Part shown: positions 1-64,000 of the stretch, piece after piece | Layout: each line of letters opens with the position of its first letter | How positions within the stretch are numbered: position 1 is the first letter of the stretch | The notes under the pieces: model-generated | Told to the model about the DNA's origin: nothing | The model's input: only the letters and a program-made list of their open reading frames with translations | Database searches by the model: none | Translations under genes and position numbers: made by a program | Assembly (NCBI GenBank): GCA_016194905.1 | Contig: JACQAP010000021.1 | Location: 328,942 to 392,941, forward strand | From: Betaproteobacteria bacterium | GTDB taxonomy: Bacteria; Pseudomonadota; Gammaproteobacteria; Burkholderiales; JACQAP01 | Direction: 5' to 3' | Length of the DNA stretch: 64,000 nucleotides

Positions 1-1578
1 GTTCCGCTCTCTCCCCTGTCTTTCCTGGCCCGTGCGGCCGAGGTCTACCCGAACCGGGTCGCCATCATCCACGGAGACGATGAAGCGACGTGGGGCGAAA
101 CCTATGCGCGTTGCCGCAAGCTGGCCTGCGCCCTGGCGAGGCGCGGCATCGGTGTCGGCGACACCGTGGCGGTGATGGCGCCGAATGTGCCGGCGATGTT
201 CGAGGCGCACTTCGGCGTGCCGATGACCGGCGCCGTGCTGAACACCCTGAACACGCGGCTTGATGCAGAGGCCATCGCCTTCATGCTGAATCACGGCGAG
301 GCGAAGGTATTGCTGACCGATCGGGAGTTCTCCCCGACGATTGCCGCGGCTTTGCATCACGTAAGGCGCGACGTGCTGGTAATCGACATCGACGATGCGC
401 CGGCCAGCGGTGGTGAGTTCATAGGCGAGATGGACTACGAAGCCTTTCTCGAAACCGGAGATGCGGCGTTCGCATGGACGCTGCCGGGTGATGAATGGAA
501 CGCCATTGCGCTGTCCTATACGTCGGGCACGACAGGCAACCCCAAGGGTGTTGTCACGCATCACCGCGGCGCTTACCTTAATGCGGTGGGGAACATCGTG
601 ACCTGGGCGATGCCGCATTTTCCGGTCTATCTGTGGACGCTGCCGATGTTCCATTGCAATGGCTGGTGCTTCCCATGGACGCTTGCCGCCGTCGCAGGTA
701 CCAGCGTTTGCCTGCGCAGGGTGGAAGCGAAGCCGGTGTTCGACCTGATCCGCCGCCACAAGGTGACCCATTTCTGCGGAGCGCCGGTCGTGCACAACAT
801 GCTTGTCAACGCGCCCGCCGAGTTGCGCGCCGGCATCGGTCACAAGGTCTCGGCAATGATCGCCGGCGCTGCGCCGCCGCGGGCGGTCATCGAGGGCATG
901 GAACGCATCGGGGTGGACCTGACGCACGTCTACGGACTGACCGAGGTCTATGGTCCAGCCTCGGTGTGCGCCAAGCATCCGGAGTGGGCGTCTTTGCCGC
1001 CCGCGAAACGCGCGGAACTCAACGGCAGACAAGGCGTGCGCTATGAAATGCAGGAAGGCATGGACGTGCTCGACCCGAAGACCCTGCAGCCGGTGCCCCG
1101 GGACGGGCAGGTTATGGGCGAGATCTTCTTCCGCGGCAACATCACGATGAAGGGCTATCTCAAGAATCCGCAGGCGACCGAGGAAGCCTTCGCCGGCGGC
1201 TGGTTCCATACCGGCGACCTGGCGGTCATCGACGCGGATGGCTACGTGAGGATCAAGGACCGCTCCAAGGACATCATCATCTCCGGCGGCGAAAACATTT
1301 CGACGATAGAAGTCGAGGATGTGCTCTACAGCCACCCTCACGTTCTGGAGGCGGCGGTGGTGGCAAAGCCGGACGAAAAATGGGGCGAGACACCGTGCGC
1401 CTTCGTCACGCTGAAAATCGGCGCGCCGGCGGTCACCGAGCAGGAGATCATCGTCTTTTGCCGCGAGCGACTGGCCCATTTCAAATGTCCGCGCAAGGTG
1501 ATATTCGGTCCGTTGCCGAAGACTTCGACCGGCAAGATCCAGAAAAACGTTCTGCGCGAACAGGCCAGATCCGCCTGA
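1..1578 (+). CDS. Acyl-CoA synthetase (AMP-binding enzyme), 5' end outside window
   Basis: Activates a carboxylic acid, probably a medium-chain or long-chain fatty acid, to its CoA thioester through an acyl-adenylate. The frame is open from base 1, so the first residues are missing; 525 residues are visible, close to the usual 540-550. The P-loop SYTSGTTGNPKG lies near residues 173-184, the adenylate motif YGLTEVYGP near 312-320, the hinge/core motif GWFHTGDLAVID near 400-411, and the catalytic lysine region PKTSTGKIQK near the C-terminus. Overall similarity is to the AlkK-like/medium-chain acyl-CoA ligases. It ends about 70 bases before etfB and opens the fatty-acid cluster. Chain-length preference cannot be read from the sequence. 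Confidence 0.93.
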   Translation, partial: VPLSPLSFLARAAEVYPNRVAIIHGDDEATWGETYARCRKLACALARRGIGVGDTVAVMAPNVPAMFEAHFGVPMTGAVLNTLNTRLDAEAIAFMLNHGEAKVLLTDREFSPTIAAALHHVRRDVLVIDIDDAPASGGEFIGEMDYEAFLETGDAAFAWTLPGDEWNAIALSYTSGTTGNPKGVVTHHRGAYLNAVGNIVTWAMPHFPVYLWTLPMFHCNGWCFPWTLAAVAGTSVCLRRVEAKPVFDLIRRHKVTHFCGAPVVHNMLVNAPAELRAGIGHKVSAMIAGAAPPRAVIEGMERIGVDLTHVYGLTEVYGPASVCAKHPEWASLPPAKRAELNGRQGVRYEMQEGMDVLDPKTLQPVPRDGQVMGEIFFRGNITMKGYLKNPQATEEAFAGGWFHTGDLAVIDADGYVRIKDRSKDIIISGGENISTIEVEDVLYSHPHVLEAAVVAKPDEKWGETPCAFVTLKIGAPAVTEQEIIVFCRERLAHFKCPRKVIFGPLPKTSTGKIQKNVLREQARSA

Positions 1579-1584
1579 ACGTCG

Positions 1585-1612
1585 TTGCCGTTGCGAAGTG
1601 CTGCGGTAGAAT
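1585..1612 (+). promoter_or_regulatory. Possible sigma-70 promoter for etfBA
   Basis: TTGCCG (1585-1590), a 16-base spacer and TAGAAT (1607-1612) lie 35 bases before the etfB start. The match is moderate and there is no supporting data beyond position. Confidence 0.35.
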
Positions 1613-1647
1613 TCGCATTCTTTCCCGTCTAGCCAAAGGTTTGCGAA

Positions 1648-2397
1648 ATGAAGGTACTGGTCCCCGTCAAGCGGGTGGTGGATTACAACGTCAAGGTGCG
1701 TGTGAAGCCGGATGGCTCGGGTGTGGAAACCGCCAACGTGAAGATGTCGATGAATCCGTTCGACGAAATCGCGGTGGAGGAGGCGATACGCTTGAAGGAG
1801 GCCGGCGTCGCGACGGAGATCGTCGCGGTGTCGATCGGCACCGCGCAATCCCAGGAGACGTTGCGCACGGCACTGGCGATCGGCGCGGACCGCGCGATCC
1901 TGGTCGAGACCGGTGTCGAAATCCAGCCCCTGGCGGTGGCGAAGCTGCTCAAGGCGATCGTAGCCAAGGAGCAGCCAGGCCTGGTGATCATGGGCAAGCA
2001 AGCCATCGACGACGATTCCAACCAGACCGGACAGATGCTGGCTGCGCTGCTTGACTGGTCGCAGGCTACGTTTGCTTCGAAGCTGAAAGTCAGCGGCGCC
2101 GCCGCGGAAGTCACGCGGGAAGTCGACGGCGGGCTGGAAACGATTTCCGTCAAGCTGCCCGCCGTCGTGACGGCCGATCTGCGCCTGAACGAGCCGCGCT
2201 ACGTGACGTTGCCGAACATCATGAAGGCGAAAAAGAAGCCACTGCAAACGCTGACGCCGGAAGCGCTCGGTGTCGACGTCGCGCCGCGGCTGAAAACGCT
2301 GAAGGTGCAGGAGCCGCCGAAGCGCAGCGCCGGCAAACTGGTCAAGAGCGTGCAGGAGCTGGTCGAAAAACTCAGGAACGAGGCTAAGGTCATCTGA
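1648..2397 (+). CDS. etfB: Electron transfer flavoprotein beta subunit
   Basis: Small subunit of the soluble ETF heterodimer, which takes electrons from acyl-CoA dehydrogenases and passes them to ETF-quinone oxidoreductase. The 249-residue length is normal. It starts [17 protein letters not shown], has the AMP-binding region [17 protein letters not shown], and carries the EtfB family signature around residues 185-200 ([19 protein letters not shown]). Its stop overlaps the etfA start by one base (TGATG), so the subunits are translationally coupled. The acyl-CoA dehydrogenases and ETF-QO that it connects are all encoded nearby, which supports a role in beta-oxidation rather than in nitrogen fixation or bifurcation. 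Confidence 0.97.
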
Positions 2398-3326
2398 TGG
2401 CTATTCTGGTTATTGCCGAACACGACAACGCCGTCATCAAGCCGGCGCTACTCAACACGGTCGCCGCCGCACAGAAAATCGGCGGCGACATCGACATACT
2501 CGTCGCAGGACATCAATGCGCTGGCGCTGCGAAAGCGGCGGCGGCGATTCCAGGCGTTAAGAAAGTGTTGGTGGTTGATGCGCTCCACTACGCCCACGCG
2601 CTGGCGGAAAGTCTCAGCGCGCTGATCGTCTCCATCGCGAGGAACTACAGCCATGTGCTTGCGCCATCCACGAGTGCGGGCAAGAACGTGTTGCCGCGGG
2701 TGGCCGCGCTGCTGGACGTGGCGCAGATCTCCGACATCGTCAAGGTCGAATCGGCCGATACCTTCGTGCGGCCGATTTATGCCGGCAACGCGCTGGCCAC
2801 CGTGCAATCGAGCGATGCGATCAAGGTGATTACCGTGCGTTCAACCGGCTTCGACGCAGCGCAGTCAACGGGCGGATCGGCCGCCGTGGAGAACCTCGGC
2901 GCCGGCCCGGACAGCGGACTGTCCTCGATGATCGGGCAGGAGCTCACCAAATCGGCACGTCCGGAACTCACGTCGGCGCGCGCGATCGTGTCGGGCGGAC
3001 GCGGCATGGGAAACGGCGAGAACTTCAAGATCCTCGAAGCGCTAGCCGACAAACTCGGCGCCGCGGTCGGTGCGTCGCGCGCCGCGGTCGATTCCGGCTT
3101 CGTACCGAACGACTACCAGGTCGGGCAGACCGGCAAGATCGTCGCCCCCGAGTTGTACATTGCGGTGGGCATATCCGGCGCGATCCAGCACCTCGCGGGC
3201 ATGAAGGACAGCAAGGTCATCGTGGCAATCAACAAGGATGCCGAAGCGCCGATTTTCCAGGTTGCCGACTACGGTCTGGTCGCCGATCTTTTCCAGGCTG
3301 TGCCGGAACTGACTGCTCAACTTTGA
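2397..3326 (+). CDS. etfA: Electron transfer flavoprotein alpha subunit
   Basis: Large FAD-binding subunit of ETF. At 309 residues it has the usual length. The N-terminal half is the alpha/beta domain shared with EtfB. The C-terminal FAD domain carries [12 protein letters not shown] (near residue 200), [20 protein letters not shown], and the closing signature near residues 282-300 with [20 protein letters not shown]. It is coupled to etfB by a one-base overlap. The following 175 bases hold a dispersed repeat before the next dehydrogenase gene. No clear terminator follows, only a T-rich stretch without a stem. Confidence 0.97.
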
Positions 3327-3356
3327 TTTTTTTTACTGCGAACACCGAAGAACTTG

Positions 3357-3378
3357 AACCACGGAGAGCACGGAGAAA
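3357..3378. repeat. Solo copy of the CACGGAG dispersed repeat
   Basis: AACCACGGAGAGCACGGAGAAA lies in the gap between etfA and the next acyl-CoA dehydrogenase gene. The same CACGGAG...CACGGAG motif forms the arms of the larger inverted repeat at 16535-16678. The rest of the gap at 3327-3501 shows nothing else that I can identify. Confidence 0.6.
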
Positions 3379-3501
3379 GTTAAAACAGGATTTAAGTTTT
3401 ATTTTTCTGACTGGTTTTCCTTCCTGTACCCCTCAAAGGGGTATTGCGAAGAATCCACCGTGGTGACGAGTTTTCCGGTCTCGATGATTCAGGAGTAGGA
3501 A

Positions 3502-5295
3502 ATGTCCACATACGCAGCGCCGATACGCGACATGAAGTTCACGGTCAAGGAATTGGTCGGTCTTGACGACATCGCCGAGTTGCCGGGATGTGAGGATCTC
3601 ACGCCCGATGTGGTCGATGCCGTGCTCGAAGAGGCGGGCAAGTTTGCCACCGGCGTGCTGGATCCGCTCAACCGCCCGGGCGATACCACGGGCGCGAAAT
3701 TGGACAACAACGCGGTGACTTCCGCTCCGGGATTCGCGGATGCCTTCAAGCAATTCTCGCAAGGCGGCTGGACCGGGTTGAACTGCGATCCCCAATACGG
3801 CGGGCAGGGGTTGCCGCACATCCTCTCCGCGCAGACTTCCGAAATGTGGAATTCGGCCAACATGTCGTTCTGCCTGTGTCCGATGCTCACGGCCGGCGTG
3901 GTCGCTTCTCTCATGCGCCACGGCTCGGATGCGCAGAAAGATACTTACCTGCCGAACCTGGTGAGTGGCAAGTGGACCGGGACCATGAACCTTACCGAAC
4001 CGCAGGCGGGTTCGGATCTTTCCGCAGTGCGCGCTCGAGCCGTACCCGAGGGCGACCATTTCCGCATTTACGGCACCAAGATCTTCATCACCTGGGGCGA
4101 GCACGACATGGCAGAGAACATCATCCACATGGTGCTCGCGCGCACGCCGGATGCGCCGGAAGGCGTGAAAGGCATTTCGCTGTTGGTCGTGCCGAAATTC
4201 CTGGTCAACGCCGACGGCAGTCCGGGAAAACGCAACGACGTGAAATGCGTGTCGATCGAGCACAAGCTCGGCATCCACGGCAGTCCGACCTGCGTGATGG
4301 CTTATGGCGACGCCGATGGCGCGGTCGGCTATCTGGTCGGCGAGGAGAATCGTGGCCTGGAATACATGTTCACGATGATGAATTTCGCGCGGCTTGAAGT
4401 CGGCATCGAGGGCGTCGCGATCGCCGAACGCGCTTACCAGCATGCACTCGACTACGCGAGAAACCGAGTCCAGGGCAGGGAAGTCGGCGTCAAGAGCGGG
4501 GACCGTGTCAGCATCATTCATCATCCCGACGTGCGCCGCATGCTGATGAGCATGAAGGCGCAGACCGAGGCGATGCGCGCACTGGCGACCCTGGCATCCG
4601 CCCATCTCGACAAGGCGTTGCTGCATCCGGACAAAGCCGAGCGCGCCAAAAATCAGGCCATGTTCGATCTGCTGACGCCGGTGGTAAAGGGCTGGTGTAC
4701 CGAGCAGTCCATCGAAATTGCGTCGACGGGTGTGCAGATTCATGGTGGCATGGGGTTCGTCGAGGAAACCGGCGCAGCGCAATATCTGCGCGATGCGCGC
4801 ATCACGACGATCTACGAAGGCACCACCGGCATCCAGGCCAATGATCTGGTCGGCCGCAAGCTTGCATACGAGAAAGGCGCCACCATCAAGCTGCTTATCG
4901 AGCAGATGCGAGGCTTCGACGCAGAACTTGCAAAGGTCGGCCATCCCGGTCTCGCCGTGATCAGGCGCTCGCTGGCGGAAGGGGTGTCCGCGTTGTCCGA
5001 AGCGACCGACTGGCTGCTCGCGACTTTCCCCGGCAATATGAAAGCAGCGTCGGCGGGGGCCGTGCCGTTTTTGAAACTGTTCGGCACCGTGGCCGGCGCC
5101 TGGCAGATGGCGCGCGCCGCGCTGATCGCGAAAAACAGGCTGGATGAAAACAACGACGATTACGATTTCTACCGCGCTAAGATCGGCACCGCGCGTTTTT
5201 ATGCGGAGCACATCGTTCCCCTGGCGGCGGCCTACAAACACGAAATCGTGCATGGCTCGAGCAGCGTACTGGCGCTCGAAGAAGCCCAGTTCTGA
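3502..5295 (+). CDS. Acyl-CoA dehydrogenase with C-terminal extension (DmdC-like subfamily)
   Basis: FAD-dependent enzyme that oxidises an acyl-CoA to the trans-2-enoyl-CoA and hands electrons to ETF. The 597-residue length is typical of the long subfamily that includes methylmercaptopropionyl-CoA dehydrogenase homologues, rather than the 380-residue short form. Motifs: MNLTEPQAGSDLSAVR (flavin/substrate contact, near residue 157), a middle beta domain, a C-terminal helical domain with the IYEGTTGIQANDL motif holding the catalytic-base glutamate, and an extra C-terminal domain of about 130 residues. The start has AGGAG eight bases upstream. A strong terminator follows, so it is transcribed apart from the tetR operon. 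Substrate is unknown; proximity to fad genes suggests fatty acyl-CoA. Confidence 0.93.
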   Translation: MSTYAAPIRDMKFTVKELVGLDDIAELPGCEDLTPDVVDAVLEEAGKFATGVLDPLNRPGDTTGAKLDNNAVTSAPGFADAFKQFSQGGWTGLNCDPQYGGQGLPHILSAQTSEMWNSANMSFCLCPMLTAGVVASLMRHGSDAQKDTYLPNLVSGKWTGTMNLTEPQAGSDLSAVRARAVPEGDHFRIYGTKIFITWGEHDMAENIIHMVLARTPDAPEGVKGISLLVVPKFLVNADGSPGKRNDVKCVSIEHKLGIHGSPTCVMAYGDADGAVGYLVGEENRGLEYMFTMMNFARLEVGIEGVAIAERAYQHALDYARNRVQGREVGVKSGDRVSIIHHPDVRRMLMSMKAQTEAMRALATLASAHLDKALLHPDKAERAKNQAMFDLLTPVVKGWCTEQSIEIASTGVQIHGGMGFVEETGAAQYLRDARITTIYEGTTGIQANDLVGRKLAYEKGATIKLLIEQMRGFDAELAKVGHPGLAVIRRSLAEGVSALSEATDWLLATFPGNMKAASAGAVPFLKLFGTVAGAWQMARAALIAKNRLDENNDDYDFYRAKIGTARFYAEHIVPLAAAYKHEIVHGSSSVLALEEAQF

Positions 5296-5335
5296 CATGA
5301 CGCGGCGCTCACCGCTCGTAGAACAGTAAGATCGG

Positions 5336-5362
5336 ACGCGGCCTTCGGGTTGCGTTTTTTTT
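5336..5362 (+). terminator. Rho-independent terminator
   Basis: ACGCGGCC, a TTCG tetraloop, GGTTGCGT and a run of eight T. The stem has two G-T pairs. It ends the acyl-CoA dehydrogenase transcript. Confidence 0.85.
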
Positions 5363-5383
5363 GCTCTGTCCGGAAATTTTCCG

Positions 5384-5412
5384 TTGACAACCGTTCGCAG
5401 GCTGACGATCAT
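5384..5412 (+). promoter_or_regulatory. Sigma-70 promoter of the tetR-fadE operon
   Basis: A perfect TTGACA at 5384-5389, a 17-base spacer and GATCAT at 5407-5412, which is a weak -10. The following palindrome overlaps the -10, as expected for repression by the downstream regulator. Confidence 0.55.
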
Positions 5413-5430
5413 TCAAACGAACGTTTGAAT
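5411..5430. promoter_or_regulatory. TetR-family operator of PsrA/FadP type
   Basis: ATTCAAACG-AA-CGTTTGAAT is a palindrome with perfect 9-base arms and a two-base centre. It contains CAAAC-N4-GTTTG, which fits the known PsrA recognition pattern (G/C)AAAC-N2-4-GTTT(G/C) for regulators that sense long-chain acyl compounds. It lies 62 bases before the TetR start and overlaps the presumed -10, so autoregulation and control of the downstream fad genes are likely. Confidence 0.85.
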
Positions 5431-5492
5431 CGCCTGTTTGACCGCACTTTTCGGGAGGCTCGTTTCCAAAAAAATGCCGGGACGCGTGCGCA

Positions 5493-6188
5493 ATGGCTGA
5501 GAACGAGAACCAGGCTATCGATACCAGGGAAAGAATTCTTTGTGCCGCGGAGTCCTTGTTCATGGAACACGGCTACGCGGCCACGTCGCTGCGGCTGATT
5601 ACAGCCAAGGCCAAAGTCAATCTTGCGGCCGTCAACTACCATTTCGGTTCCAAGCAGGCGCTGATCCGGGAAGTGTTCGAACGCCGCCTTGGTCCGCTGA
5701 ACGCGGCGCGCATTGCCCATTTGGACGAACTGGAAGCCGCTGCGCGCGGACGCCCGCTGGCCATCGAGCAGATCATCGAAGCCATCATCGCGCCGGTTTT
5801 GCACGTCAGCCGGGAGCCGCTGGCGCGCGGTTCCGTTTTTTTGCGGCTGCTCGGGTGGGCGTTTACGGAGCCGGCCGATACCTTGCGCGAAATCCTGCCG
5901 GGGCAATATCGCCAGGTGGTAATCCGATTCAAGCAGGCGTTGATGCGGTCGTTACCAGACATGCCGGACCAGGAACTGACCTGGCGCATGCACTTCATGT
6001 TCGGCACATTGTCCTACACCATGGCCGGCAACGACGCGTTGAAACTGATCGCAACCTGCAACCTCGATGGCGCGGAGGATGCGGAAGCCATCATGCGCCG
6101 GCTGATTCCCTTCCTTGCGGCGGGATTGCAGGCGCCGTTGCCTGCATCGCAAACCAAGCGCAGTCTGCCGGGTCGAAGGGCGGCATGA
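5493..6188 (+). CDS. TetR/AcrR-family regulator of fatty-acid degradation (PsrA/FadP-like)
   Basis: A 231-residue repressor. The N-terminal helix-turn-helix spans about residues 10-60 (TRERILCAAESLFMEHGYAA, then AAVNYHFGSKQALIREVF). The C-terminal part resembles the ligand domain of the CerR-type TetR group, which includes PsrA. It is the first gene of a run with fadE, an enoyl-CoA hydratase, an SDR, fadD and a thioesterase, all on the same strand with small gaps. The palindrome at 5411-5430 is its probable binding site. The inferred model is repression of this cluster, relieved by long-chain acyl-CoA or fatty acid. It could instead be an activator at some sites, as PsrA is for rpoS in Pseudomonas. 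Confidence 0.9.
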   Translation: MAENENQAIDTRERILCAAESLFMEHGYAATSLRLITAKAKVNLAAVNYHFGSKQALIREVFERRLGPLNAARIAHLDELEAAARGRPLAIEQIIEAIIAPVLHVSREPLARGSVFLRLLGWAFTEPADTLREILPGQYRQVVIRFKQALMRSLPDMPDQELTWRMHFMFGTLSYTMAGNDALKLIATCNLDGAEDAEAIMRRLIPFLAAGLQAPLPASQTKRSLPGRRAA

Positions 6189-6222
6189 AGCTCATAGACG
6201 AATCGGAAAGAGGAGGAAGAAC

Positions 6223-8718
6223 ATGAACGCCGTTCTCTGGGTGGCCGCGGCTGCGGCGCTGTTGTGGATACTGGCCTATGTTCGCGCAGGCGCGATGGCG
6301 TGGACCATCGGCATTGGCGCCTACCTGGGCGCGTTGACTCTGTGGTCTGGAGCCGGTGGCGCCACAAAGGCAACGCTGTGGACGCTATTCCTCATTGCTG
6401 CCGCGTTGCTGATGGTGCCGCAGTTGCGCCGCGCGTTGGTCAGCGACCCGCTGCTCAACTGGTTCCGCAGGGTGCTGCCGCAGGTGTCGCAGACCGAGCA
6501 GGAGGCGCTCGATGCCGGCAGCGTCTGGTGGGACGGTGAACTATTCAGCGGCCAGCCGGACTGGAACAAATTGTTCGGCACGCCGAAGCCGCGCCTGTCG
6601 CCCGACGAGCAGGCCTTCCTGGATGGGCAGGTCGACGAACTCTGTCGCATGTGCGATGACTGGGAGATCACCCACGAACTGAATGATCTGCCACCGGCAG
6701 TCTGGCAGTTCATCAAGGATCGCGGTTTCCTCGGCATGATTATCCCGCGTCAGTACGGCGGCATGGGATTCTCCGCATACGCCCACTCGCAGGTTGTGCA
6801 GAAGCTGGCAACGCGCAGCGCCACGGCGTGCGTCTCGGTGATGGTGCCGAATTCGCTGGGGCCGGCCGAATTGCTGCTGCACTACGGCACCGACGAGCAG
6901 AAGAATCACTATCTGCCGCGTCTGGCGAAAGGCCTGGAGATGCCTTGCTTTGCATTGACCGGGCCGGAAGCCGGTTCGGACGCGGGTTCGATTCCGGACT
7001 TCGGCGTGGTGTGCAAGGGATTGCACGAAGGCCGCGAAGTGGTCGGTATCAGGCTGACCTGGGAAAAGCGCTACATCACGCTCGGGCCGGTGGCTACGCT
7101 GCTCGGCCTCGCATTCAAGCTTCACGATCCGAATGGCCTGCTTGGCACACAAGAGGACATCGGCATTACGCTGGCGCTGATTCCGGCTCGACATCCCGGT
7201 GTGAACATCGGCCGCCGCCACTTTCCGCTGAACGCCTCGTTCATGAATGGGCCGAACTGGGGCAAGGACGTCTTCATTCCGATGGACTGGGTCATCGGCG
7301 GCCGCGAATTTGCCGGTCAGGGCTGGCGCATGCTCATGGAGTGCCTGGCGGCCGGGCGTTCCATCTCCCTGCCGTCTTCGAGCGCCGGCGCGGCCAAGCT
7401 GGCGCTGCGCACCACCAGCGCGTACAGCAGGGTGCGCAGCCAGTTCAAGATTTCCATCGGTAAATTCGAGGGCATCGAGGAAGTGCTGGCCCGTATCGCC
7501 GGCAACACGTACGCGATCGATGCCGCACGCACCATGACGGCCGGTGCTATCGACCTCGGCGAAAAACCTTCGGTGATCTCGGCCATCGTCAAATACCACT
7601 GCACCGAACGCGGACGCCAGGTGATCAACGACGCAATGGACGTGCATGGCGGCAAGGGCATCTGTCTCGGGCCGAACAACTATCTCGGTCGCGCCTATCA
7701 GCAAATTCCCATCGGCATCACGGTGGAAGGCGCAAACATCCTGACCCGCAGCATGATGATCTTCGGCCAGGGTGCAATTCGCTGCCATCCCTATGTACTG
7801 AGGGAAATTGCCGCGACGCGCGCCACGGATTCCAGGCAGGCTGGCAGCGAATTCGACGACGCGTTCTGGGACCATGTGCGCTTTGTCCTCTGCAACGCGG
7901 CCAGGTCGTTGTGGCAGGGCGTGAGCGGCGCGCAACTGGTCGGCGTGCCTGGTGCACCGGAGTTGCGTGCGTACACGCGACAGCTCACGCGTTTGTGTGC
8001 CGGCTTTGCATTCTCGGCCGACGTGGCGATGTTGTTTCTCGGCGGCGACCTGAAGCGCCGGGAAAAGCTGTCCGCCCGTCTGGGCGATATTCTGAGCCAG
8101 CTTTACATTGCGTCCACGGTATTGAAGCGCTACGAAGATGACGGCCGTCCGCGGGCCGATCTGCCAGTGGCGAAATGGGCGATAGAAGACTGCCTGAACC
8201 GCATCCAGGAAGCGTTTTACGGCGTATTCGAGAATTTCCCGAGCCGCGTCACCGGCTGGATGCTGCGCGTGGTGGTTTTCCCGCTTGGAAAATCGTTTAC
8301 GGTGCCGAGTGATTACGTCGGTCACCAGATCGCGAAGCTGCTGCTCGAATCGTCGCCGACCCGCGAGCGACTGACCTCCAACGTATTCGTGCTCAGGCAT
8401 CAGGACGATCCGGTCGGACGTCTGGAACTGGCCATGCAGGCGGCGCCGGCCGGGGAAGCGACGGAATCCAAGATCCGCAGCGCGACGAGGGCCGGCGTGA
8501 TTTCCGGTCTGACCGAGGAAGCGCGCATTGCGGCGGCAATCGAGAAGGGCATTATCAGCACCGCGGAGGCGATACAGTTCCAGCAGTTCAGCGCGCTGCG
8601 CCGCGGCTGCATCATGGTCGACGATTTCCCGCACGACATCGGCCGCACGCAGATCGCGCGTGAACCGGCGAGTGTAACGGCATTGGGCAGCGTGGTATCG
8701 CAGAAGACCGCGGCATGA
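6223..8718 (+). CDS. fadE: FadE-type acyl-CoA dehydrogenase
   Basis: Catalyses the first oxidation of beta-oxidation. The chosen start (ATG 6223) has AGGAGGAAG seven bases upstream and gives 831 residues, near the 814 of E. coli FadE; an upstream in-frame ATG at 6115 lies inside tetR and lacks this ribosome site. The first 75 residues carry two or three hydrophobic segments, suggesting membrane association. The family hallmark DAGSVWWDGELFSGQPDW follows near residue 98. The dehydrogenase core has LTGPEAGSDAGSIPDFG near residue 245 and a C-terminal FadE-specific domain of about 270 residues. It overlaps the next gene by four bases (ATGA), so the two are translationally coupled. Confidence 0.96.
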   Translation: MNAVLWVAAAAALLWILAYVRAGAMAWTIGIGAYLGALTLWSGAGGATKATLWTLFLIAAALLMVPQLRRALVSDPLLNWFRRVLPQVSQTEQEALDAGSVWWDGELFSGQPDWNKLFGTPKPRLSPDEQAFLDGQVDELCRMCDDWEITHELNDLPPAVWQFIKDRGFLGMIIPRQYGGMGFSAYAHSQVVQKLATRSATACVSVMVPNSLGPAELLLHYGTDEQKNHYLPRLAKGLEMPCFALTGPEAGSDAGSIPDFGVVCKGLHEGREVVGIRLTWEKRYITLGPVATLLGLAFKLHDPNGLLGTQEDIGITLALIPARHPGVNIGRRHFPLNASFMNGPNWGKDVFIPMDWVIGGREFAGQGWRMLMECLAAGRSISLPSSSAGAAKLALRTTSAYSRVRSQFKISIGKFEGIEEVLARIAGNTYAIDAARTMTAGAIDLGEKPSVISAIVKYHCTERGRQVINDAMDVHGGKGICLGPNNYLGRAYQQIPIGITVEGANILTRSMMIFGQGAIRCHPYVLREIAATRATDSRQAGSEFDDAFWDHVRFVLCNAARSLWQGVSGAQLVGVPGAPELRAYTRQLTRLCAGFAFSADVAMLFLGGDLKRREKLSARLGDILSQLYIASTVLKRYEDDGRPRADLPVAKWAIEDCLNRIQEAFYGVFENFPSRVTGWMLRVVVFPLGKSFTVPSDYVGHQIAKLLLESSPTRERLTSNVFVLRHQDDPVGRLELAMQAAPAGEATESKIRSATRAGVISGLTEEARIAAAIEKGIISTAEAIQFQQFSALRRGCIMVDDFPHDIGRTQIAREPASVTALGSVVSQKTAA

Positions 8719-9497
8719 GCGAAGCCGTAAAACTATCGGTGGAAGGTGGCGTCGCCACCATTGTGCTCAACCGGCCGCATGTGATGAACGCGATGGACGG
8801 CGAGATGATGCAGCAACTGCGCCCCATTGCGGAAGCGGTGGAGAAAGATTCTTCCGTTCGCGCAGTCGTTCTGCGCGGCGAGGGGGCCGCGTTCATGGCG
8901 GGCGGTGACATTGCGGTCTTCCATCGGCATTTGACTGATCTGCCGGAGTTGATCGTGACCTGGGGACGCGAGATGCATGCGGCCTTCCTGGCGTTGCGGC
9001 GCATGGGCAAGCCGGTGCTGGCCAGCGTGCACGGCGCGGTCGCCGGCGCGGGATTCAGCCTGATGTGCGCTGCCGATCTCGCGATCGCCGCTGTCGATAC
9101 CCGCTTCACGCTGGCGTACGCAAACATCGGAGCCAGCCCGGACGGCGGCAGCACCTATTTTCTGCCACGCCTGGTCGGGTACAAGAAAACCATGGAAATG
9201 ATCATGCTGCCCGACCGCTTCGACGCCGAGACGGCGCGCCTGCACGGGCTGGTGAACTGGGTGGTGCCAAACGACAGGCTCGCTGCGGAGACCGCGCGTA
9301 TCGCGCAGCGTCTCGCCGCCGGACCGACGCGTGCTTACGCGGAAGCCAAGCGGCTGGTCAATCAATCCCTCGATCCGCTCGGTGCACAGATGGAAAAAGA
9401 ACTGCAGGCGTTTTCCCGCTGTGCCCGGGGTCCCGATCTGAAAGAGGGCGTGACGGCGTTCGTCGACAAACGCAAGCCGGTGTTCAACGGGAACTGA
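8715..9497 (+). CDS. Enoyl-CoA hydratase/isomerase family protein
   Basis: Crotonase-fold enzyme of 260 residues, the normal monofunctional length, likely hydrating trans-2-enoyl-CoA. The oxyanion-hole region AAFMAGGDIAVF is near residues 56-67 and SVHGAVAGAGFSLMCAADLA near 104-123. The usual catalytic glutamates of rat hydratase are not obvious: the second position reads NIGASPDGGSTYFLPR, typical of crotonases with isomerase or other activity. It starts inside the fadE stop (ATGA). Hydratase is the likeliest role from context, but isomerase is possible because a FadN-type hydratase is also encoded downstream. Confidence 0.9.
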   Translation: MSEAVKLSVEGGVATIVLNRPHVMNAMDGEMMQQLRPIAEAVEKDSSVRAVVLRGEGAAFMAGGDIAVFHRHLTDLPELIVTWGREMHAAFLALRRMGKPVLASVHGAVAGAGFSLMCAADLAIAAVDTRFTLAYANIGASPDGGSTYFLPRLVGYKKTMEMIMLPDRFDAETARLHGLVNWVVPNDRLAAETARIAQRLAAGPTRAYAEAKRLVNQSLDPLGAQMEKELQAFSRCARGPDLKEGVTAFVDKRKPVFNGN

Positions 9498-9500
9498 ACG

Positions 9501-10319
9501 ATGGCGGACCTCAAGGACAAGACGGTTTTCATCACCGGCGCGACGCGCGGCATCGGGCGCGAAATCGCGCTGCGCTTCGCGCGCGATGGCGCCAACATCG
9601 TGGTGACCGGCAAGACCACGGAGCCCAATCCAAAACTCGCGGGCACGATCCATTCGACTGCGCAGGAGGTCGAGGCGGCCGGCGGCCGGGCATTGCCCTT
9701 GCAACTCGACATTCGCGACGAGAATGCGGTGGCAGCGGCGGCAAAAGCGGCGGCGGAAAAATTCGGCGGCATCGACATCCTGGTCAACAACGCCAGCGCG
9801 CTCAGCATCACCGGCACCATGGCGACGCCCGCCAAGCGTTATGACCTGATGAACCAGATCAACGCGCGTGGCACTTTCATCTGTTCGCAGGCCTGCGTTC
9901 CCCATCTTTCCAAATCGCGTAATCCGCACATTCTTACGCTGTCGCCGCCGCTCAATATGAATCAGAAATGGTTCAAGGAGCACGTGGCCTACACGATGGC
10001 GAAGTACGGCATGAGCATGTGCACGCTCGGGATGTCCGCGGAGTTTGCCGCGCAGGGCATCGCGGTGAATTCATTGTGGCCGCGCACGACCATCGCGACC
10101 GCCGCGGTCGAGGTCTTTTTTCCGCAGGCGCTGGCCGGGAGCCGCAAGCCCGCGATCATGGCCGATGCGGCCCATGCGATCGTCGTGCGCGACAGCCGTG
10201 ACGTCACCGGCCACTTCTTCATCGATGAAGAAGTGCTGCGCGGGCAGGGGGTCACGGATTTCGAGCAGTACGCGGTCACGCCGGGAGCGAAGCTTTACAC
10301 CGACATCTTTCTCGACTGA
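9501..10319 (+). CDS. SDR oxidoreductase, HSDL2-like
   Basis: Short-chain dehydrogenase of 272 residues. The NAD(P) motif TGATRGIGREIALRFARDGA is near residues 12-31, NNAS near 95 and the catalytic Y-x3-K as YTMAKYGMS near 163. The sequence follows the human/bacterial HSDL2 pattern closely (DIRDENAVAAA, GGIDILVNNASALS, PPLNMNQKWFKEH, WPRTTIATAA) but lacks the C-terminal SCP2 lipid-transfer domain of animal HSDL2. It sits between the hydratase and fadD with a three-base gap, so a role in fatty-acyl metabolism is inferred. The substrate is not known. Confidence 0.9.
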   Translation: MADLKDKTVFITGATRGIGREIALRFARDGANIVVTGKTTEPNPKLAGTIHSTAQEVEAAGGRALPLQLDIRDENAVAAAAKAAAEKFGGIDILVNNASALSITGTMATPAKRYDLMNQINARGTFICSQACVPHLSKSRNPHILTLSPPLNMNQKWFKEHVAYTMAKYGMSMCTLGMSAEFAAQGIAVNSLWPRTTIATAAVEVFFPQALAGSRKPAIMADAAHAIVVRDSRDVTGHFFIDEEVLRGQGVTDFEQYAVTPGAKLYTDIFLD

Positions 10320-10356
10320 TTCGCGCACGAAAAAGAAAACGACTGGAGGAATCGAC

Positions 10357-12159
10357 ATGACGCAGAAAGGCGATGTCATCGCCCCGGAAATCGCGAAAAC
10401 CCTGGACGGATTGTTCCAGGAACGCGTGCGCCGCTCCGCCGCCGCGCTTGCGTACAAGAATTTCGACGAACCGGGCGTCTGGAAGGATTACACCTGGGGC
10501 AATGTCGAGAGGCTGGTTGCACGCTGGCAGGCGGCGTTCGAAGCGGACGGGCTGCAACCGGGCGATCGAGTTGCGATCATGTTGCGCAACAGCGTCAACT
10601 GGATCGTGTTCGATCAGGCCGCGATGGGACTCGATCTGGTGACCGTGCCGCTATACACCTCCGACCGTCCCGACAACATCGCCTACATTCTGCAGGACTC
10701 GGGCGCCAGGCTGCTGCTGTTCGAGAATCCCGATCAGTGGGAATCGTTCGCGGAAGTGCTCGATCAGTTGGCCGGCCTGAAGCGCGTACTGTGCGTCAAT
10801 CCGCTGTCCGGACCGTCACCCGATCCGCGCCTGAAAAGCATCGCCGACTGGCTGCCAAAGACCGCGGGCGCGGTCAAGCACGTCAATCACGACAGCACGA
10901 AACTGACGAGCATCATCTACACCTCGGGCACGACCGGAAAACCCAAGGGCGTCATGCTGTCGCACCGGAACATGCTGGAAAACGCAGCGGCGGCATTGCA
11001 GTGCTTTGAGGTGACGACCCGGGATCTGTTCCTGTCGTTCCTGCCGATGTCGCATACGCTGGAGCGCACGGCGGGCTACTACCTGACCATGATGGCCGGA
11101 GCCAGCGTCGCCTACGCCCGCTCTATCCCGCAACTCGGCGAGGATCTCGCCGCGATCCGGCCGACGATCATGATCTCGGTACCGCGTATTTATGAACGCG
11201 TCTACGGCGCTATCAAGACCCGGCTCGCCGAGGGCCCGGCATTTCGCCGGAAACTGTTCGAATTTGCAGTCGAGGTCGGCTGGGCGAGATTCGAGCATCA
11301 ACAGGGCAGGGGACCGTGGAAACCAGCCTTCCTGTTATGGCCGATCCTCGATCGCCTGGTTGCCGGCAAGGTGATGGCGCGCCTGGGCGGAAGATTGCGT
11401 GCGGCGGTGAGCGGTGGCGCTGCGCTGTCGCCCGACATCGCCAAACTTTTTGTCGGCCTCGGCCTGCCTATCCTGCAGGGTTATGGATTGACTGAAACCA
11501 GCCCTGTGGTCAGCACCAACCGCCTGGACGACAACGTTCCGGCCAGCATCGGCAAGCCGATCCCCGGCGTGCAGGTCAAGCTTGGCGACAAGGATGCGCT
11601 GCTGGTCAAGGGCGAGAACGTCATGCTTGGCTACTGGAATCTTCCGGACGCGACCAAGGCGATGTTCACCGCGGACGGTTGGCTGAATACCGGCGATACG
11701 GCACGCTTCGACGAAGCGGGGCATCTTTATATCACCGGTCGCCTCAAGGAAATCATTGTAATGTCCAACGGCGAGAAAATTCCGCCCGTGGACATGGAGG
11801 CTGCCATCCTGCAGGACAACCTGTTCGAGCAAGTCCTGGTCTTGGGCGAGGGCAGGCCTTTTCTGAGTGCGTTCGTCGTGATCAATCAGGATCAATGGAC
11901 GAAACTGGCAGGCCAGAACGGGATGCCTCCAACCGTGAACAGCATCATGCGCAGCGAACCGGCGCAAAAGCTTGTGCTGGACCGGGTACAACGACAGATC
12001 AAGTCGTTTCCCGGTTATGCGCAGATTCATCGTGTGGCGGTGCTGGCGGAACCGTGGACAGTGGAGAACGGCCTGCTGACGCCCACCATGAAATTGAAGC
12101 GCTTGAAGGTGATTGAATCGCACAAGAAGGAGTTCGAAGAGCTTTATGCCGGACACTGA
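10357..12159 (+). CDS. Long-chain fatty-acid-CoA ligase (FAA1/FadD15-type)
   Basis: AMP-forming ligase of 600 residues, activating fatty acids taken up through FadL. ATG 10357 is chosen because GGAGG lies eight bases upstream; an earlier in-frame start falls within the SDR gene. The P-loop IIYTSGTTGKPKGVMLSHRN is near residue 186, YGLTETSPVVS near 380, and GWLNTGDTARFDEAGHLYITGR near 435. This long form, with the LFLSFLPMSHTLERT segment, resembles eukaryotic-type long-chain acyl-CoA synthetases rather than E. coli FadD. It overlaps the next gene by 14 bases. Together with the ligase at the window start it gives two activating enzymes of different subtype. Confidence 0.93.
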   Translation: MTQKGDVIAPEIAKTLDGLFQERVRRSAAALAYKNFDEPGVWKDYTWGNVERLVARWQAAFEADGLQPGDRVAIMLRNSVNWIVFDQAAMGLDLVTVPLYTSDRPDNIAYILQDSGARLLLFENPDQWESFAEVLDQLAGLKRVLCVNPLSGPSPDPRLKSIADWLPKTAGAVKHVNHDSTKLTSIIYTSGTTGKPKGVMLSHRNMLENAAAALQCFEVTTRDLFLSFLPMSHTLERTAGYYLTMMAGASVAYARSIPQLGEDLAAIRPTIMISVPRIYERVYGAIKTRLAEGPAFRRKLFEFAVEVGWARFEHQQGRGPWKPAFLLWPILDRLVAGKVMARLGGRLRAAVSGGAALSPDIAKLFVGLGLPILQGYGLTETSPVVSTNRLDDNVPASIGKPIPGVQVKLGDKDALLVKGENVMLGYWNLPDATKAMFTADGWLNTGDTARFDEAGHLYITGRLKEIIVMSNGEKIPPVDMEAAILQDNLFEQVLVLGEGRPFLSAFVVINQDQWTKLAGQNGMPPTVNSIMRSEPAQKLVLDRVQRQIKSFPGYAQIHRVAVLAEPWTVENGLLTPTMKLKRLKVIESHKKEFEELYAGH

Positions 12160-12571
12160 CCACAGGCGGTCTCAGGAAGAAACGGCGACGCTGCCGGCAG
12201 GACGCGAGCCCACGCTGCGCGTCGTGCCGATGCCTTCGGATGCCAACTACACGGGAGATATCTTCGGCGGCTGGATCATGTCGCAGGTCGATATCGCCGG
12301 GGCCATTCCTGCCATCGAACTCGCCAAGGGACGGGTGGCAACGGTCGCCGTCAACTCCTTTGTGTTCAAGCAACCCGTGATGATCGGCGATGTGGTGAGC
12401 TTCTACGCCAAGGTCGTGCGCGTGGGGCGCACTTCGATCACGGTGGATGTAGAGGTTTACGCGCGCCGGCGCGCGTTGCTGGAAGTCGTGAAAGTGACCG
12501 AGGCGACTTTGACTTATGTGGCCGTGGACGATGAACGGCGCCCGCGGCCTGTCAACCAGGGATCAAGCTAA
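12146..12571 (+). CDS. Acyl-CoA thioesterase, hotdog fold (YciA-like)
   Basis: 141-residue protein with the YciA/BFIT pattern: LRVVPMPSDANYTGDIFGGW near residues 23-42, with the catalytic aspartate in this segment, then VNSFVFKQPVMIGDVVSFYAKV. It hydrolyses acyl-CoA to free acid and CoA and could prevent trapping of CoA. The start at 12146 overlaps the fadD stop and has AAGGAG upstream at a rather long distance; an earlier ATG at 12113 is possible. It belongs to the tetR-fadE operon. The preferred chain length cannot be told. Confidence 0.88.
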   Translation: MPDTDHRRSQEETATLPAGREPTLRVVPMPSDANYTGDIFGGWIMSQVDIAGAIPAIELAKGRVATVAVNSFVFKQPVMIGDVVSFYAKVVRVGRTSITVDVEVYARRRALLEVVKVTEATLTYVAVDDERRPRPVNQGSS

Positions 12572-12626
12572 ATTCCGTGCAGTGCTTGGTGTATTCGGTA
12601 GTTTCGATTTCAACTCGGAGGGGAAA

Positions 12627-13946
12627 ATGCAGAAAAAATTTCAAAGAAATTTGATTGCACTCGCAGTCGCCTCGACATTGGGCGGCATATCGACATTGGC
12701 CTCGGCCGCAGGATTTGCGCTGATCGAGCAGAGCGCCAGCGGCATGGGAAATGCGTTCGCGGGTGCCGCGGCAACAGCGGAGGATGCCAGCACGGTATTT
12801 TTCAATCCGGCGGGTATGTCACAGATCCAGGGCAAGCAGATCGCCGTGGGCGGACACCTTATCGATCTGAGCGCGAAATTCAGCAACTCGGGATCAAGCA
12901 AGCCGGCGGCGATCGTAACCAATCCGCTGGGCGGCAACGGCGGTGACGCCGGCGGGATGGCAGTCATACCGAACTTCTACTTCGTGATGCCCATCGGAGA
13001 TCGGGTGAATTTCGGTGTCGGCGTGAATGCGCCATTCGGATTGATGACCGAATACGACGACAATTGGGCGGGACGTTTCCAGGGAATCAAATCAGATTTG
13101 AAGGCGGTCAATATCAATCCGTCCATCTCATTCAAGGTAAATGATTCTTTTTCGATTGGTGCGGGTGTCAACTACCAGCGGCTAGACGTAGAGCTGACCA
13201 ATGCGGTCGTGCTCGGAGCCAACACCGAAGGGCGCGCAAAACTCGAAGCTGACGACACCGCATGGGGATGGAATGCGGGCGTCCTGTTCCAGCCTACGTC
13301 GTCCACCAAGATAGGCGCGAGCTACCGCTCGAAACTCGACTACACGCTGGACGGCACAACCACCGTCACTTTCCTCAACGGAGCGCCGGTTACAGCCGTC
13401 AGCGGTCCCACGACCGCGGATGTCACCTTGCCGGATTCGTTCTCGCTGAGCCTTGCACAGAAGCTGAATGACGAGTGGGAATTTCTCGCCGACGCGACGT
13501 TTACCCGGTGGAGCAAAATCAACCGCATTAACATCGTCAACTCGACCAACGGCACGCTGCGCGACAGTCTGGTGCTGGATTTCGACGACACCTGGCGTTA
13601 TTCGATCGGCGTGAATTACAAACTGAACGACGGCTGGACCCTGAAGGGCGGCCTGGCGTTGGACCAGACACCGGTGAAGGGCGCGACGACTCGTTCGGTG
13701 CGCCTGCCCGACAACGATCGTACCTGGGTCTCACTGGGCGCCGCGATGAAGATCATGCAGAACGGCCGGCTGGACATGGGCTACTCGCATCTTTTCATCA
13801 AGGATGCGGATATCAACTTTACACGCAGCCAGCAGGCTCCCGGCTTCACTACGCCGACGCCCGCGCCCGGAACGGCATCAACGGTCGCCGGATCCTACAC
13901 AGGATCGGTGGATATCTTCAGCGTTCAGTACAGCATCAGCTTCTGA
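12627..13946 (+). CDS. fadL: Outer-membrane long-chain fatty acid transporter, FadL/OmpP1 family
   Basis: 439-residue beta-barrel that lets hydrophobic compounds cross the outer membrane. ATG 12627 follows GGAGGGG. The signal peptide covers about residues 1-28 with cleavage after LASA. The mature N-terminus AGFALIEQSASGMGNAFAGA is the FadL hatch, followed by the NPA motif (VFFNPAGMS). The rest shows alternating strand patterns and ends in YSISF, a typical C-terminal outer-membrane signal with final phenylalanine. Context makes long-chain fatty acids the likely cargo, although FadL homologues also carry aromatics and alkanes. A perfect hairpin follows. Confidence 0.95.
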   Translation: MQKKFQRNLIALAVASTLGGISTLASAAGFALIEQSASGMGNAFAGAAATAEDASTVFFNPAGMSQIQGKQIAVGGHLIDLSAKFSNSGSSKPAAIVTNPLGGNGGDAGGMAVIPNFYFVMPIGDRVNFGVGVNAPFGLMTEYDDNWAGRFQGIKSDLKAVNINPSISFKVNDSFSIGAGVNYQRLDVELTNAVVLGANTEGRAKLEADDTAWGWNAGVLFQPTSSTKIGASYRSKLDYTLDGTTTVTFLNGAPVTAVSGPTTADVTLPDSFSLSLAQKLNDEWEFLADATFTRWSKINRINIVNSTNGTLRDSLVLDFDDTWRYSIGVNYKLNDGWTLKGGLALDQTPVKGATTRSVRLPDNDRTWVSLGAAMKIMQNGRLDMGYSHLFIKDADINFTRSQQAPGFTTPTPAPGTASTVAGSYTGSVDIFSVQYSISF

Positions 13947-13956
13947 TATATGACCC

Positions 13957-13981
13957 GGCGGCAGGCCGTCGGCCTGCCGCC
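13957..13981. terminator. Perfect GC-rich hairpin after fadL
   Basis: GGCGGCAGGCC, GTC and GGCCTGCCGCC form an 11-base perfect stem 10 bases after the fadL stop. No T-run follows, so it may be a Rho-assisted end, an mRNA stabiliser or an extragenic palindrome rather than a standard terminator. Confidence 0.6.
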
Positions 13982-14039
13982 GCTTCCAAATTCTCCGGCA
14001 TGGCCATGACCCTGCCGCTGCATTGTTTAAGGAACCGAC

Positions 14040-16526
14040 ATGGCCGTTCCATCCCGATTCATCGTTCGCAAGGTCGCCGTCCTCGGCGCCGGCGTCATGG
14101 GCGCGCAGATCGCAGCTCATCTGGTCAACGCCGGGGTCGAGGCGATCCTCTTTGAGTTGCCGGCGAAAGAGGGCAATCCGAACGACAACGTGCGCAAGGC
14201 CATCGACGGGCTGAAGAAGCTCGAACCCAGTCCGCTGTCCGTGGCTTCCGGCGCGGACTCTATCCAGGCAGCGAATTACGATCAGGACCTGGAGCTGCTG
14301 AAGGAGTGCGACGTCGTCATCGAGGCGATTTCCGAGCGCATGGACTGGAAGAAGTCGCTGTACGAGAAAGTCGCGCCCCATCTCGGCGAGAACACCATCT
14401 TCGCCAGCAATACCTCGGGACTGTCGATCAACTCGTTGTCCGAAGCGATGCCGGCGCATGCGCGCACCCGATTTTGCGGCGTGCATTTTTTCAACCCGCC
14501 GCGCTACATGCACCTGGTGGAGTTGATACCTGGCCGCAGCACCGATCCGGCGATCCTCGACCAACTCGAGGAATTCCTGGTCACCATACTTGGCAAGGGC
14601 GTCATCCGTGCCAAAGACACACCCAACTTCATCGCCAACCGGGTTGGCGTATTTTCGATCCTGGCGGCTTTTCACCACACGCAGAAGTTCGGCCTCGGGT
14701 TCGACGAAGTCGACGCGCTGACCGGTGCGCTGATCGGACGGCCGAAGAGCGCCACGTATCGTACTGCCGACGTGGTCGGGCTGGATACGCTCGCGCACGT
14801 CGTCAATACCATGAAGGAGACGTTGCCGAACGATCCGTGGCACAAGTACTACGACGCGCCGGACTGGTTCAAACAACTCCTCGATCAGAAGGCGCTCGGC
14901 CAGAAATCGGGGCGCGGCGTCTACCACAAACAGGGCAAGGAAATCCAAGTCCTCGACCTGGGGAAGAAAGACTACCGGCCTTCCGCGGGCGAGGCCGACG
15001 AATCGGTCGTTGCCATCCTGAAGAACAAGAACGTCGCAGAACGCTTTGCGCAATTGCGCGCGAGCCAGCATCCGCAGGCGCAATTCATGTGGGCGGCATT
15101 GCGCGACATGCTGCATTACTGCGCAGTGCACCTGGAGGCCATCGCCGACAATGCGCGCGACCTGGACTTCGCCATTCGCTGGGGCTTCGGCTGGAATCAG
15201 GGACCGTTCGAAATCTGGCAGGCAGCCGGCTGGCAGCAGATGGTGAAATGGATCGCGGACGACATCGCCGCCGGCAAGACCATGGCCGCCGTCCCCTTGC
15301 CAGCCTGGGTGACTGAACCGGCGCGCGATGGCGTGCACAGGGCGCAGGGCTCGTGGAGCGTGACGGAACGCACTTACAAGCCACGATCGACGTTGCCAAT
15401 CTATCGCCGCCAGCCGTTCCCGGACCGGCTGATCAGCGAAAACGCCGTCTATGGCCACACGGTATTCGAGACCGATGCGGTGAGGATGTGGACGACTGGG
15501 GACGACATCGGCATCGTCAGCTTCAAATCGAAGATGCATGCTATCGGCGAGGACGTGCTCGACGGGGTCATGCAAGCCATCGACGAGTCCGAACGCCACT
15601 TCAAGGGACTGATCATCTGGCAGACCGAACCGCCGTTTTCGGTCGGCGCCAATCTATCCGGCGGGGCGGCGCGCAAGAGCGAACAGAAGCCGACCGCATT
15701 CGCGTCGATGATGAAGAAGTTCAAGCGCGAAGCGGAGTCGGCCATTCTCAAGGCGGCTTTCAAACTCAACGTGGCCGATTCGCTGATGGCCGGGCGCCTG
15801 GAGAAAGTGGAGCAGGTGGTGGAACAGTTCCAGGCGACCTCGCAGGCGCTGCGCTACTCGATGATTCCAACGGTGGCGGCGGTCGACGGCTTGGCGCTGG
15901 GCGGTGGTTGCGAGTTCACCATGCATTGCGATCGCGCGGTTGCCTCGCTGGAAAGCTACATCGGTCTGGTCGAAGCCGGAGTCGGTCTACTGCCTGCCGG
16001 CGGGGGCTGCAAGGAGTTCGCGATGCGGGCGGCGGCTGAGGCAAAGGGCGGCGATGCGTTCACCTTTCTTAAAAACTACTTCCAGAACGTGGCAACTGCG
16101 CAAGTGGGAAAAAGCGCGGAGCATTCGCGCGAGCTGGGTTTTCTGCGACCCCGCGACCGCATTGTGATGAACCGGTTCGAACTGTTGCATGCGGCCAAGG
16201 CGGAACTGGATGCAATGGCCGAGGCCGGCTACCGTCCGCCGCCAAGAGCGCGCAACATTCCTGCAGCCGGTCGCAGCGCAATCGCGACGTTCAAGATGGC
16301 GATGGCCAACATGCTCGCCGGCCGCACCATCTCGGAGCACGATTTCCTGATCGGCAGCAAAGTCGCCTACGTCATGTGCGGCGGCGACGTCGAGCCCGGC
16401 ACGCTGCTGACCGAGGATTGGTATCTCGACCTGGAACGCCAGGCGTTCATGGAACTCATCGCCACCGAAAAGACCCAAGCCCGCATCGAGCAGATGCTCA
16501 AAACCGGCAAACCCCTAAGAAATTAA
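14040..16526 (+). CDS. 3-hydroxyacyl-CoA dehydrogenase/enoyl-CoA hydratase fusion, FadN-type
   Basis: 828-residue bifunctional enzyme for the second and third steps of beta-oxidation. The NAD-binding motif VAVLGAGVMGAQIAAHLV is near residues 12-29, the dehydrogenase signature HFFNPPRYMHLVELIPG near 150-166, and a second dehydrogenase C-terminal domain follows. The hydratase/crotonase domain lies at the C-terminal end (WQTEPPFSVGANLSGG near 525; VAAVDGLALGGGCEFTMHCD near 610). This order, dehydrogenase before hydratase, is that of Bacillus FadN, not E. coli FadB, where the hydratase is first. It is separated from fadL by the hairpin and followed by the thiolase, so the pair works as a FadBA equivalent. 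Confidence 0.94.
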   Translation: MAVPSRFIVRKVAVLGAGVMGAQIAAHLVNAGVEAILFELPAKEGNPNDNVRKAIDGLKKLEPSPLSVASGADSIQAANYDQDLELLKECDVVIEAISERMDWKKSLYEKVAPHLGENTIFASNTSGLSINSLSEAMPAHARTRFCGVHFFNPPRYMHLVELIPGRSTDPAILDQLEEFLVTILGKGVIRAKDTPNFIANRVGVFSILAAFHHTQKFGLGFDEVDALTGALIGRPKSATYRTADVVGLDTLAHVVNTMKETLPNDPWHKYYDAPDWFKQLLDQKALGQKSGRGVYHKQGKEIQVLDLGKKDYRPSAGEADESVVAILKNKNVAERFAQLRASQHPQAQFMWAALRDMLHYCAVHLEAIADNARDLDFAIRWGFGWNQGPFEIWQAAGWQQMVKWIADDIAAGKTMAAVPLPAWVTEPARDGVHRAQGSWSVTERTYKPRSTLPIYRRQPFPDRLISENAVYGHTVFETDAVRMWTTGDDIGIVSFKSKMHAIGEDVLDGVMQAIDESERHFKGLIIWQTEPPFSVGANLSGGAARKSEQKPTAFASMMKKFKREAESAILKAAFKLNVADSLMAGRLEKVEQVVEQFQATSQALRYSMIPTVAAVDGLALGGGCEFTMHCDRAVASLESYIGLVEAGVGLLPAGGGCKEFAMRAAAEAKGGDAFTFLKNYFQNVATAQVGKSAEHSRELGFLRPRDRIVMNRFELLHAAKAELDAMAEAGYRPPPRARNIPAAGRSAIATFKMAMANMLAGRTISEHDFLIGSKVAYVMCGGDVEPGTLLTEDWYLDLERQAFMELIATEKTQARIEQMLKTGKPLRN

Positions 16527-16534
16527 ATCGGAAT

Positions 16535-16678
16535 CACGGAGAACACGGAGGAAAGGCAAGGGCAGAGAAACCATATGAGAGTGGGAATGTGTTATCGGTG
16601 GTTACTTTGGCGTCGAGATTGCTTTTAAATCTCATATGCTTTTCCGCTTTCTTTTGGTTTTCCTCCGTGTTCTCCGTG
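16535..16678. repeat. MITE-like inverted repeat of the CACGGAG family
   Basis: Perfect 20-base arms (CACGGAGAACACGGAGGAAA at 16535-16554 and its complement at 16659-16678) enclose about 100 bases that hold a second inner inverted pair (CATATGAG near 16572 and CTCATATG near 16631). It fills the gap between the fused dehydrogenase and the thiolase. The CACGGAG unit itself is internally repeated. No coding capacity is seen. Confidence 0.8.
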
Positions 16679-16697
16679 TCCTCCGTGGTTCAAGATT

Positions 16698-16711
16698 GAA
16701 ACTGGAGTTTG
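16698..16711. promoter_or_regulatory. Possible second PsrA-type half-palindrome before thiolase
   Basis: GAAAC-TGGA-GTTTG fits (G/C)AAAC-N4-GTTT(G/C) and ends four bases before the thiolase ATG. It also contains the ribosome site GGAG, so the match may be chance. Confidence 0.3.
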
Positions 16712-16715
16712 AAAC

Positions 16716-17918
16716 ATGGCCAAACAAGTACAGGATGCATACATCGTAGCGGCCACGCGAACGCCGGTGGGCAAGGCACCGCGCGGCGTATTGAAGCATG
16801 CTCGTCCCGACGACATGCTCGCGCATGTTCTGAAGAGCGCGCTTGCGCAAGTGCCCGGTCTCGATCCGTCAGTCATAGACGACGTCGTCGTCGGTTGCGC
16901 GATGCCGGAAGCCGAGCAGGGCATGAACGTGGCGCGCATCGGCTTGCTGCTCGCCGGATTTCCGAACAATGTTTCGGGCGTGACCCTCAACCGCTTCTGC
17001 TCGTCCGGCCTGCAGGCGGTCGCGACCGCGGCGGACCGGATCCGCCTGGGTGAAGCCGACGTGATGATCGGTGCCGGCACCGAAAGCATGAGCATGATCC
17101 CGATGGGCGGCAACAAGATCGTCGCCAACGAACAGTTCTTCGCCAAAGACGAAAACATCGGCATCGCCTACGGTATGGGCATCACCGCAGAGAAAGTGGC
17201 CGAGCAATGGAAGGTAAACCGGGACGCGCAGGATGAATTCGCGACCGAATCGCACCGTCGCGCACTGGCTGCGATCGAGAAGGGTGAATTCAAGCAGGAG
17301 ATCACACCTTACACCCTCAACGAGCACGTTCCGGATTTCGAGCACCATCAGGTCGTCACGCGCAGCAAGGTCATCGACGTCGACGAAGGCCCACGAGCGG
17401 GCACGACACGGGAGGTGCTCGCCAAGCTGCGTCCGGCCTTTGCAGCAAACGGCTCGGTCACGGCCGGCAACAGTTCGCAGACTTCGGACGGCGCGGGAGC
17501 GGTCATCCTGGCGGGCGAAGCGGCGCTGAAGCGCTTCAACCTGCAGCCGCTTGGACGTTTTCTCGGTTTCGCGGTGGCCGGCGTGCCGCCGGAGATCATG
17601 GGCATCGGTCCCAAGTTCGCGATACCCAAGGTGCTCAGGCAGACCGGCCTGAAACTCGACGACCTCGACTGGATCGAGCTGAACGAGGCCTTCGCCGCCC
17701 AGAGCCTCGCGGTGATCGGCGATCTCGGCCTGGACCGCAATAAGGTGAATCCGCTCGGCGGCGCGATCGCACTCGGCCATCCGCTGGGCGCAACCGGAGC
17801 GATCCGCACGGCAACCCTCCTGCACGGCTTGCGTCGGCGGGGGCAGAAGTACGGCATGGTCACGATGTGCATCGGCACCGGGATGGGCGCCGCCGGCGTA
17901 TTCGAGTCGCTGAGATGA
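16716..17918 (+). CDS. fadA: Acetyl-CoA C-acyltransferase (3-ketoacyl-CoA thiolase)
   Basis: 400-residue thiolase that cleaves 3-ketoacyl-CoA to acetyl-CoA and a shortened acyl-CoA. The nucleophilic cysteine is in NRFCSSGLQAVATAADRIRL near residues 88-107, the catalytic histidine in GGAIALGHPLGATGA near 346-360, and the second active cysteine in MCIGTGMGAAG near 384-394. The NEAFA motif is present. The fused dehydrogenase/hydratase gene upstream indicates a degradative FadA role rather than biosynthetic acetoacetyl-CoA thiolase. It overlaps the next gene by four bases (ATGA). Confidence 0.95.
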   Translation: MAKQVQDAYIVAATRTPVGKAPRGVLKHARPDDMLAHVLKSALAQVPGLDPSVIDDVVVGCAMPEAEQGMNVARIGLLLAGFPNNVSGVTLNRFCSSGLQAVATAADRIRLGEADVMIGAGTESMSMIPMGGNKIVANEQFFAKDENIGIAYGMGITAEKVAEQWKVNRDAQDEFATESHRRALAAIEKGEFKQEITPYTLNEHVPDFEHHQVVTRSKVIDVDEGPRAGTTREVLAKLRPAFAANGSVTAGNSSQTSDGAGAVILAGEAALKRFNLQPLGRFLGFAVAGVPPEIMGIGPKFAIPKVLRQTGLKLDDLDWIELNEAFAAQSLAVIGDLGLDRNKVNPLGGAIALGHPLGATGAIRTATLLHGLRRRGQKYGMVTMCIGTGMGAAGVFESLR

Positions 17919-18436
17919 GTTCTGCCGGGCCATGGCGGACAGTGCAGCCGCGGGAATCGCTGCGGATCTGGTTGCGCCGGCTGGGCTTCAATTTTTTCCC
18001 GGCCTTCCGCGCGACCGGCGCGCGCGTCATCTACATCTCCGAGGACATGCGCAAGCTGCGTATCAAGCTGCCGCTCAGCTTCCGTACCAGGAATATCCAC
18101 GGAACCCTGTTCGGCGGCGCGATGTATGCGGCGACCGATCCGCTGTACGCCATTCTCATCAAGGTCGCCCTCGGTCCCGGATACATCATCTGGGACAAGG
18201 CCGGGGCGATCCGCTACAAAAAGCCGGGCCGCTCGACGCTTTACGCCGAGTGCAGCCTGAGCGATGCGCAAGTTGCTTCAGTGAGGAAACGACTCGAATC
18301 CGAGTCCTCTGTCGATCTGAACTACGAGATCGAACTGATGGACGAACGCGGCGTGGTGCACGCCGTGGTACAGAAGACGATTTATGCCGCTAGAAAGGAA
18401 GTCTACAAACTGCGGCAGGAGGCAGTGCAACGCTAA
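17915..18436 (+). CDS. DUF4442 hotdog-fold protein, putative thioesterase
   Basis: 173 residues, starting at the ATGA overlap with the thiolase stop. The hotdog region covers about residues 40-160, with RNIHGTLFGGAMYAATDPLYA as the helix segment that corresponds to the HGG-type region of thioesterases, and YKKPGRSTLYAECSL in the sheet. The family is uncharacterised biochemically but is repeatedly found with fatty-acid genes. Translational coupling to fadA suggests acyl-CoA turnover. Thioesterase activity is an inference from the fold. Confidence 0.85.
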   Translation: MSSAGPWRTVQPRESLRIWLRRLGFNFFPAFRATGARVIYISEDMRKLRIKLPLSFRTRNIHGTLFGGAMYAATDPLYAILIKVALGPGYIIWDKAGAIRYKKPGRSTLYAECSLSDAQVASVRKRLESESSVDLNYEIELMDERGVVHAVVQKTIYAARKEVYKLRQEAVQR

Positions 18437-18509
18437 AGGCCGCCCGGCTGGAATTCCGCCAGCCGGTTCTGCAGGCCAGCGTTTCCAACGCAACCAAGAG
18501 GAGAGCGAA

Positions 18510-18956
18510 ATGAATTCGATGAAAGGCCTGTGTGTTGCGATAGCGTTGATGGTGGCGTCGAACTTCGCCGCGGCCGCCGGTTCGCCCGTCGGCACCTGGC
18601 GCAGCATCGACGACAAGACCAGGCAGGAGCGGTCGATCATCAGGATCACCGAGGAAAACGGCGAACTCAAAGGCGTGGTGCAAAAGATCTTCGACCAGCC
18701 CGGCGACGATCCCGCGCACTTGTGCAAGGAATGCAAGGACGAGCGCAAGGACAAACCGATCGCCGGCATGACCATCCTGTGGGGGCTGAAGAAAGACGGC
18801 GATACATGGGCCGGCGGAGAAATATTCGACCCCAAGAACGGCAAGACTTATCGCTGCAAGATGACGCTTTCCGAGGATGGAAAAAGCCTGAACGTGCGTG
18901 GCTTCATCGGCATATCGCTGATCGGACGGACCCAGACCTGGCTGCGACAGGAATAG
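18510..18956 (+). CDS. DUF2147 family secreted protein
   Basis: 148 residues with a signal peptide (MNSMKGLCVAIALMVASNFA, cleavage after AAA near residue 23). The DUF2147 pattern is clear: GTWRSIDDKT near residue 28, ITEENGELKGVVQKIF, a CKECKDERKDKPIAGM segment, the core GGEIFDPKNGKTYRCKM, and GFIGISLIGRTQTW at the end. Periplasmic; function unknown. ATG 18510 has GAGGAGAG upstream. It follows the hotdog gene by 73 bases and may be cotranscribed. Confidence 0.9.
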   Translation: MNSMKGLCVAIALMVASNFAAAAGSPVGTWRSIDDKTRQERSIIRITEENGELKGVVQKIFDQPGDDPAHLCKECKDERKDKPIAGMTILWGLKKDGDTWAGGEIFDPKNGKTYRCKMTLSEDGKSLNVRGFIGISLIGRTQTWLRQE

Positions 18957-19004
18957 CGGGCGGAAACTTGTCGCAAGCGCAGCCATGAAATCAGGGACGC
19001 CGAC

Positions 19005-20243
19005 ATGAGCGCGGAAAATAAGCGCAGCGTGCTGCGCAAGCGGGACGGACACGAGGCGAGAGTCACCAATGCGGAACTGTTTTTCGACCTGCTCTACGCG
19101 TTTGCGGTCACGCAGTTGTCGCACCATCTATTGGGTGACCTGACGCTGCTCGGTGCCGCGCAGACGCTGGTGCTGTGGTTCGCGGTCTGGTTGGCCTGGC
19201 AATACACCTGCTGGGTCACTAACTGGTTCGATCCGGACACGTTGCCGATCCGCGTCATGCTGCTGGCGGTCATGATGGTCGGATTGCTGATGTCCGCGGC
19301 ATTGCCGGAGGCATTCGGCGATCTCGGACTGGTGTTCGCCGTAGGCTATGCGCTGATCCAGGTCGGACGCACGCTGACTGTACTGCTGTATCTGGGCGGC
19401 TCTCACCCACTGACAGCCAACTTCCGCCGCATACTGGGCTGGATGTCGATCTCTGCGGTATTCTGGATTGCCGGCGGACTGGTGCACGGACCGGCACGTC
19501 TGTGTCTGTGGGTGATCGCCGTGATGTGCGAGTACTTGTCGCCGATGATAGGCTTCAAACTGCCTGGACTGGGCCGGTCCAAGAGCTCGGACTGGACCAT
19601 CGAGGGCAGCCATCTGGCGGAGCGTTGCCAGTTGTTCGTGATGGTTGCGCTGGGCGAGTCGATCCTGGTCACCGGCGCCACCATCAGCGACGCGGAACAC
19701 TGGGACGCGTCGATACTGATTGCGTTCCTGGTTGCGTTCCTCGGTAGCGTGGCTATGTGGTGGATGTATTTCGATACGAGCAGCAAAGCGGGCAGCGAAG
19801 CCATCACGCATTCCGACGATCCCGGCCGCATCGGCGCGTACTTCCACTACGTGCACGTCGTCATCATCGCGGGGATTATCGTGTCGGCCGTGGGCAGCGA
19901 CTTGGTTCTCGCCCACCCGGACGGACACATCGAGACCAAGTACGTAGCGGTACTGATCGGCGGTCCGGCGATCTATCTGCTGGGTAATGCGATCTACAAG
20001 CGCGTGGTCTACGGCAGATTCCCTCTTTCGCATCTGGCGGGCCTGGTTGCGCTAGCGGTACTGCCGTCGTTCGCCTGGTTGACCGACCTGCTGATGGTCG
20101 GTGGCCTGACGACCTTGATCATGGTGATCGTGGCCGGTTGGGAAGCGCTCTCCCGGCGCACACACCGGCACGCGCATACACCTCATCCCCCGCCTTCTCC
20201 CCAGAGCGGAGAAGGTGCGCTGCGCGGGCGGAAAGGCGCGTGA
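19005..20243 (+). CDS. Low-temperature-requirement protein A (LtrA) family membrane protein
   Basis: 412 residues with about ten hydrophobic segments. The N-terminus has the LtrA signature RVTNAELFFDLLYAFAVTQL, and the loop EGSHLAERCQLFVMVALGES near residues 200-219 is also diagnostic. Named after a Listeria gene needed at low temperature; the molecular function is unknown. The last 25 residues (rich in His, Pro and Ser) come from a dispersed palindromic repeat at 20193 that the reading frame runs into, so they are probably not part of the conserved fold. No link to the fatty-acid genes beyond position. Confidence 0.9.
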   Translation: MSAENKRSVLRKRDGHEARVTNAELFFDLLYAFAVTQLSHHLLGDLTLLGAAQTLVLWFAVWLAWQYTCWVTNWFDPDTLPIRVMLLAVMMVGLLMSAALPEAFGDLGLVFAVGYALIQVGRTLTVLLYLGGSHPLTANFRRILGWMSISAVFWIAGGLVHGPARLCLWVIAVMCEYLSPMIGFKLPGLGRSKSSDWTIEGSHLAERCQLFVMVALGESILVTGATISDAEHWDASILIAFLVAFLGSVAMWWMYFDTSSKAGSEAITHSDDPGRIGAYFHYVHVVIIAGIIVSAVGSDLVLAHPDGHIETKYVAVLIGGPAIYLLGNAIYKRVVYGRFPLSHLAGLVALAVLPSFAWLTDLLMVGGLTTLIMVIVAGWEALSRRTHRHAHTPHPPPSPQSGEGALRGRKGA

Positions 20244-20276
20244 CCTAAGTTCCCTCTCCGCCTTCGGGGGGAGAGG
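20193..20276. repeat. Paired extragenic hairpins at the end of ltrA
   Basis: CCTTCTCC-7-GGAGAAGG (20193-20215) and CCTCTCC-10-GGAGAGG (20253-20276). Both have perfect stems, and together they resemble a bacterial REP-type pair. The first stem lies within the ltrA coding end. The rest of the gap to 20394 shows nothing recognisable. Confidence 0.65.
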
Positions 20277-20394
20277 TTTCGTCGAGACGGCGAAAGGAAA
20301 TTGTGGTTGGGGCGGGAGACGAAACTGAGACGCGCTACCCGCAAACGGGTGATTTCATCACTAACGTGTCCGCGCGTCAGGGTGAGGTGGGCAG

Positions 20395-22083
20395 CTACAT
20401 GTTCGGGTAATTCGGTCCGCCGCCGCCCTCGGGCGCGATCCAGACGATGTTCTGCGTCGGGTCCTTGATGTCGCAGGTTTTGCAGTGCACGCAGTTCTGT
20501 GCGTTGATCTGCAAGCGTGGCCCCGAGGTTTCCGTGACGATCTCGTAGACCCCCGCAGGACAATAACGCTGTTCCGGCGCGTCGTAGAGCGCGAGATTGA
20601 CCTCGACCGGCACGCCCGGATCCTTGAGCGTCAGATGCACCGGCTGGTCTTCGCCGTGGTTGGTGTTCGAAATGAATACCGACGACAGCCGGTCGAAAGT
20701 GACGACACCGTCGGGCTTCGGATAAGCAATCGGGTGGGCCTCGGTTTTTTTCTTCAGGGTTTCGTTGTCGGCGTGATCGTGATGCAACGTCCACGGCGCC
20801 TTGCCGCCGAACACGATCTGGTCGATGCCGACCATCGCCGTGCCGGTGAACAGGCCTTTCGACATCCAGGGCTTGAAGTTGCGCGCCCGGTGCAACTCCT
20901 CGTACAGCCAGCTCGAGCGGAATTTTTCGGGATAGTCCGTCAGTTCGTCGCCGCTGCGGCCGGCCGACATGGCGTCGATCGCCGCTCCCGCGGCGAGTAT
21001 GCCCGACTTGATGGCCGCATGGCTGCCTTTGATGCGCGAGGCGTTCAGGAAGCCGGCGTCGTCGCCGACCAGGCCGCCACCTGGAAAGACCAGCGCGGGC
21101 AGCGACTGCAGACCGCCCGCCGCGATCGCCCGCGCGCCGTAGGAGATTCGCTTGCCGCCCTCGAGAAAGGGGCGGATGGCCGGATGCGTTTTGTAGCGCT
21201 GGAATTCTTCGTAGGGATTCAGGTACGGATTGGTATAGCCCAGCCCGACCACGAAGCCGATGCACGCCAGGTTGTCTTCCATGTGATAGAGGAAGGAGCC
21301 GCCGTAGGTTTCCCTATCCAGCGGCCAGCCCGCGGTATGGATCACGAGTCCGCTCTGGTGTTTTTCCGGCTGGATCTGCCATAGTTCCTTCAGGCCGATG
21401 CCGTAGACCTGCGGATCGCGGCCGTCGTCGAGCTTGTACTTCGCCAGCAACTGCCGGCCGAGTTGGCCGCGACAACCTTCAGCGAAGAACGTGTACTTCG
21501 CATGCAATTCCATGCCCGGCTGGTAGTTGGGACCCGGTTCGCCGTTCTTGCCGACACCCATGTTCCCGGTTGCCACGCCGACGACCGCTCCGCGGTCGTC
21601 GTAGAGCACTTCCGCCGCCGCAAACCCCGGAAAGATTTCGACGCCGAGTGCTTCGGCCTGCTGCGCAAGCCAGCGGCATACGTTGCCCAGACTCACCACA
21701 TAGTTGCCATGGTTCTGGAAACAGGCAGGCAGCAGGAAGTTAGGCATCTTGAAGGCGCTGCGTTCGCGCAAGAACAGAAAGCGATCTTCGGTCACCGGCG
21801 CGTTCAGCGGTGCGTCCATCGCCTGCCAGTCGGGGAACAACTCCGCCAGCGCACGCGGATCCATGACCGCGCCGGACAGAATGTGCGCGCCGACCTCGGA
21901 TCCTTTTTCGATCACGCAGACCGACGCTTCGCTGCCGCGCCCGGCGGCGAGCTGCTTGAGGCGGATCGCACAGGCCAGCCCCGCGGGGCCGGCTCCCACG
22001 ACGACCACGTCGTACTGCATCGATTCGCGTTCTGCCAATCCATTCTCCTCGCTGTCGGGCGGTGCGAAGCGCTCTGTTAACAT
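20395..22083 (-). CDS. Electron transfer flavoprotein-ubiquinone oxidoreductase
   Basis: 562-residue membrane-peripheral enzyme (ETF-QO) that moves electrons from reduced ETF to ubiquinone. ATG 22083 is the best start; ATG 22020, just before the flavin motif, is an alternative. The FAD motif MQYDVVVVGAGPAGLACAIR is near residues 22-41. The middle carries the ETF-QO substrate/quinone region (SYGARAIAAGGLQSLP and GDDAGFLNASRIKGSHAAIK). The C-terminal 4Fe-4S domain has NAQNCVHCKTCDIKDPTQNI. It is convergent with ltrA. With etfBA and two dehydrogenases in the same window, the whole electron path is local. Confidence 0.96.
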   Translation of the reverse strand: MLTERFAPPDSEENGLAERESMQYDVVVVGAGPAGLACAIRLKQLAAGRGSEASVCVIEKGSEVGAHILSGAVMDPRALAELFPDWQAMDAPLNAPVTEDRFLFLRERSAFKMPNFLLPACFQNHGNYVVSLGNVCRWLAQQAEALGVEIFPGFAAAEVLYDDRGAVVGVATGNMGVGKNGEPGPNYQPGMELHAKYTFFAEGCRGQLGRQLLAKYKLDDGRDPQVYGIGLKELWQIQPEKHQSGLVIHTAGWPLDRETYGGSFLYHMEDNLACIGFVVGLGYTNPYLNPYEEFQRYKTHPAIRPFLEGGKRISYGARAIAAGGLQSLPALVFPGGGLVGDDAGFLNASRIKGSHAAIKSGILAAGAAIDAMSAGRSGDELTDYPEKFRSSWLYEELHRARNFKPWMSKGLFTGTAMVGIDQIVFGGKAPWTLHHDHADNETLKKKTEAHPIAYPKPDGVVTFDRLSSVFISNTNHGEDQPVHLTLKDPGVPVEVNLALYDAPEQRYCPAGVYEIVTETSGPRLQINAQNCVHCKTCDIKDPTQNIVWIAPEGGGGPNYPNM

Positions 22084-22147
22084 TACACGCCGTCGCGAAT
22101 GATAAACGCTTTCGCATGCCGCCAGAACGGTGTGTCGGTGTAAACCC

Positions 22148-22570
22148 ATGATGAAAAAAGAAGAGGGCAGGCTGGTCCGTGTGGACCGCGTGCCGATGCG
22201 CTGGGGGGAGATGGACGCGCTCGGCCACATGAACAACGTTTCCTACTTCCGCTATTTCGAGCAGGCGCGCATTTCCTGGTTCGATTCGCTCGAGATCGAC
22301 TATCGCCCGGACTCGGAAGGGCCGATTCTCGGCACCATGAGCTGCAAATACGTGAAGCCGGCGGTCTATCCGGTGGATATCGAGATCACGACGTATGCCG
22401 GCAAACCTGGCCGCAGCAGTTTCATGTTGTTCCATGAAATGTTCCGCGCCGGCGATCCCGCAGCGCTCTATGCCGAGGCGGAGGCGGTGATGGTGTGGAT
22501 CGATATTGCGCAAGGCAAATCGCGCGCGTTGCCGGACTGGATGCGCAAGGAACTGGGCGCGGCCGCCTAG
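22148..22570 (+). CDS. Acyl-CoA thioesterase, 4-hydroxybenzoyl-CoA thioesterase family (YbgC/FadM-like)
   Basis: 140 residues. The signature RWGEMDALGHMNNVSYFRYF near residues 18-37 includes the catalytic aspartate and the HMNN segment of the 4HBT family. It is divergent from the ETF-QO gene and converges with the YciK-like SDR, overlapping its stop by four bases. E. coli FadM, of this family, clears acyl-CoAs that resist beta-oxidation; that role fits here but is inferred. ATG 22148 and ATG 22151 are both possible starts. Confidence 0.9.
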   Translation: MMKKEEGRLVRVDRVPMRWGEMDALGHMNNVSYFRYFEQARISWFDSLEIDYRPDSEGPILGTMSCKYVKPAVYPVDIEITTYAGKPGRSSFMLFHEMFRAGDPAALYAEAEAVMVWIDIAQGKSRALPDWMRKELGAAA

Positions 22571-23313
22571 CAGATGACCAGGGTTCCCGAGACCTCGCGA
22601 CTGTCGGGACCCATCAGGTAGAGGTAGGTCGGCATCAACTCTTCAGGCTGACGTTGCGATGCCGCGACCTCTCCGGGGTGGGTCTTCGCACGTGAAGGCG
22701 ACGCCACCGGGCCAGGAATGACCGCGTTTGCGCGAAGATTGGGTGAGTCTTGCCATTCCGACGCCTGAATTTTCATCAGCGCTTCCACTCCTGCCTTGGA
22801 AACGGCATAGCCTCCCCAAAAAGCCGCCGGCGCATGCCCGTGGCTCTCCAGGGTGAAAATCACGGAGGCATCCGCAGAAGGTTTCAGTAGCCGCACGCAA
22901 GCCTGCGTCAGTGCGAACGGCGCGACCAGGTTGACGCGTAGCATCCGGTTCCATTCCTCGGCGCTCTGTTGTTCGAGCGGCGAGAGTTTTTCGACGTGCG
23001 ATGCGTTGTGCAGGATGCCGTCGAGCCTGCCGAGTTGCGATTCGATGGTATAGGCGAGGGCGTCGTAGTCGCGAGTCGTTGCCTTGTCCAGATCGAATGG
23101 AATGGCGGCCGGCTGCGGATGTCCCTGGGTTTCGATTTCGTCGTACACGTTCTCCAGCGCTGCGACATCGCGGCCGTGCAACACGACCGTTGCGCCGTGC
23201 GCGGCAAATGTCAGCGCGGCGACGCGGCCGATGCCACGGCTGGCGCCGGTCACGAGAATGACGCGGCCCTTCAGCAGGTCCGGGCGCGGACGGTAGTCTT
23301 TCAGGTCAGGCAT
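22567..23313 (-). CDS. SDR oxidoreductase, YciK family
   Basis: 248 residues. The NADP motif is VTGASRGIGRVAALTFAAHG near residues 20-39, followed by LDGILHNASHVEKLSPLEQQ, and the catalytic YAVSKAG near 160. The closing segment IMP/LMPTYLYLMGPDSREVSG matches YciK-type proteins (PLYLWLMGDDSR in E. coli). The physiological substrate is unknown. ATG 23313 is eight bases inside the end of hpnE, so the gene is translated with the hpnCDE operon, an arrangement worth noting because YciK has no known link to squalene synthesis. Confidence 0.88.
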   Translation of the reverse strand: MPDLKDYRPRPDLLKGRVILVTGASRGIGRVAALTFAAHGATVVLHGRDVAALENVYDEIETQGHPQPAAIPFDLDKATTRDYDALAYTIESQLGRLDGILHNASHVEKLSPLEQQSAEEWNRMLRVNLVAPFALTQACVRLLKPSADASVIFTLESHGHAPAAFWGGYAVSKAGVEALMKIQASEWQDSPNLRANAVIPGPVASPSRAKTHPGEVAASQRQPEELMPTYLYLMGPDSREVSGTLVIC

Positions 23314-24682
23314 TCTGCAGTACCAGGTTGGCCGCGCGCACGCCGCTGCGGACCGCGGATTCGATCGTGGCCGGATACTCCGAAGCCGTGTAGTCGCCGG
23401 CAAGATACAACCCGGCGACCGGGGTGATATTGTCGGGGCGCAGCAGCCCCGGCGTGCACGAGAAGGTCGCTCGTTTTTCCGCGATCACCCGATGCCATCG
23501 CGGCTCGCCGAGTCCGGGAAAATTCTCCGCCAGTTCGGCATGGACTGCCCGGGCGAGATCGTCGTGGCCGAGTTCCTGGTGCGCACCGCTCGCGGAAATC
23601 ACCACGCCGATCAATCCGTCCTGGCCGCAAAGCTGGCCGCGGTCGAACAGCCATTGGGAGTAACGGGTTTCGAGACCGCCCATCCGGAACGGCAGGCGCG
23701 ATCCCGGAGCGTATTGCAGATAGACCGAGTAGATCGGTTGATAGACGAGCCGGTCGATCATCCGAACGATCGGCGCGAGTTCCGCGTAGAGAGCAAGCAA
23801 CGCCCCGGCGCGATGCGGGGAGACGGCCAGGATCGCATGGCTGAAGCGCTCGCCACCGTCAGTGAGTTCGAAGCCGTTGTCTTTCTGCCGCACGGCATCC
23901 ACCGCGAAGCCCAGGCGCACGCTGCCGCCACGTGCTTCCACATAGCGCGCCGCCCGCTCGGGAAAAATCGCGGAGAAATCGAGCGTCGGCAACAGCAAAT
24001 CGCTGTCTGCACGGCTGCCGTTCAGACTGTCCCGCAAGACATTCAGAAAAACTTGCGCCGAAGCCTGCGAAGGCGGGGTGTTCAACGCCGATACGCAAAG
24101 CGGATTCCAGAGGAAACGCGAGACCGCATCCGGTTGTCGTTTCGAAGTCAGCAGGCCTGAAACCGTCGTATCTGCGGCAAGCCGGAATGCGTTGCGTTGT
24201 GCCCAAGCCATGAAGCGCGCTGCAGCAACGCGATCGCCGAAGTCGAGACCTCGCGCACACAACAGCGCAGAAAACAGATGCAGCGGCGCCGGGAGCCGTG
24301 CGGCCCGCAGACGGAAGACCGGATGGATGGTGAGTTCCAGCGGCAATCTCAGAAGTCCCAGAGGTTCGTCGGGATCTTTGACAAGCTCTATGAGCCGCAG
24401 TGTTTCCCGATAGGCGCCGAGCAGGATATGCAGGCCGTTGTCGACTCGCGTGCCGTTGGTTTCGACGCAGCGTGCGCGGCCGCCCAGCACTCGGGCTGCT
24501 TCGAATACCGTGACCGGTATTCTGCTGCGTGCAAGTTCCACCGCCGCCGCCATGCCGGCATAACCGCCACCGACGATGGCAACGCGAGGGCGCGCGTTGC
24601 CAAGTGACGGGTGACGGGTGACGGGTGACGAGCCCGATCGGGTCACCATCGAGGCCGCAGAGGTTGTCGTGTCACGCGTCAC
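23306..24682 (-). CDS. hpnE: Hydroxysqualene dehydroxylase
   Basis: FAD-dependent enzyme that removes the hydroxyl from hydroxysqualene to give squalene, the hopanoid precursor. 458 residues from GTG 24682; ATG 24649 is an alternative. The FAD motif RVAIVGGGYAGMAAAVELAR is near residues 33-52, GGRARCVETNGTRVDNGLHI follows, and the C-terminal LYLAGDYTASEYPATIESAV is the usual flavin-end motif. The N-terminal extension before the FAD motif is encoded by a 7-base tandem repeat region (24604-24630). All usable in-frame starts lie upstream of that repeat, so a gain or loss of one unit would break the frame. Third gene of hpnC-D-E. Confidence 0.95.
   Translation of the reverse strand: MTRDTTTSAASMVTRSGSSPVTRHPSLGNARPRVAIVGGGYAGMAAAVELARSRIPVTVFEAARVLGGRARCVETNGTRVDNGLHILLGAYRETLRLIELVKDPDEPLGLLRLPLELTIHPVFRLRAARLPAPLHLFSALLCARGLDFGDRVAAARFMAWAQRNAFRLAADTTVSGLLTSKRQPDAVSRFLWNPLCVSALNTPPSQASAQVFLNVLRDSLNGSRADSDLLLPTLDFSAIFPERAARYVEARGGSVRLGFAVDAVRQKDNGFELTDGGERFSHAILAVSPHRAGALLALYAELAPIVRMIDRLVYQPIYSVYLQYAPGSRLPFRMGGLETRYSQWLFDRGQLCGQDGLIGVVISASGAHQELGHDDLARAVHAELAENFPGLGEPRWHRVIAEKRATFSCTPGLLRPDNITPVAGLYLAGDYTASEYPATIESAVRSGVRAANLVLQNA
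24604..24630. repeat. 7-base tandem repeat (GTGACGG x 3.9) inside hpnE 5' coding region
   Basis: Three full GTGACGG units and one partial. A related degenerate stretch (GTCACGCGTCACTTGTCAC) lies at about 24671-24689 at the hpnD-hpnE junction, in opposite orientation, so the two form a loose inverted pair. Confidence 0.8.
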
Positions 24683-24693
24683 TTGTCACTGGT

Positions 24694-25527
24694 TTACGCA
24701 GTAAGCCACGTCCGCCAGGCGATCCACAACTTGCGGATCGGCGTGAGCGACGTGCGCCGATCGAGAACCTTGTAACCGCCGCCGCGGATTTCCTTGAGCA
24801 CCGTCTGGTAGATCGCCGCCATCACCAGCCCGGGGCGTTGCGACTTGCGATCTTCGGCCGGCAGCGACGCGAATGCCCGCTTGTAATACTGCTCGGCCCT
24901 TTCGATCTGAAATTCGATCAGGCGCCGCAGCTCTTCACTGTCGTGCAGGTGAACGATGTCGGTGGCGGATAGGCCGAAGCGCCCCAATTCGTCGAGCGGC
25001 AGGTAAACGCGACCGCGGCGGGCATCCTCCCCGACGTCGCGAATGATATTGGTGAGCTGGAAAGCCGTACCGAGATTCTCGGCGTACTTGAGCGTGGTGG
25101 GATCGCGATAGCCAAAAATATCGGCGGCCATCAGGCCGACCACACCCGCGACGCGATAGCAGTAGGACTGCAGCGTGGCGAAGTCCGGATAGCGGTTATA
25201 GCGCAGATCCATCTCCATGCCGTCGATGATGTCCTGGAAATGGTTCTGCGGGAGATTGAAGGCTCGCACCACCGGAATGAGCGCCTGTGCGACCGGGTGC
25301 TGCGCCGATCCGGCGAATGTTCCGGCAATCTCCTTGCGCCACCATGCGAGCTTGGTGCGCGCCACCTCGGTATCGGTGCATTCGTCCACGACGTCATCGA
25401 CTTCGCGACAGAACGCATAAAGCGCGGTGATCGCGCGGCGGCGCTCGGGCGGCAGGAAAAGGAAGCTATAGTAAAAGCTCGAACCGCTCTTTGCGGCCTT
25501 GTCCTGGCAATACTGTTCGGGTGTCAT
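24694..25527 (-). CDS. hpnD: Presqualene diphosphate synthase
   Basis: Condenses two farnesyl diphosphates to presqualene diphosphate. 277 residues, a normal length. Aspartate-rich motifs: REVDDVVDECTD near residues 41-52 and LTNIIRDVGEDARRGRVYLP near 158-177. The N-terminal SSFYYSFLFLPPERRRAI is typical of HpnD. It overlaps hpnC by four bases (ATGA) and is followed 11 bases later by hpnE. Paralogue of HpnC in the same operon; the two are told apart by these motifs. Confidence 0.95.
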   Translation of the reverse strand: MTPEQYCQDKAAKSGSSFYYSFLFLPPERRRAITALYAFCREVDDVVDECTDTEVARTKLAWWRKEIAGTFAGSAQHPVAQALIPVVRAFNLPQNHFQDIIDGMEMDLRYNRYPDFATLQSYCYRVAGVVGLMAADIFGYRDPTTLKYAENLGTAFQLTNIIRDVGEDARRGRVYLPLDELGRFGLSATDIVHLHDSEELRRLIEFQIERAEQYYKRAFASLPAEDRKSQRPGLVMAAIYQTVLKEIRGGGYKVLDRRTSLTPIRKLWIAWRTWLTA

Positions 25528-26339
25528 CGGTAGGCGAGCAGGGAACGGTAGAGCATGAGCGCCCAGTCGAAGGAACTGAGCACCGGTCGATCGCCAAACA
25601 CGTCGCCGCCGCTCGCTTGCAGCTTTTCAAGGATGCGGTTTCCGCCCATCACGATCATGCGCAGTTCGAGCCCGATGCGGCCGGGCAAAACGCGGCCGAG
25701 CGGCGCACCGGCCAGCAGCATCCGCCGGGTACGATCTATCTGGAACAGCATCAGATCGCGCCAGTTGCTGCCGGCATTGCGGTTCGCGATCTGGGACTCG
25801 GTTACCGCGTATTCTGCCATTTCATCGACCGGCAGATAAATGCGGTTCTTGCGGTAGTCGATCTCGATGTCCTGCCAGAAGTTGATCAGTTGGAGACCCG
25901 AGCAGATATTGTCGGACCAGGCCAGACTACGCGGCTCGGTCGCGCGATAAAGGTGCAGCAGGAGCCGGCCCACCGGGTTGGCCGAGCGCCGGCAGTAGTC
26001 CATGACTTCGCCGAAGTCGGCGTAGCGCGTTTTCACGACATCTTGCGAGAACGCGGAGAGCAGATCCCGGAATAGGCCGATCGGGAGGCCGTAAGTCTTG
26101 ATTGTCGCAGCGAGATCGACGAACAGCGGTGAACCCGGCGTCGCGCCGCTTTCGATCCGATCGAGCTGCTCGCCGAAGCCCGCCAGATTGGCGAGCCGGA
26201 CCGATGCGGGCCAATCGCCCTCGTCGGCGAAGTCGTCCGCCTGGCGCGCGAAGGCGTAGATCAATTCCACCGGGCGCCTCAGATGGGCGGGCAGCAGTAC
26301 CGATGCGACCGGGAAGTTCTCGTAATGGTTTACCGCCAT
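25524..26339 (-). CDS. hpnC: Hydroxysqualene synthase
   Basis: Converts presqualene diphosphate to hydroxysqualene. 271 residues. It starts MAVNHYENFPVASVLLPAHL, the characteristic HpnC N-terminus, with the first aspartate motif as YAFARQADDFADEGD near residues 29-43 and the second as LINFWQDIEIDYRKNRIYLP near 150-169. First gene of the hpnC-D-E-SDR operon, divergent from tRNA-Leu. Squalene-hopene cyclase is not in this window, so cyclisation must be encoded elsewhere. Confidence 0.95.
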   Translation of the reverse strand: MAVNHYENFPVASVLLPAHLRRPVELIYAFARQADDFADEGDWPASVRLANLAGFGEQLDRIESGATPGSPLFVDLAATIKTYGLPIGLFRDLLSAFSQDVVKTRYADFGEVMDYCRRSANPVGRLLLHLYRATEPRSLAWSDNICSGLQLINFWQDIEIDYRKNRIYLPVDEMAEYAVTESQIANRNAGSNWRDLMLFQIDRTRRMLLAGAPLGRVLPGRIGLELRMIVMGGNRILEKLQASGGDVFGDRPVLSSFDWALMLYRSLLAYR

Positions 26340-26423
26340 CGTTTTTTCACAAGGCGAGACAGGGAGTTAAGCCTGCATGCGCGCCCGCGGCGCGGCGCTT
26401 TTCGGGTGACGGCGGGGGGGCAT

Positions 26424-26434
26424 TATATTAGAAT
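26424..26434 (+). promoter_or_regulatory. Probable -10 region of the tRNA-Leu/tig transcript
   Basis: Overlapping TATATT (26424) and TAGAAT (26429) lie 10-20 bases before the tRNA, followed by a GC-rich discriminator, as is usual for stringently controlled tRNA promoters. No good -35 is visible. Confidence 0.4.
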
Positions 26435-26443
26435 GCGGGCAGC

Positions 26444-26528
26444 GCGAGAGTGGCGGAATTGGTAGACGCACCAGATTTAGGTTCTGGCGCCGAAAGGCGT
26501 GAGAGTTCGAGTCTCTCCTTTCGCACCA
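26444..26528 (+). tRNA. tRNA-Leu (anticodon UAG)
   Basis: 85 bases including encoded CCA. Acceptor GCGAGAG pairs with CTTTCGC (one G-T). The anticodon stem CCAGA/TCTGG encloses TTTAGGT, so the anticodon is TAG. A long variable arm (GCGCCGAAAGGCGT) is typical of leucine tRNA. It precedes tig by 57 bases, with no terminator between, so the two may share a transcript. Confidence 0.96.
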
Positions 26529-26585
26529 GAACCTCTGGAAAAACGCGCGGCCCTGTCACCCCTCACCAACCGGAAAAACGGACTG

Positions 26586-27893
26586 ATGCAAACCAACCTG
26601 GAATCCCTGAGCTCCCTCGAGCGCCGCCTGTCCGTGACATTGCCGCTTGACAAGGTCAACACCGAAGTCGAATCTCGCCTGAAACGCCTGGCCCGCAGCG
26701 TGAAGCTGCACGGCTTCCGGCCCGGCAAGGTGCCCATGAAGATCGTCGAGCAGCAGTTCGGCGGTCAGGTGCGTCAGGAAGTGCTCGGCGACGCCGTGCA
26801 ACAGAGCTTCGGCGAAGCGGTAAAGGAAAAGAACCTGCGTGTCGCGGGCTATCCGCGCATCGAAGTCAAACCCGGCGACGCGCCGGCGGATAAATTTGAA
26901 TATATCGCCACCTTCGAGGTCTACCCCGAGGTGGCAATCGGCGAACTTGCTCAGGTGCAGATTGAGCGGCCGGTGGTCAATATCAACGATGCCGAAGTGG
27001 ACAAGACCATCGACATCCTGCGCAAACAGCGCACTCACTACCATGCCGTGAATCGCGGTGCGCAATCCGGCGACCAGATACGCATGGACTATCGCGGAAC
27101 GCTTGCGGGTGAAGCATTCGACGGTGGGTCCGGCACCGACCAGAATGCGCTGCTTGGCGGCGGGCAATTGCTCGCCGACTTTGAGAAGAAACTTATCGGC
27201 ATGAAGGCCGGGGAAAGTCGCGAATTCGACGTGAACTTTCCCGACGATTACCACGGCAAGGAAGTCGCCGGAAAGGATGCGCGCTTCGCAGTTCAGGTCA
27301 AGGAAGTACAGGAGCCGCATGTGCCGGAGGCGGATGCGGCATTTGCCAAATCGCTGGGCGTGGCCGACGGCGACCTGTCGAAGATGCGTGCGGACGTGAA
27401 GGCGAATCTGGAGCGCGAGGTGAAGCGACGCGCCGAGACGCGTGTAAAGGACCAGGTCATGAAATCGCTGCTCGACGCGACCAAGATCGAAGTGCCCCGG
27501 GCACTGCTGGACCTGGAAGTCGAGCGCTTGATGCAGAATATGCGGCACGACCTCCAACAACGAGGTCTCAAGGCTGATCAGATTCCGATGCCGAAGGAGG
27601 CGTTCGAGCCCGAGGCGGTCCGCCGTGTAAGTCTCGGGCTGATCCTCGCCGAGATGGTCAGGCTGCACAAGCTCGAAGCAAAGCCGGATCAGATCAAGGC
27701 GGTGATTCAGGAATACGCGCAGAGCTACGAGAAGCCGGAAGAGGTGATGCGCTGGTACTACCAGCAACCGGAGCGGTTGCGCGAAGTGGAGTCCATCGTA
27801 CTCGAGGACAACGTCGTGCAGTGGACACTATCGAATGCCAAAGTCGAAGACAAACCGACCGCCTTCGACGAACTGATGGGGAACGCACAATGA
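26586..27893 (+). CDS. tig: Trigger factor
   Basis: Ribosome-bound chaperone and peptidyl-prolyl isomerase. 435 residues from ATG 26586. The ribosome-docking signature [20 protein letters not shown] is near residues 44-63, the FKBP-like domain about 155-240 ([20 protein letters not shown]), and the helical C-terminal arms beyond. It overlaps clpP by four bases (ATGA), giving the common tig-clpP-clpX-lon order. Confidence 0.97.
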
Positions 27894-28531
27894 TGATGCA
27901 AGATCGCTATTACCCTGAACCGCAGGGGCTCGGGCTGGTGCCCATCGTTATCGAGCAAAGCGGCCGGGGCGAACGCGCCTACGATATCTACTCGCGCCTG
28001 CTCAAGGAGCGCGTGGTATTTCTGGTCGGGCCGGTTACCGAAATGACGGCCAACCTGATCGTTGCGCAGTTGCTTTTCCTGGAGTCGGAGAATCCGGAGA
28101 AGGATATTTCCTTCTACATCAATTCCCCGGGCGGATCGGTTTCCGCGGGCCTGGCGGTCTACGACACCATGCAATTCATCAAGCCGGACGTCAGCACGCT
28201 TTGCATCGGCCAGGCCGCCAGCATGGGGGCATTCCTGCTCGCGTCGGGGTCGAAGGGCAAGCGTTTTGCGCTGCCGAATTCGCGGGTCATGATTCACCAG
28301 CCGATGGGAGGGTTTCAGGGCCAGGCCTCGGATATCGAGATCCATGCCCGCGAGATCCTGTATCTGCGGGGTCGCCTGAACGACCTGATGGCGAAGCACA
28401 CCGGGCAGAAAGTGGAGTCCATCGAGCGCGACACCGACCGCGACAATTTCCTCAGCGCCGAAGAGTCGGTAAAGTACGGTCTGGTGGACAAAGTGCTGGT
28501 CAGCCGCAGCGAATCTGCGGCGGCCGCCTGA
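27890..28531 (+). CDS. clpP: ATP-dependent Clp protease proteolytic subunit
   Basis: Serine protease that forms the tetradecameric chamber fed by ClpX. 213 residues. The catalytic serine is in [16 protein letters not shown] near residue 110, the histidine in [10 protein letters not shown] near 135, and the aspartate in [12 protein letters not shown] near 184. The N-terminus is given as ATG 27890, the first of three consecutive ATG codons, because it overlaps the tig stop; processing of a short propeptide is usual. Followed by clpX after 67 bases. Confidence 0.97.
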
Positions 28532-28598
28532 AGGTTCGGCGTCACGCTGGGCGGCATGCCCGCGTCGAACCGGCTGATGGGTTGAATGAAAGGAAAAT

Positions 28599-29864
28599 AT
28601 GTCTGAAAAACCTGGTGGCGAAAAGCTCCTGTATTGCTCCTTCTGCGGCAAGAGCCAGCACGAAGTTCGCAAGCTGATCGCCGGCCCGTCGGTTTTCATC
28701 TGCGATGAGTGCATCGAGCTGTGCAACGACATCATCCGCGAGGAGAGCCATGCCGAGACCGCCGGGAAGGGCGTCAAATCCGACCTTCCGGTTCCGCACG
28801 AGATCCGCGAAAGCCTCGACCAATACGTCATCGGCCAGGACATCGCCAAAAAGATTCTTTCGGTCGCGGTTTATAACCACTACAAGCGGCTGAAGACGGT
28901 CCAGAAAAAAGACGACGTCGAACTCGCCAAGAGCAACATTCTCCTGATCGGACCCACTGGATCCGGGAAGACGCTGCTGGCGCAAACGCTGGCACGCCTG
29001 CTCAACGTGCCTTTCGTGATGGCCGATGCGACCACGCTTACCGAAGCCGGCTACGTCGGCGAAGATGTCGAGAACATCATCCAGAAACTGCTGCAGAAGT
29101 GCGACTACGATGTCGAAAAGGCTCAGCGTGGCATCGTCTATATCGACGAGATCGACAAGATCTCGCGCAAGTCCGACAACCCCTCGATCACCAGGGACGT
29201 TTCCGGGGAAGGCGTGCAGCAGGCGCTGCTCAAGCTGATCGAAGGCACCATTGCCTCGGTGCCCCCCCAGGGCGGCCGAAAGCACCCGAACCAGGAATTC
29301 GTGCAGGTGGACACCACCAACATCCTGTTCGTTTGCGGCGGAGCGTTCGATGGACTCGACCGGATCATCCGTGCCCGCTCGGACAAGGGCGGCATCGGCT
29401 TCGGCGCGGAGGTCAAAAGCAAGGACAATCGCAAGGACATTGGCGAAGTGCTGCGCGGGGTCGAACCCGAAGATCTGATCAAGTATGGCCTGATCCCCGA
29501 GTTCGTCGGGCGACTGCCCGTGGTGGCCACTCTCGATGAACTTGACGAGGCCGCGCTGATCCAAATTCTGACGGAACCCAAAAATGCTCTGCTGAAGCAA
29601 TATCAGCGCATGTTCAGCATGGAAGGGGTGGAACTCGAGGTGCGAACGGAGGCGCTGAAGGCGGTGGCCGTCAAGGCGCTCGCCAGGCGTACCGGTGCAC
29701 GCGGCCTGCGCTCGATCCTGGAACAGGTCCTGCTCGACATCATGTATGACCTGCCTTCGCTCAATAATGTGGAGAAGGTGGTCGTAGATGAGAGCATGAT
29801 CAAGGGTGATGCCCAGCCGATACTGCTGTACTCGGATAAGCCCAAGGTTGCCGGTTCTGCCTGA
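28599..29864 (+). CDS. clpX: ATP-dependent Clp protease ATP-binding subunit ClpX
   Basis: AAA+ unfoldase partner of ClpP. 421 residues. The N-terminal zinc-binding domain has cysteines in [12 protein letters not shown] and [10 protein letters not shown]; Walker A is [16 protein letters not shown] near residues 115-130, Walker B is [11 protein letters not shown] near 182, and the IGF-type ClpP-contact loop is present as GGIGFGAEV near 265. ATG 28599 follows AAAGGAAA. The 143-base gap to lon contains a heat-shock-type promoter. Confidence 0.97.
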
Positions 29865-29948
29865 GGAAATGGCGGAAAAGCGGAACGAACTTCCTGCCGG
29901 AATCTGTTCGCGGGAAGCCGACGTATTACAAGGGTGTTGACCGGTAAG

Positions 29949-29977
29949 GTTGAAATGGCCAAGCCGCCCCCCACCTT
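29949..29977 (+). promoter_or_regulatory. Sigma-32-like heat-shock promoter of lon
   Basis: GTTGAAA (29949-29955), a 13-base spacer and CCCCACCTT (29969-29977) resemble the sigma-32 consensus CTTGAAA-N13-14-CCCCATNT. The start of transcription would fall about 25 bases before the lon ATG, leaving room for the ribosome site AGGTGA. Confidence 0.65.
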
Positions 29978-30007
29978 GGATCGTATTGATGTCCTTTTAG
30001 GTGACCA

Positions 30008-32419
30008 ATGACTTATCCCGCTGATCCTGCCGAAAACGTCGTTACCTACCCGCTGCTTCCCTTGCGGGACGTGGTGGTATTCCCGCACATGGTGATCCCC
30101 CTGTTCGTTGGGCGCCCGAAGTCGATCAAGGCGCTCGAGACGGCAATGGAATCGGGCAAGAGCATCCTGCTGGTGGCCCAGAAATCGGCCGCCAAGGACG
30201 AGCCTTCTCCGGAAGATCTTTACGATATCGGCAGTGTCGCCAACATCCTGCAGATGCTCAAGCTGCCCGACGGCACGGTGAAGGTGCTGGTCGAGGGCGT
30301 GCAGCGTGCGCGCGTGGTTGCGGTCACGGATGAGAAGACGCATTACCTGGCGGAAGCGGTACCAATCCCGGCGGACGCGATCGAATCCACCGAAGTCGAA
30401 GCCATGCGCCGGGCCATGCTCACGCAGTTCGACCAGTACGTGAAACTCAACAAGAAGATCCCTCCGGAAATCCTGACTTCCTTGTCGGGCATCGACGAGC
30501 CGGGTCGGCTTGCCGATACCGTCGCTGCGCACCTTCCGTTGAAGCTCGATCAGAAGCAGGCGGTGCTGGAGATGTTCGAGGTCAAAATACGTCTCGAGCA
30601 CCTCTTGTCGCTGATGGAAGCCGAACTCGACATCCTGCAGGTCGAGCGCCGCATCCGCGGGCGCGTCAAGCGCCAGATGGAGAAGAGCCAGCGCGAGTAT
30701 TACCTGAACGAACAGGTCAAGGCGATCCAGAAGGAACTCGGCGACATGGAAGAGGGTGCCGACCTCGACGAGATGGAAAAACGCGTCAAGGCGGCGCACA
30801 TGCCCAAGGAAGCCAGGGCCAAGGCCGAATCGGAATTGAAGAAGCTGCGTCTGATGTCGCCGATGTCCGCGGAAGCGACTGTCGTGCGCAACTACATCGA
30901 GACGATGGTCGGGCTGCCCTGGAAGAAGAAGAGCAAGATCAGCAACGATCTCATGAAGGCCCAGGAGGTTCTGGATGCCGACCACTACGGCCTGGAAAAG
31001 GTGAAGGAACGCATCGTCGAGTATCTCGCGGTCCAGCAGCGCGTCGACAAACTCAAGGCGCCGATACTGTGCCTGGTCGGGCCGCCGGGCGTCGGCAAGA
31101 CTTCGCTTGGCCAGTCGATCGCGCGGGCCACAAATCGCAAATTCACACGCATGTCGCTCGGCGGCGTGCGCGATGAAGCCGAGATCCGCGGCCATCGCCG
31201 TACCTACATCGGTTCCATGCCAGGCAAGCTGCTGCAAAACATGGCCAAGGTCGGGGTGCGCAACCCGCTGTTCCTGTTTGACGAAGTCGACAAGATGGGA
31301 CAGGACTTTCGCGGCGATCCGGCTTCGGCGCTGCTCGAGGTGCTCGATCCGGAGCAGAACGACAAGTTCGTCGATCATTACATCGAAGTCGAGTACGACT
31401 TGTCGGATGTGATGTTCGTGGCGACCGCGAATACCATGAACATTCCGGCCCCGCTGCTGGACCGCATGGAAGTGATCCGCCTGTCCGGCTATACCGAGGA
31501 CGAGAAGATCAACATCGCGATGCGCTATCTCCTGCCCAAGCAGGTGAAGAACAACGGACTCAGGGAAGGCGAGATTGCAGTTTCCGAAAGTGCGATACGC
31601 GACATCGTTCGCTATTACACCCGCGAAGCCGGCGTGCGCAGTCTGGAGCGTGAAATCTCCAAGATCTGCCGCAAGGTGGTGAAATCGTTACTGACCAAAA
31701 AGCGCGAGACGCGGGTCACGGTATCGGCGCGCAATCTCGACCACTATCTTGGAGTGCGTCGTTTTACCTACGGGCTGGCCGAGAAAAACAACCAGGTCGG
31801 ACAGGTGACCGGACTGGCGTGGACCGAGGTGGGCGGCGAGTTGCTCACGATCGAAACGGTGGTGATGCCTGGCAAAGGCAACATCCAGCGTACCGGCTCG
31901 CTCGGCGACGTCATGAAGGAATCGGTGGAGGCGGCACGCTCCGTGGTTCGTACGCGCGCGTCTCGTCTCGGGGTGAAGGACGACGCGTTCGAAAAAAGCG
32001 ACATCCACGTGCACGTTCCGGAGGGCGCAACGCCGAAGGACGGTCCATCCGCCGGTATCGCGATGACGACGTCGCTGGTGTCGGCACTCACAGGGATTCC
32101 AGTTCGGGCGGATGTTGCGATGACCGGTGAAATCACCTTGCGCGGAGAAGTCCTGGCGATCGGCGGCCTCAAGGAGAAGCTGCTGGCGGCGCATCGCGGC
32201 GGCATCAAAACAGTGCTGATTCCGGAAGAGAACGTGAAGGATCTCACCGAGATTCCGGATAACGTCAAGAACCGCCTGGAAATCCATCCGGTGAAGTGGA
32301 TCGATCAAGTGCTGGAGCTGGCACTCGAACGCAAACCGGAGCCGTTGCCGGAAAAAACCGAGCCGGTAGCGATCCCCAAAGTGGATTCGAATGAAGCGAT
32401 AGCCGCCGTCAAACACTGA
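30008..32419 (+). CDS. lon: ATP-dependent protease Lon
   Basis: Cytoplasmic AAA+ serine protease for damaged and regulatory proteins. 803 residues. The N-terminal LON substrate domain covers about 12-205 ([20 protein letters not shown]); Walker A is [15 protein letters not shown] near 358-372; the protease domain has the catalytic serine in [13 protein letters not shown] near 680 and the lysine in [17 protein letters not shown] near 723. A heat-shock-type promoter precedes it and a strong terminator follows, so it is at least partly an independent unit. Confidence 0.97.
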
Positions 32420-32438
32420 AACATTCGTGAGAGAGTAG

Positions 32439-32469
32439 ACGGGAATGCGATTAGCATTCCCGTTTTTTT
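32439..32469 (+). terminator. Rho-independent terminator of lon
   Basis: ACGGGAATGC, a five-base loop, GCATTCCCGT and seven T. Perfect 10-base stem. Confidence 0.95.
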
Positions 32470-32514
32470 GTGTGCTGCGCGCGCGCCATATCGCCGGACC
32501 CACCGGGAACGCGC

Positions 32515-32544
32515 TTGACACGCCGATTTTCACCTTGCTATAAA
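32515..32544 (+). promoter_or_regulatory. Strong sigma-70 promoter of the HU gene
   Basis: TTGACA (32515-32520), an 18-base spacer and TATAAA (32539-32544). It leaves a leader of about 100 bases before the HU start, long enough for post-transcriptional control. Confidence 0.85.
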
Positions 32545-32648
32545 GCATGTCCGGGGATCAAAACTTCAAGAAAATTCCTCTGTCGTCGGCCTTCAGTCGA
32601 ATGCAGTTTCCTGTTTTTCTCATCAACGAAAAAGCGAAAGGGGATTTA

Positions 32649-32921
32649 GTGAACAAATTCGAACTCATTGAGGCCATTGCGAAGTCCGCCGATATATCGA
32701 AGGCAGCCGCTGGCCGTGCGCTCGACGGTGCCGTGGCGGCAATCCAGATCTCGCTCAAAAAAGGCGGAATGGTGACGCTCGTCGGATTCGGTACTTTTTA
32801 TGTTGGCAAACGCGCGGCACGCAGTGGTCGCAACCCGCGCACCGGTGCGGCCATCAAGATCAAGGCTGCAAAAGTGCCGAAGTTCCGCGCTGGCAAAGCC
32901 CTGAAGGATGCAGTAAACTAG
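32649..32921 (+). CDS. hupB: HU-family DNA-binding protein
   Basis: 90-residue nucleoid protein that bends DNA. GTG 32649 is chosen because the product then begins [20 protein letters not shown], the standard HU N-terminus, with GGGG eight bases upstream; a longer in-frame ORF exists but adds unrelated residues. The DNA-binding arm signature is [20 protein letters not shown] near residues 46-65. Located between lon and ppiD as in many betaproteobacteria. Confidence 0.95.
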
Positions 32922-33010
32922 CGCGCTTCGTTGGGCCGCATCAATTGACTCCGCGTGAGTCTGGGGACAGAAAACCATGCAGCGCCGCGGTGCGAATTCG
33001 CGCCTGCAAC

Positions 33011-33086
33011 GGGTGCTTAGCTCAGTTGGTAGAGCGTCGCCCTTACAAGGCGAATGTCGGGGGTTCGAGCCCCTCAGCACCCACCA
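33011..33086 (+). tRNA. tRNA-Val (anticodon UAC)
   Basis: 76 bases with encoded CCA. Acceptor GGGTGCT pairs with AGCACCC; the anticodon stem TCGCC/GGCGA encloses CTTACAA, so the anticodon is TAC. Lies 22 bases before tRNA-Asp and probably shares its transcript. Confidence 0.97.
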
Positions 33087-33108
33087 GCGGAACTGACGTG
33101 CAGGACAA

Positions 33109-33185
33109 GGAGTGGTAGTTCAGTTGGTTAGAATACCGGCCTGTCACGCCGGGGGTCGCGGGTTCGAGTCCCGTCCACTCCGCCA
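33109..33185 (+). tRNA. tRNA-Asp (anticodon GUC)
   Basis: 77 bases with encoded CCA. Acceptor GGAGTGG pairs with CCACTCC; the anticodon loop CTGTCAC gives GTC; discriminator G, as expected for aspartate. Followed by a terminator. Confidence 0.97.
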
Positions 33186-33195
33186 GACCCTGGGA

Positions 33196-33218
33196 GGCGA
33201 ACGAGAGTTCGCCTTTTT
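33196..33218 (+). terminator. Rho-independent terminator after tRNA-Val/tRNA-Asp
   Basis: GGCGAAC, GAGA tetraloop, GTTCGCC and five T. Confidence 0.92.
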
Positions 33219-33313
33219 CATTTTGTTGTCCGGGATCGGAGCCGCGTCCGCATCGCCCCGCCGGTTCGGGCATACTCTCGGCTCCGCGACTACCCTGGAC
33301 TCTGGATAGGACC

Positions 33314-35218
33314 ATGTACGATTTCGTCTACAAGCACAAACGCTGGCTGCAGATCGCGCTGCTGGTACTTATCGTCCCGCCATTTGCGCTGTTCGGCATC
33401 GATTTTTATTTCCGCAACACCGATACCGGAGGTTCGCTCGCCAGGATCGGCGACACTCGCATCTCCGAGGTTGAGTATTCCCAGGCATTGCGCCAGGCAC
33501 AGGAAAAAATGCGCGAGATGACGCGCAACAATCCGGATCCGTCGCTGCTTAACAGCCCGCAGCTCAGGGAGTCGGTGCTGAACGAGTTGATCGAGCGCAA
33601 GGTAACGCTGTCGCATGTGGCGAAAGCCGGCATGACGATTTCGGATGCCGAGCTGCAGGGCATGATCGCCGCAGTCGAGGCATTTCACGACCAGTCGGGC
33701 AAGTTCTCGCGCGAGCGCTATCGCCAGTTGCTACAGGGACAGGGATTGACCCCCGCGATGTTTGAGAACCAGGCGCGCACGAACATCATGCTCGAGCAGG
33801 TGCGCAGCGTTTATTCCGGCTCTGCTTTCATACCTGACTCGGTGGCGGATCGGCTACTGAAAATCCGCGAGCAGGAAAGGGAAGTCGGTCAGGTCGTATT
33901 CAATCCGGCAAATTATCGCAGGCAGGTGAAAATTTCCGATGCGGACGCCGAGAAATACTACGCGGAACACAAGGGCGAGTTCCTGGTTCCGGAGCGGGTC
34001 AGGATCGAATTTGTGGTGCTGTCCCTGGAGGCGTATCAGCGCAGCATCCAGGTCAGCGACGAGGAGATCAAGAAATTCTATCTGGAGAACCAGAGCCGGT
34101 TTCAAACGCCTGAAGAACGCCGTGCCAGCCACATCCTGATACCGGCCGCGGCGACTGCCAGCCCTGAAGAAAAGGCCAAGGCCAAAGCGCAAGCGGAGGA
34201 TCTGCTCAAGCAGGCGAAGGCGAACCCGAAGAAATTCGGCGAGCTCGCGGCGAAATTTTCCAAGGATCCGGGATCCGCCGAGAAAGGCGGCGATCTGGGT
34301 TTTTTCGGACGCGGGTTGATGGTCAAACCTTTCGACGAAGCCGCTTTTTCGATGAAAGTCGGAGACATCGCAGGGCCGGTCGAGACGCAGTACGGTTATC
34401 ACATCATTCGCCTCGATGCGATCAAGTCCATGCAGAGTACGCCGCTGGAGGCCGTCAAGGCTCAGATCGAAGTCGAAGTGCGCAAGCCCAAGGCGGGCAA
34501 AGCCTTCGCGGAAGCGGCCGATAATTTCAACAATCTGGTGTACGAGCAATTCGACAGTCTGCAGCCGACCGTCGATGCGCTGAAGCTGATTTTGCAGAAA
34601 AGCGACTGGGTGAGCCGTGCCGGGGGCAACCCGAATCCGCTGCTCAACAACGACAAATTGCTGGCGGCGTTATTCTCCGATGAAGTGCTCAAGAACAAGC
34701 ACAACACGTCGGCGATCGAAATTCAGCCGAACATGTTGCTGGCGGCACGCGTCATCGAGCACAAACCGTCCGAAGGATTGCCGCTGGACCAGGTGCGCAA
34801 GGATATTTTGCAGCATCTGGCAGACCAGGCGGCAACGCAGCTCGCGGAAAAGGAAGGTCGTGCGGCGCTCGATAAACTGAAGAAGGGCGAACCCGTTGCA
34901 CTGGCATGGTCCGCGGAACAGACGGTCACGCTGCAGAAGCGCCAGGGCTTGCATCCTGAAGCCGCGCAGTCCGTGTTCGGTGCCGACACAGCCAAGCTGC
35001 CTGCGTATACGGGTGTCCCTGTCTCGCAGGGCAGGTTCGTGATCTATCGCGTTACCAAGGTCAAGGACGTCACCGATGCCAATCCCGAGCAGCGCAAGGC
35101 TTTGGCGAAGCAGTTGACGCAGATGATCGGGCAGGAGCAGTACATCGCCTATCTCGCCAGTCTGCGCGAACGCGCCGACGTCAAGGTCGACAAGAAAAAA
35201 CTGGATCAGGGTTCCTGA
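33314..35218 (+). CDS. ppiD: Peptidyl-prolyl isomerase PpiD, periplasmic folding chaperone
   Basis: 634 residues anchored in the inner membrane and acting on secreted and outer-membrane proteins. One membrane segment near residues 12-32 (LQIALLVLIVPPFALFGIDF). A SurA_N-like domain follows; the parvulin domain lies about 270-365 (RRASHILIPAA, GDLGFFGRGLMVKPFDEAAF, TQYGYHIIRLD), and a second degenerate region makes up the C-terminal half. Position beside HU and the tRNA pair is the usual betaproteobacterial setting. Convergent with fabI through a shared terminator. Confidence 0.95.
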   Translation: MYDFVYKHKRWLQIALLVLIVPPFALFGIDFYFRNTDTGGSLARIGDTRISEVEYSQALRQAQEKMREMTRNNPDPSLLNSPQLRESVLNELIERKVTLSHVAKAGMTISDAELQGMIAAVEAFHDQSGKFSRERYRQLLQGQGLTPAMFENQARTNIMLEQVRSVYSGSAFIPDSVADRLLKIREQEREVGQVVFNPANYRRQVKISDADAEKYYAEHKGEFLVPERVRIEFVVLSLEAYQRSIQVSDEEIKKFYLENQSRFQTPEERRASHILIPAAATASPEEKAKAKAQAEDLLKQAKANPKKFGELAAKFSKDPGSAEKGGDLGFFGRGLMVKPFDEAAFSMKVGDIAGPVETQYGYHIIRLDAIKSMQSTPLEAVKAQIEVEVRKPKAGKAFAEAADNFNNLVYEQFDSLQPTVDALKLILQKSDWVSRAGGNPNPLLNNDKLLAALFSDEVLKNKHNTSAIEIQPNMLLAARVIEHKPSEGLPLDQVRKDILQHLADQAATQLAEKEGRAALDKLKKGEPVALAWSAEQTVTLQKRQGLHPEAAQSVFGADTAKLPAYTGVPVSQGRFVIYRVTKVKDVTDANPEQRKALAKQLTQMIGQEQYIAYLASLRERADVKVDKKKLDQGS

Positions 35219-35236
35219 TCGAATCTGGCGCACAAA

Positions 35237-35270
35237 AAGCCCGCATGGTGACCCGTGCGGGCTTCTTTTT
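35237..35270. terminator. Bidirectional terminator between ppiD and fabI
   Basis: AAGCCCGCA, a 10-base loop, TGCGGGCTT and a T-rich tract on the plus side. A run of five A before the stem gives the T tract on the other strand, so it can serve both convergent genes. Confidence 0.9.
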
Positions 35271-36054
35271 ATTCGATCTGACCGACTGCCGTAGTATTGA
35301 AGCCCGCGTCGACGTAAGTGATTTCGCCGGTGATGCCGCTGGCGAGATCGCTGCATAGGAACGCAGCCGTATTGCCGACTTCGTCGATGGTTACGTTGCG
35401 GCGCAACGGCGACTGCTTCTCACAGAGCGACAACAGCTTCCCGAAGCTGCCGATGCCCGCTGCAGCCAACGTCTTGATCGGCCCGGCAGAGATGGCGTTT
35501 ACGCGAATGCCCTTTGGCCCAAGGCTCTGCGCCATGTAGCGCACGTTCGCTTCGAGGCTGGCTTTGGCGAGCCCCATTACGTTGTAACTCGGGAAAGACC
35601 GCTCCGCACCGAGATAAGTCAGTGTCAGCAGCGCTGCGTTGCGGCCCTGCATCATCGGCAGTCCGGCCTTGGCCAGCGCGGCAAAGCTGTACGAACTGAC
35701 GTCATGGGCGATGCGGAATGCTTCCCGGCTGACGGATTCCAGATAGTCGCCGGCGAGCGCTTCGCGCGGCGCGAAGGCGATCGAATGAATGATGCCGTCG
35801 AGGCCATCCCAATGCTTCTTGAGCTCGGCGAACAACGCATCGATCTCAGCGTCGCTGGCCACGTCGCACGGAAGCACCAGTTTGCTGTCGAACTCGGCAG
35901 CCAGTTCGACTACGCGATCCTTTACCCGCTCGCCTTGATAGCTGAAGGCAAGCCGTGCACCCTCGCGGCACATGGCCTTGGCGATGCCATAGGCGATGGA
36001 GCGGCTGCTCAGCAATCCGGTGATCAATATGTTTTTGTTCTGGAGAAATGCCAT
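35269..36054 (-). CDS. fabI: Enoyl-[acyl-carrier-protein] reductase (NADH)
   Basis: Last step of each fatty-acid elongation cycle. 261 residues. The NADH motif is [20 protein letters not shown] near residues 10-29, the catalytic Y-x6-K is [15 protein letters not shown] near 156-170, and the C-terminal substrate loop [14 protein letters not shown] is present. It starts [13 protein letters not shown], standard for the family. The window thus holds both fatty-acid breakdown and this biosynthetic enzyme, but they are in separate units. Confidence 0.97.
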
Positions 36055-36080
36055 GGTGGTTTCCCGTGGAAATCCTTCTC

Positions 36081-36086
36081 ATTATA
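36081..36086 (-). promoter_or_regulatory. -10 element of fabI
   Basis: TATAAT on the minus strand, 27 bases before the fabI start. No convincing -35 is visible at the normal distance. The same region divergently serves the ABC transporter operon, whose own promoter I cannot place. Confidence 0.5.
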
Positions 36087-36163
36087 GCGAAACCCCCAAT
36101 GCGGCCACTGCCGGGTTGCAAGACAATTAACCGCTGGCGGGGATTCCGCTACACTTGGCCGCG

Positions 36164-38329
36164 ATGAAAGGGCTAATAACAATCGTGGCGCTGGTGCTGC
36201 CGGCAGTGCTCGGCGGCTGCAGCGGACCATGGAACGATCCCTATCCGGCACAGGAAGCCGGCAAGAACATCCTCTATTCGTCGTTTTCCGAAAGGCCCAA
36301 ACATCTCGATCCGGTGCAGTCCTATGCGGAGAACGAGGCGGTATTCACGGCGCAGATCTACATGCCGCCGCTGCAATACCACTATCTGAAGCGGCCCTAT
36401 GAGCTGACCACGCTGGCGGCCACCGATATTCCGAAATCGATCTATTACGACGCGTCCGATCGAAAATTGCCGGAGACCGCACCGGGCGACAAGGTGGCCT
36501 ACAGCGTCTACGAGATTCACATTCGTCCCGGCATCATGTACCAGCCGCATCCGGCGCTGGCGAAGGATGAAACCGGAAAATACCGGTATCACCAGCTCGC
36601 GCGCGAAGATCTCAGGCACGTCTACGAGTTGAGCGATTTCAAATACACCGGCACACGGGAGCTGGTTGCCGACGACTACGCATTCCAGATCAGACGCCTC
36701 GCGCATCCGAAGCTGCACTCGCCGATTTTCGGCCTGATCAGCGAATACATCGTCGGGCTCAAGGACTACGCCGCAAAGCTGCAGCAGGCAGCGAAAACGA
36801 CGCCGAAGGACGGCTACCTCGATCTCATGCAGTTTCCGCTCGACGGCGTGCAGGTCGTCGACAGCCATACGTACCGCATCCGCCTGAAAGGCAAGTATCC
36901 GCAATTCGTCTACTGGCTGGCGATGCCGTTCTTCGCCCCGGTCCCCTGGGAAGCCGAACGTTTTTATTCGCAACCGGGCATGACCGACGGCAAGAATCTT
37001 TCCCTGGACTGGTATCCGATCGGCACCGGCGCGTACATGCTGACGGTGAACGATCCGAATCGCATGATGGTCATGGAGCGCAATCCGAACTTTGCGGGTG
37101 AGCCCTACCCGTCAGAAGGGGAGGCAGGCGACAAGGAAGAGGGCCTACTCGACGATGCCGGCAAGACTATGCCGTTCGTCGACAAGGCGGTTTTCAGCCT
37201 CGAAAAGGAAGCGATTCCGTACTGGAACAAGTTTTTGCAGGGTTACTATGACGCGTCGGGAATCACTTCCGACAGCTTCGACCAGACCATCCAGATGACA
37301 TCCAGCGGCGAAGTCGCGCTCGTGGAAGGGATGCGCAACCAGGGCATACGACTGCAAACTTCCGTGGCAACCTCGGTCATGTACATGGGATTCAACATGC
37401 TCGACCCCATCGTCGGGGGTGAGTCCGAGCGCAATCGCAAGCTCAGGCAGGCCATTTCCATCGCGATCGACCAGGAAGAGTTCATCTCGATCTTTACCAA
37501 TGGGCGCGGCATACCCGGACAGGGACCGATTCCGCCCGGAATATTCGGTTATCGCGACGGCAAGGAAGGCATGAACCCGTATGTCTACGACTGGGTTGAC
37601 GGCAAGCCCCAGCGAAAATCGGACGACTATGCGAAGAAGTTGCTGGCCGAGGCAGGCTATCCCAACGGCATCGACAAGGCCACCGGCAAGCCGCTGATCA
37701 TCTACTTCGACACCACCCTGAGCGGTGTCGGCGGAAAGTCGCGCATAGACTGGCTAACAAAGCAGTTTCAGAAGATCGACCTGCAGATGGTGGTGCGAAA
37801 CAGCGACTTCAACCGTTTCCAGGACAAGATCCGCAAGGGAACAGCGCAGCTCTTCTTTTTCGGCTGGAACGCGGATTATCCCGATCCGGAGAACTTCCTG
37901 TTCCTGTTCTATGGTCCGCAGTCCCGCGTCAAGAGCGGCGAGAACGCCGCGAACTATGCGAATCCGGAATTCGACCGCATGTTCGACCGCATGCAGGTCA
38001 TGGAGAACGGCCCCGAGCGCCAGGCGCTGATCGATCGCATGGTCGAAATCCTGCGCAACGATGCGCCCTGGGTGTACATGCTTTACCCGAAAGACTACAC
38101 GCTGGCGCATGCCTGGGTATACAACCGCAAGCCGAACAAGATGGCCAACAACGGTTTGAAGTACCAGCGCATCGATCCGCGTTTACGGGAGAACATGCGG
38201 GCTGCGTGGAATCATCCCGTCACGTGGCCGATCGTTGCTCTCCTTGCAGTCCTTGCGCTGGCATTGACGCCCGCGGTGATGTCCTACCGAAACCGCGAAC
38301 GCGCGAGCGGCAAGCTGCGAGCGGCGTAA
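36164..38329 (+). CDS. Peptide-type ABC transporter substrate-binding lipoprotein (family 5)
   Basis: 721 residues, longer than the usual 530-600. ATG 36164 gives the lipoprotein signal MKGLITIVALVLPAVLGGCS with lipobox LGGC at cysteine 19. The solute-binding family 5 pattern is present: NILYSSFSERPKHLDPVQSY near residue 37, a central ligand-binding domain, and FGWNADYPDPENFLFLFYGP near 566. Unusually, the C-terminus carries a hydrophobic segment (ITWP-type start, VALLAVLALALTPAVMSY) followed by basic residues, which would form a second anchor in the inner membrane. First gene of a four-gene operon. Ligand probably an oligopeptide, not proven. Confidence 0.92.
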   Translation: MKGLITIVALVLPAVLGGCSGPWNDPYPAQEAGKNILYSSFSERPKHLDPVQSYAENEAVFTAQIYMPPLQYHYLKRPYELTTLAATDIPKSIYYDASDRKLPETAPGDKVAYSVYEIHIRPGIMYQPHPALAKDETGKYRYHQLAREDLRHVYELSDFKYTGTRELVADDYAFQIRRLAHPKLHSPIFGLISEYIVGLKDYAAKLQQAAKTTPKDGYLDLMQFPLDGVQVVDSHTYRIRLKGKYPQFVYWLAMPFFAPVPWEAERFYSQPGMTDGKNLSLDWYPIGTGAYMLTVNDPNRMMVMERNPNFAGEPYPSEGEAGDKEEGLLDDAGKTMPFVDKAVFSLEKEAIPYWNKFLQGYYDASGITSDSFDQTIQMTSSGEVALVEGMRNQGIRLQTSVATSVMYMGFNMLDPIVGGESERNRKLRQAISIAIDQEEFISIFTNGRGIPGQGPIPPGIFGYRDGKEGMNPYVYDWVDGKPQRKSDDYAKKLLAEAGYPNGIDKATGKPLIIYFDTTLSGVGGKSRIDWLTKQFQKIDLQMVVRNSDFNRFQDKIRKGTAQLFFFGWNADYPDPENFLFLFYGPQSRVKSGENAANYANPEFDRMFDRMQVMENGPERQALIDRMVEILRNDAPWVYMLYPKDYTLAHAWVYNRKPNKMANNGLKYQRIDPRLRENMRAAWNHPVTWPIVALLAVLALALTPAVMSYRNRERASGKLRAA

Positions 38330-38339
38330 TTCCTCGACC

Positions 38340-39317
38340 ATGATCACCTATCTCGTCCGCCGCGTGCTTTATGCCATCCCGATCCTGATCGGGGTGAACG
38401 TGCTGACTTTCCTGCTGTTCTTCATCGTCAACTCGCCTGACGACATGGCGCGCATGCAGCTTGGGCAGAAACGCGTGAGCGACGAAGCGGTGATGAGGTG
38501 GAAACAGGAGCGGGGTTACGACAAGCCGAGCTTCTTCAACTCGCAGGCAAGCGGCGTAAAAAAAGTCACCGACACGATTTTTTTCGAGAAGTCGGTGCCG
38601 CTGTTCTGGTTCGACTTCGGTCACGCGGAGGATGGGCGCGACATCGCCCATGAAATCCGCAGCCGCATGATGCCCAGCTTGGCAATCGCGCTTCCGGTAT
38701 TCGCCGTCGGGCTACTGACTTTCATCACCTTCGCTCTGCTGATGGCGTTCTTCCGCGCGACCTACATCGACTTCATGGGCGTCCTGTTCTGCATTGTGGC
38801 AATGTCCATTTCAGGCCTGTTCTACATCATTGGCGGCCAGTACCTGATCAGCAAACTCTGGAATCTCGTGCCGATTTCCGGCTATGCAGGAGGCCTGAAT
38901 GCCTGGAAATTTCTGGTGCTGCCCGTGATCATCGGCATCATTGGCGGGGTGGGGGCGAGTGCGCGCTGGTACCGCACCATCTTCCTTGAGGAGATCAATC
39001 GTGATTACGTGCGGACAGCCCGTGCGAAAGGGTTGTCGGAATGGCGCGTACTCTTTCGCCACGTGCTGCACAACGCCATGATCCCGATCCTCACTGGTGT
39101 GGTGGTTGCGATTCCGCTGTTGTTTCTGGGCAGCCTGATCACGGAATCCTTCTTCGCCATTCCTGGCCTGGGAAGCTATACCATTGATGCGATCAGTAGC
39201 CAGGATTTCACCGTAGTCCGCGCCATGGTCTTCCTCGGTTCGGTGCTCTACATCGTCGGCCTGATCCTGACCGACATTTCCTACACCATCGCCGATCCGC
39301 GCATACGACTGCAATGA
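38340..39317 (+). CDS. ABC transporter permease, DppB-like
   Basis: 325 residues, normal for DppB/OppB. It starts MITYLVRRVLYAIPILIGVN, the classical first membrane helix. About six membrane segments. The EAA cytoplasmic loop reads NRDYVRTARAKGLSEWRVLF near residues 218-237, which contacts the ATPase. It overlaps the next permease by four bases (ATGA). Confidence 0.94.
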   Translation: MITYLVRRVLYAIPILIGVNVLTFLLFFIVNSPDDMARMQLGQKRVSDEAVMRWKQERGYDKPSFFNSQASGVKKVTDTIFFEKSVPLFWFDFGHAEDGRDIAHEIRSRMMPSLAIALPVFAVGLLTFITFALLMAFFRATYIDFMGVLFCIVAMSISGLFYIIGGQYLISKLWNLVPISGYAGGLNAWKFLVLPVIIGIIGGVGASARWYRTIFLEEINRDYVRTARAKGLSEWRVLFRHVLHNAMIPILTGVVVAIPLLFLGSLITESFFAIPGLGSYTIDAISSQDFTVVRAMVFLGSVLYIVGLILTDISYTIADPRIRLQ

Positions 39318-40783
39318 CGCCGTTCAAGCCCGTCTTTCTGATCACTGATGCGCTGATTTTCGTGCTAATCGCCGTCGTCGCGATTTCGGCCTGGTATATT
39401 TCGAGGCACGAGCACCTGTTGGCACCATGGAAGAAGGTGGGCCACAGCCGCAGCGGCATGATAGCCGCCGTTGTCCTGCTCGCATTCGTCACGGTCGGCG
39501 TGCTCGATTCCGTGCATTTCCGGCCACGGCTCCCGGGAGGCGAGCCAGGTAAGCCGAACTATGCGGTGGATGTCATCTCCGTTTTCGACGTAATTGCGTC
39601 ACCGCTGAAAGAGAGGCGGGAGAAAACCTATTCGGCGCCGCTTGCCACGCATCTGTTCTCGAAAGAAACCGTCGAGCTGCCCGATGGCACCGAAGCCCGG
39701 ATATTCCCGCGACTCATGCATGGCGGTGCGCACCTCGAGGAGCCCGCGCGGGATCGCGGACAGGATATCCTCAAGCGCATCGTAGCGGGCGTCGCTATCG
39801 CTGCCGTCGCCTGGAATGTCCTCCTGCTCTGCGTGACGCTATGGCTGTCGCACCGGCATGCCCACAACGTGCGCGAGACCTGGTCGGCGATCTGGCGGGG
39901 CCATACGACGATGCCGTGGCGGGAAATGCTGATCGCGAGCGGACTGCTGTTCCTGGTGTTTGTGCCGATGATAGTTCTGTCCGCCCGCTATCATGTACTT
40001 GGCACGGACAAGGTCGGCCAGGATGTGTTTTATCTGACGCTCAAGAGCATTCGCACCGGGCTTGTGATCGGCACATTGACGACCTTGGTCATGCTGCCGT
40101 TTGCGCTACTATTCGGCATTCTCGCGGGCTACCTGCGCGGATGGGTGGACGACGTCATCCAGTACATTTATACAACGCTCAATTCCATCCCCGGCGTGCT
40201 CCTGATTGCCGCATCCGTGCTGATCCTGCAAGGCGTCATCGATCGCCATCAGGACTGGGAATTGCTGCAGACGTCCAGCCAGCGCGCGGACGCGCGGCTA
40301 TTCCTGTTGTGCATGATCCTGGGAGTCACGAGCTGGACCGGATTGTGCCGGCTGCTTCGCGGCGAGTCCCTCAAGTTGCGGGAACTCGATTACATCCAGG
40401 CAGCGCGTGCCTTCGGCGTATCGGGTTATCGCATCGTCACACGCCACATCCTGCCGAATGTCATGCACATCGTGCTAATCGCCATTGTCATGGATTTCAG
40501 CGGACTGATTCTCGCGGAAGCGGTTCTTTCCTATGTGGGAGTCGGCGTCGATCCGTCGATGAATAGTTTTGGCACCATGATCAACACGGCGCGTATGGAA
40601 ATGGCGCGCGATCCGATGGTCTGGTGGTCGCTTGCGTCGGCATTTTCCTTGATGCTGCTGTTGGTGCTCTCCGCCAATCTGTTTGCCGATGCCGTGCGCG
40701 ATGCATTCGATCCGCGCATCAGGGGCCGGCTCGCAACGCCGGCCTTCCTGTCCAAGTATCTGCCTGCGCCGCGCAGCCGTTGA
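39314..40783 (+). CDS. ABC transporter permease, DppC-like, with long insertion
   Basis: 489 residues, about 190 more than the usual DppC. After two N-terminal membrane segments there is a soluble insert (roughly residues 70-160) with a degraded periplasmic look, then further membrane segments and the standard permease core. The EAA loop is LRELDYIQAARAFGVSGYRI near residues 353-372. The extended form matches the extended substrate-binding protein of the same operon, suggesting a subfamily of its own. Six bases separate it from the ATPase gene. Confidence 0.93.
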   Translation: MTPFKPVFLITDALIFVLIAVVAISAWYISRHEHLLAPWKKVGHSRSGMIAAVVLLAFVTVGVLDSVHFRPRLPGGEPGKPNYAVDVISVFDVIASPLKERREKTYSAPLATHLFSKETVELPDGTEARIFPRLMHGGAHLEEPARDRGQDILKRIVAGVAIAAVAWNVLLLCVTLWLSHRHAHNVRETWSAIWRGHTTMPWREMLIASGLLFLVFVPMIVLSARYHVLGTDKVGQDVFYLTLKSIRTGLVIGTLTTLVMLPFALLFGILAGYLRGWVDDVIQYIYTTLNSIPGVLLIAASVLILQGVIDRHQDWELLQTSSQRADARLFLLCMILGVTSWTGLCRLLRGESLKLRELDYIQAARAFGVSGYRIVTRHILPNVMHIVLIAIVMDFSGLILAEAVLSYVGVGVDPSMNSFGTMINTARMEMARDPMVWWSLASAFSLMLLLVLSANLFADAVRDAFDPRIRGRLATPAFLSKYLPAPRSR

Positions 40784-40789
40784 CCCACG

Positions 40790-42661
40790 ATGACCGCCGC
40801 TCTGCTGCAAGTTGATAATCTGCGTACCTGGCTGACAGGCAGCGAGGGGGTGGTGCGCGCGGTGGACGGCGTGTCGTTCTCGGTCGGTCGCGGCGAAACA
40901 TTCGCGCTGCTGGGCGAATCCGGTTGCGGAAAATCCATGACGGCGCTGTCGATTGCGCGGCTGCTGCCGGATGCCGGTCGGATCATGTCGGGTTCCGTGC
41001 GTCTCGACGGCCAGGAGCTGCTACAGTTGCCGGAAGCGGCAATGCGGGACGTGCGCGGCAGCAGGATCGGCATGATTTTCCAGGAGCCGGGGACCAGTCT
41101 CAATCCGGTAATGAAGGTGGGTTCGCAAATCGGCGAGGTGCTGCTGCGGCATACGACGTTGCGCGGCAGTGCGGTCGATGCCCGCGTGCTGGAATTGCTC
41201 GACGCGGTCGGCTTGCCGGATCCGGAGAGCCGCGTGCACGAATATCCGTTCCAACTCTCTGGCGGCATGAAGCAGCGCGTCATGATCGCGATTGCACTGG
41301 CTTGCGAACCCAGACTGCTGATCGCGGATGAACCGACCACGGCGCTCGACGTGACGATCCAGGCGCAGGTGCTCGATCTGTTGCGGAGTCTGCAGAAAAA
41401 GATGGGCATGTCGATTCTGCTGATTACGCACGATCTGGGCGTGGTCTCCGAGATGGCGCATCACGTTGCTGTGATGTACGCGGGCGAGATCGTCGAGTCG
41501 GCGCGACGCGAGGATTTCTTCCGCAATCCGGCGCATCCGTACTCGCGCAAACTGTTCGCGTCGATGCCGGATCGACAGACCCGAGACCGAACGCTGGCGG
41601 TCATCCGGGGGCGAGTTCCGCCACTGACCGCGGAGTTTCATGGTTGCCGTTTCGCAGATCGCTGCGATTATGCCTGGCCCCTCTGCCGGACGACCCATCC
41701 TGCCTGGTTCGCGGTCGAATCGGATCACGGTGCGCGTTGCCATTTGTACAGCGAAGCGGCGAGAAAAAAGGAAGAAGAAGGCAGTGGCATTGCGGTGGCA
41801 CAGTCCGCCGCCTGCGGGCCGGTTCATCCCGATACGGATGCGCCGCTACTTGCCGTCGATGACCTGAAGGTCTATTTCCCGATTCGCAAGGGAATCCTCA
41901 AGCGCGTCATCGGCCACGTCAAGGCCGTGGATGGCATTTCGCTGTCGGTTCGCGCGGGCCGTACCCTGGCGCTCGTGGGCGAATCGGGTTCCGGAAAGAC
42001 CACGGTCGGCAAGGGCATCGTGCAGTTGCTACCGTTGTCAGGCGGAAGCGTCCGCATCGATGGAGTCGACCTTTCATCGCTGTCCGCCGGGGAGCTAAGG
42101 GGCCGGCGCCGCGATTTTCAGATCATTTTTCAGGATCCGTATAGCTCGCTCAATCCGCGGATGCGCGTGCTGGACATCGTCGAGGAAGGCATGATCGCGC
42201 TGGGCGTCAGCGGTGACAGGCACTCGCGCGCCGCCCGGGTGGATGCAATTCTCGTGCAAGTGGGACTTGGTGCGGAGATGAAATACCGCTACCCGCATGA
42301 ATTCTCAGGCGGGCAGCGCCAGCGCATCGCGATTGCGCGCGCGCTCGCGGTCGAGCCCAGGCTGATCGTGTGCGACGAACCGACCAGCGCGCTCGACGTG
42401 TCGGTGCAGGCGCAGATCCTCAATCTGCTGCGCGATTTGCAGAGCCGTCTTTGCATTGCTTATCTGTTCATCACCCACAACATGTCGGTCGTCGAGTATC
42501 TGGCCGACGAAGTGGCGGTCATGTATCTCGGAAAAATCGTCGAGCAGGGCAGTGCCGACGAGATCTTGCGCAAACCACAGCACGCCTATACCAGGGCATT
42601 GCTATCGGCGGTGCCGAGGGTAAGTGTTGCGGACGAGCGCGAGGCGGGAATTTTGGAGTGA
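40790..42661 (+). CDS. Fused dual ATPase of a peptide ABC transporter (DppD-DppF fusion)
   Basis: 623 residues with two complete nucleotide-binding domains. First domain: Walker A LLGESGCGKSMTALSIA near residues 38-54, signature LSGGMKQRVMIAIALA near 157, Walker B LLIADEPTTALD. Then an oligopeptide-transporter C-terminal segment with cysteines (HGCRFADRCDYAWPLC). Second domain: Walker A LVGESGSGKTTVGKGIV near 395, signature FSGGQRQRIAIARALA near 504, Walker B LIVCDEPTSALD. The YejF/GsiA type of fusion is well known. It completes the operon with the two permeases and the binding lipoprotein. Confidence 0.95.
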   Translation: MTAALLQVDNLRTWLTGSEGVVRAVDGVSFSVGRGETFALLGESGCGKSMTALSIARLLPDAGRIMSGSVRLDGQELLQLPEAAMRDVRGSRIGMIFQEPGTSLNPVMKVGSQIGEVLLRHTTLRGSAVDARVLELLDAVGLPDPESRVHEYPFQLSGGMKQRVMIAIALACEPRLLIADEPTTALDVTIQAQVLDLLRSLQKKMGMSILLITHDLGVVSEMAHHVAVMYAGEIVESARREDFFRNPAHPYSRKLFASMPDRQTRDRTLAVIRGRVPPLTAEFHGCRFADRCDYAWPLCRTTHPAWFAVESDHGARCHLYSEAARKKEEEGSGIAVAQSAACGPVHPDTDAPLLAVDDLKVYFPIRKGILKRVIGHVKAVDGISLSVRAGRTLALVGESGSGKTTVGKGIVQLLPLSGGSVRIDGVDLSSLSAGELRGRRRDFQIIFQDPYSSLNPRMRVLDIVEEGMIALGVSGDRHSRAARVDAILVQVGLGAEMKYRYPHEFSGGQRQRIAIARALAVEPRLIVCDEPTSALDVSVQAQILNLLRDLQSRLCIAYLFITHNMSVVEYLADEVAVMYLGKIVEQGSADEILRKPQHAYTRALLSAVPRVSVADEREAGILE

Positions 42662-42707
42662 AGTGGTCGGATCGATTCATCCGCCAGTGACAAGCCGGCA
42701 GAAGGGA

Positions 42708-44126
42708 TCAGCGGCGGGCAATGCGCGGGTTGCTGTAGATCGTCAGGCGCTGACCTATGCGCAGCTGGTTGCCTGACAGATGATTCCATTCCTTCAAGGC
42801 CGCCACGGTGACGCGGTGCTTCAAAGCGATCAAGTACAGGCTGTCGCCGTTTCTCACGCGATAGACCGCCCGGCTGCCGTATAAGTCCTCGGGCGCCTGG
42901 AATTCCGGACTGTTCCAGGTCTCATCCAGGTTCGACGCATTCGCGTCTTCGTTCATCGGTACCAGCAGCGACCGCCCGGGCCGGACGGTAACGTGACGGT
43001 TGAGACCATTGATTTCGCGCAGGCGGGCCGGCGTGATGCCGAATTTCGCTGCAACCGAATCCGGGCTTTCGTTTTTCTTCAGCGTAACCGTTTGCCACGA
43101 CACCAGCGGCTGGTCGTAACCCTTCAGGTTGGCGGAGAAAATGCCTGCCTTGTCGATAGGCAGCAGCAGCGTGCGCGAACCGTTCGACACGATGACCGGC
43201 CGCGTGTGCCCCGGATTGAGCGAGCGGAAATCATCGACGGACATTTCCGCCAGTTGCGCGGCCACCTGCAGGTCGATATGTTCCGGCGTCGATACTGCCG
43301 TGAAATACGGCTGATTGGGGATGTCCTCGAGCGGGAAGCTCAGCAGCGCGGGATTGGTGATGATGTTCCTGACGGCCTGCAGCTTGGGCAGATAGTTGCG
43401 CGTTTCGCGCGGCATGCGCAAGTTCTCGTAAGCTGTTGGCTTGCGCTTGGCACGGTTGTGAGCGATGGCCCGCGACACGCCGTTTTCACCCCAGTTGTAG
43501 GCGGCAAGCGCGAGTTGCCAGTCGCTGAATTCCTCGTGCAGCTTCTCCAGGTAGTCCATTGCGGCGCGGGTGGCGGCAAGCACGTCGCGGCGTCCGTCAT
43601 ACCACCAGTTCTGCTGCAGTCCGTAGCGTTTGCCGGTCGAAGGCATGAACTGCCATATCCCTACCGCGCGTGCGCGCGAATAAGCGATCGGGTTGTATGC
43701 ACTTTCGATCATCGGCAACAGTGCCACCTCCATCGGCATGTTGCGCTTGTCGATTTCCTCGACGATGAAATAGAGATACAGGCGGCTGCGCTCGATCATG
43801 CGCTGGAAGTAATCCGGGTGATTCAGGAACCATGCCTCATGGCGTGCCACCAGCGGGCTGTCGATTTCGGGCAGAGCGAATCCATGACGGACGCGGTTCC
43901 AGAGACTTTCCGGGGCTGGCGTAAGTACCGTGGTGGCCGCTTCAGGATGCGTTTCGACCGGTGCACCCGGCTTCACCTCGCTGTTGTTTCCCTGAGCGGG
44001 AGCAGAGGTCGAATCCGGCCTGGAGTCGACTGATGCCGGGGAGGGTGTAGCGGCTTCTTCGGCTTGGAGCGGTGAGGCGGCCAGAGTGGCACAGACGCCG
44101 GCCAGAATCGTAAGTAGTTTCTTCAT
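42708..44126 (-). CDS. mltD: Membrane-bound lytic murein transglycosylase D
   Basis: 472 residues from ATG 44126, which yields a signal peptide (MKKLLTILAGVCATLAASPL, cleavage after LQA). The SLT domain is near residues 115-250: catalytic glutamate in MIESAYNPIAYSRARAVGIW, then QFMPSTGKRYGL. Two LysM peptidoglycan-binding repeats follow (about 335-385 and 420-465). Unlike E. coli MltD there is no clear lipobox, so it may be periplasmic rather than lipid-anchored. Neighbour of gloB as in E. coli. Confidence 0.94.
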   Translation of the reverse strand: MKKLLTILAGVCATLAASPLQAEEAATPSPASVDSRPDSTSAPAQGNNSEVKPGAPVETHPEAATTVLTPAPESLWNRVRHGFALPEIDSPLVARHEAWFLNHPDYFQRMIERSRLYLYFIVEEIDKRNMPMEVALLPMIESAYNPIAYSRARAVGIWQFMPSTGKRYGLQQNWWYDGRRDVLAATRAAMDYLEKLHEEFSDWQLALAAYNWGENGVSRAIAHNRAKRKPTAYENLRMPRETRNYLPKLQAVRNIITNPALLSFPLEDIPNQPYFTAVSTPEHIDLQVAAQLAEMSVDDFRSLNPGHTRPVIVSNGSRTLLLPIDKAGIFSANLKGYDQPLVSWQTVTLKKNESPDSVAAKFGITPARLREINGLNRHVTVRPGRSLLVPMNEDANASNLDETWNSPEFQAPEDLYGSRAVYRVRNGDSLYLIALKHRVTVAALKEWNHLSGNQLRIGQRLTIYSNPRIARR

Positions 44127-44158
44127 TTTCTTACGCAAGATATTGATATTTTGATTGT

Positions 44159-44186
44159 ATGTTAACAGAGCATTCGGCCCAGTCAA
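44159..44186 (-). promoter_or_regulatory. Possible sigma-70 promoter of mltD
   Basis: On the minus strand TTGACT (44181-44186), a 16-base spacer and TAACAT (44159-44164), 33 bases before the mltD start. Confidence 0.45.
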
Positions 44187-44236
44187 GGTAAACTTTAGAC
44201 CTGGGCTTGTTCTTTGGTCGGCCATGGCAGGGTCTG

Positions 44237-45007
44237 CTAAAACCCATCCTTCCATTTGCGCAGGGTCGCAAACACTTCGACCGGATTGGTCATGGCGCGG
44301 CCTGCAAAACGGCTGGCTGATGTTGCCACGCCGGGGTCGCCGCTGCGCAAAAACGGATTCGACGCCAGTTCGGATTCGATCGTCGAGGGAAGCGAGGGTC
44401 TTCCATCCGCAAGTGCCGCCCGCGCGGATGCCTCGCGCTCATCGATCGCAGGGTTGCCCGGATCGGCGGCGCGGGCAAAGCGCAGATTTGACAGCGTGTA
44501 TTCGTGGCCGCAATACACGAGCGTGTTGCCGGGAAGCGCTGCGAGTTTGGAAAGCGATGAGTGCATTTGCGCGGCGGTACCCTCGAACAATCTTCCGCAG
44601 CCGCAGGAAAACAAGGTGTCGCCGCAGAACAGCACGCCATCGCCGTAATAGGCGATGTGCCCCGCGGTATGGCCGGGGATATCGAACACCCGAAGGTGAA
44701 GGCCTGCGCCGGGCACTTCAATGGTGTCGCCTTCCCGCAATGCCCGCGTGACGCCGGGAATCTTCTCGTGCGCCGGGCCGAACACCGGTACGTTATACTT
44801 CGACAGCAAAACGGTGTTGCCGCCGACGTGATCGGCGTGATGGTGGGTCGTCAGTATCGCGGCGAGCCGCAGGTTTTCGTTCGACAGATAATCGAGGACC
44901 GGATTGGCATCGCCGGGGTCGACTACGACGGCAGCGGAACCGCGGCGCAGACACCAGATATAGTTGTCCTGAAACGCGCGTATCGGAATGATGGTGGTGA
45001 TATCCAT
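44237..45007 (-). CDS. gloB: Hydroxyacylglutathione hydrolase (glyoxalase II)
   Basis: Hydrolyses S-D-lactoylglutathione in methylglyoxal detoxification. 256 residues. Metal-binding motif LTTHHHADHVGGN near residues 53-65, then FDIPGHTAGHIAYY, FCGDTLFSCGCGRLFEGTAA and VYCGHEYTLSNLRFA, all canonical for glyoxalase II. Start at ATG 45007; it is divergent from the methyltransferase with only 28 bases between the two start codons, so each promoter must reach into the other gene. Confidence 0.96.
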   Translation of the reverse strand: MDITTIIPIRAFQDNYIWCLRRGSAAVVVDPGDANPVLDYLSNENLRLAAILTTHHHADHVGGNTVLLSKYNVPVFGPAHEKIPGVTRALREGDTIEVPGAGLHLRVFDIPGHTAGHIAYYGDGVLFCGDTLFSCGCGRLFEGTAAQMHSSLSKLAALPGNTLVYCGHEYTLSNLRFARAADPGNPAIDEREASARAALADGRPSLPSTIESELASNPFLRSGDPGVATSASRFAGRAMTNPVEVFATLRKWKDGF

Positions 45008-45035
45008 GCCGGTATCTTTGATTCTGCAAAACTGA

Positions 45036-45812
45036 ATGTCAATCCACGTCGAGCCGGCCAGTCTCTCCGAATGGTTTTCCACGCCATTGGGTGTCCGTCT
45101 TCTCGATACCGAGTTGCAGTACTTCGACCGTGAACTGGCCGACGTATTCGGCTTCAATGCCATCCAACTCGGCCTTCCGGAATATCCGTACCTGCGCACC
45201 AACCGTATGCCGTTTCGCTGCGTGATCGGCAGCGACGGTCCGGTTCGCCTGCGTTCCGATCCCGGTGCATTGCCGCTGCAGACCTCCTCGGTCGATCTCG
45301 TGGTCCTGCCGCACACCCTCGAGTTCAGCAGCAATCCACACCAGGTTCTGCGCGAGGTTTCGCGCATCCTGATGCCTGAGGGCCACGTCGTTCTCTCGGG
45401 ATTCAATCCCTGGAGCCTGTGGGGGGTGCGCCGTCTGGCAGCACGGCGCGACGGCGTTTTTCCATGGTGCGGACAGTTCATCAATCTACCGAGAATCAAG
45501 GACTGGATGGCGCTGTTGGGCTTCGAATTGGCCGGCGGACGCATGTGCAGTTATGCACCTCCCCTCACCAGTGAAAAATGGTCGCGCCGGTGGAATTTCA
45601 TGGAAGCGGCGGGCGATCGTTGGTGGCCGTTTGCCGGCGGCGTCTACTACCTGCACGGCATCAAGCGCGTGCAGGGTATGCGCCTCATCACGCCGCAATG
45701 GAAGACGGTCCAGGTGAAGAAAAAAGCGCTGGCCGCGGTGCCCCACAAAACCAATGGGCGTGACGACGCCATGGCGGCCCGGAGAAATCACGCGGCCGGA
45801 GATCCGCAGTGA
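45036..45812 (+). CDS. SAM-dependent methyltransferase-like protein (YafS-like)
   Basis: 258 residues. The class I fold is visible mainly in its second half: [20 protein letters not shown] near residues 85-104 and [20 protein letters not shown] near 105-124. The usual glycine-rich motif I is weak (FGFNAIQLG), as in E. coli YafS, which occupies the same place between gloB and rnhA. Substrate unknown. Its stop overlaps the rnhA start by four bases (GTGA). Confidence 0.87.
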
Positions 45813-46264
45813 GCGGCGTGGTCGATGTTTACACCGACGGCGCATGCAAGGGCAATCCCGGTCCGGGTGGCTGGGGGGTGTGGATGAAATGGGGCGATCA
45901 CGAGAAGGAGTTCTGCGGCGGTGAGGCGGAGACGACCAACAACCGCATGGAGATGATGGCGGTGATCGAGGCGCTCGGCTCGCTCAAGCGCAGTTGTACG
46001 GTGCGCCTGCACACCGATTCCAAGTATGTGCACAATGGCATCTCGCTCTGGATTCACGACTGGAAGAAGCGCGGCTGGCGCACCGCGGACAAGAAGCCGG
46101 TGAAGAATGTCGACCTATGGCAACGCCTCGATGAACTGGTGCGCGATCACAAGATCGAGTGGGTCTGGGTCAAGGGACATGCAGGTGATCCGGGCAACGA
46201 AAAAGCAGACGAACTTGCGAACCAGGGCGTCGCAGAAGTCCTGCGCGCAGGGGCTAGGGTCTAG
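45809..46264 (+). CDS. rnhA: Ribonuclease HI
   Basis: Cleaves the RNA strand of RNA-DNA hybrids. 151 residues from GTG 45809. Catalytic residues lie in [18 protein letters not shown] (Asp), [13 protein letters not shown] (Glu), [11 protein letters not shown] (Asp) and [13 protein letters not shown] (Asp). The last few residues (RAGARV) and the stop codon are supplied by a CTAGGGG repeat that begins at 46249, so the natural C-terminus has been altered by the repeat; the active site is untouched. Confidence 0.96.
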
Positions 46265-46344
46265 GGGCTAGGGAAGAAAACTATCAAAGGCGGAATTCTG
46301 AAAATGCGAAGCACAGCTTACCTTACCCCTAGCCCCTAGCCCCT
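46249..46344. repeat. CTAGGGG inverted-repeat element between rnhA and dnaQ
   Basis: Left arm 46249-46273 (AGGGGCTAGGG, T, CTAGGGGCTAGGG); right arm 46326-46344 (CCCCTAGCCCCTAGCCCCT). The arms are made of tandem CTAGGGG units and are separated by about 52 bases of non-repetitive sequence. The element ends seven bases before the dnaQ start codon. Confidence 0.85.
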
Positions 46345-46351
46345 CAAGCGT

Positions 46352-47059
46352 ATGCGCCAGATCATCCTCGACACGGAAACCACTGGGCTGGATCCCGCAC
46401 TGGGGCACCGCATCATCGAAATCGCGGCGGTGGAGATCATCAATCGCCGTTTCACCGACAAGCACTACCACCAGTACATGAACCCGGAACGTGAAATCGA
46501 CGCCGGTGCGATGGAGGTACACGGCATCACGATCGAATTTCTTGCCGATAAGCCGAAATTCCGTGAAGTGGCAAAAGAAATGCTCGAATTCATCGAGGGC
46601 GCGGAACTGATCATTCACAACGCGCCGTTCGATATGGCGTTTCTCGATCACGAGCTCGGACTGCTGGAGTTGAAATCCGTAAAGCATTACTGCCCGCAAG
46701 TGACCGACACGCTGAAAATGGCCAAGGGGTTGCATCCCGGGAAACGCAATTCGCTCGACGCATTGTGCGAACGCTACCAGATCGACAATTCCGCGCGTTC
46801 GCTGCACGGTGCGCTGCTGGATGCGCGCCTGCTGGCGGAAGTCTATCTATCCATGACGCGCGGCCAGGACAGCCTGCTGATGGACATTGGCGAGGCCTCT
46901 TCGCCGGTACTCGACAGCGCGTTTTCGACCGCGGACGTGGAATTGATCGTGGTGCGCGCGACACCGGAAGAGCTTGTCGAGCATACCCGTCAGCTCGACG
47001 ACATCGACAAGGTCGCCAAGGGCGCCTGTCTCTGGAAAAAACTGGAAGCTGCGGGTTAG
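46352..47059 (+). CDS. dnaQ: DNA polymerase III epsilon subunit (3'-5' proofreading exonuclease)
   Basis: 235 residues. Exo I is ILDTETTGLDPA near residues 5-16 (Asp7, Glu9), Exo II is IIHNAPFDMAFLDHE near 88-102, Exo III epsilon form is HGALLDARLLAEVYLSM near 151-167; the C-terminal tail binds the alpha subunit. The start MRQIILDTETTG matches homologues, so it is secure, yet the bases before it (from the repeat) contain no purine-rich ribosome site. Convergent with the truncated oxygenase, overlapping its stop by four bases. Confidence 0.95.
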   Translation: MRQIILDTETTGLDPALGHRIIEIAAVEIINRRFTDKHYHQYMNPEREIDAGAMEVHGITIEFLADKPKFREVAKEMLEFIEGAELIIHNAPFDMAFLDHELGLLELKSVKHYCPQVTDTLKMAKGLHPGKRNSLDALCERYQIDNSARSLHGALLDARLLAEVYLSMTRGQDSLLMDIGEASSPVLDSAFSTADVELIVVRATPEELVEHTRQLDDIDKVAKGACLWKKLEAAG

Positions 47060-47568
47060 GCGAAGGATAGGTGGGCGGTACTGGGATCGGCTCGCTGGAG
47101 TGACCGTTCCCGCAACGGCGAAGCCAGTTCGAAGGTGACGTTGCAGGAGACCGCCACGCGCGGCCGCTGCCCACGGTAGACGTTCACGTAGTGGAGCAGC
47201 CACCCCGGAAAAACCAGCAGCCGTCCCGTTTGCGGCCGCGCGGTGAAGGTCGCGCCGAGGAGGTCGAGGCCCGGCATCGGCCGCCCCCCGTGCCGCGGAT
47301 CGACGAGCGCGAGCAACCCCGAGTCAGGATGCTCCCCTTCGTCCGCGTTCCCCGCGTCGGTGTAGTACACCGTCGACCAATGCGCATCCGCACGATCGTG
47401 CGGGATCGTACAGTCCCCGTTTCGCATCACCATCGCCCACGTGTGCACCCCGATGCGCATCGCCGGCAGTCCCTGTCCCCTTTCCTGCGCGAGACCCTCC
47501 ACCGTCTCGCGCACCCGCGTCACGATGTATTGGATGAGAGTCCGGAAACACGCCTCCGGGCGCTGGAT
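47056..47568 (-). pseudogene. 5'-truncated 2OG-Fe(II) oxygenase-like gene
   Basis: Residues in the visible frame resemble the C-terminal two thirds of putative 2OG-Fe(II) oxygenases of about 200 residues (TIGR02466-like): HWSTVYYTDAG, HPDSGLLALVDPR, and the end RLLVFPGWLLHYV with the second iron-ligand histidine, then RPRVAVSCNVTF with the co-substrate arginine. The frame is open back to the stop codon of the response regulator at 47569-47571, and the only usable start in it is GTG 47523, giving 155 residues. The N-terminal third is missing, so I read it as cut by the event that brought in the adjacent two-component genes. It could still be expressed as a short protein. Confidence 0.6.
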
Positions 47569-48003
47569 TTAGTCCAGGGGCGGCTCATTCATCAGCAGCC
47601 AAAACAAGCCGAGTTGTCGGACAGCTTCGATAAATTTTTCGTATTCCACCGGCTTGACAATGTACGCATTGACGCCCAACTGATAGCTGTCCACGATATC
47701 CTGCTGCTCCCGCGAGGAGGTGAGCACCACCACCGGGACGAGCCTTAGCGTTGGATCGGTCCTGATCTGCCGCAGTACTTCGAGGCCGTCCACCTTTGGC
47801 ATCTTCAGATCGAGCAGGATGAGGACAGGATTGCCCGGTTCCCGGTCGGCAAAAGGGCCACGGCAGTATAGGTAGTCAAGCGCCTCGGTGCCATCTCTGA
47901 CCACGTCGACTTTATTCGTAAGCCGATATGGTTGCAGGGCTTTAAGGGTGAGTTCTGCGTCGAGGGCACTGTCCTCTGCAAGGAGAACGCTTTTCGCTCT
48001 CAT
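47569..48003 (-). CDS. CheY-like response regulator (Rcp1 type)
   Basis: 144 residues, receiver domain only. Acidic pocket E10/D11, phosphoacceptor D65 in LILLDLKMPKVDG, threonine T95 in VVLTSS and lysine K117 in YIVKPVEY. Insertions around residues 47-58 are typical of the Rcp1 group that pairs with phytochrome-like kinases. There is no output domain, so it signals by protein contact or as part of a phosphorelay. It lies 14 bases after the histidine kinase gene and is almost certainly its partner. Confidence 0.94.
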   Translation of the reverse strand: MRAKSVLLAEDSALDAELTLKALQPYRLTNKVDVVRDGTEALDYLYCRGPFADREPGNPVLILLDLKMPKVDGLEVLRQIRTDPTLRLVPVVVLTSSREQQDIVDSYQLGVNAYIVKPVEYEKFIEAVRQLGLFWLLMNEPPLD

Positions 48004-48017
48004 CGCTCTTACCCCCC

Positions 48018-49187
48018 TTACGCGCGCCGCAGGGCGACGAAAAAGGACGCGCCCTGATCAAGCTTGCCCTCGGCCCAGACGCGGCCACCAAGTCGTTCGA
48101 CAATGCGCCGCACGGTTGCAAGGCCGATGCCGGTGCCTTCGAATTCGTCGTCCCGGTGCAGACGTTGGAAAACGCCGAACAGCTTGTCCTGATAGCGGGG
48201 ATCGAAGCCCGCCCCGTTGTCTTTTACCGCGACGATCACTTCATCGCCGTTGCCGGGTTGAGAATCGACCTGGATGATTGGTCGGTCACGCCCACGGGTA
48301 AACTTCGCGGCATTGGAGAGCAGGTTCGTGAAAGCCACCCGCAATAGGTCCGCGTCCCCTCGGACAGTCGGCAGACTACCTAATCGCCAATCTATGGAAT
48401 CCCCTCCGCGTGCGGGCAGGCACTCGCTGCGCGCCGCTTCGACAACGATGTTCAGATCGACGGGTTGCTCACGAATAGCAACACGGCCCGTGCGTGACAA
48501 AGCGAGCAGATCGTCAATCAACTTGCCCATTTTGGTGGCCGACTGGGTGATTGCGTCGAGATAGTGCGTCTCGGTGTCATTGAAACTCTTGGACTCTTTG
48601 AGAAGAAGCTTCGAAAAGGCATCGATGTGGCGCAGAGGCGCTCTCAGGTCGTGGGACACCGAATAGCTGAATGCCTCAAGCTCTCTGTTGACGGCTTCGA
48701 GCTGTGCAGTGCGCGCTTCCAAGGCGCTGTTATTTTCCCGCAGCGCCGTTTCCGCCTGATGACGGCGGATCACTTCATTTTGTAACTCCTGGTTTGTACG
48801 CTTGAGCCGTTCCTGACTCGGGATCGCGAGTGCCCGCGGTATCAGTGGCCACAGTAGGATGGCGGTCACGACCGACGCAACCGCAGTGAGCACCTTGACT
48901 CCCGCGTCGGCCCAGTAATTGGGTTCCCATATGTTCCAGATCGCGAAAATGTGGGTGGTACCGCAGGCCATCACAAAGACACCGAACAGCACGAAAATCC
49001 AGCTGAAGGGGAGATCCTGCCGCTTCTTGACGAAGTACCACAGCGCGACCGGAATCGTGTAATAGGACGCCGCGATGACGGAGTCAGCTATGACATAGCT
49101 CCATAGCAGCGATGGCGTCCAGAGGAAACAATGACCGTGCGGCATGAAACCGTTCCCTCCGAAATAATCAGAAAGGCTCTCTATCAT
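48018..49187 (-). CDS. Histidine kinase with ethylene-receptor-like membrane sensor domain
   Basis: 389 residues. The N-terminal 120 residues form three membrane helices that align to the plant ETR1 ethylene-binding domain. Residues known there to be needed for Cu(I)/ethylene binding are all present at constant spacing: D35, Y42, C75 and H79 (ETR1 D25, Y32, C65, H69), plus K98 (ETR1 K91). Shared blocks include YYTIPVALWYFVKK and ACGTTHIFAIW, and AGVKVLTAVASVVTAI. A coiled coil (about 125-170) leads to the HisKA box with H179 in FSYSVSHDLRAPL and an HATPase domain (LLSNAAKF, VKDNGAGFD, GTGIGLATVRRIVER). No GAF domain intervenes. ATG 49187 follows GGGAGG. Actual ligand is untested. Confidence 0.93.
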   Translation of the reverse strand: MIESLSDYFGGNGFMPHGHCFLWTPSLLWSYVIADSVIAASYYTIPVALWYFVKKRQDLPFSWIFVLFGVFVMACGTTHIFAIWNIWEPNYWADAGVKVLTAVASVVTAILLWPLIPRALAIPSQERLKRTNQELQNEVIRRHQAETALRENNSALEARTAQLEAVNRELEAFSYSVSHDLRAPLRHIDAFSKLLLKESKSFNDTETHYLDAITQSATKMGKLIDDLLALSRTGRVAIREQPVDLNIVVEAARSECLPARGGDSIDWRLGSLPTVRGDADLLRVAFTNLLSNAAKFTRGRDRPIIQVDSQPGNGDEVIVAVKDNGAGFDPRYQDKLFGVFQRLHRDDEFEGTGIGLATVRRIVERLGGRVWAEGKLDQGASFFVALRRA

Positions 49188-49304
49188 GTCTACCTCCCGC
49201 TTGATTATCAGCTCTGACGCGTAGCCGCCGTTTCAGTAACACAGAGGCTTAGAAATCCATTGCTTTTACAATGATCTGCCAGTTCTTTTGTATCCGCAAT
49301 CGCA

Positions 49305-50130
49305 TTGTCAGCTTAACTGATTGCTGATGTACTGCGTCCGTGAACCCCTGCGCGCCAAGTTATTACCGTCACCGTTTCCCGTCCGAGATCATCAGCCGCT
49401 GCGTGTGGCTCTATTTCCGCTTCACCCTGAGCTACCGCGACGTGGAGGAGATGATGCATGAGCGCGGGGTAGACGTGACGTATGAAACGGTGCGCGAGTG
49501 GTGCTTGAAGTTTGGCCACCTCTACGCCAGACGGCTGCGCTCGCGCAGCCCTCGACCCGGTGACCGTTGGCATCTGGATGAAGTTTTTCTGAAGATCAAT
49601 GGCCGGTTGCAGTATTTGTGGCGTGCGGTAGACCAGGACGGAGAGGTACTCGATATTCTGGTGCAGTCGCGCCGGAACAAGCCGGCGGCTAGGAAATTCT
49701 TTCGCAAGTTGCTCAAAGCTATGCGGTACGTGCCGCGAGTCATCATCACCGACAAACTGGGTAGTTATGCGGCGGCCAAGGCCGAAGTGTTGCCATCTGT
49801 CGAACATCGCCGGGACAAAGGGTTGAACAACCGAGCGGAGAATTCACACCAGCTCACCCGGGAGCGGGAACATCGCATGAGAGGCTTCAAATCCCCTGGG
49901 CATGCACAGAGATTCCTCTCAGTTTTCGGGGTGATTGGATCATTCTTCCGTCCCGGACGGCATTTACTGGCTGCCGTGAACTACCGCGAGATCATGCGTC
50001 GCCGCTTTACGCAATGGCGCGAAGTTATCCACCCGCGACCCGCGATCTGATCGGAAATACGGCTCATCGACGACCGGCTCGCCAATATGTCGGCATCCTC
50101 CAAGCGTATCGGTGTTAAGTTGACAGAACC
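49305..50130 (+). mobile_element. IS6-family insertion sequence
   Basis: About 0.83 kb around a single transposase gene. The right end is taken as 50130, where the complement reads GGTTCTGTCAACTTAAC; the left end near 49305 has TGTCAGCTTAAC, which matches in 11 of 12 core bases. Outer bases of the left end diverge, so the left boundary is approximate. I could not identify an 8-base target duplication. Confidence 0.7.
49340..50050 (+). CDS. IS6-family transposase
   Basis: 236 residues from GTG 49340, normal for IS6/IS26-type enzymes. N-terminal helix-turn-helix with SYRDVEEMMHERGVDVTYET; the DDE triad appears as WHLDEVFLKINGR, RVIITDKLGSYAAAK and NNRAENSHQLTREREHRMRG. The C-terminal HLLAAVNYREIMRRRFTQW is also typical. 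Apparently intact. It separates the two-component genes from the liv-type transporter, each side bordered by a truncated gene. Confidence 0.94.
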   Translation: MNPCAPSYYRHRFPSEIISRCVWLYFRFTLSYRDVEEMMHERGVDVTYETVREWCLKFGHLYARRLRSRSPRPGDRWHLDEVFLKINGRLQYLWRAVDQDGEVLDILVQSRRNKPAARKFFRKLLKAMRYVPRVIITDKLGSYAAAKAEVLPSVEHRRDKGLNNRAENSHQLTREREHRMRGFKSPGHAQRFLSVFGVIGSFFRPGRHLLAAVNYREIMRRRFTQWREVIHPRPAI

Positions 50131-50389
50131 GTTAAGAAGATTGCGGCCGGCGCCCCGGATCTCGCCAAGCAACTCAAGCCACCCTTGCACCCTAACGACT
50201 TCGGTAGTAGGGAACTGTTCACTAGATCTGCATTTCGCATCGGAGCCGAACGGCGCCAAGCGCGTTACGCTTCAACTTCGGAATGGCCAACGCGTGGCCG
50301 GCGCGGAGGTCACTTCAAGTGGCGCTCGGGGTTACACGAATCAACTCATCGAGCGACCCACGCATGGGTCCGAGAAGGTGTACTTTTAT

Positions 50390-50587
50390 TCACCGCAATA
50401 CGACCCGCATGCGCAGGCTGCCGAGATCGCGCGGGATGTGTTCTCTGCAAGAGTTCAGGCTGGGGGCCGGCGGAGTTATGTTGACTGACCCCATTTTCCA
50501 CGAGAGCACGAAGCCGGTGATCAGATCGCGCAGGCGCGTCGCCGGGGTCCCCGCGCTTGCTTGTGCGCTTGGGTTAGTTGAATTCAT
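50390..50587 (-). pseudogene. 5' remnant of a gene cut off downstream of livF
   Basis: ATG 50587 has an excellent ribosome site (GGAGGAG, seven bases upstream) and lies 28 bases after the livF stop. The first 32 residues (MNSTNPSAQASAGTPATRLR and then DLITGFVLSW) look like the start of an O-methyltransferase dimerisation segment, though that identification is weak. After codon 32 the frame enters unrelated sequence at about 50491, where CGGAGTTATGTTGACTGACC resembles the right terminal repeat of the neighbouring IS. I infer the gene was truncated there. No intact gene is seen in 50051-50615. Confidence 0.5.
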
Positions 50588-50615
50588 TTGCCTACTCCTC
50601 CGGAAGCGCCGCGCG

Positions 50616-51281
50616 CTAGGCGGCAGCGACCTCGTGGACGATCTCACCCCGCTCGATCGTGTAGGTCCGCTCTACGAACCCGACACGCTTCACGTCGGAT
50701 TCGGCCACCAGGATGGATAACCCGGTCCGCTGCACCTCGCGGATCGTCGCCGCAAGCTTCTCGCCCATCCCGGGGGACAGGCCTTCGAAGGGCTCGTCGA
50801 GCAGCAGCAGCTTGGTGGCGCTCATCAGCGCACGCGCCAGCGCGGCCATTTTCTGCTGCCCGCCGCTCAACTGCGCCGCCCGCCGACTGGCGAGAGCCGC
50901 AAGGTCGGGCATGAGTCCGTAAACGTAATCGAGGCGACCCGATGCGTTCGCAGGGCCGCCGGACCACGCCGGCAGCAGGAGATTGTCGGCGACCGTGAGT
51001 CGACCGATGAGCCGCCGGTCCTCGGGCATGTAACCGATGCCCAAGTGCGCGCGCCGGAACGCCGGGATCTGCGCGAGGTCGATGCCGTCCGCGCTGATCC
51101 GCCCCGCTAACAGCGGAAGGAGCCCCATCACGCTTCTGAGCGAGGTGGTCTTGCCCGCGCCGTTGCGGCCCACTAGCGCGACCAGACCGCCGCGCGGGAC
51201 GACGAGCGAGACGCCCCGCAGCACGTCAGCGCCTTGGATGGCCACCTTGACACCTGCAAGGTTCAACATGTCGTCAGGCAT
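50616..51281 (-). CDS. livF: Branched-chain amino acid-type ABC transporter ATPase LivF
   Basis: 221 residues, slightly short of the usual 235. Walker A LVGRNGAGKTTSLRSVMG near residues 36-53, signature QLSGGQQKMAALARALMS near 142, Walker B LLLLDEPFEGLSP. ATG 51281 is preferred and overlaps the livG stop by eight bases; ATG 51269 is possible. Last intact gene of the operon, on the minus strand. Confidence 0.94.
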   Translation of the reverse strand: MPDDMLNLAGVKVAIQGADVLRGVSLVVPRGGLVALVGRNGAGKTTSLRSVMGLLPLLAGRISADGIDLAQIPAFRRAHLGIGYMPEDRRLIGRLTVADNLLLPAWSGGPANASGRLDYVYGLMPDLAALASRRAAQLSGGQQKMAALARALMSATKLLLLDEPFEGLSPGMGEKLAATIREVQRTGLSILVAESDVKRVGFVERTYTIERGEIVHEVAAA

Positions 51282-52017
51282 GGCCCAGCACTGCTCTGCG
51301 CACTTCGGGATCGGCGAGCACGGCGGCGGGCTCGCCCTCCGCGATAACCAATCCCTGGTCGAAAACCAAAACGCGCTGGCTGTAGCGGAGCACGACATCC
51401 ATGTCGTGCTCGACGAAGATAGTTGTGATCCCGCTGCCGCCGAGCACGCCGAGAAGCGTATCCATCACCTCGAATTTGTCCTCGGTGCTGACACCAGCTG
51501 TCGGTTCATCCATGAGGAGCAGTCGCGGCCGCAACGCCACCGCCAGCGCGATGTCGAGCAGCTTCCGGCTGCCTTCGGGCAGTTCGCCGACGCGGCGCGC
51601 GGCGTGTGGATCGAGACCAAACTGCGCCAATACCTGCAGGCCTTCGTCGGCCCATCCCGCGCGCTTGAGCGGCTTCCAAACGCCGATGTGGCCGGCGCGA
51701 GCAGCGAGAGACAGCAACACCGTCTCCAGCACGGTCATGCCAAGGTAGAGCTGCGGGATCTGGAACGAGCGGGCCACACCGAGCCGGGTGATGGCGCGCG
51801 GCGGCAGCGCCGAGGTATCTCGGCCGGCGAGCAGGATACGGCCGCGTTCTGGCTTCAAGTAGCCGGTCGCGAGGTTCAGGAACGTCGTCTTGCCGGAGCC
51901 GTTGGACCCGATGATGCCAACGATCTCGCCCTGGTCCACGCGTATGTTCAAGTCTTCGGCGGCGCGGACGCTGCCGAAGAATCGGGTGAGGCCAACGGTC
52001 TCCAGCAGCGCGCTCAT
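51274..52017 (-). CDS. livG: Branched-chain amino acid-type ABC transporter ATPase LivG
   Basis: 247 residues. Walker A IIGSNGSGKTTFLNLATG near residues 36-53; Walker B LLLMDEPTAGVSTED. The signature region reads LPEGSRKLLDIALAVAL rather than the LSYGQQR of E. coli LivG, a pattern seen in some aromatic- or urea-related Liv-type systems. ATG 52017 overlaps the livM stop by four bases (ATGA). A longer in-frame ORF upstream is within livM and is not coding here. Confidence 0.94.
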   Translation of the reverse strand: MSALLETVGLTRFFGSVRAAEDLNIRVDQGEIVGIIGSNGSGKTTFLNLATGYLKPERGRILLAGRDTSALPPRAITRLGVARSFQIPQLYLGMTVLETVLLSLAARAGHIGVWKPLKRAGWADEGLQVLAQFGLDPHAARRVGELPEGSRKLLDIALAVALRPRLLLMDEPTAGVSTEDKFEVMDTLLGVLGGSGITTIFVEHDMDVVLRYSQRVLVFDQGLVIAEGEPAAVLADPEVRRAVLGHA

Positions 52018-52967
52018 CGGCCGCCCCGCCGCAGCACCAGCGCGGTCAGGCTCCACACTCCGCCTGGCAGAAAGAAGATGATCAACAGCAGGATAATTCC
52101 CAGCGTCATCTGCCAGGTGTAGGGCGACAGCTCGAACGCATAGTTGCGCACGAACTCGAACAGGACGGAGCCGACGACCGGGGCCAGTACGCTCCCGGTA
52201 CCGCCGAGCACCGCCACGAAAACGAACTCGCCCGACTGGGACCAGAACGCCAGGTCGGGCGTGATATGTCCCACGGACACGGCGATCAAACCGCCTGCCA
52301 CTGCGGCCAGGCCGCCGGCGATAACATATGACACGTAGATGGCACGCCACACCGAAACGCCCATGTATTCGACGCGCACCTCGTTGTCCTTGATCGCGCG
52401 CAGGGTGTAGCCGGTCGGGGACATGAAGAACCGATAGGTGAAGTAGACCAGCAACGCTACGAGCACAACCGTCAGCTCATACATGGCCAGGCGCAGCGAC
52501 GAGCCGCCGAGCCGGAAGCTGGCTAGCGTCGGTTCAGCAATGCCGAGGCCGTCGGTGCCGCCGGTGATGGCGTACAACTTCAGCAGCATGCCGTACAGGA
52601 CCATCGAGAAGGCAAGATTGAGCAGCGCGAAGTACACCGCGCGGTAGCGGGCGACGAGCAACCCGAGGAGCGCGCTGGTCGCAACTCCCGCCGCAAGCGC
52701 CAGAGCGAGCAACACGAGGACTTCGTGCACGCCCAGGTATTTGACGGCCATCCCGGCCGCGTAGGCGCCGACGGCGTAGTAAAGCGCATGTCCGAAAGTC
52801 AGCAGCTTGCCGCGCAACAGGAGCACGATGCCCAGGACGGCGAGCGCCTTGGCGCCCGCCACCGTGAGCAAGAACAGGATCCATCCAGACAGCAGCAGCG
52901 GCACACCCACGAGCAGGACGAGCGCGCCCAAGAGGACCAGGACCGCGGTGCGGGTGCGCACAGGCAT
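52014..52967 (-). CDS. livM: Branched-chain amino acid-type ABC transporter permease LivM
   Basis: 317 residues with about nine membrane segments. The LivM core is recognisable: GHALYYAVGAYAAGMAVKYL near residues 53-72 and the coupling-loop region YTLRAIKDNEVRVEYMGVSV near 192-211. The C-terminal FFLPGGVWSL is typical. It lies four bases after livH in the operon order livK-H-M-G-F. Confidence 0.94.
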   Translation of the reverse strand: MPVRTRTAVLVLLGALVLLVGVPLLLSGWILFLLTVAGAKALAVLGIVLLLRGKLLTFGHALYYAVGAYAAGMAVKYLGVHEVLVLLALALAAGVATSALLGLLVARYRAVYFALLNLAFSMVLYGMLLKLYAITGGTDGLGIAEPTLASFRLGGSSLRLAMYELTVVLVALLVYFTYRFFMSPTGYTLRAIKDNEVRVEYMGVSVWRAIYVSYVIAGGLAAVAGGLIAVSVGHITPDLAFWSQSGEFVFVAVLGGTGSVLAPVVGSVLFEFVRNYAFELSPYTWQMTLGIILLLIIFFLPGGVWSLTALVLRRGGR

Positions 52968-52970
52968 GCG

Positions 52971-53867
52971 TCAGATCCTGCGCACCTCGATCTCCCCGAA
53001 GAAGCCCTGGGGCCGGAACAGCAGCACCAAGGCCATGATCAGGTAGATCGCGAACAGGTCGAGCTCTGGAAAGAAGTACACCGCGGCCGAGCGGGCCAAG
53101 CCCACGACGATGGATCCGAGGGCAGCTCCGCCGATGCTCCCCAGCCCGCCGATGGCGATGACGGCGAAGGACGTGACTAACACTTCCGCGCCCACGCCGG
53201 GCGCCAGGGAAAACATCGGCGCGGTGAGCGCGCCGCCGAGTGCAGCCAGCACGGCGCCCGCGGTGAACGCCAATGTGTAGACGCGAGGCACGTTGATGCC
53301 GAGCGTCAAGCTGACCTCGCGGTCGGCGATGACCGAGGCAAGCACCTTGCCCAGCCGGGTGCGTGTGACGACAAGCCACAGCAGGCCGCCTACCGCCAGC
53401 GCAATGGCCGTGAGCAGAAACGGATACCACGCGTAGTTGATGCCACCCAGGCGGACCCGCCCCAAGTAGCTGTAAGGCATGTCAGCGAAGATCGGGTTGA
53501 CGCCCCAGGTGAGCTTGACGACGTCTTCGAGGATCAGCGAGATGGAGAAAGTCAGCAGCAGCTGCACCTCTTCGTCGCGCGAGTAGACGCGTCGCAGGAA
53601 CACACGCTCGATCACCGGCCCGACAACGAGCCCGACGACCACGGCTGCGATGAAAAGAAGTCCGTAGGCGAGCGCAGGCATGGACCCCGTCGCTGCGTAG
53701 CGGAGCACGAGGGTTGCGCCCAGGTACGCCCCCAACGCATAGAGGTTCCCATGCGCGAGATTGAGGACGCGCAGTACGCCGTAGGTGAACGTGAGCCCCG
53801 CCGAAACGAGGAACAGCCACGAGGCGTACGTGAGCCCGTCCAGTGCGACAACGAGAAGAAGACGCAC
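52971..53867 (-). CDS. livH: Branched-chain amino acid-type ABC transporter permease LivH
   Basis: 298 residues from GTG 53867. Multi-helix membrane protein with the LivH landmarks RVLNLAHGNLYALGAYLGAT near residues 33-52, GKVLASVIADREVSLTLGIN near 172-191 and IGGLGSIGGAALGSIVVGLA near 237-256. No strong ribosome site is visible. The gap of 258 bases to the binding-protein gene is filled by dispersed repeats, so livH may have its own promoter there. Confidence 0.93.
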   Translation of the reverse strand: MRLLLVVALDGLTYASWLFLVSAGLTFTYGVLRVLNLAHGNLYALGAYLGATLVLRYAATGSMPALAYGLLFIAAVVVGLVVGPVIERVFLRRVYSRDEEVQLLLTFSISLILEDVVKLTWGVNPIFADMPYSYLGRVRLGGINYAWYPFLLTAIALAVGGLLWLVVTRTRLGKVLASVIADREVSLTLGINVPRVYTLAFTAGAVLAALGGALTAPMFSLAPGVGAEVLVTSFAVIAIGGLGSIGGAALGSIVVGLARSAAVYFFPELDLFAIYLIMALVLLFRPQGFFGEIEVRRI

Positions 53868-53941
53868 TGGTGGCTTTCAGCGCATAGCGGACCCGAAGTG
53901 CGGGGCGCGCTACCCGACGGCTACCAGGATGTTGATAAACA

Positions 53942-54100
53942 CCGTTCGCGCTGAGCGTAGCGGCGTCAGCCACGGAGTCGAAGCGTCCAAGCCATTGATC
54001 GGCTGACGCCCCATGTTTCGACTCCGCTGCCTGTAGCCTGTCCCCGGATCAAGTCCGGGGCAGGCTCTGAGTAACATCGAAGGGCTCAACACGAACGGCT
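53942..54100. repeat. Dispersed inverted-repeat cluster between livH and the binding-protein gene
   Basis: Contains CCGTTCGCGCTGAGCGTAGC with GGAGTCGAAGCG (53942-53985), its inverse CATGTTTCGACTCCGC (54012 on) and GGCTCAACACGAACGG (54083-54098), and a hairpin CCCCGGA-TCAAG-TCCGGGG (54042-54060). The same words recur at 55476-55582, flanking the binding-protein gene on its other side. Confidence 0.75.
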
Positions 54101-54125
54101 TTCTTGGTGGTTTTCAACAGCCCCG

Positions 54126-55421
54126 CTAGCACTGCGCGCCGGGGAAGCCGCGATCGATCCAGTCCAGGCTCTTCATCCCGTCAGGCGGGTTCACGCATTT
54201 GGCCGGGAACATGCGGACTTCGGAGAATACATTGACCCCCAGAGCGGGGTCGAACTTGAGGATGGCGTAACCCGCGGGTTCGATCGCCTGGTGGCCACCG
54301 CCGATGGCCATGGCGATGTGACCGCTGGGGCTGTCGAACTCCAGCCCCTCGAACGCTGCGGCGACCTGCTCCGTGGTCGGCCAGCGGCCAGCCGCTTTGA
54401 TGGCCTTTTCGTAAGCGGCACGCAGCCCCTGCAGCGCCTGCACAAAATGGTAGGCGCCATGGGCGATGTAATCGTTCTTGGCAAGCCCATACTTCTGCCG
54501 GTACAGCGCGATGAATTCCTTGCGCAACGGGTTCTTCTCCATGTCGGGCGACACGATGCCATGCGGCCCGCGCGACCCAATCAGTACCCCCGGCGCGATA
54601 TCTTTGATGTCCGAGCCCGTGTTGTTGACGACCACCACGCTCTCTTCGAACAGCCCCCTCGCCTTGGCCTGACCGGCAAAGGTCACCAGATCGCCTCCCC
54701 AGAAACTGGTGAAGACGACAGTAGGTTTCTCCACGAGCAACTTCGAGATCTCGGCGGAATACTCGCCGGCGAACAGCTTGGGCCACAGCGCGTCGACCAC
54801 CTGTACGTCGGGCTTGAGCTTGCGCATGCTGCGTTGGAACACCTCCCACGAATCGCGGCCCCACGCGTAGTCCTGGTTGATGCCGGCGATCGTCTTCACC
54901 TCCGGGTGGATGCTCAGCACGTACCGAGCTGCGCCCACGCCGTCGATGACGGTGTGTGCGTGCGTCCGGAAAACGTAGGGATGCTTGGCTTCCTCGAACA
55001 CGCGGTCCGTCCCACAGTCGGACTCGATGGTCAGGACCTTCAGCTCGTCGGCGACCGGAGGCACGGCCAGGCAGTTGGCGCTGGAGATGTAGCCCATGAC
55101 CGCGCTCACTTTCTCGTCGAGCGCCAGGCGGCGGAACTCGGTTACGACCTTGTCGGCCGGACCCGCCTCGTCGGTGAAGACGGGCACCACTTTTACTCCG
55201 CCGATGCCGCCCTCGCGGTTAATCTTCTCGATCCAGACATCGGCGGCGTTGCGGGACGGAATGCCGAAGGGGCCGGATGCCGGTCCCGACAGGAATGCGA
55301 CTACTGCGATTTTGAGCTCTGCGGGCGCCCCAGCCACAGGGGCGGCTGGCGCACTTCCCGCGGGAATGCTAAGACCGATCGCCGCGATCAACGCGGAATG
55401 GAATCTCGAATGCCGGCTCAT
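54126..55421 (-). CDS. Liv-type ABC transporter periplasmic substrate-binding protein
   Basis: 431 residues from ATG 55421, preceded by AGGAGG. Signal peptide near residues 1-30 (MSRHSRFHSALIAAIGLSIP, cleavage after APA). The Leu/Ile/Val-binding fold: LKIAVVAFLSGPASGPFGIP near residue 36, then NREGGIGGVKVVPVFTDEAG, VSAVMGYISSANCLAVPPVA and VKTIAGINQDYAWGRDSWEV. The SGPASGPFGIP segment is like binding proteins found with aromatic or hydrophobic ligands rather than LivJ itself, so the cargo should not be assumed to be leucine. Probable first gene of the transporter set, separated from livH by repeats. Confidence 0.92.
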   Translation of the reverse strand: MSRHSRFHSALIAAIGLSIPAGSAPAAPVAGAPAELKIAVVAFLSGPASGPFGIPSRNAADVWIEKINREGGIGGVKVVPVFTDEAGPADKVVTEFRRLALDEKVSAVMGYISSANCLAVPPVADELKVLTIESDCGTDRVFEEAKHPYVFRTHAHTVIDGVGAARYVLSIHPEVKTIAGINQDYAWGRDSWEVFQRSMRKLKPDVQVVDALWPKLFAGEYSAEISKLLVEKPTVVFTSFWGGDLVTFAGQAKARGLFEESVVVVNNTGSDIKDIAPGVLIGSRGPHGIVSPDMEKNPLRKEFIALYRQKYGLAKNDYIAHGAYHFVQALQGLRAAYEKAIKAAGRWPTTEQVAAAFEGLEFDSPSGHIAMAIGGGHQAIEPAGYAILKFDPALGVNVFSEVRMFPAKCVNPPDGMKSLDWIDRGFPGAQC

Positions 55422-56414
55422 GACGCCTCCTCCCATGGAGCGACTGACCGATCGCTGGATGAAAATGCAACTCGCACTGAGCCCTTTGACGCCGCTCAGG
55501 ATAAACTCCGTGCCTTCAGCCAAGGAGTCGAAGTGCGGGTGGCCGCTCATGTTTCGACTCCGCTCCGCTCAACACGAACGGCGTACGGGCGCTCTTCCCC
55601 AGCCCGCCAGGGTCAACAGCGCGCTATTCCAATCTATCGGCTCCTCCCCAATGCGTCAAGCGAGCAGTCTTGCTGCATAGCAACGCGACGACGGAATCGC
55701 GGTTTCGGAAGAGACTACCTTGTATCGGCCGGCGATCCGGCCATCGAAAGAATGTACGCCGTCAAAGCCTAGCGTTCGTTCTCGCTCAGGGATTCCTTCC
55801 AGGCGGGCATGATGTTGGTGCCGCGTGTGCGCCCGTTGCTGATGATGTGGGGTGCGAATTGATAATCAAGCGGCCCCCGGGATCTGGAATAGGCCGTGGC
55901 AATACTGCCACCAGCCGTAATGATCAAGTTTGGCAGGGGCGGGCGCTGTTGCGCCGGCGCGTTGAGCGGGAGTCGTGGCGTTGAGCGAGCGATGCACGCA
56001 CTGCTGGTTGTAATAGCCGCGAAACATTGCCAGCTTCCTGCTGGGTGAAAGAGCTGGGGCCGAATCGCAGTGACCGCTTTAGACTGGCCCGGGTGTCTGG
56101 TTTGGGCCGACTCTTGCCGGTCACGCATGAGCGCGCAGTGCCCCGCATTGACCTGCCACGGCTAGCTCGCCTTCGAGCAGATCTGAACCGGCGTGACACG
56201 TCCTGAAACCCTAGGAACTAAGCTGCCGGACTCGCACGCAGGATGACGATGTGGCTCTGGAACGTGCCTGCGCCGGACGTATTCACTATCGTAGAAACCT
56301 GGACCAAACTTTACTGGGATGTCACCTTCTCCAGTCCCGTCCTGGATTTACCGGGAATAGCCAGCAGGTGGTTAAATACGCTCGAACGTTAATCGTCTTT
56401 TACGGAGACAGGAC
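55422..56414. other. Gene-free stretch with repeats and decayed mobile DNA
   Basis: About 990 bases without an intact gene. It holds a dispersed repeat (55476-55582, with GTTTCGACTCCG and CTCAACACGAACGG), a transposase remnant (55866-56078), and at about 56137-56210 a segment (GCATTGACCTGCC ... GTGACACGTCCTGAAACC) that recurs in altered form at 57434-57525. Small frames here have no recognisable similarity. Confidence 0.6.
55866..56078 (-). pseudogene. C-terminal remnant of a DDE integrase-type transposase
   Basis: Read on the minus strand, one frame between two stops gives a 52-residue tail with MFRGYYNQQCVHRSLNATTP, AQRAGA, then LDHYGWWQYCHGLFQIPGAA and a stop. This matches the end of integrase-core transposases (pattern YYN-x-x-R-x-H-x-SL-x-x-x-TPA, then a W-x-x-x-C-x-GL-x-Q-x-P-x-A finish). 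Everything upstream is lost, so it is a dead fragment. Confidence 0.75.
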
Positions 56415-57248
56415 ATGAGCGAAATCTATCAGATCGAAAACGTGCCGCTGTTTGCCAATCTACCATCGGCTGAGCTTGCTCCACTGAGGAAGGATGCGGT
56501 GCGGCAGCTCTACAAGGCGGGTGAGACCATTTTCAATCATGGAGACCTGCCCGAGCATCTCTATATCGTGGAAGAGGGGATTATCGACATCGTCCTGCCG
56601 GCGAAGGGTGAGGAAATCATCCTCGCCACCATCGAAGCCGGCTCTTTCTTCGGCGAGCTTTCGGTCTTCGACAGTCACCCGCGTACGGCCACGGCGCGTG
56701 CGACAGCAGACGCCAGCCTCATCTGTATTCCGCTGACTAGCATTGCCGCCCTCACCAATCGCAGCCCGATCGCAGCGCGCCAATTCATGAGCGTCATCAT
56801 CCACCGGCTGCGCACGGCCGACGAACTGCTGGCGCGCGTACAGTTGAAAAACATCAACGAGGTCATCGATGAACAAATGACGTTCGGCGAAAAAGTGGCC
56901 GACTTGGTCGCGCGCTTTGGCGGCTCCTGGATCTTCATCATCAGCTTCTGTGGCTTCTTGGTGCTCTGGATGGCTGTTAATACGGCATACTTCTTCACCT
57001 CTCCGCCCGATCCGTTTCCCTACATCTTCCTGAACCTGATCCTGTCCTGCATCGCCGCGCTGCAGGCCCCGGTCATCATGATGAGCCAGAACCGGCAGGC
57101 CATTAAAGACCGGCTGCAGGCCGATCAGGATTTCCAGATCAACATCAAAGCGGAGTTCGCGATCCAGCAGATTCACCGCAAGCTCGACGAGCTTCGCTCC
57201 GGTCTGATCCAGCACCGCCGGAACATGGAGCTGGAACAGAACGGATGA
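56415..57248 (+). CDS. Cyclic-nucleotide-binding domain fused to DUF1003
   Basis: 277 residues. The cNMP-binding domain spans about 8-125 (AGETIFNHGDLPEHLYIVEE; FFGELSVFDSHPRTATARAT, where the Gly-Glu-Leu and Arg-Thr-Ala positions form the phosphate cassette). DUF1003 covers about 160-270, with FGEKVADLVARFGGSWIFII, two membrane helices, and the family block LILSCIAALQAPVIMMSQNR. The C-terminal cytoplasmic coil is basic. ATG follows ACGGAGACAGG. Predicted as an inner-membrane protein gated by a cyclic nucleotide; no function is established. It stands alone, with non-coding sequence on both sides. Confidence 0.92.
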   Translation: MSEIYQIENVPLFANLPSAELAPLRKDAVRQLYKAGETIFNHGDLPEHLYIVEEGIIDIVLPAKGEEIILATIEAGSFFGELSVFDSHPRTATARATADASLICIPLTSIAALTNRSPIAARQFMSVIIHRLRTADELLARVQLKNINEVIDEQMTFGEKVADLVARFGGSWIFIISFCGFLVLWMAVNTAYFFTSPPDPFPYIFLNLILSCIAALQAPVIMMSQNRQAIKDRLQADQDFQINIKAEFAIQQIHRKLDELRSGLIQHRRNMELEQNG

Positions 57249-57873
57249 GTGGCCTTTCCCGGATTTACAGACCCTTGGCCAAAGCCTGCGACGCATCAAT
57301 TGAATTCACCCGGACTGTTCTGACCCAGAGTCGAGCGACGACACTCGGTCACGAAGGAACGTCGAAAACGTGAACGACCGACATGCTGACTGGAGGCCGC
57401 GAATCGGATTTGTGTCGTTCACATAGGCGCGTGCGACGTGCCGTATTGACCTGTCATTGCTGGTCTTGGTCCGAATTCCCCAAATTGGGGCAGTCCGATC
57501 CGATGTGACACGTCCCGCAACCGCGAAGACCACAGAACATGCCCAAGCGGTAGGTTATGAGTGGTAGACCGGGATCTAGTGCGGCCCCTGAACGGCTTGT
57601 TCAAGCGGATCCCGTGGATTTCATCTTCTAACTGACCAATCAGTAGTTCAGTAACTCGAAATCACAAATAATGATTTCAAACTTTCCTCGTCCTGGTGGC
57701 GCAGTCGGCGTAATGCACCCCTGCCTTTGTGGAGCAGGGCGTCGATATGCACTTATCATGCGCTACCGTAGTCAGCGATTGAAATAATCCGAAATTAAAT
57801 ACAAAATTTGCGCGAATCACGAGCGCATTTTTCCATACTCCGATTCGGGGAATGTTTCTAAGTTATTGATTGT
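57249..57873. other. Gene-free stretch between the cNMP/DUF1003 gene and tRNA-Val
   Basis: 625 bases. The first half includes a diverged copy (57434-57525, GTATTGACCTGTC ... GTGACACGTCCCGCAACC) of the sequence at 56137-56210, suggesting an old duplication. The second half (57600-57870) is AT-rich and shows no gene, RNA or strong terminator that I can support. Confidence 0.55.
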
Positions 57874-57948
57874 TGGTGGGTGGTACTGGGATCGAACCAG
57901 TGGCCCCTGCCGTGTGAAGGCAGTGCTCTACCGCTGAGCTAACCACCC
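57874..57948 (-). tRNA. tRNA-Val (anticodon CAC)
   Basis: 75 bases with encoded CCA. Acceptor GGGTGGT pairs with ACCACCC; the anticodon stem CTGCC/GGCAG encloses TTCACAC, so the anticodon is CAC, reading GUG. A second valine isoacceptor besides the UAC one at 33011. Confidence 0.95.
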
Positions 57949-57966
57949 CCCCTGTAGAGAGGCGGC

Positions 57967-57996
57967 ATTTAACCATAGCGCCCCGGCCAGGGTCAA
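57967..57996 (-). promoter_or_regulatory. Sigma-70 promoter of tRNA-Val(CAC)
   Basis: On the minus strand TTGACC (57991-57996), an 18-base spacer and TTAAAT (57967-57972), about 19 bases before the tRNA 5' end. Confidence 0.7.
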
Positions 57997-58055
57997 TTTG
58001 GGGGGCGTGCGCCAAGCCTCGGTTTGCAAGGGCCGGGGCGCGGTGGGGCATCGCG

Positions 58056-58061
58056 TACAAT
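58056..58061 (+). promoter_or_regulatory. Possible -10 of gltX
   Basis: TACAAT 36 bases before the gltX ATG, without a good -35 at the normal distance. Confidence 0.4.
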
Positions 58062-58096
58062 GGCGCCCTTTTCGTCCTGCTGCTTTCAACGTTCCG

Positions 58097-59497
58097 ATGG
58101 TCCGTACCCGTTTCGCTCCCAGTCCCACCGGCTATCTGCACATCGGCGGCGCGCGCACCGCGCTGTACTCCTGGGCCTATGCGCGCAAGACCGGCGGCAA
58201 GTTCATCCTTCGTGTCGAAGATACCGACGTCGAGAGATCCACCGAAGTCTCTACGCAGGCCATTCTGGACGCGATGGACTGGCTCGGTCTGGACTATGAC
58301 GAGGGGCCGTTCTATCAGATGCAGCGGCTCGCGCGTTATCGCGAGGTTGCGGAGAAACTGCTCGACAGCGGCAACGCATACCAGTGTTACGCCGGCAAGG
58401 AAGAACTCGATGCAATGCGCGAGGAACAGCGCGCGAAAGGCCTGAAGCCGCGCTACGACGGCCGCTGGCGGCCGGAAAACGCGAAGGGCAAAACACCGCC
58501 CCCGGGAGTGAAGCCGGTCGTGCGCTTTCGCAATCCAGATGACGGCGATGTGACCTGGGACGATTTGGTCAAGGGGTCGATTACCGTCAGCAACCACGAA
58601 CTGGACGACCTGGTCATCCTGCGCAGTGACGGTGTGCCCACTTACAACTTCGGCGTGGTGGTCGACGACTGGGACATGAACATGACGCATGTCATCCGCG
58701 GCGACGATCACGTCAACAACACACCACGGCAGATCAACATCTTCAACGCGCTCGGCGCGCCGCTGCCGCGCTTCGGCCATATTCCGATGATCCTCGGCGC
58801 CGACGGCGAGCGGCTGTCGAAGCGCCATGGCGCAGTCAGCGTGACGCAATATCCGGAAGAGGGCTACCTGCCAGAAGCACTGATAAATTATCTGGCGCGG
58901 CTCGGCTGGGGCCATGGCGACGCGGAAATGTTCACGCGCGAACAATTCGTCGAGTGGTTTTCGCTCGAGGCGGTGAGCCGTTCTCCCGCGAAATTCGATC
59001 CGGAAAAATTGAAATGGCTCAACGCGCAATACATCAAGCAGGCCGATGATGCGCGGCTCGCCGAACTAGCCGCGCCGTTCCTCAGGATTGCCGACTGCGA
59101 TCCCGCCAAAGGCCCCGATCTGCGCGCGGTTTCCGCGTTGCTCAAGGACCGGGTCGGCACCATCGAGGAACTCGCGGATGCGGCTGTGTATTTCTACCGG
59201 CAACTTCATCCGGCCGAGGAGTTACGGACGCAGTACTACACGGCGGACATCCTGCCCGCGATGAAGGCGTTGCGCGAAAAGCTGGCCTCGGCCGAGTGGA
59301 GCAGGGCGGCGTTGAGTGCGGTGATCAAGGAAATCATTACGGCGCATTCAATCAAAATGCCGAAACTGGCAATGCCGCTGCGTGTGATGCTCACGGGGAC
59401 GGCGCATACGCCGTCGATTGATGCGGTGTTGGAGTTGATCGGCAGGGAAGAGGTGCTGCGGCGAACGGATGAGGAACTGAAGCGGTATCCGGGGTAG
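58097..59497 (+). CDS. gltX: Glutamyl-tRNA synthetase
   Basis: Class I aminoacyl-tRNA synthetase of 466 residues. ATG 58097 gives [20 protein letters not shown], with the HIGH-type motif HIGG near residue 15. The KMSKS-type motif is [11 protein letters not shown] near 240. Between them VEDTDVERS and [20 protein letters not shown] are family-specific. Its tRNA-Glu substrate gene lies 3 kb downstream, with a small island between them. Confidence 0.97.
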
Positions 59498-59510
59498 TGG
59501 CAGTGCGAAC

Positions 59511-59548
59511 AAAATAAAACGCCACCTTCGCGGTGGCGTTTTATTTTT
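59511..59548 (+). terminator. Strong terminator of gltX
   Basis: Perfect 16-base arms: AAAATAAAACGCCACC, TTCGC loop, GGTGGCGTTTTATTTT. Usable in both directions. Confidence 0.95.
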
Positions 59549-59549
59549 C

Positions 59550-59563
59550 TGGCGTCTCCACGG
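59550..59563. repeat. Left copy of the tRNA-Glu 3'-end sequence (att-like)
   Basis: TGGCGTCTCCACGG matches 13 of 14 bases of the 3' end of tRNA-Glu (62432-62445, TGGCGTCCCCACGG) in the same orientation and, as there, directly follows a T-rich hairpin. Proposed left boundary of a 2.9-kb island. Confidence 0.5.
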
Positions 59564-59787
59564 AAGCGTGCTATGCCCACCAAAGGATAGAGTGGCGGGG
59601 CAACGGGCTCGGCTAGGGCGTTGGCGGAGTTGAGCCAAAACCGCAGAACGCCCAACCAGCCAGAAGCTTGCGAATGGCGGGCGGCAAATTATAAAAGGAT
59701 TATCATTGTCCAGATGGTTCAAGAGCGGCCAGACGCCGCCTTTCACACAACGGATATTTCAGTTACAGCGTGGAAGGAAAGATAGCG

Positions 59788-60173
59788 ATGCCGACTTGGG
59801 GCTTCGTTCTCCTTGTTGCATTACTCGTTGTGCTTTCGCCCTACGTAGCGGGGACGCTTCTACCGTATAAATTTACGGGCAAAGCTTATTTCAAGAAGTT
59901 GCTCTGGGGAGACGGCGTGGATTGGAGATCACTGCCCGACGGTTGCATTCGAGACTTCGTCGCAGATGCATTGAATTATGCAAAGTCGGTATCGTCGGCC
60001 CAGCAAGCGTGCTAATTCCGAAAGCCTACTTTAATGTTGAATTCGAACGAATGTTGAAAATCCATGCCGCAGGAATTGCAGCTTTGCTCAGGAACGAGAA
60101 TAGCGGTAATGCGTGGCGAGCACAGGAAGCTCTACTGAAAAAGCATGGCGTGCTTATTCCTACACGGAGGTAG
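59788..60173 (+). pseudogene. Small membrane protein gene, apparently frameshifted
   Basis: Frame one begins MPTWGFVLLVALLVVLSPYV (a membrane helix) and stops at 60015. The next frame carries on without overlap in sense: VLIPKAYFNVEFERMLKIHA and on to TRR at 60173. Loss of one base near 60007-60010 would join them into a protein of about 128 residues. An earlier GTG at 59770 is also possible as start. I recognise no family. Either a real mutation or a sequence error could explain it; two separate small genes are less likely. Confidence 0.45.
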
Positions 60174-60176
60174 TGA

Positions 60177-60413
60177 TGGCACGGACATTTATAAGCACTG
60201 GCGATCTTCGCTCGTGGCTGAACGCTCAATTGAAAAAGTACGATGCCTGCGATGCTTGTTACTTCGGCGCAACTATGGCGTTATCGGAAACTGATTCGGA
60301 AGGTTGTAACTGGTCAGATCACTTTTACCTGTAGCGGTCAACCGGCCGATATCTGCGCGCCCGCAGCACGGCAGATTGTGGCCGAGGCGCGAGCCGGGTT
60401 CAATATCAAGTAG
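60177..60413 (+). pseudogene. Small cysteine-rich protein gene, apparently frameshifted
   Basis: Starts MARTFISTGDLRSWLNAQLK, continues through YDACDACYFG and EGCNWSDHF, then stops early. Removing one T from the TTTT run near 60323 lets the frame continue as TCSGQPADICAPAARQIVAE and on to FNIK, ending at 60413, for about 78 residues with cysteine pairs in each half. No family recognised. It starts four bases after the preceding gene, so the two form a unit, and both carry a single-base disruption. Confidence 0.5.
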
Positions 60414-60450
60414 GCGAACTAGGCTTACCGAAATTCTTGGGGAAGATTCG

Positions 60451-61251
60451 CTAGCCTAGCAGTTCGAATGCCAAGCGATTCTTTGGGACATCTAAGACCG
60501 CTTGGTAGACAGGTAGCGGTATGGAACGCTGAGCGACCCACGACAAAACTCTATCTTTGTCGGCCTCGTCAATCTTGGCGCCAAGAATAATTGCCGAAAG
60601 CAATTCGGTTGGGAAAACCCGTGCTTCGGGGCCTCTGTCCGGCTCAAGCATTCGCCACTCGCGCTCGTGTACCCATTCCTCCGTTTTGGTCATTAGGAGT
60701 TGCTGTGCCCGCTCGTTTCGGTCATTGCCTAGCAAGTTCGGTACCGGAAGCTCTTTTACGTAGGTCACCGGCATGGCCAGTGCAAAAAACGGAGGGTCTA
60801 CCACGACTCTGAATTGAAGGCATACGCCGCTATGACTGCTCGCATAGTAGGACCACATAAGAATACTTTCTTGAGTCGAGGACAGGGAAAGAATTCCCGT
60901 GCCGTTTACTTCACGTTGAAACCCTTCGGTTACGTTGCGAATGAAAGTCGCAGGATCACCAAGTTTTCGCATCCTCTCCCGGCGCTCCTGCCGCGAGTAG
61001 CCATACTTACGCAGCAGTTGCTTTAGATTCTCCCGAAGTTCATCAGGTGATCCATCTGTACGGAATCTAATCCGGCAATCGAAAGGATCGTTGAACTTCT
61101 CGGGGGATGCAAAGTAAACCCGCGAATCAACAATTATCTGTCGTACCCATTCGGCCCGTGGCCCTACAAGATCTCGATATCGGTAAAGAAAGCCCGCACC
61201 TGAGGATTGGTCTCGGAGTTGTCGATCGTTTTCGTCGGCAGAAGGAAGCAT
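60451..61251 (-). CDS. DUF2971 domain protein
   Basis: 266 residues. The DUF2971 pattern is present: FLYRYRD near residue 21, YFASPEKFNDPFDCRIRFRT near 46-65, GILSLSSTQESILMWSYYAS near 118-137, HSGVCLQFRV, and the late WVHEREWRM. Function unknown; such genes are frequent in accessory islands and are often next to other genes of unknown function. It lies 22 bases downstream of the nuclease-like gene on the same strand, which suggests a two-gene unit. Codon and base use are more AT-rich than in the core genes around. Confidence 0.87.
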   Translation of the reverse strand: MLPSADENDRQLRDQSSGAGFLYRYRDLVGPRAEWVRQIIVDSRVYFASPEKFNDPFDCRIRFRTDGSPDELRENLKQLLRKYGYSRQERRERMRKLGDPATFIRNVTEGFQREVNGTGILSLSSTQESILMWSYYASSHSGVCLQFRVVVDPPFFALAMPVTYVKELPVPNLLGNDRNERAQQLLMTKTEEWVHEREWRMLEPDRGPEARVFPTELLSAIILGAKIDEADKDRVLSWVAQRSIPLPVYQAVLDVPKNRLAFELLG

Positions 61252-61273
61252 TACGCAAGATTATCGCGCTGAG

Positions 61274-62083
61274 CTAGCTGCGACCAGAAACGGCATACCC
61301 GATTCTGTTATCGAGTTCCAATTCACCTAAGAGCTTTGGTAGTGCGGATGCCTCAACGACCAATACCGTATTTTCCTTGGCTTCGCCAATCGATCCAAAT
61401 CCCGCTGCCCAGTCAACGGACTGAGCGAGGTTAGGCAGGTGAGATAACTGCTTCCGAAATCTGAGATACGGGACATTCTCGAAGTCTCCATGAGCGATTG
61501 TGCCTGTCTCAAGGTCTACGTCTTTCGGATCAAACTTGCACACCTCCAGTTTTGCGGTCGTGGCAATAACACTTACATACACTCTCAGCTGTGCATAGTC
61601 ATACTTTCGTAGCAAGTACGCTTCTTCTTGCGCTATGGCCTCCGTTGACGAAACGACTGAGGCCGCAATTCGTTCAAGCATGGGCCTTGCTTTGGCGTCC
61701 TGTCCTGCAACAACACAGAACTCTGATTCGTAGGAATCTGGATCTATTGGGCAGTCGATCCAGTCGAAGTATTCGGAACGTGATTTAGATAGATACGATG
61801 CCCAAAACTTGCAGTGTCTCCTTAGGCCATCTTGGGGCCGGGGCAATAGAAACTGCCACGTAGCTTCTTGGGGACGCTTGCATTCTATGTTCAGAACGAA
61901 AGTAGCATGCCGATTCTCAACCACTAAGTCGATAAAGCCCGACTCTTGGGTTCGTTCATTGGTCCATCCATGTTCCTGATGAAGAACCTTCCAACCGTGA
62001 TACTGCTTGGACGCATCAATTGCATGTGCGAGCCCAATTTGTAGAGGAAATCCGGATAGATTGATATGTTTTAACTTTTCCAT
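61274..62083 (-). CDS. Hypothetical protein with PD-(D/E)XK nuclease-like motif
   Basis: 269 residues, no named family recognised. Around residues 40-75, ESGFIDLVVENRHATFVLNI is followed by ECKR, giving an acidic residue on one strand and E-x-K on the next, the core of PD-(D/E)XK nucleases. A glutamine-rich helix with TWQFLLPRPQDGLRRHCKFW follows. No helicase or methylase neighbour is present. It is the first gene of the pair with DUF2971 and lies inside the tRNA-Glu-bounded island. Nuclease activity is an inference from the motif only. Confidence 0.6.
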   Translation of the reverse strand: MEKLKHINLSGFPLQIGLAHAIDASKQYHGWKVLHQEHGWTNERTQESGFIDLVVENRHATFVLNIECKRPQEATWQFLLPRPQDGLRRHCKFWASYLSKSRSEYFDWIDCPIDPDSYESEFCVVAGQDAKARPMLERIAASVVSSTEAIAQEEAYLLRKYDYAQLRVYVSVIATTAKLEVCKFDPKDVDLETGTIAHGDFENVPYLRFRKQLSHLPNLAQSVDWAAGFGSIGEAKENTVLVVEASALPKLLGELELDNRIGYAVSGRS

Positions 62084-62214
62084 GCATCACCAATTGTTCA
62101 GTTAACTGCGCAGACCCCGTCGAGTCTTTCCAGAATCCTGCTTAGTGCTTATTGCAACTGCCGATATTCTGACAACTAACCTTTGCGATTGCGGGACTGT
62201 TTGATGGTGGTGGA

Positions 62215-62233
62215 TGGCGTCCCCAAGGGGATT
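62215..62233. repeat. Second direct copy of the tRNA-Glu 3' end
   Basis: TGGCGTCCCCAAGGGGATT differs from the tRNA-Glu 3' end at 62432-62450 by one base out of 19, in the same orientation. The 150 bases that follow (to 62383) contain no gene I can support. Confidence 0.7.
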
Positions 62234-62383
62234 GCTCGCGGTTCATGTTGCCTCCGCGATCCGCGAATCCCTCGTAAGCGACCAAGGTCGCGCGAGGGAC
62301 CGCCGCGCCATAATGCTGCGCGGCGTCCAAGCCGACATTCACTGGATGTCGGCTTGTCGAACCGAGGGGCTCGAATCGAACCT

Positions 62384-62443
62384 GTGGGGACGCCAAATAA
62401 AAAAGCCGGCACAAGGCCGGCTGTTTTTATTTGGCGTCCCCAC
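62384..62443 (-). terminator. Terminator of the tRNA-Ala/tRNA-Glu operon within a long inverted repeat
   Basis: Inner hairpin GCCGGC-CTTGT-GCCGGC followed on the minus strand by TTTTTT. The flanks extend the symmetry: GTGGGGACGCCAAATAAAAA at 62384-62403 is the exact complement of 62424-62443, which includes the last 12 bases of tRNA-Glu. The symmetry thus contains an inverted copy of the tRNA end. Confidence 0.85.
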
Positions 62444-62507
62444 GGGGATTCGAACCCCGGTTACCGCCGTGAAAGGGCAGTGTCCTAGGCCTCTAGACGA
62501 TAGGGAC
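62432..62507 (-). tRNA. tRNA-Glu (anticodon UUC)
   Basis: 76 bases with encoded CCA. Acceptor GTCCCTA pairs with TGGGGAC (one G-T); anticodon loop CTTTCAC gives TTC. Downstream of tRNA-Ala in a two-tRNA operon. Its 3' end is repeated at 59550, 62215 and, inverted, at 62384. Confidence 0.97.
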
Positions 62508-62528
62508 TTAAGGCAGATCTTTGCTTCG

Positions 62529-62604
<76 letters not shown>

Positions 62605-62617
62605 ACGAAAGGGGCGC

Positions 62618-62646
62618 ATTATACGGGCCGGATTTCCCTCTGTAAA
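62618..62646 (-). promoter_or_regulatory. Strong promoter of the tRNA-Ala/tRNA-Glu operon
   Basis: On the minus strand TTTACA (62641-62646), a 17-base spacer and TATAAT (62618-62623), followed by a GC-rich discriminator. Confidence 0.85.
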
Positions 62647-62671
62647 GAATGGGAAACGGGTCCGTTCGACA

Positions 62672-62709
62672 ACGAAAAGAAAACGCCCGTTCGTTTCCGA
62701 ACGGGCGTT
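62672..62709 (-). terminator. Terminator of the molybdopterin dehydrogenase gene
   Basis: AACGCCCGTTCG, GAAA-type loop, CGAACGGGCGTT: perfect 12-base stem at 62682-62709, followed on the minus strand by TTCTTTTCG. Confidence 0.85.
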
Positions 62710-62764
62710 ACTTTCTTGCTTCCAGCAACCGCCTCCAGTACCTGCGAGGCGGAGAGACTCTACA

Positions 62765-64000
62765 TCAGGCAGTCAACTGCTCACCCAGCGGCAGGTTGCG
62801 GATACGCTTGCCAGTTGCCGCGAACACTGCGTTGATGAACGCCGGTGCGAACGGTGGCACTCCCGGTTCGCCAACCCCGCTGGACGGATCATCGATGGTT
62901 GCGGCGATGATGTGCGTCCGAACGTCCATCGCACCCTGGCCTATACGCAGCACCGGGTAGTCGTGGAAGTTGTTCTGCTGAACGCGGCCGTTCTTGAAGG
63001 TGATCTGATTCAGCTTCGCGAGGCTCAGTCCCATTACCGCGGCGCCTTCGATCTGCGAACGGATACGCTCGGGGTTGACCACAAACCCGCAGTCGATCGC
63101 CGTATCCACACGCGGAACCGTCACGTTACCCTTGTCGTCCACCGCGACTTCCACAACAGTTGCCACGTAAGTCAGGAAACTGCGTTGAACCGCTATGCCC
63201 AAGCCACTGCCTTTGGGCAACTGACGACCCCATCCGGCTTCCTTGGCGACGCGCTCGACGACACGGCGGGTCCGGGCGGTATCGACCGGATAGGTGTCCC
63301 ACGGATCGCCGTAATTCCACAACTCGCTCGTCACGGTCTTGCGCGGATCGACGATACGCGGCGGTCCGATCATCTCGAGCAGGAAGTCCTTTGGATCCCG
63401 CCCAAGTTCATGGGCCAGTTCCGCCACCATGGATTGCATGGCGAAGGCGTGCGGAATGTTGTTGACCGAGCGGAACCAGCCGATGCGGGTCTGAGCAACG
63501 GCCTCACCGGTTTCCAGTCGCAGGTTGGGTACGTCGAATGGCGTGTCGATCAGCCCCAGTCCGAGTTCCAATGCGCTTTCGCGTTTCGGGTCCGGCATGA
63601 AGTTGGACATCAACGACGGCGAAACGCTGCGATGGCGCCAAGCCACAACCTTCTTGTTCTTGTCGAGGCCGGCGGTAATGTGCTGGTACGACACGCTGTG
63701 ATAGAACGAGTGATGGATATCGTCTTCGCGAGTCCACACCACCTTCACCGGCGTGCCGCCCATCGCCTTGGAAAGGATTGCAGCTTCTAGGGCAAAGTCA
63801 CATTTCGATTTGCGCCCGAAGCCGCCGCCCAGCAGCGTAACGTTGACCCTGACATCGTCTTCCTTCATGCCAAGAGTCTTCGCGACGTCACCACGGGTTC
63901 CGCCAGGGCTTTGCACGCACGCCCAGACTTCGGCTTTCCCATCCTTGATCTGTACGACTGCCGCAGGCGGTTCCATCGGAACGTGGACGCCATGCGGAAT
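62765..64000 (-). CDS. Molybdopterin-binding dehydrogenase large subunit (xanthine dehydrogenase/IorB-like), C-terminal part
   Basis: The frame is open to the window edge; the last 411 residues are visible. They carry HVPMEPPAAVVQIKDGKAEV at the start, a molybdopterin contact GGGFGRKSKCDFALEAAILS near visible residue 60, and the closing VGEPGVPPFAPAFINAVFAA with the glutamate expected at the molybdenum site. The arrangement fits the membrane- or periplasm-linked isoquinoline 1-oxidoreductase beta-type subunits (about 740 residues) rather than xanthine dehydrogenase itself. The twin-arginine signal, 2Fe-2S partner and substrate cannot be judged from here. Confidence 0.9.
   Translation of the reverse strand: MPHGVHVPMEPPAAVVQIKDGKAEVWACVQSPGGTRGDVAKTLGMKEDDVRVNVTLLGGGFGRKSKCDFALEAAILSKAMGGTPVKVVWTREDDIHHSFYHSVSYQHITAGLDKNKKVVAWRHRSVSPSLMSNFMPDPKRESALELGLGLIDTPFDVPNLRLETGEAVAQTRIGWFRSVNNIPHAFAMQSMVAELAHELGRDPKDFLLEMIGPPRIVDPRKTVTSELWNYGDPWDTYPVDTARTRRVVERVAKEAGWGRQLPKGSGLGIAVQRSFLTYVATVVEVAVDDKGNVTVPRVDTAIDCGFVVNPERIRSQIEGAAVMGLSLAKLNQITFKNGRVQQNNFHDYPVLRIGQGAMDVRTHIIAATIDDPSSGVGEPGVPPFAPAFINAVFAATGKRIRNLPLGEQLTA

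What the first reader, a model, noticed from the sequence alone, without database searches (positions are those of the whole stretch)
59550..62450. Small island bounded by copies of the tRNA-Glu 3' end
TGGCGTC(T/C)CCACGG occurs right after the gltX terminator and at the 3' end of tRNA-Glu in the same orientation, with a third copy at 62215. Between them lie lower-GC genes of unknown function, two of them disrupted. This is the pattern of integration at a tRNA end with the integrase lost.
Basis: partly seen in the sequence, partly recalled or inferred. Interest (0 to 1): 0.6.

Follow-up and report, generated by a model that had tools for sequence, protein, structure and literature searches.

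The report
Rearranged tRNA-Glu locus with accessory genes
A small patch of probably acquired genes, with a candidate anti-phage gene, lies between a synthetase gene and its usual tRNA neighbours, which face the other way here; the repeats that look like insertion marks may instead be relics of the tRNA's own stop-signal hairpin.

Summary
The genes between have lower G+C and no DNA counterpart in three congeners' assemblies. "Integration at tRNA-Glu with the integrase lost" is partly supported. For it: in two congeners a tyrosine integrase lies beside a displaced tRNA-Glu 3' part. Against it: (1) the window's tRNA is followed by its native flank, a hairpin sequence found once each in three of four congeneric genomes, always behind tRNA-Glu or its displaced part; (2) in related gltX loci tRNA-Glu lies on gltX's strand (45 of 45 that have it), whereas here the tRNA-Ala/tRNA-Glu pair faces gltX; (3) the left copy is fused to a hairpin related to tRNA-Glu terminators. 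I read it as the relic of a departed gltX-linked tRNA-Glu: a terminator with an inverted copy of the tRNA end behind it. Such inverted copies also follow tRNA-Glu in two other lineages, perhaps made by template switching. The displaced-fragment (att) reading stays open, because the hairpin is symmetric. Cargo: a PADLOC PDC-S31 (DUF2971) gene, a possible PD-(D/E)XK gene and two apparently broken small ORFs.

The parts
   Evidence: ORF; 90% and 80% identical orthologues in congeners G003 and G001
59511..59547 (+). T1: terminator-like hairpin after gltX, related to tRNA-Glu terminators
   Evidence: 16-bp perfect inverted repeat; apart from itself, 59498-62214 matches at E <= 0.001 in four congeneric genomes only the tRNA-Glu terminator of G001, in both orientations; direct comparison also matches that of G002, 81% over 53
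59550..59563 (+). Left copy of the tRNA-Glu end: read here as the inverted copy that follows a tRNA-Glu terminator, left from a lost gltX-linked tRNA-Glu; alternatively a displaced tRNA 3' fragment
59770..60173 (+). Remains of a small gene, two overlapping frames
   Evidence: only weak matches, none at a curated cutoff
60113..60413 (+). Remains of a second small gene, two overlapping frames
   Evidence: one weak plasmid match, 28.8% over 52 aa, E 6e-3
60451..61251 (-). DUF2971 protein, PADLOC candidate defence family PDC-S31 (266 aa)
   Evidence: PDC-S31 E 4.1e-48; PF11185 29.6 bits, cutoff 22; phrog_1762 E 8.9e-38; related genes in 427 plasmid records
61274..62083 (-). 269-aa protein with a PD-(D/E)XK-like motif (GFIDLVxEN...IExKR; motif name recalled)
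   Evidence: motif kept in the single relative found, 39% identical, G253; no family match
62215..62233 (+). Third copy, 19 nt, same orientation as the tRNA-Glu end; pairs with 62382-62395 to close a multi-hairpin fold
   Evidence: 19/19 to the tRNA-Glu end of G002
62321..62381 (-). Native flank of tRNA-Glu: hairpin sequence shared by three congeners
   Evidence: single copy behind tRNA-Glu plus terminator in G000 and G002, and behind the displaced tRNA-Glu part plus terminator in G001; absent in G003; 4 of 17 pairs change on both sides
62382..62395 (-). Inverted copy of the tRNA-Glu 3' end directly after its terminator
   Evidence: (I1, 23 nt, 96% complementary)
62397..62431 (-). T2: tRNA-Glu terminator hairpin
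62432..62507 (-). tRNA-Glu (ttc), the only copy that a DNA search found in this genome
62529..62604 (-). tRNA-Ala (ggc); its upstream region is conserved with G001 to 62649

Best explanation
This is a rearranged gltX/tRNA-Glu locus with an accessory gene patch in it, not a simple integrase island. Shown: in the related gltX loci that keep these tRNAs, gltX is followed on the same strand by tRNA-Ala and tRNA-Glu; here the pair faces gltX from the other strand, 2.9 kb away; between them lies DNA without counterpart in the assemblies of three congeners; the tRNA still has its native flank. Inferred: a former gltX-linked tRNA-Ala/tRNA-Glu copy was lost, leaving its terminator hairpin T1 and the inverted copy of the tRNA 3' end that follows such terminators (59511-59563). 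That inverted copy arises when DNA synthesis switches template at the terminator hairpin and copies the tRNA end in reverse, making a longer palindrome; the same happened at T2 (62382-62431). The 62215 copy is then either a further product of this process or a displaced fragment left by an older element. The cargo probably has a defence role (PDC-S31 candidate plus a nuclease-like gene), which is not tested.
For: Of 80 named gltX loci (the best 80 of a capped list), 45 have a tRNA-Glu within 5 kb downstream, the first one on gltX's strand in 45 of 45, with tRNA-Ala in 44; 24 have neither tRNA, 5 Ala only, 6 are too short; G001, same genus, has gltX>Ala>Glu. Native flank: the pattern occurs once in each of G000, G001 and G002, behind tRNA-Glu or its displaced part plus terminator, and not in G003; in a sample of 369 class genomes, without the other congeners, only in G000. 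T1 with its 14-nt copy matches tRNA-Glu terminators of G001 and G002. Inverted tRNA ends behind tRNA-Glu terminators also occur in G323 and Noviherbaspirillum L128: exact copies of 10 nt or more in 3 of 93 unique tRNA-Glu genes and 0 of 147 other tRNAs, against 5 of 4800 single-base shuffles (a fourth raw tRNA-Glu hit, L128 offset 96, lies in the next tRNA gene and was set aside). Template switching as a maker of perfect stems: PMC8794818 (passages).
Against: T1 is a palindrome, and the left copy aligns about as well as a displaced tRNA 3' end (scores 65 against 66 with G001, 61 against 60 with G002; G000-T2 and G323 favour my orientation, 47:36 and 64:46). By eye T1's inner stem resembles the G001/G002 terminators more than T2's does, as expected if T1 were the displaced original terminator. 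A fragment starting at the T-stem end fits a known integrase subsite (PMC4383910). My reading needs a second, lost copy of the tRNA pair that nothing shows directly. The inverted copies in G001 and G002 are degenerate, and exact ones are rare (2 of 399 order genomes at tRNA-Glu). G002 (350 contigs, gltX not found) and G003 (580 contigs) are fragmented, so the history is incomplete.
Confidence: 0.5

Rival explanations
1. A decayed integrative island at tRNA-Glu: an element integrated at the acceptor/T-stem end of tRNA-Glu, restored the tRNA with its own 3' end and terminator T2, and displaced the old 3' end plus terminator T1 to 59511-59563; the integrase was later lost, and the whole block was inverted.
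For: 14-nt 3' fragment in the tRNA's orientation, joined to a tRNA-Glu-type terminator; accessory cargo; tyrosine integrases beside tRNA-Glu 3' parts in G001 and G003; the T-stem junction is a known crossover subsite (PMC4383910); the 269-aa relative in G253 lies near a tRNA-Arg.
Against: The native flank abuts the resident tRNA instead of T1; no integrase in the six ORFs scanned; the tRNA parts beside the integrases of G001 and G003 are about 44-46 nt long, not 14; an additional inversion is needed.
Confidence: 0.3
2. The 62215-62431 part is a separate structured element: a tRNA-end-bounded multi-hairpin unit that forms or moves as single-stranded DNA, or acts as an RNA behind tRNA-Glu.
For: 62205-62435 folds far better than shuffles (z -9.8 as DNA, -7.9 as RNA); four pairs with changes on both sides among three congeners; palindrome runs also follow tRNA-Glu in Herbaspirillum L130 and Noviherbaspirillum L128.
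Against: Only three sequences, and 30 of 500 shuffles reach the covariation values; the 62215 end was not seen behind the flank in G001 or G002; a template-switch process alone would also keep stems paired; single copy per genome.
Confidence: 0.1
3. T1 is an ordinary gltX terminator and the 14-nt match is coincidence.
For: tRNA-end matches with up to 2 mismatches are expected in the whole window (mean 1.56); hairpins of this kind are common terminators (general knowledge).
Against: Only 3 of 2000 simulated gaps hold even one such match at 1 mismatch; the relatives of T1 plus copy found in congeners are tRNA-Glu terminators.
Confidence: 0.1

Closest known systems
tRNA-targeted genomic islands (Islander-type: tDNA, displaced 3' fragment, integrase; PMC4383910, passages)
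   Same: tRNA and a fragment of its 3' end in the same orientation, accessory genes between, over 2 kb long
   Different: No integrase found; native flank still attached to the tRNA; third and inverted copies; tRNA pair inverted relative to relatives
Quasipalindrome / template-switch mutations that create hairpins (PMC8794818, passages; PMC7202029, title and start of abstract in the listing)
   Same: Reverse-complement copy extending an existing hairpin
   Different: Here the copied sequence is the 3' end of a tRNA gene, so it mimics an attachment site; mechanism inferred from sequence only
PADLOC PDC-S31 / DUF2971 candidate defence gene
   Same: Strong profile match over most of the protein
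   Different: Next to a 269-aa nuclease-like gene that has no family; activity not tested here

Membership tests
tRNA-targeted genomic island | Integrase gene in the segment | tested here: not met
   No integrase profile in the six ORFs scanned of 59770-62083; shorter ORFs were not scanned
tRNA-targeted genomic island | Fragment of the tRNA 3' end downstream of the tRNA, same orientation | tested here: inconclusive
   14-nt copy at 59550 and 19-nt copy at 62215, but 59550 fits a post-terminator inverted copy about equally well
tRNA-targeted genomic island | Native chromosomal flank lies beyond the displaced fragment | tested here: not met
   Native flank abuts the resident tRNA-Glu
tRNA-targeted genomic island | Empty site in relatives | tested here: inconclusive
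   Segment not found in three congeners, but none has the flanks joined: G001 has gltX>Ala>Glu plus another element, G002 another neighbour and no gltX found, G003's gltX contig lacks the tRNAs
PDC-S31 candidate defence gene | Profile match over most of the protein | tested here: met
   PDLC04990, residues 21-260 of 266, E 4.1e-48
PD-(D/E)XK nuclease | D ... E-x-K motif in the core fold | tested here: inconclusive
   Motif conserved in two sequences; no family match; model too poor (mean pLDDT 37.6)

The most novel reading that the evidence does not exclude
tRNA-Glu terminators repeatedly grow into long palindromes by template switching, copying the tRNA 3' end in reverse behind the terminator; when the tRNA later leaves, the copy remains as a pseudo-attachment site that mimics a displaced island end and may seed rearrangement or real integration.
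Probability: 0.3. Interest if true: 0.5.

Novelty: new variant of a known kind. Interest (0 to 1): 0.35.

Why it matters
tRNA 3'-end repeats are a standard mark of a site-specific island. If terminator palindromes can make and leave such repeats without an integrase, some integrase-less islands are misread, and their boundaries are wrong. The locus also adds a rare nuclease-like gene beside a PDC-S31 candidate defence gene.

Tried and rejected
Dispersed repeat: the 221-base stretch 62200-62420 has no other strong copy in its genome (best hit elsewhere E 0.02), and the flank pattern is single-copy, so it is not a REP-type repeat there. Rfam: in 57500-63000 only the three tRNAs reached a gathering score. 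Phage or plasmid origin: no match of the 269-aa protein in plasmids (E <= 1e-5) or phages (E <= 0.01); viral contig scans with both larger proteins found no relatives. Structure of the 269-aa protein: model too poor, so no fold search was made. G002's neighbour gene as a marker: the best matches in G000 and G003 have no tRNA in their 3.3-kb loci, so it gave no ancestral order. Two of four genomes with an exact inverted-end pattern among 399 (G277, G293) have no tRNA in the fetched locus and were set aside. Papers: three searches, judged by their listings, turned up no report of inverted tRNA 3' ends behind terminators; passages of PMC4383910 and PMC9897764 were read, and the second names phage integration as a source of tRNA fragments. 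(DUF2971) gave nothing on its function; listings only.

In one search my script left three of 30 loci (L016, L027, L034) in the wrong orientation; they are not counted. Of the other 27, 10 have Ala then Glu downstream on gltX's strand, 2 Ala only, 15 neither (among them L009, the window's own gene with only 1.5 kb downstream), 0 inverted. One search left out 17 loci that repeat the window or G001/G002 places. One search left out tRNAs with under 120 bases downstream or with N.

Full report
OBSERVATION. The window holds four near-copies of the tRNA-Glu 3' end around the gltX-tRNA gap: 59550 (+), 62215 (+), 62432 (+, the tRNA itself) and, unnoticed before, 62382-62395 inverted. They are well above chance for the gap. 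The segment between them is lower in G+C than gltX and the right flank. It contains a PDC-S31/DUF2971 gene, a 269-aa gene without family, and two small genes seen only as overlapping frames.

ANCESTRAL ORDER. In 80 named gltX loci (the best 80 of a capped list; mostly Betaproteobacteria such as Nitrosospira, Nitrosomonas and Massilia, best identity 72%), 45 have tRNA-Glu within 5 kb downstream, the first one on the strand of gltX in all 45; 24 have neither tRNA, 5 only tRNA-Ala, 6 are too short. Congener G001 has gltX, tRNA-Ala, tRNA-Glu in this order; tRNA-Ala with its upstream region matches the window over 121 bases at 95%. In the window the pair lies on the other strand. G003, whose GltX is the closest found (90%), has no tRNA-Ala or tRNA-Glu in the 1.3 kb that its contig holds behind gltX. 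In G002 no gltX was found; its tRNA pair lies about 3.4 kb from the relative of the gene at 62765-64000, which also neighbours the pair in the window. The locus is therefore rearranged in more than one congener.

tRNA-GLU AS INTEGRATION SITE. In G001 and G003 a tRNA-Glu 3' part of about 44-46 nt lies next to a tyrosine integrase gene (PF00589, 52.5 and 89.5 bits, cutoff 27.1). In G001 it is followed by terminator and native flank, as expected of the displaced end of an element.

WHY THE WINDOW DIFFERS. Behind the window's tRNA-Glu comes terminator T2, then an inverted copy of the tRNA end, then a hairpin sequence (62321-62381) that also follows tRNA-Glu plus terminator in G002 and the displaced tRNA part plus terminator in G001. 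A pattern made from these three occurs once in each of them and not in G003; in a sample of 369 class genomes, without the other congeners, only in the window's own. I take this as native flank. If an element had been inserted at the tRNA, the native flank should be at the far end, by T1; it is not.

THE LEFT COPY. A search with 59498-62214 in the four congeneric genomes found at E <= 0.001, besides itself, only the G001 tRNA-Glu terminator; direct comparison also matches that of G002. So T1 plus the 14-nt copy very probably derives from a tRNA-Glu end. Orientation cannot be settled: alignments to G001 and G002 tie, and those to G000-T2 and G323 favour the terminator-then-inverted-copy reading. 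With the ancestral orientation beside gltX, I prefer a relic of a lost gltX-linked tRNA-Glu. Against this, a 3' fragment from the T-stem end on is also what one known class of integrase leaves (PMC4383910, passages).

INVERTED COPIES ELSEWHERE. Exact inverted tRNA ends of 10 nt or more behind the terminator were found in 3 of 93 unique tRNA-Glu genes (window, G323, Noviherbaspirillum) and in 0 of 147 other tRNAs among the fetched loci, against 5 of 4800 shuffled controls (one raw hit set aside). The sample is mostly gltX neighbourhoods, so it is not a genome-wide rate. In 399 order genomes a strict pattern hit 4, of which 2 (G000, G323) are at tRNA-Glu. Template switching at hairpins is a published source of perfect stems (PMC8794818, passages); that it acted here is inference. 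The 62205-62435 strand folds far better than shuffles, and two flank hairpins keep pairing through four double changes, but three sequences are few and 30 of 500 shuffles do as well.

CARGO. The 266-aa protein matches PDC-S31 strongly and has relatives in 427 plasmid records, all under 60% identity. The 269-aa protein has one relative in 399 order genomes besides itself; both keep GFIDLVxEN...IExKR, a PD-(D/E)XK-like motif (motif name recalled). The relative lies near a tRNA-Arg. A defence role is a guess from family labels.

VERDICT. Repeats confirmed; accessory patch likely; simple tRNA integration partly supported and, for the boundaries, disfavoured; the left repeat is open between relic terminator arm (0.5) and displaced att end (0.3).

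Noticed in passing
L059:440-1846 (G001 C65): Tyrosine integrase gene next to a tRNA-Glu 3' part followed by terminator and native flank: probably an integrative element end in a congener.
   Followed up: partly
L060:3424-4888 (G003 C354): A second tyrosine integrase next to a tRNA-Glu 3' part, with a different sequence behind it.
   Followed up: partly
L128 and L130, behind tRNA-Glu: Runs of near-perfect palindromes follow tRNA-Glu in Noviherbaspirillum and Herbaspirillum, starting with an inverted (L130: partial) copy of the tRNA end.
   Followed up: partly
window:57874-57948: tRNA-Val (cac), divergent from gltX, is conserved in congeners G001 and G003.
   Followed up: no
L148:836-2304 (G253): The only relative found of the 269-aa protein lies downstream of a tRNA-Arg; a short ORF between them looks to me like an integrase start but has no Pfam match.
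   Followed up: partly
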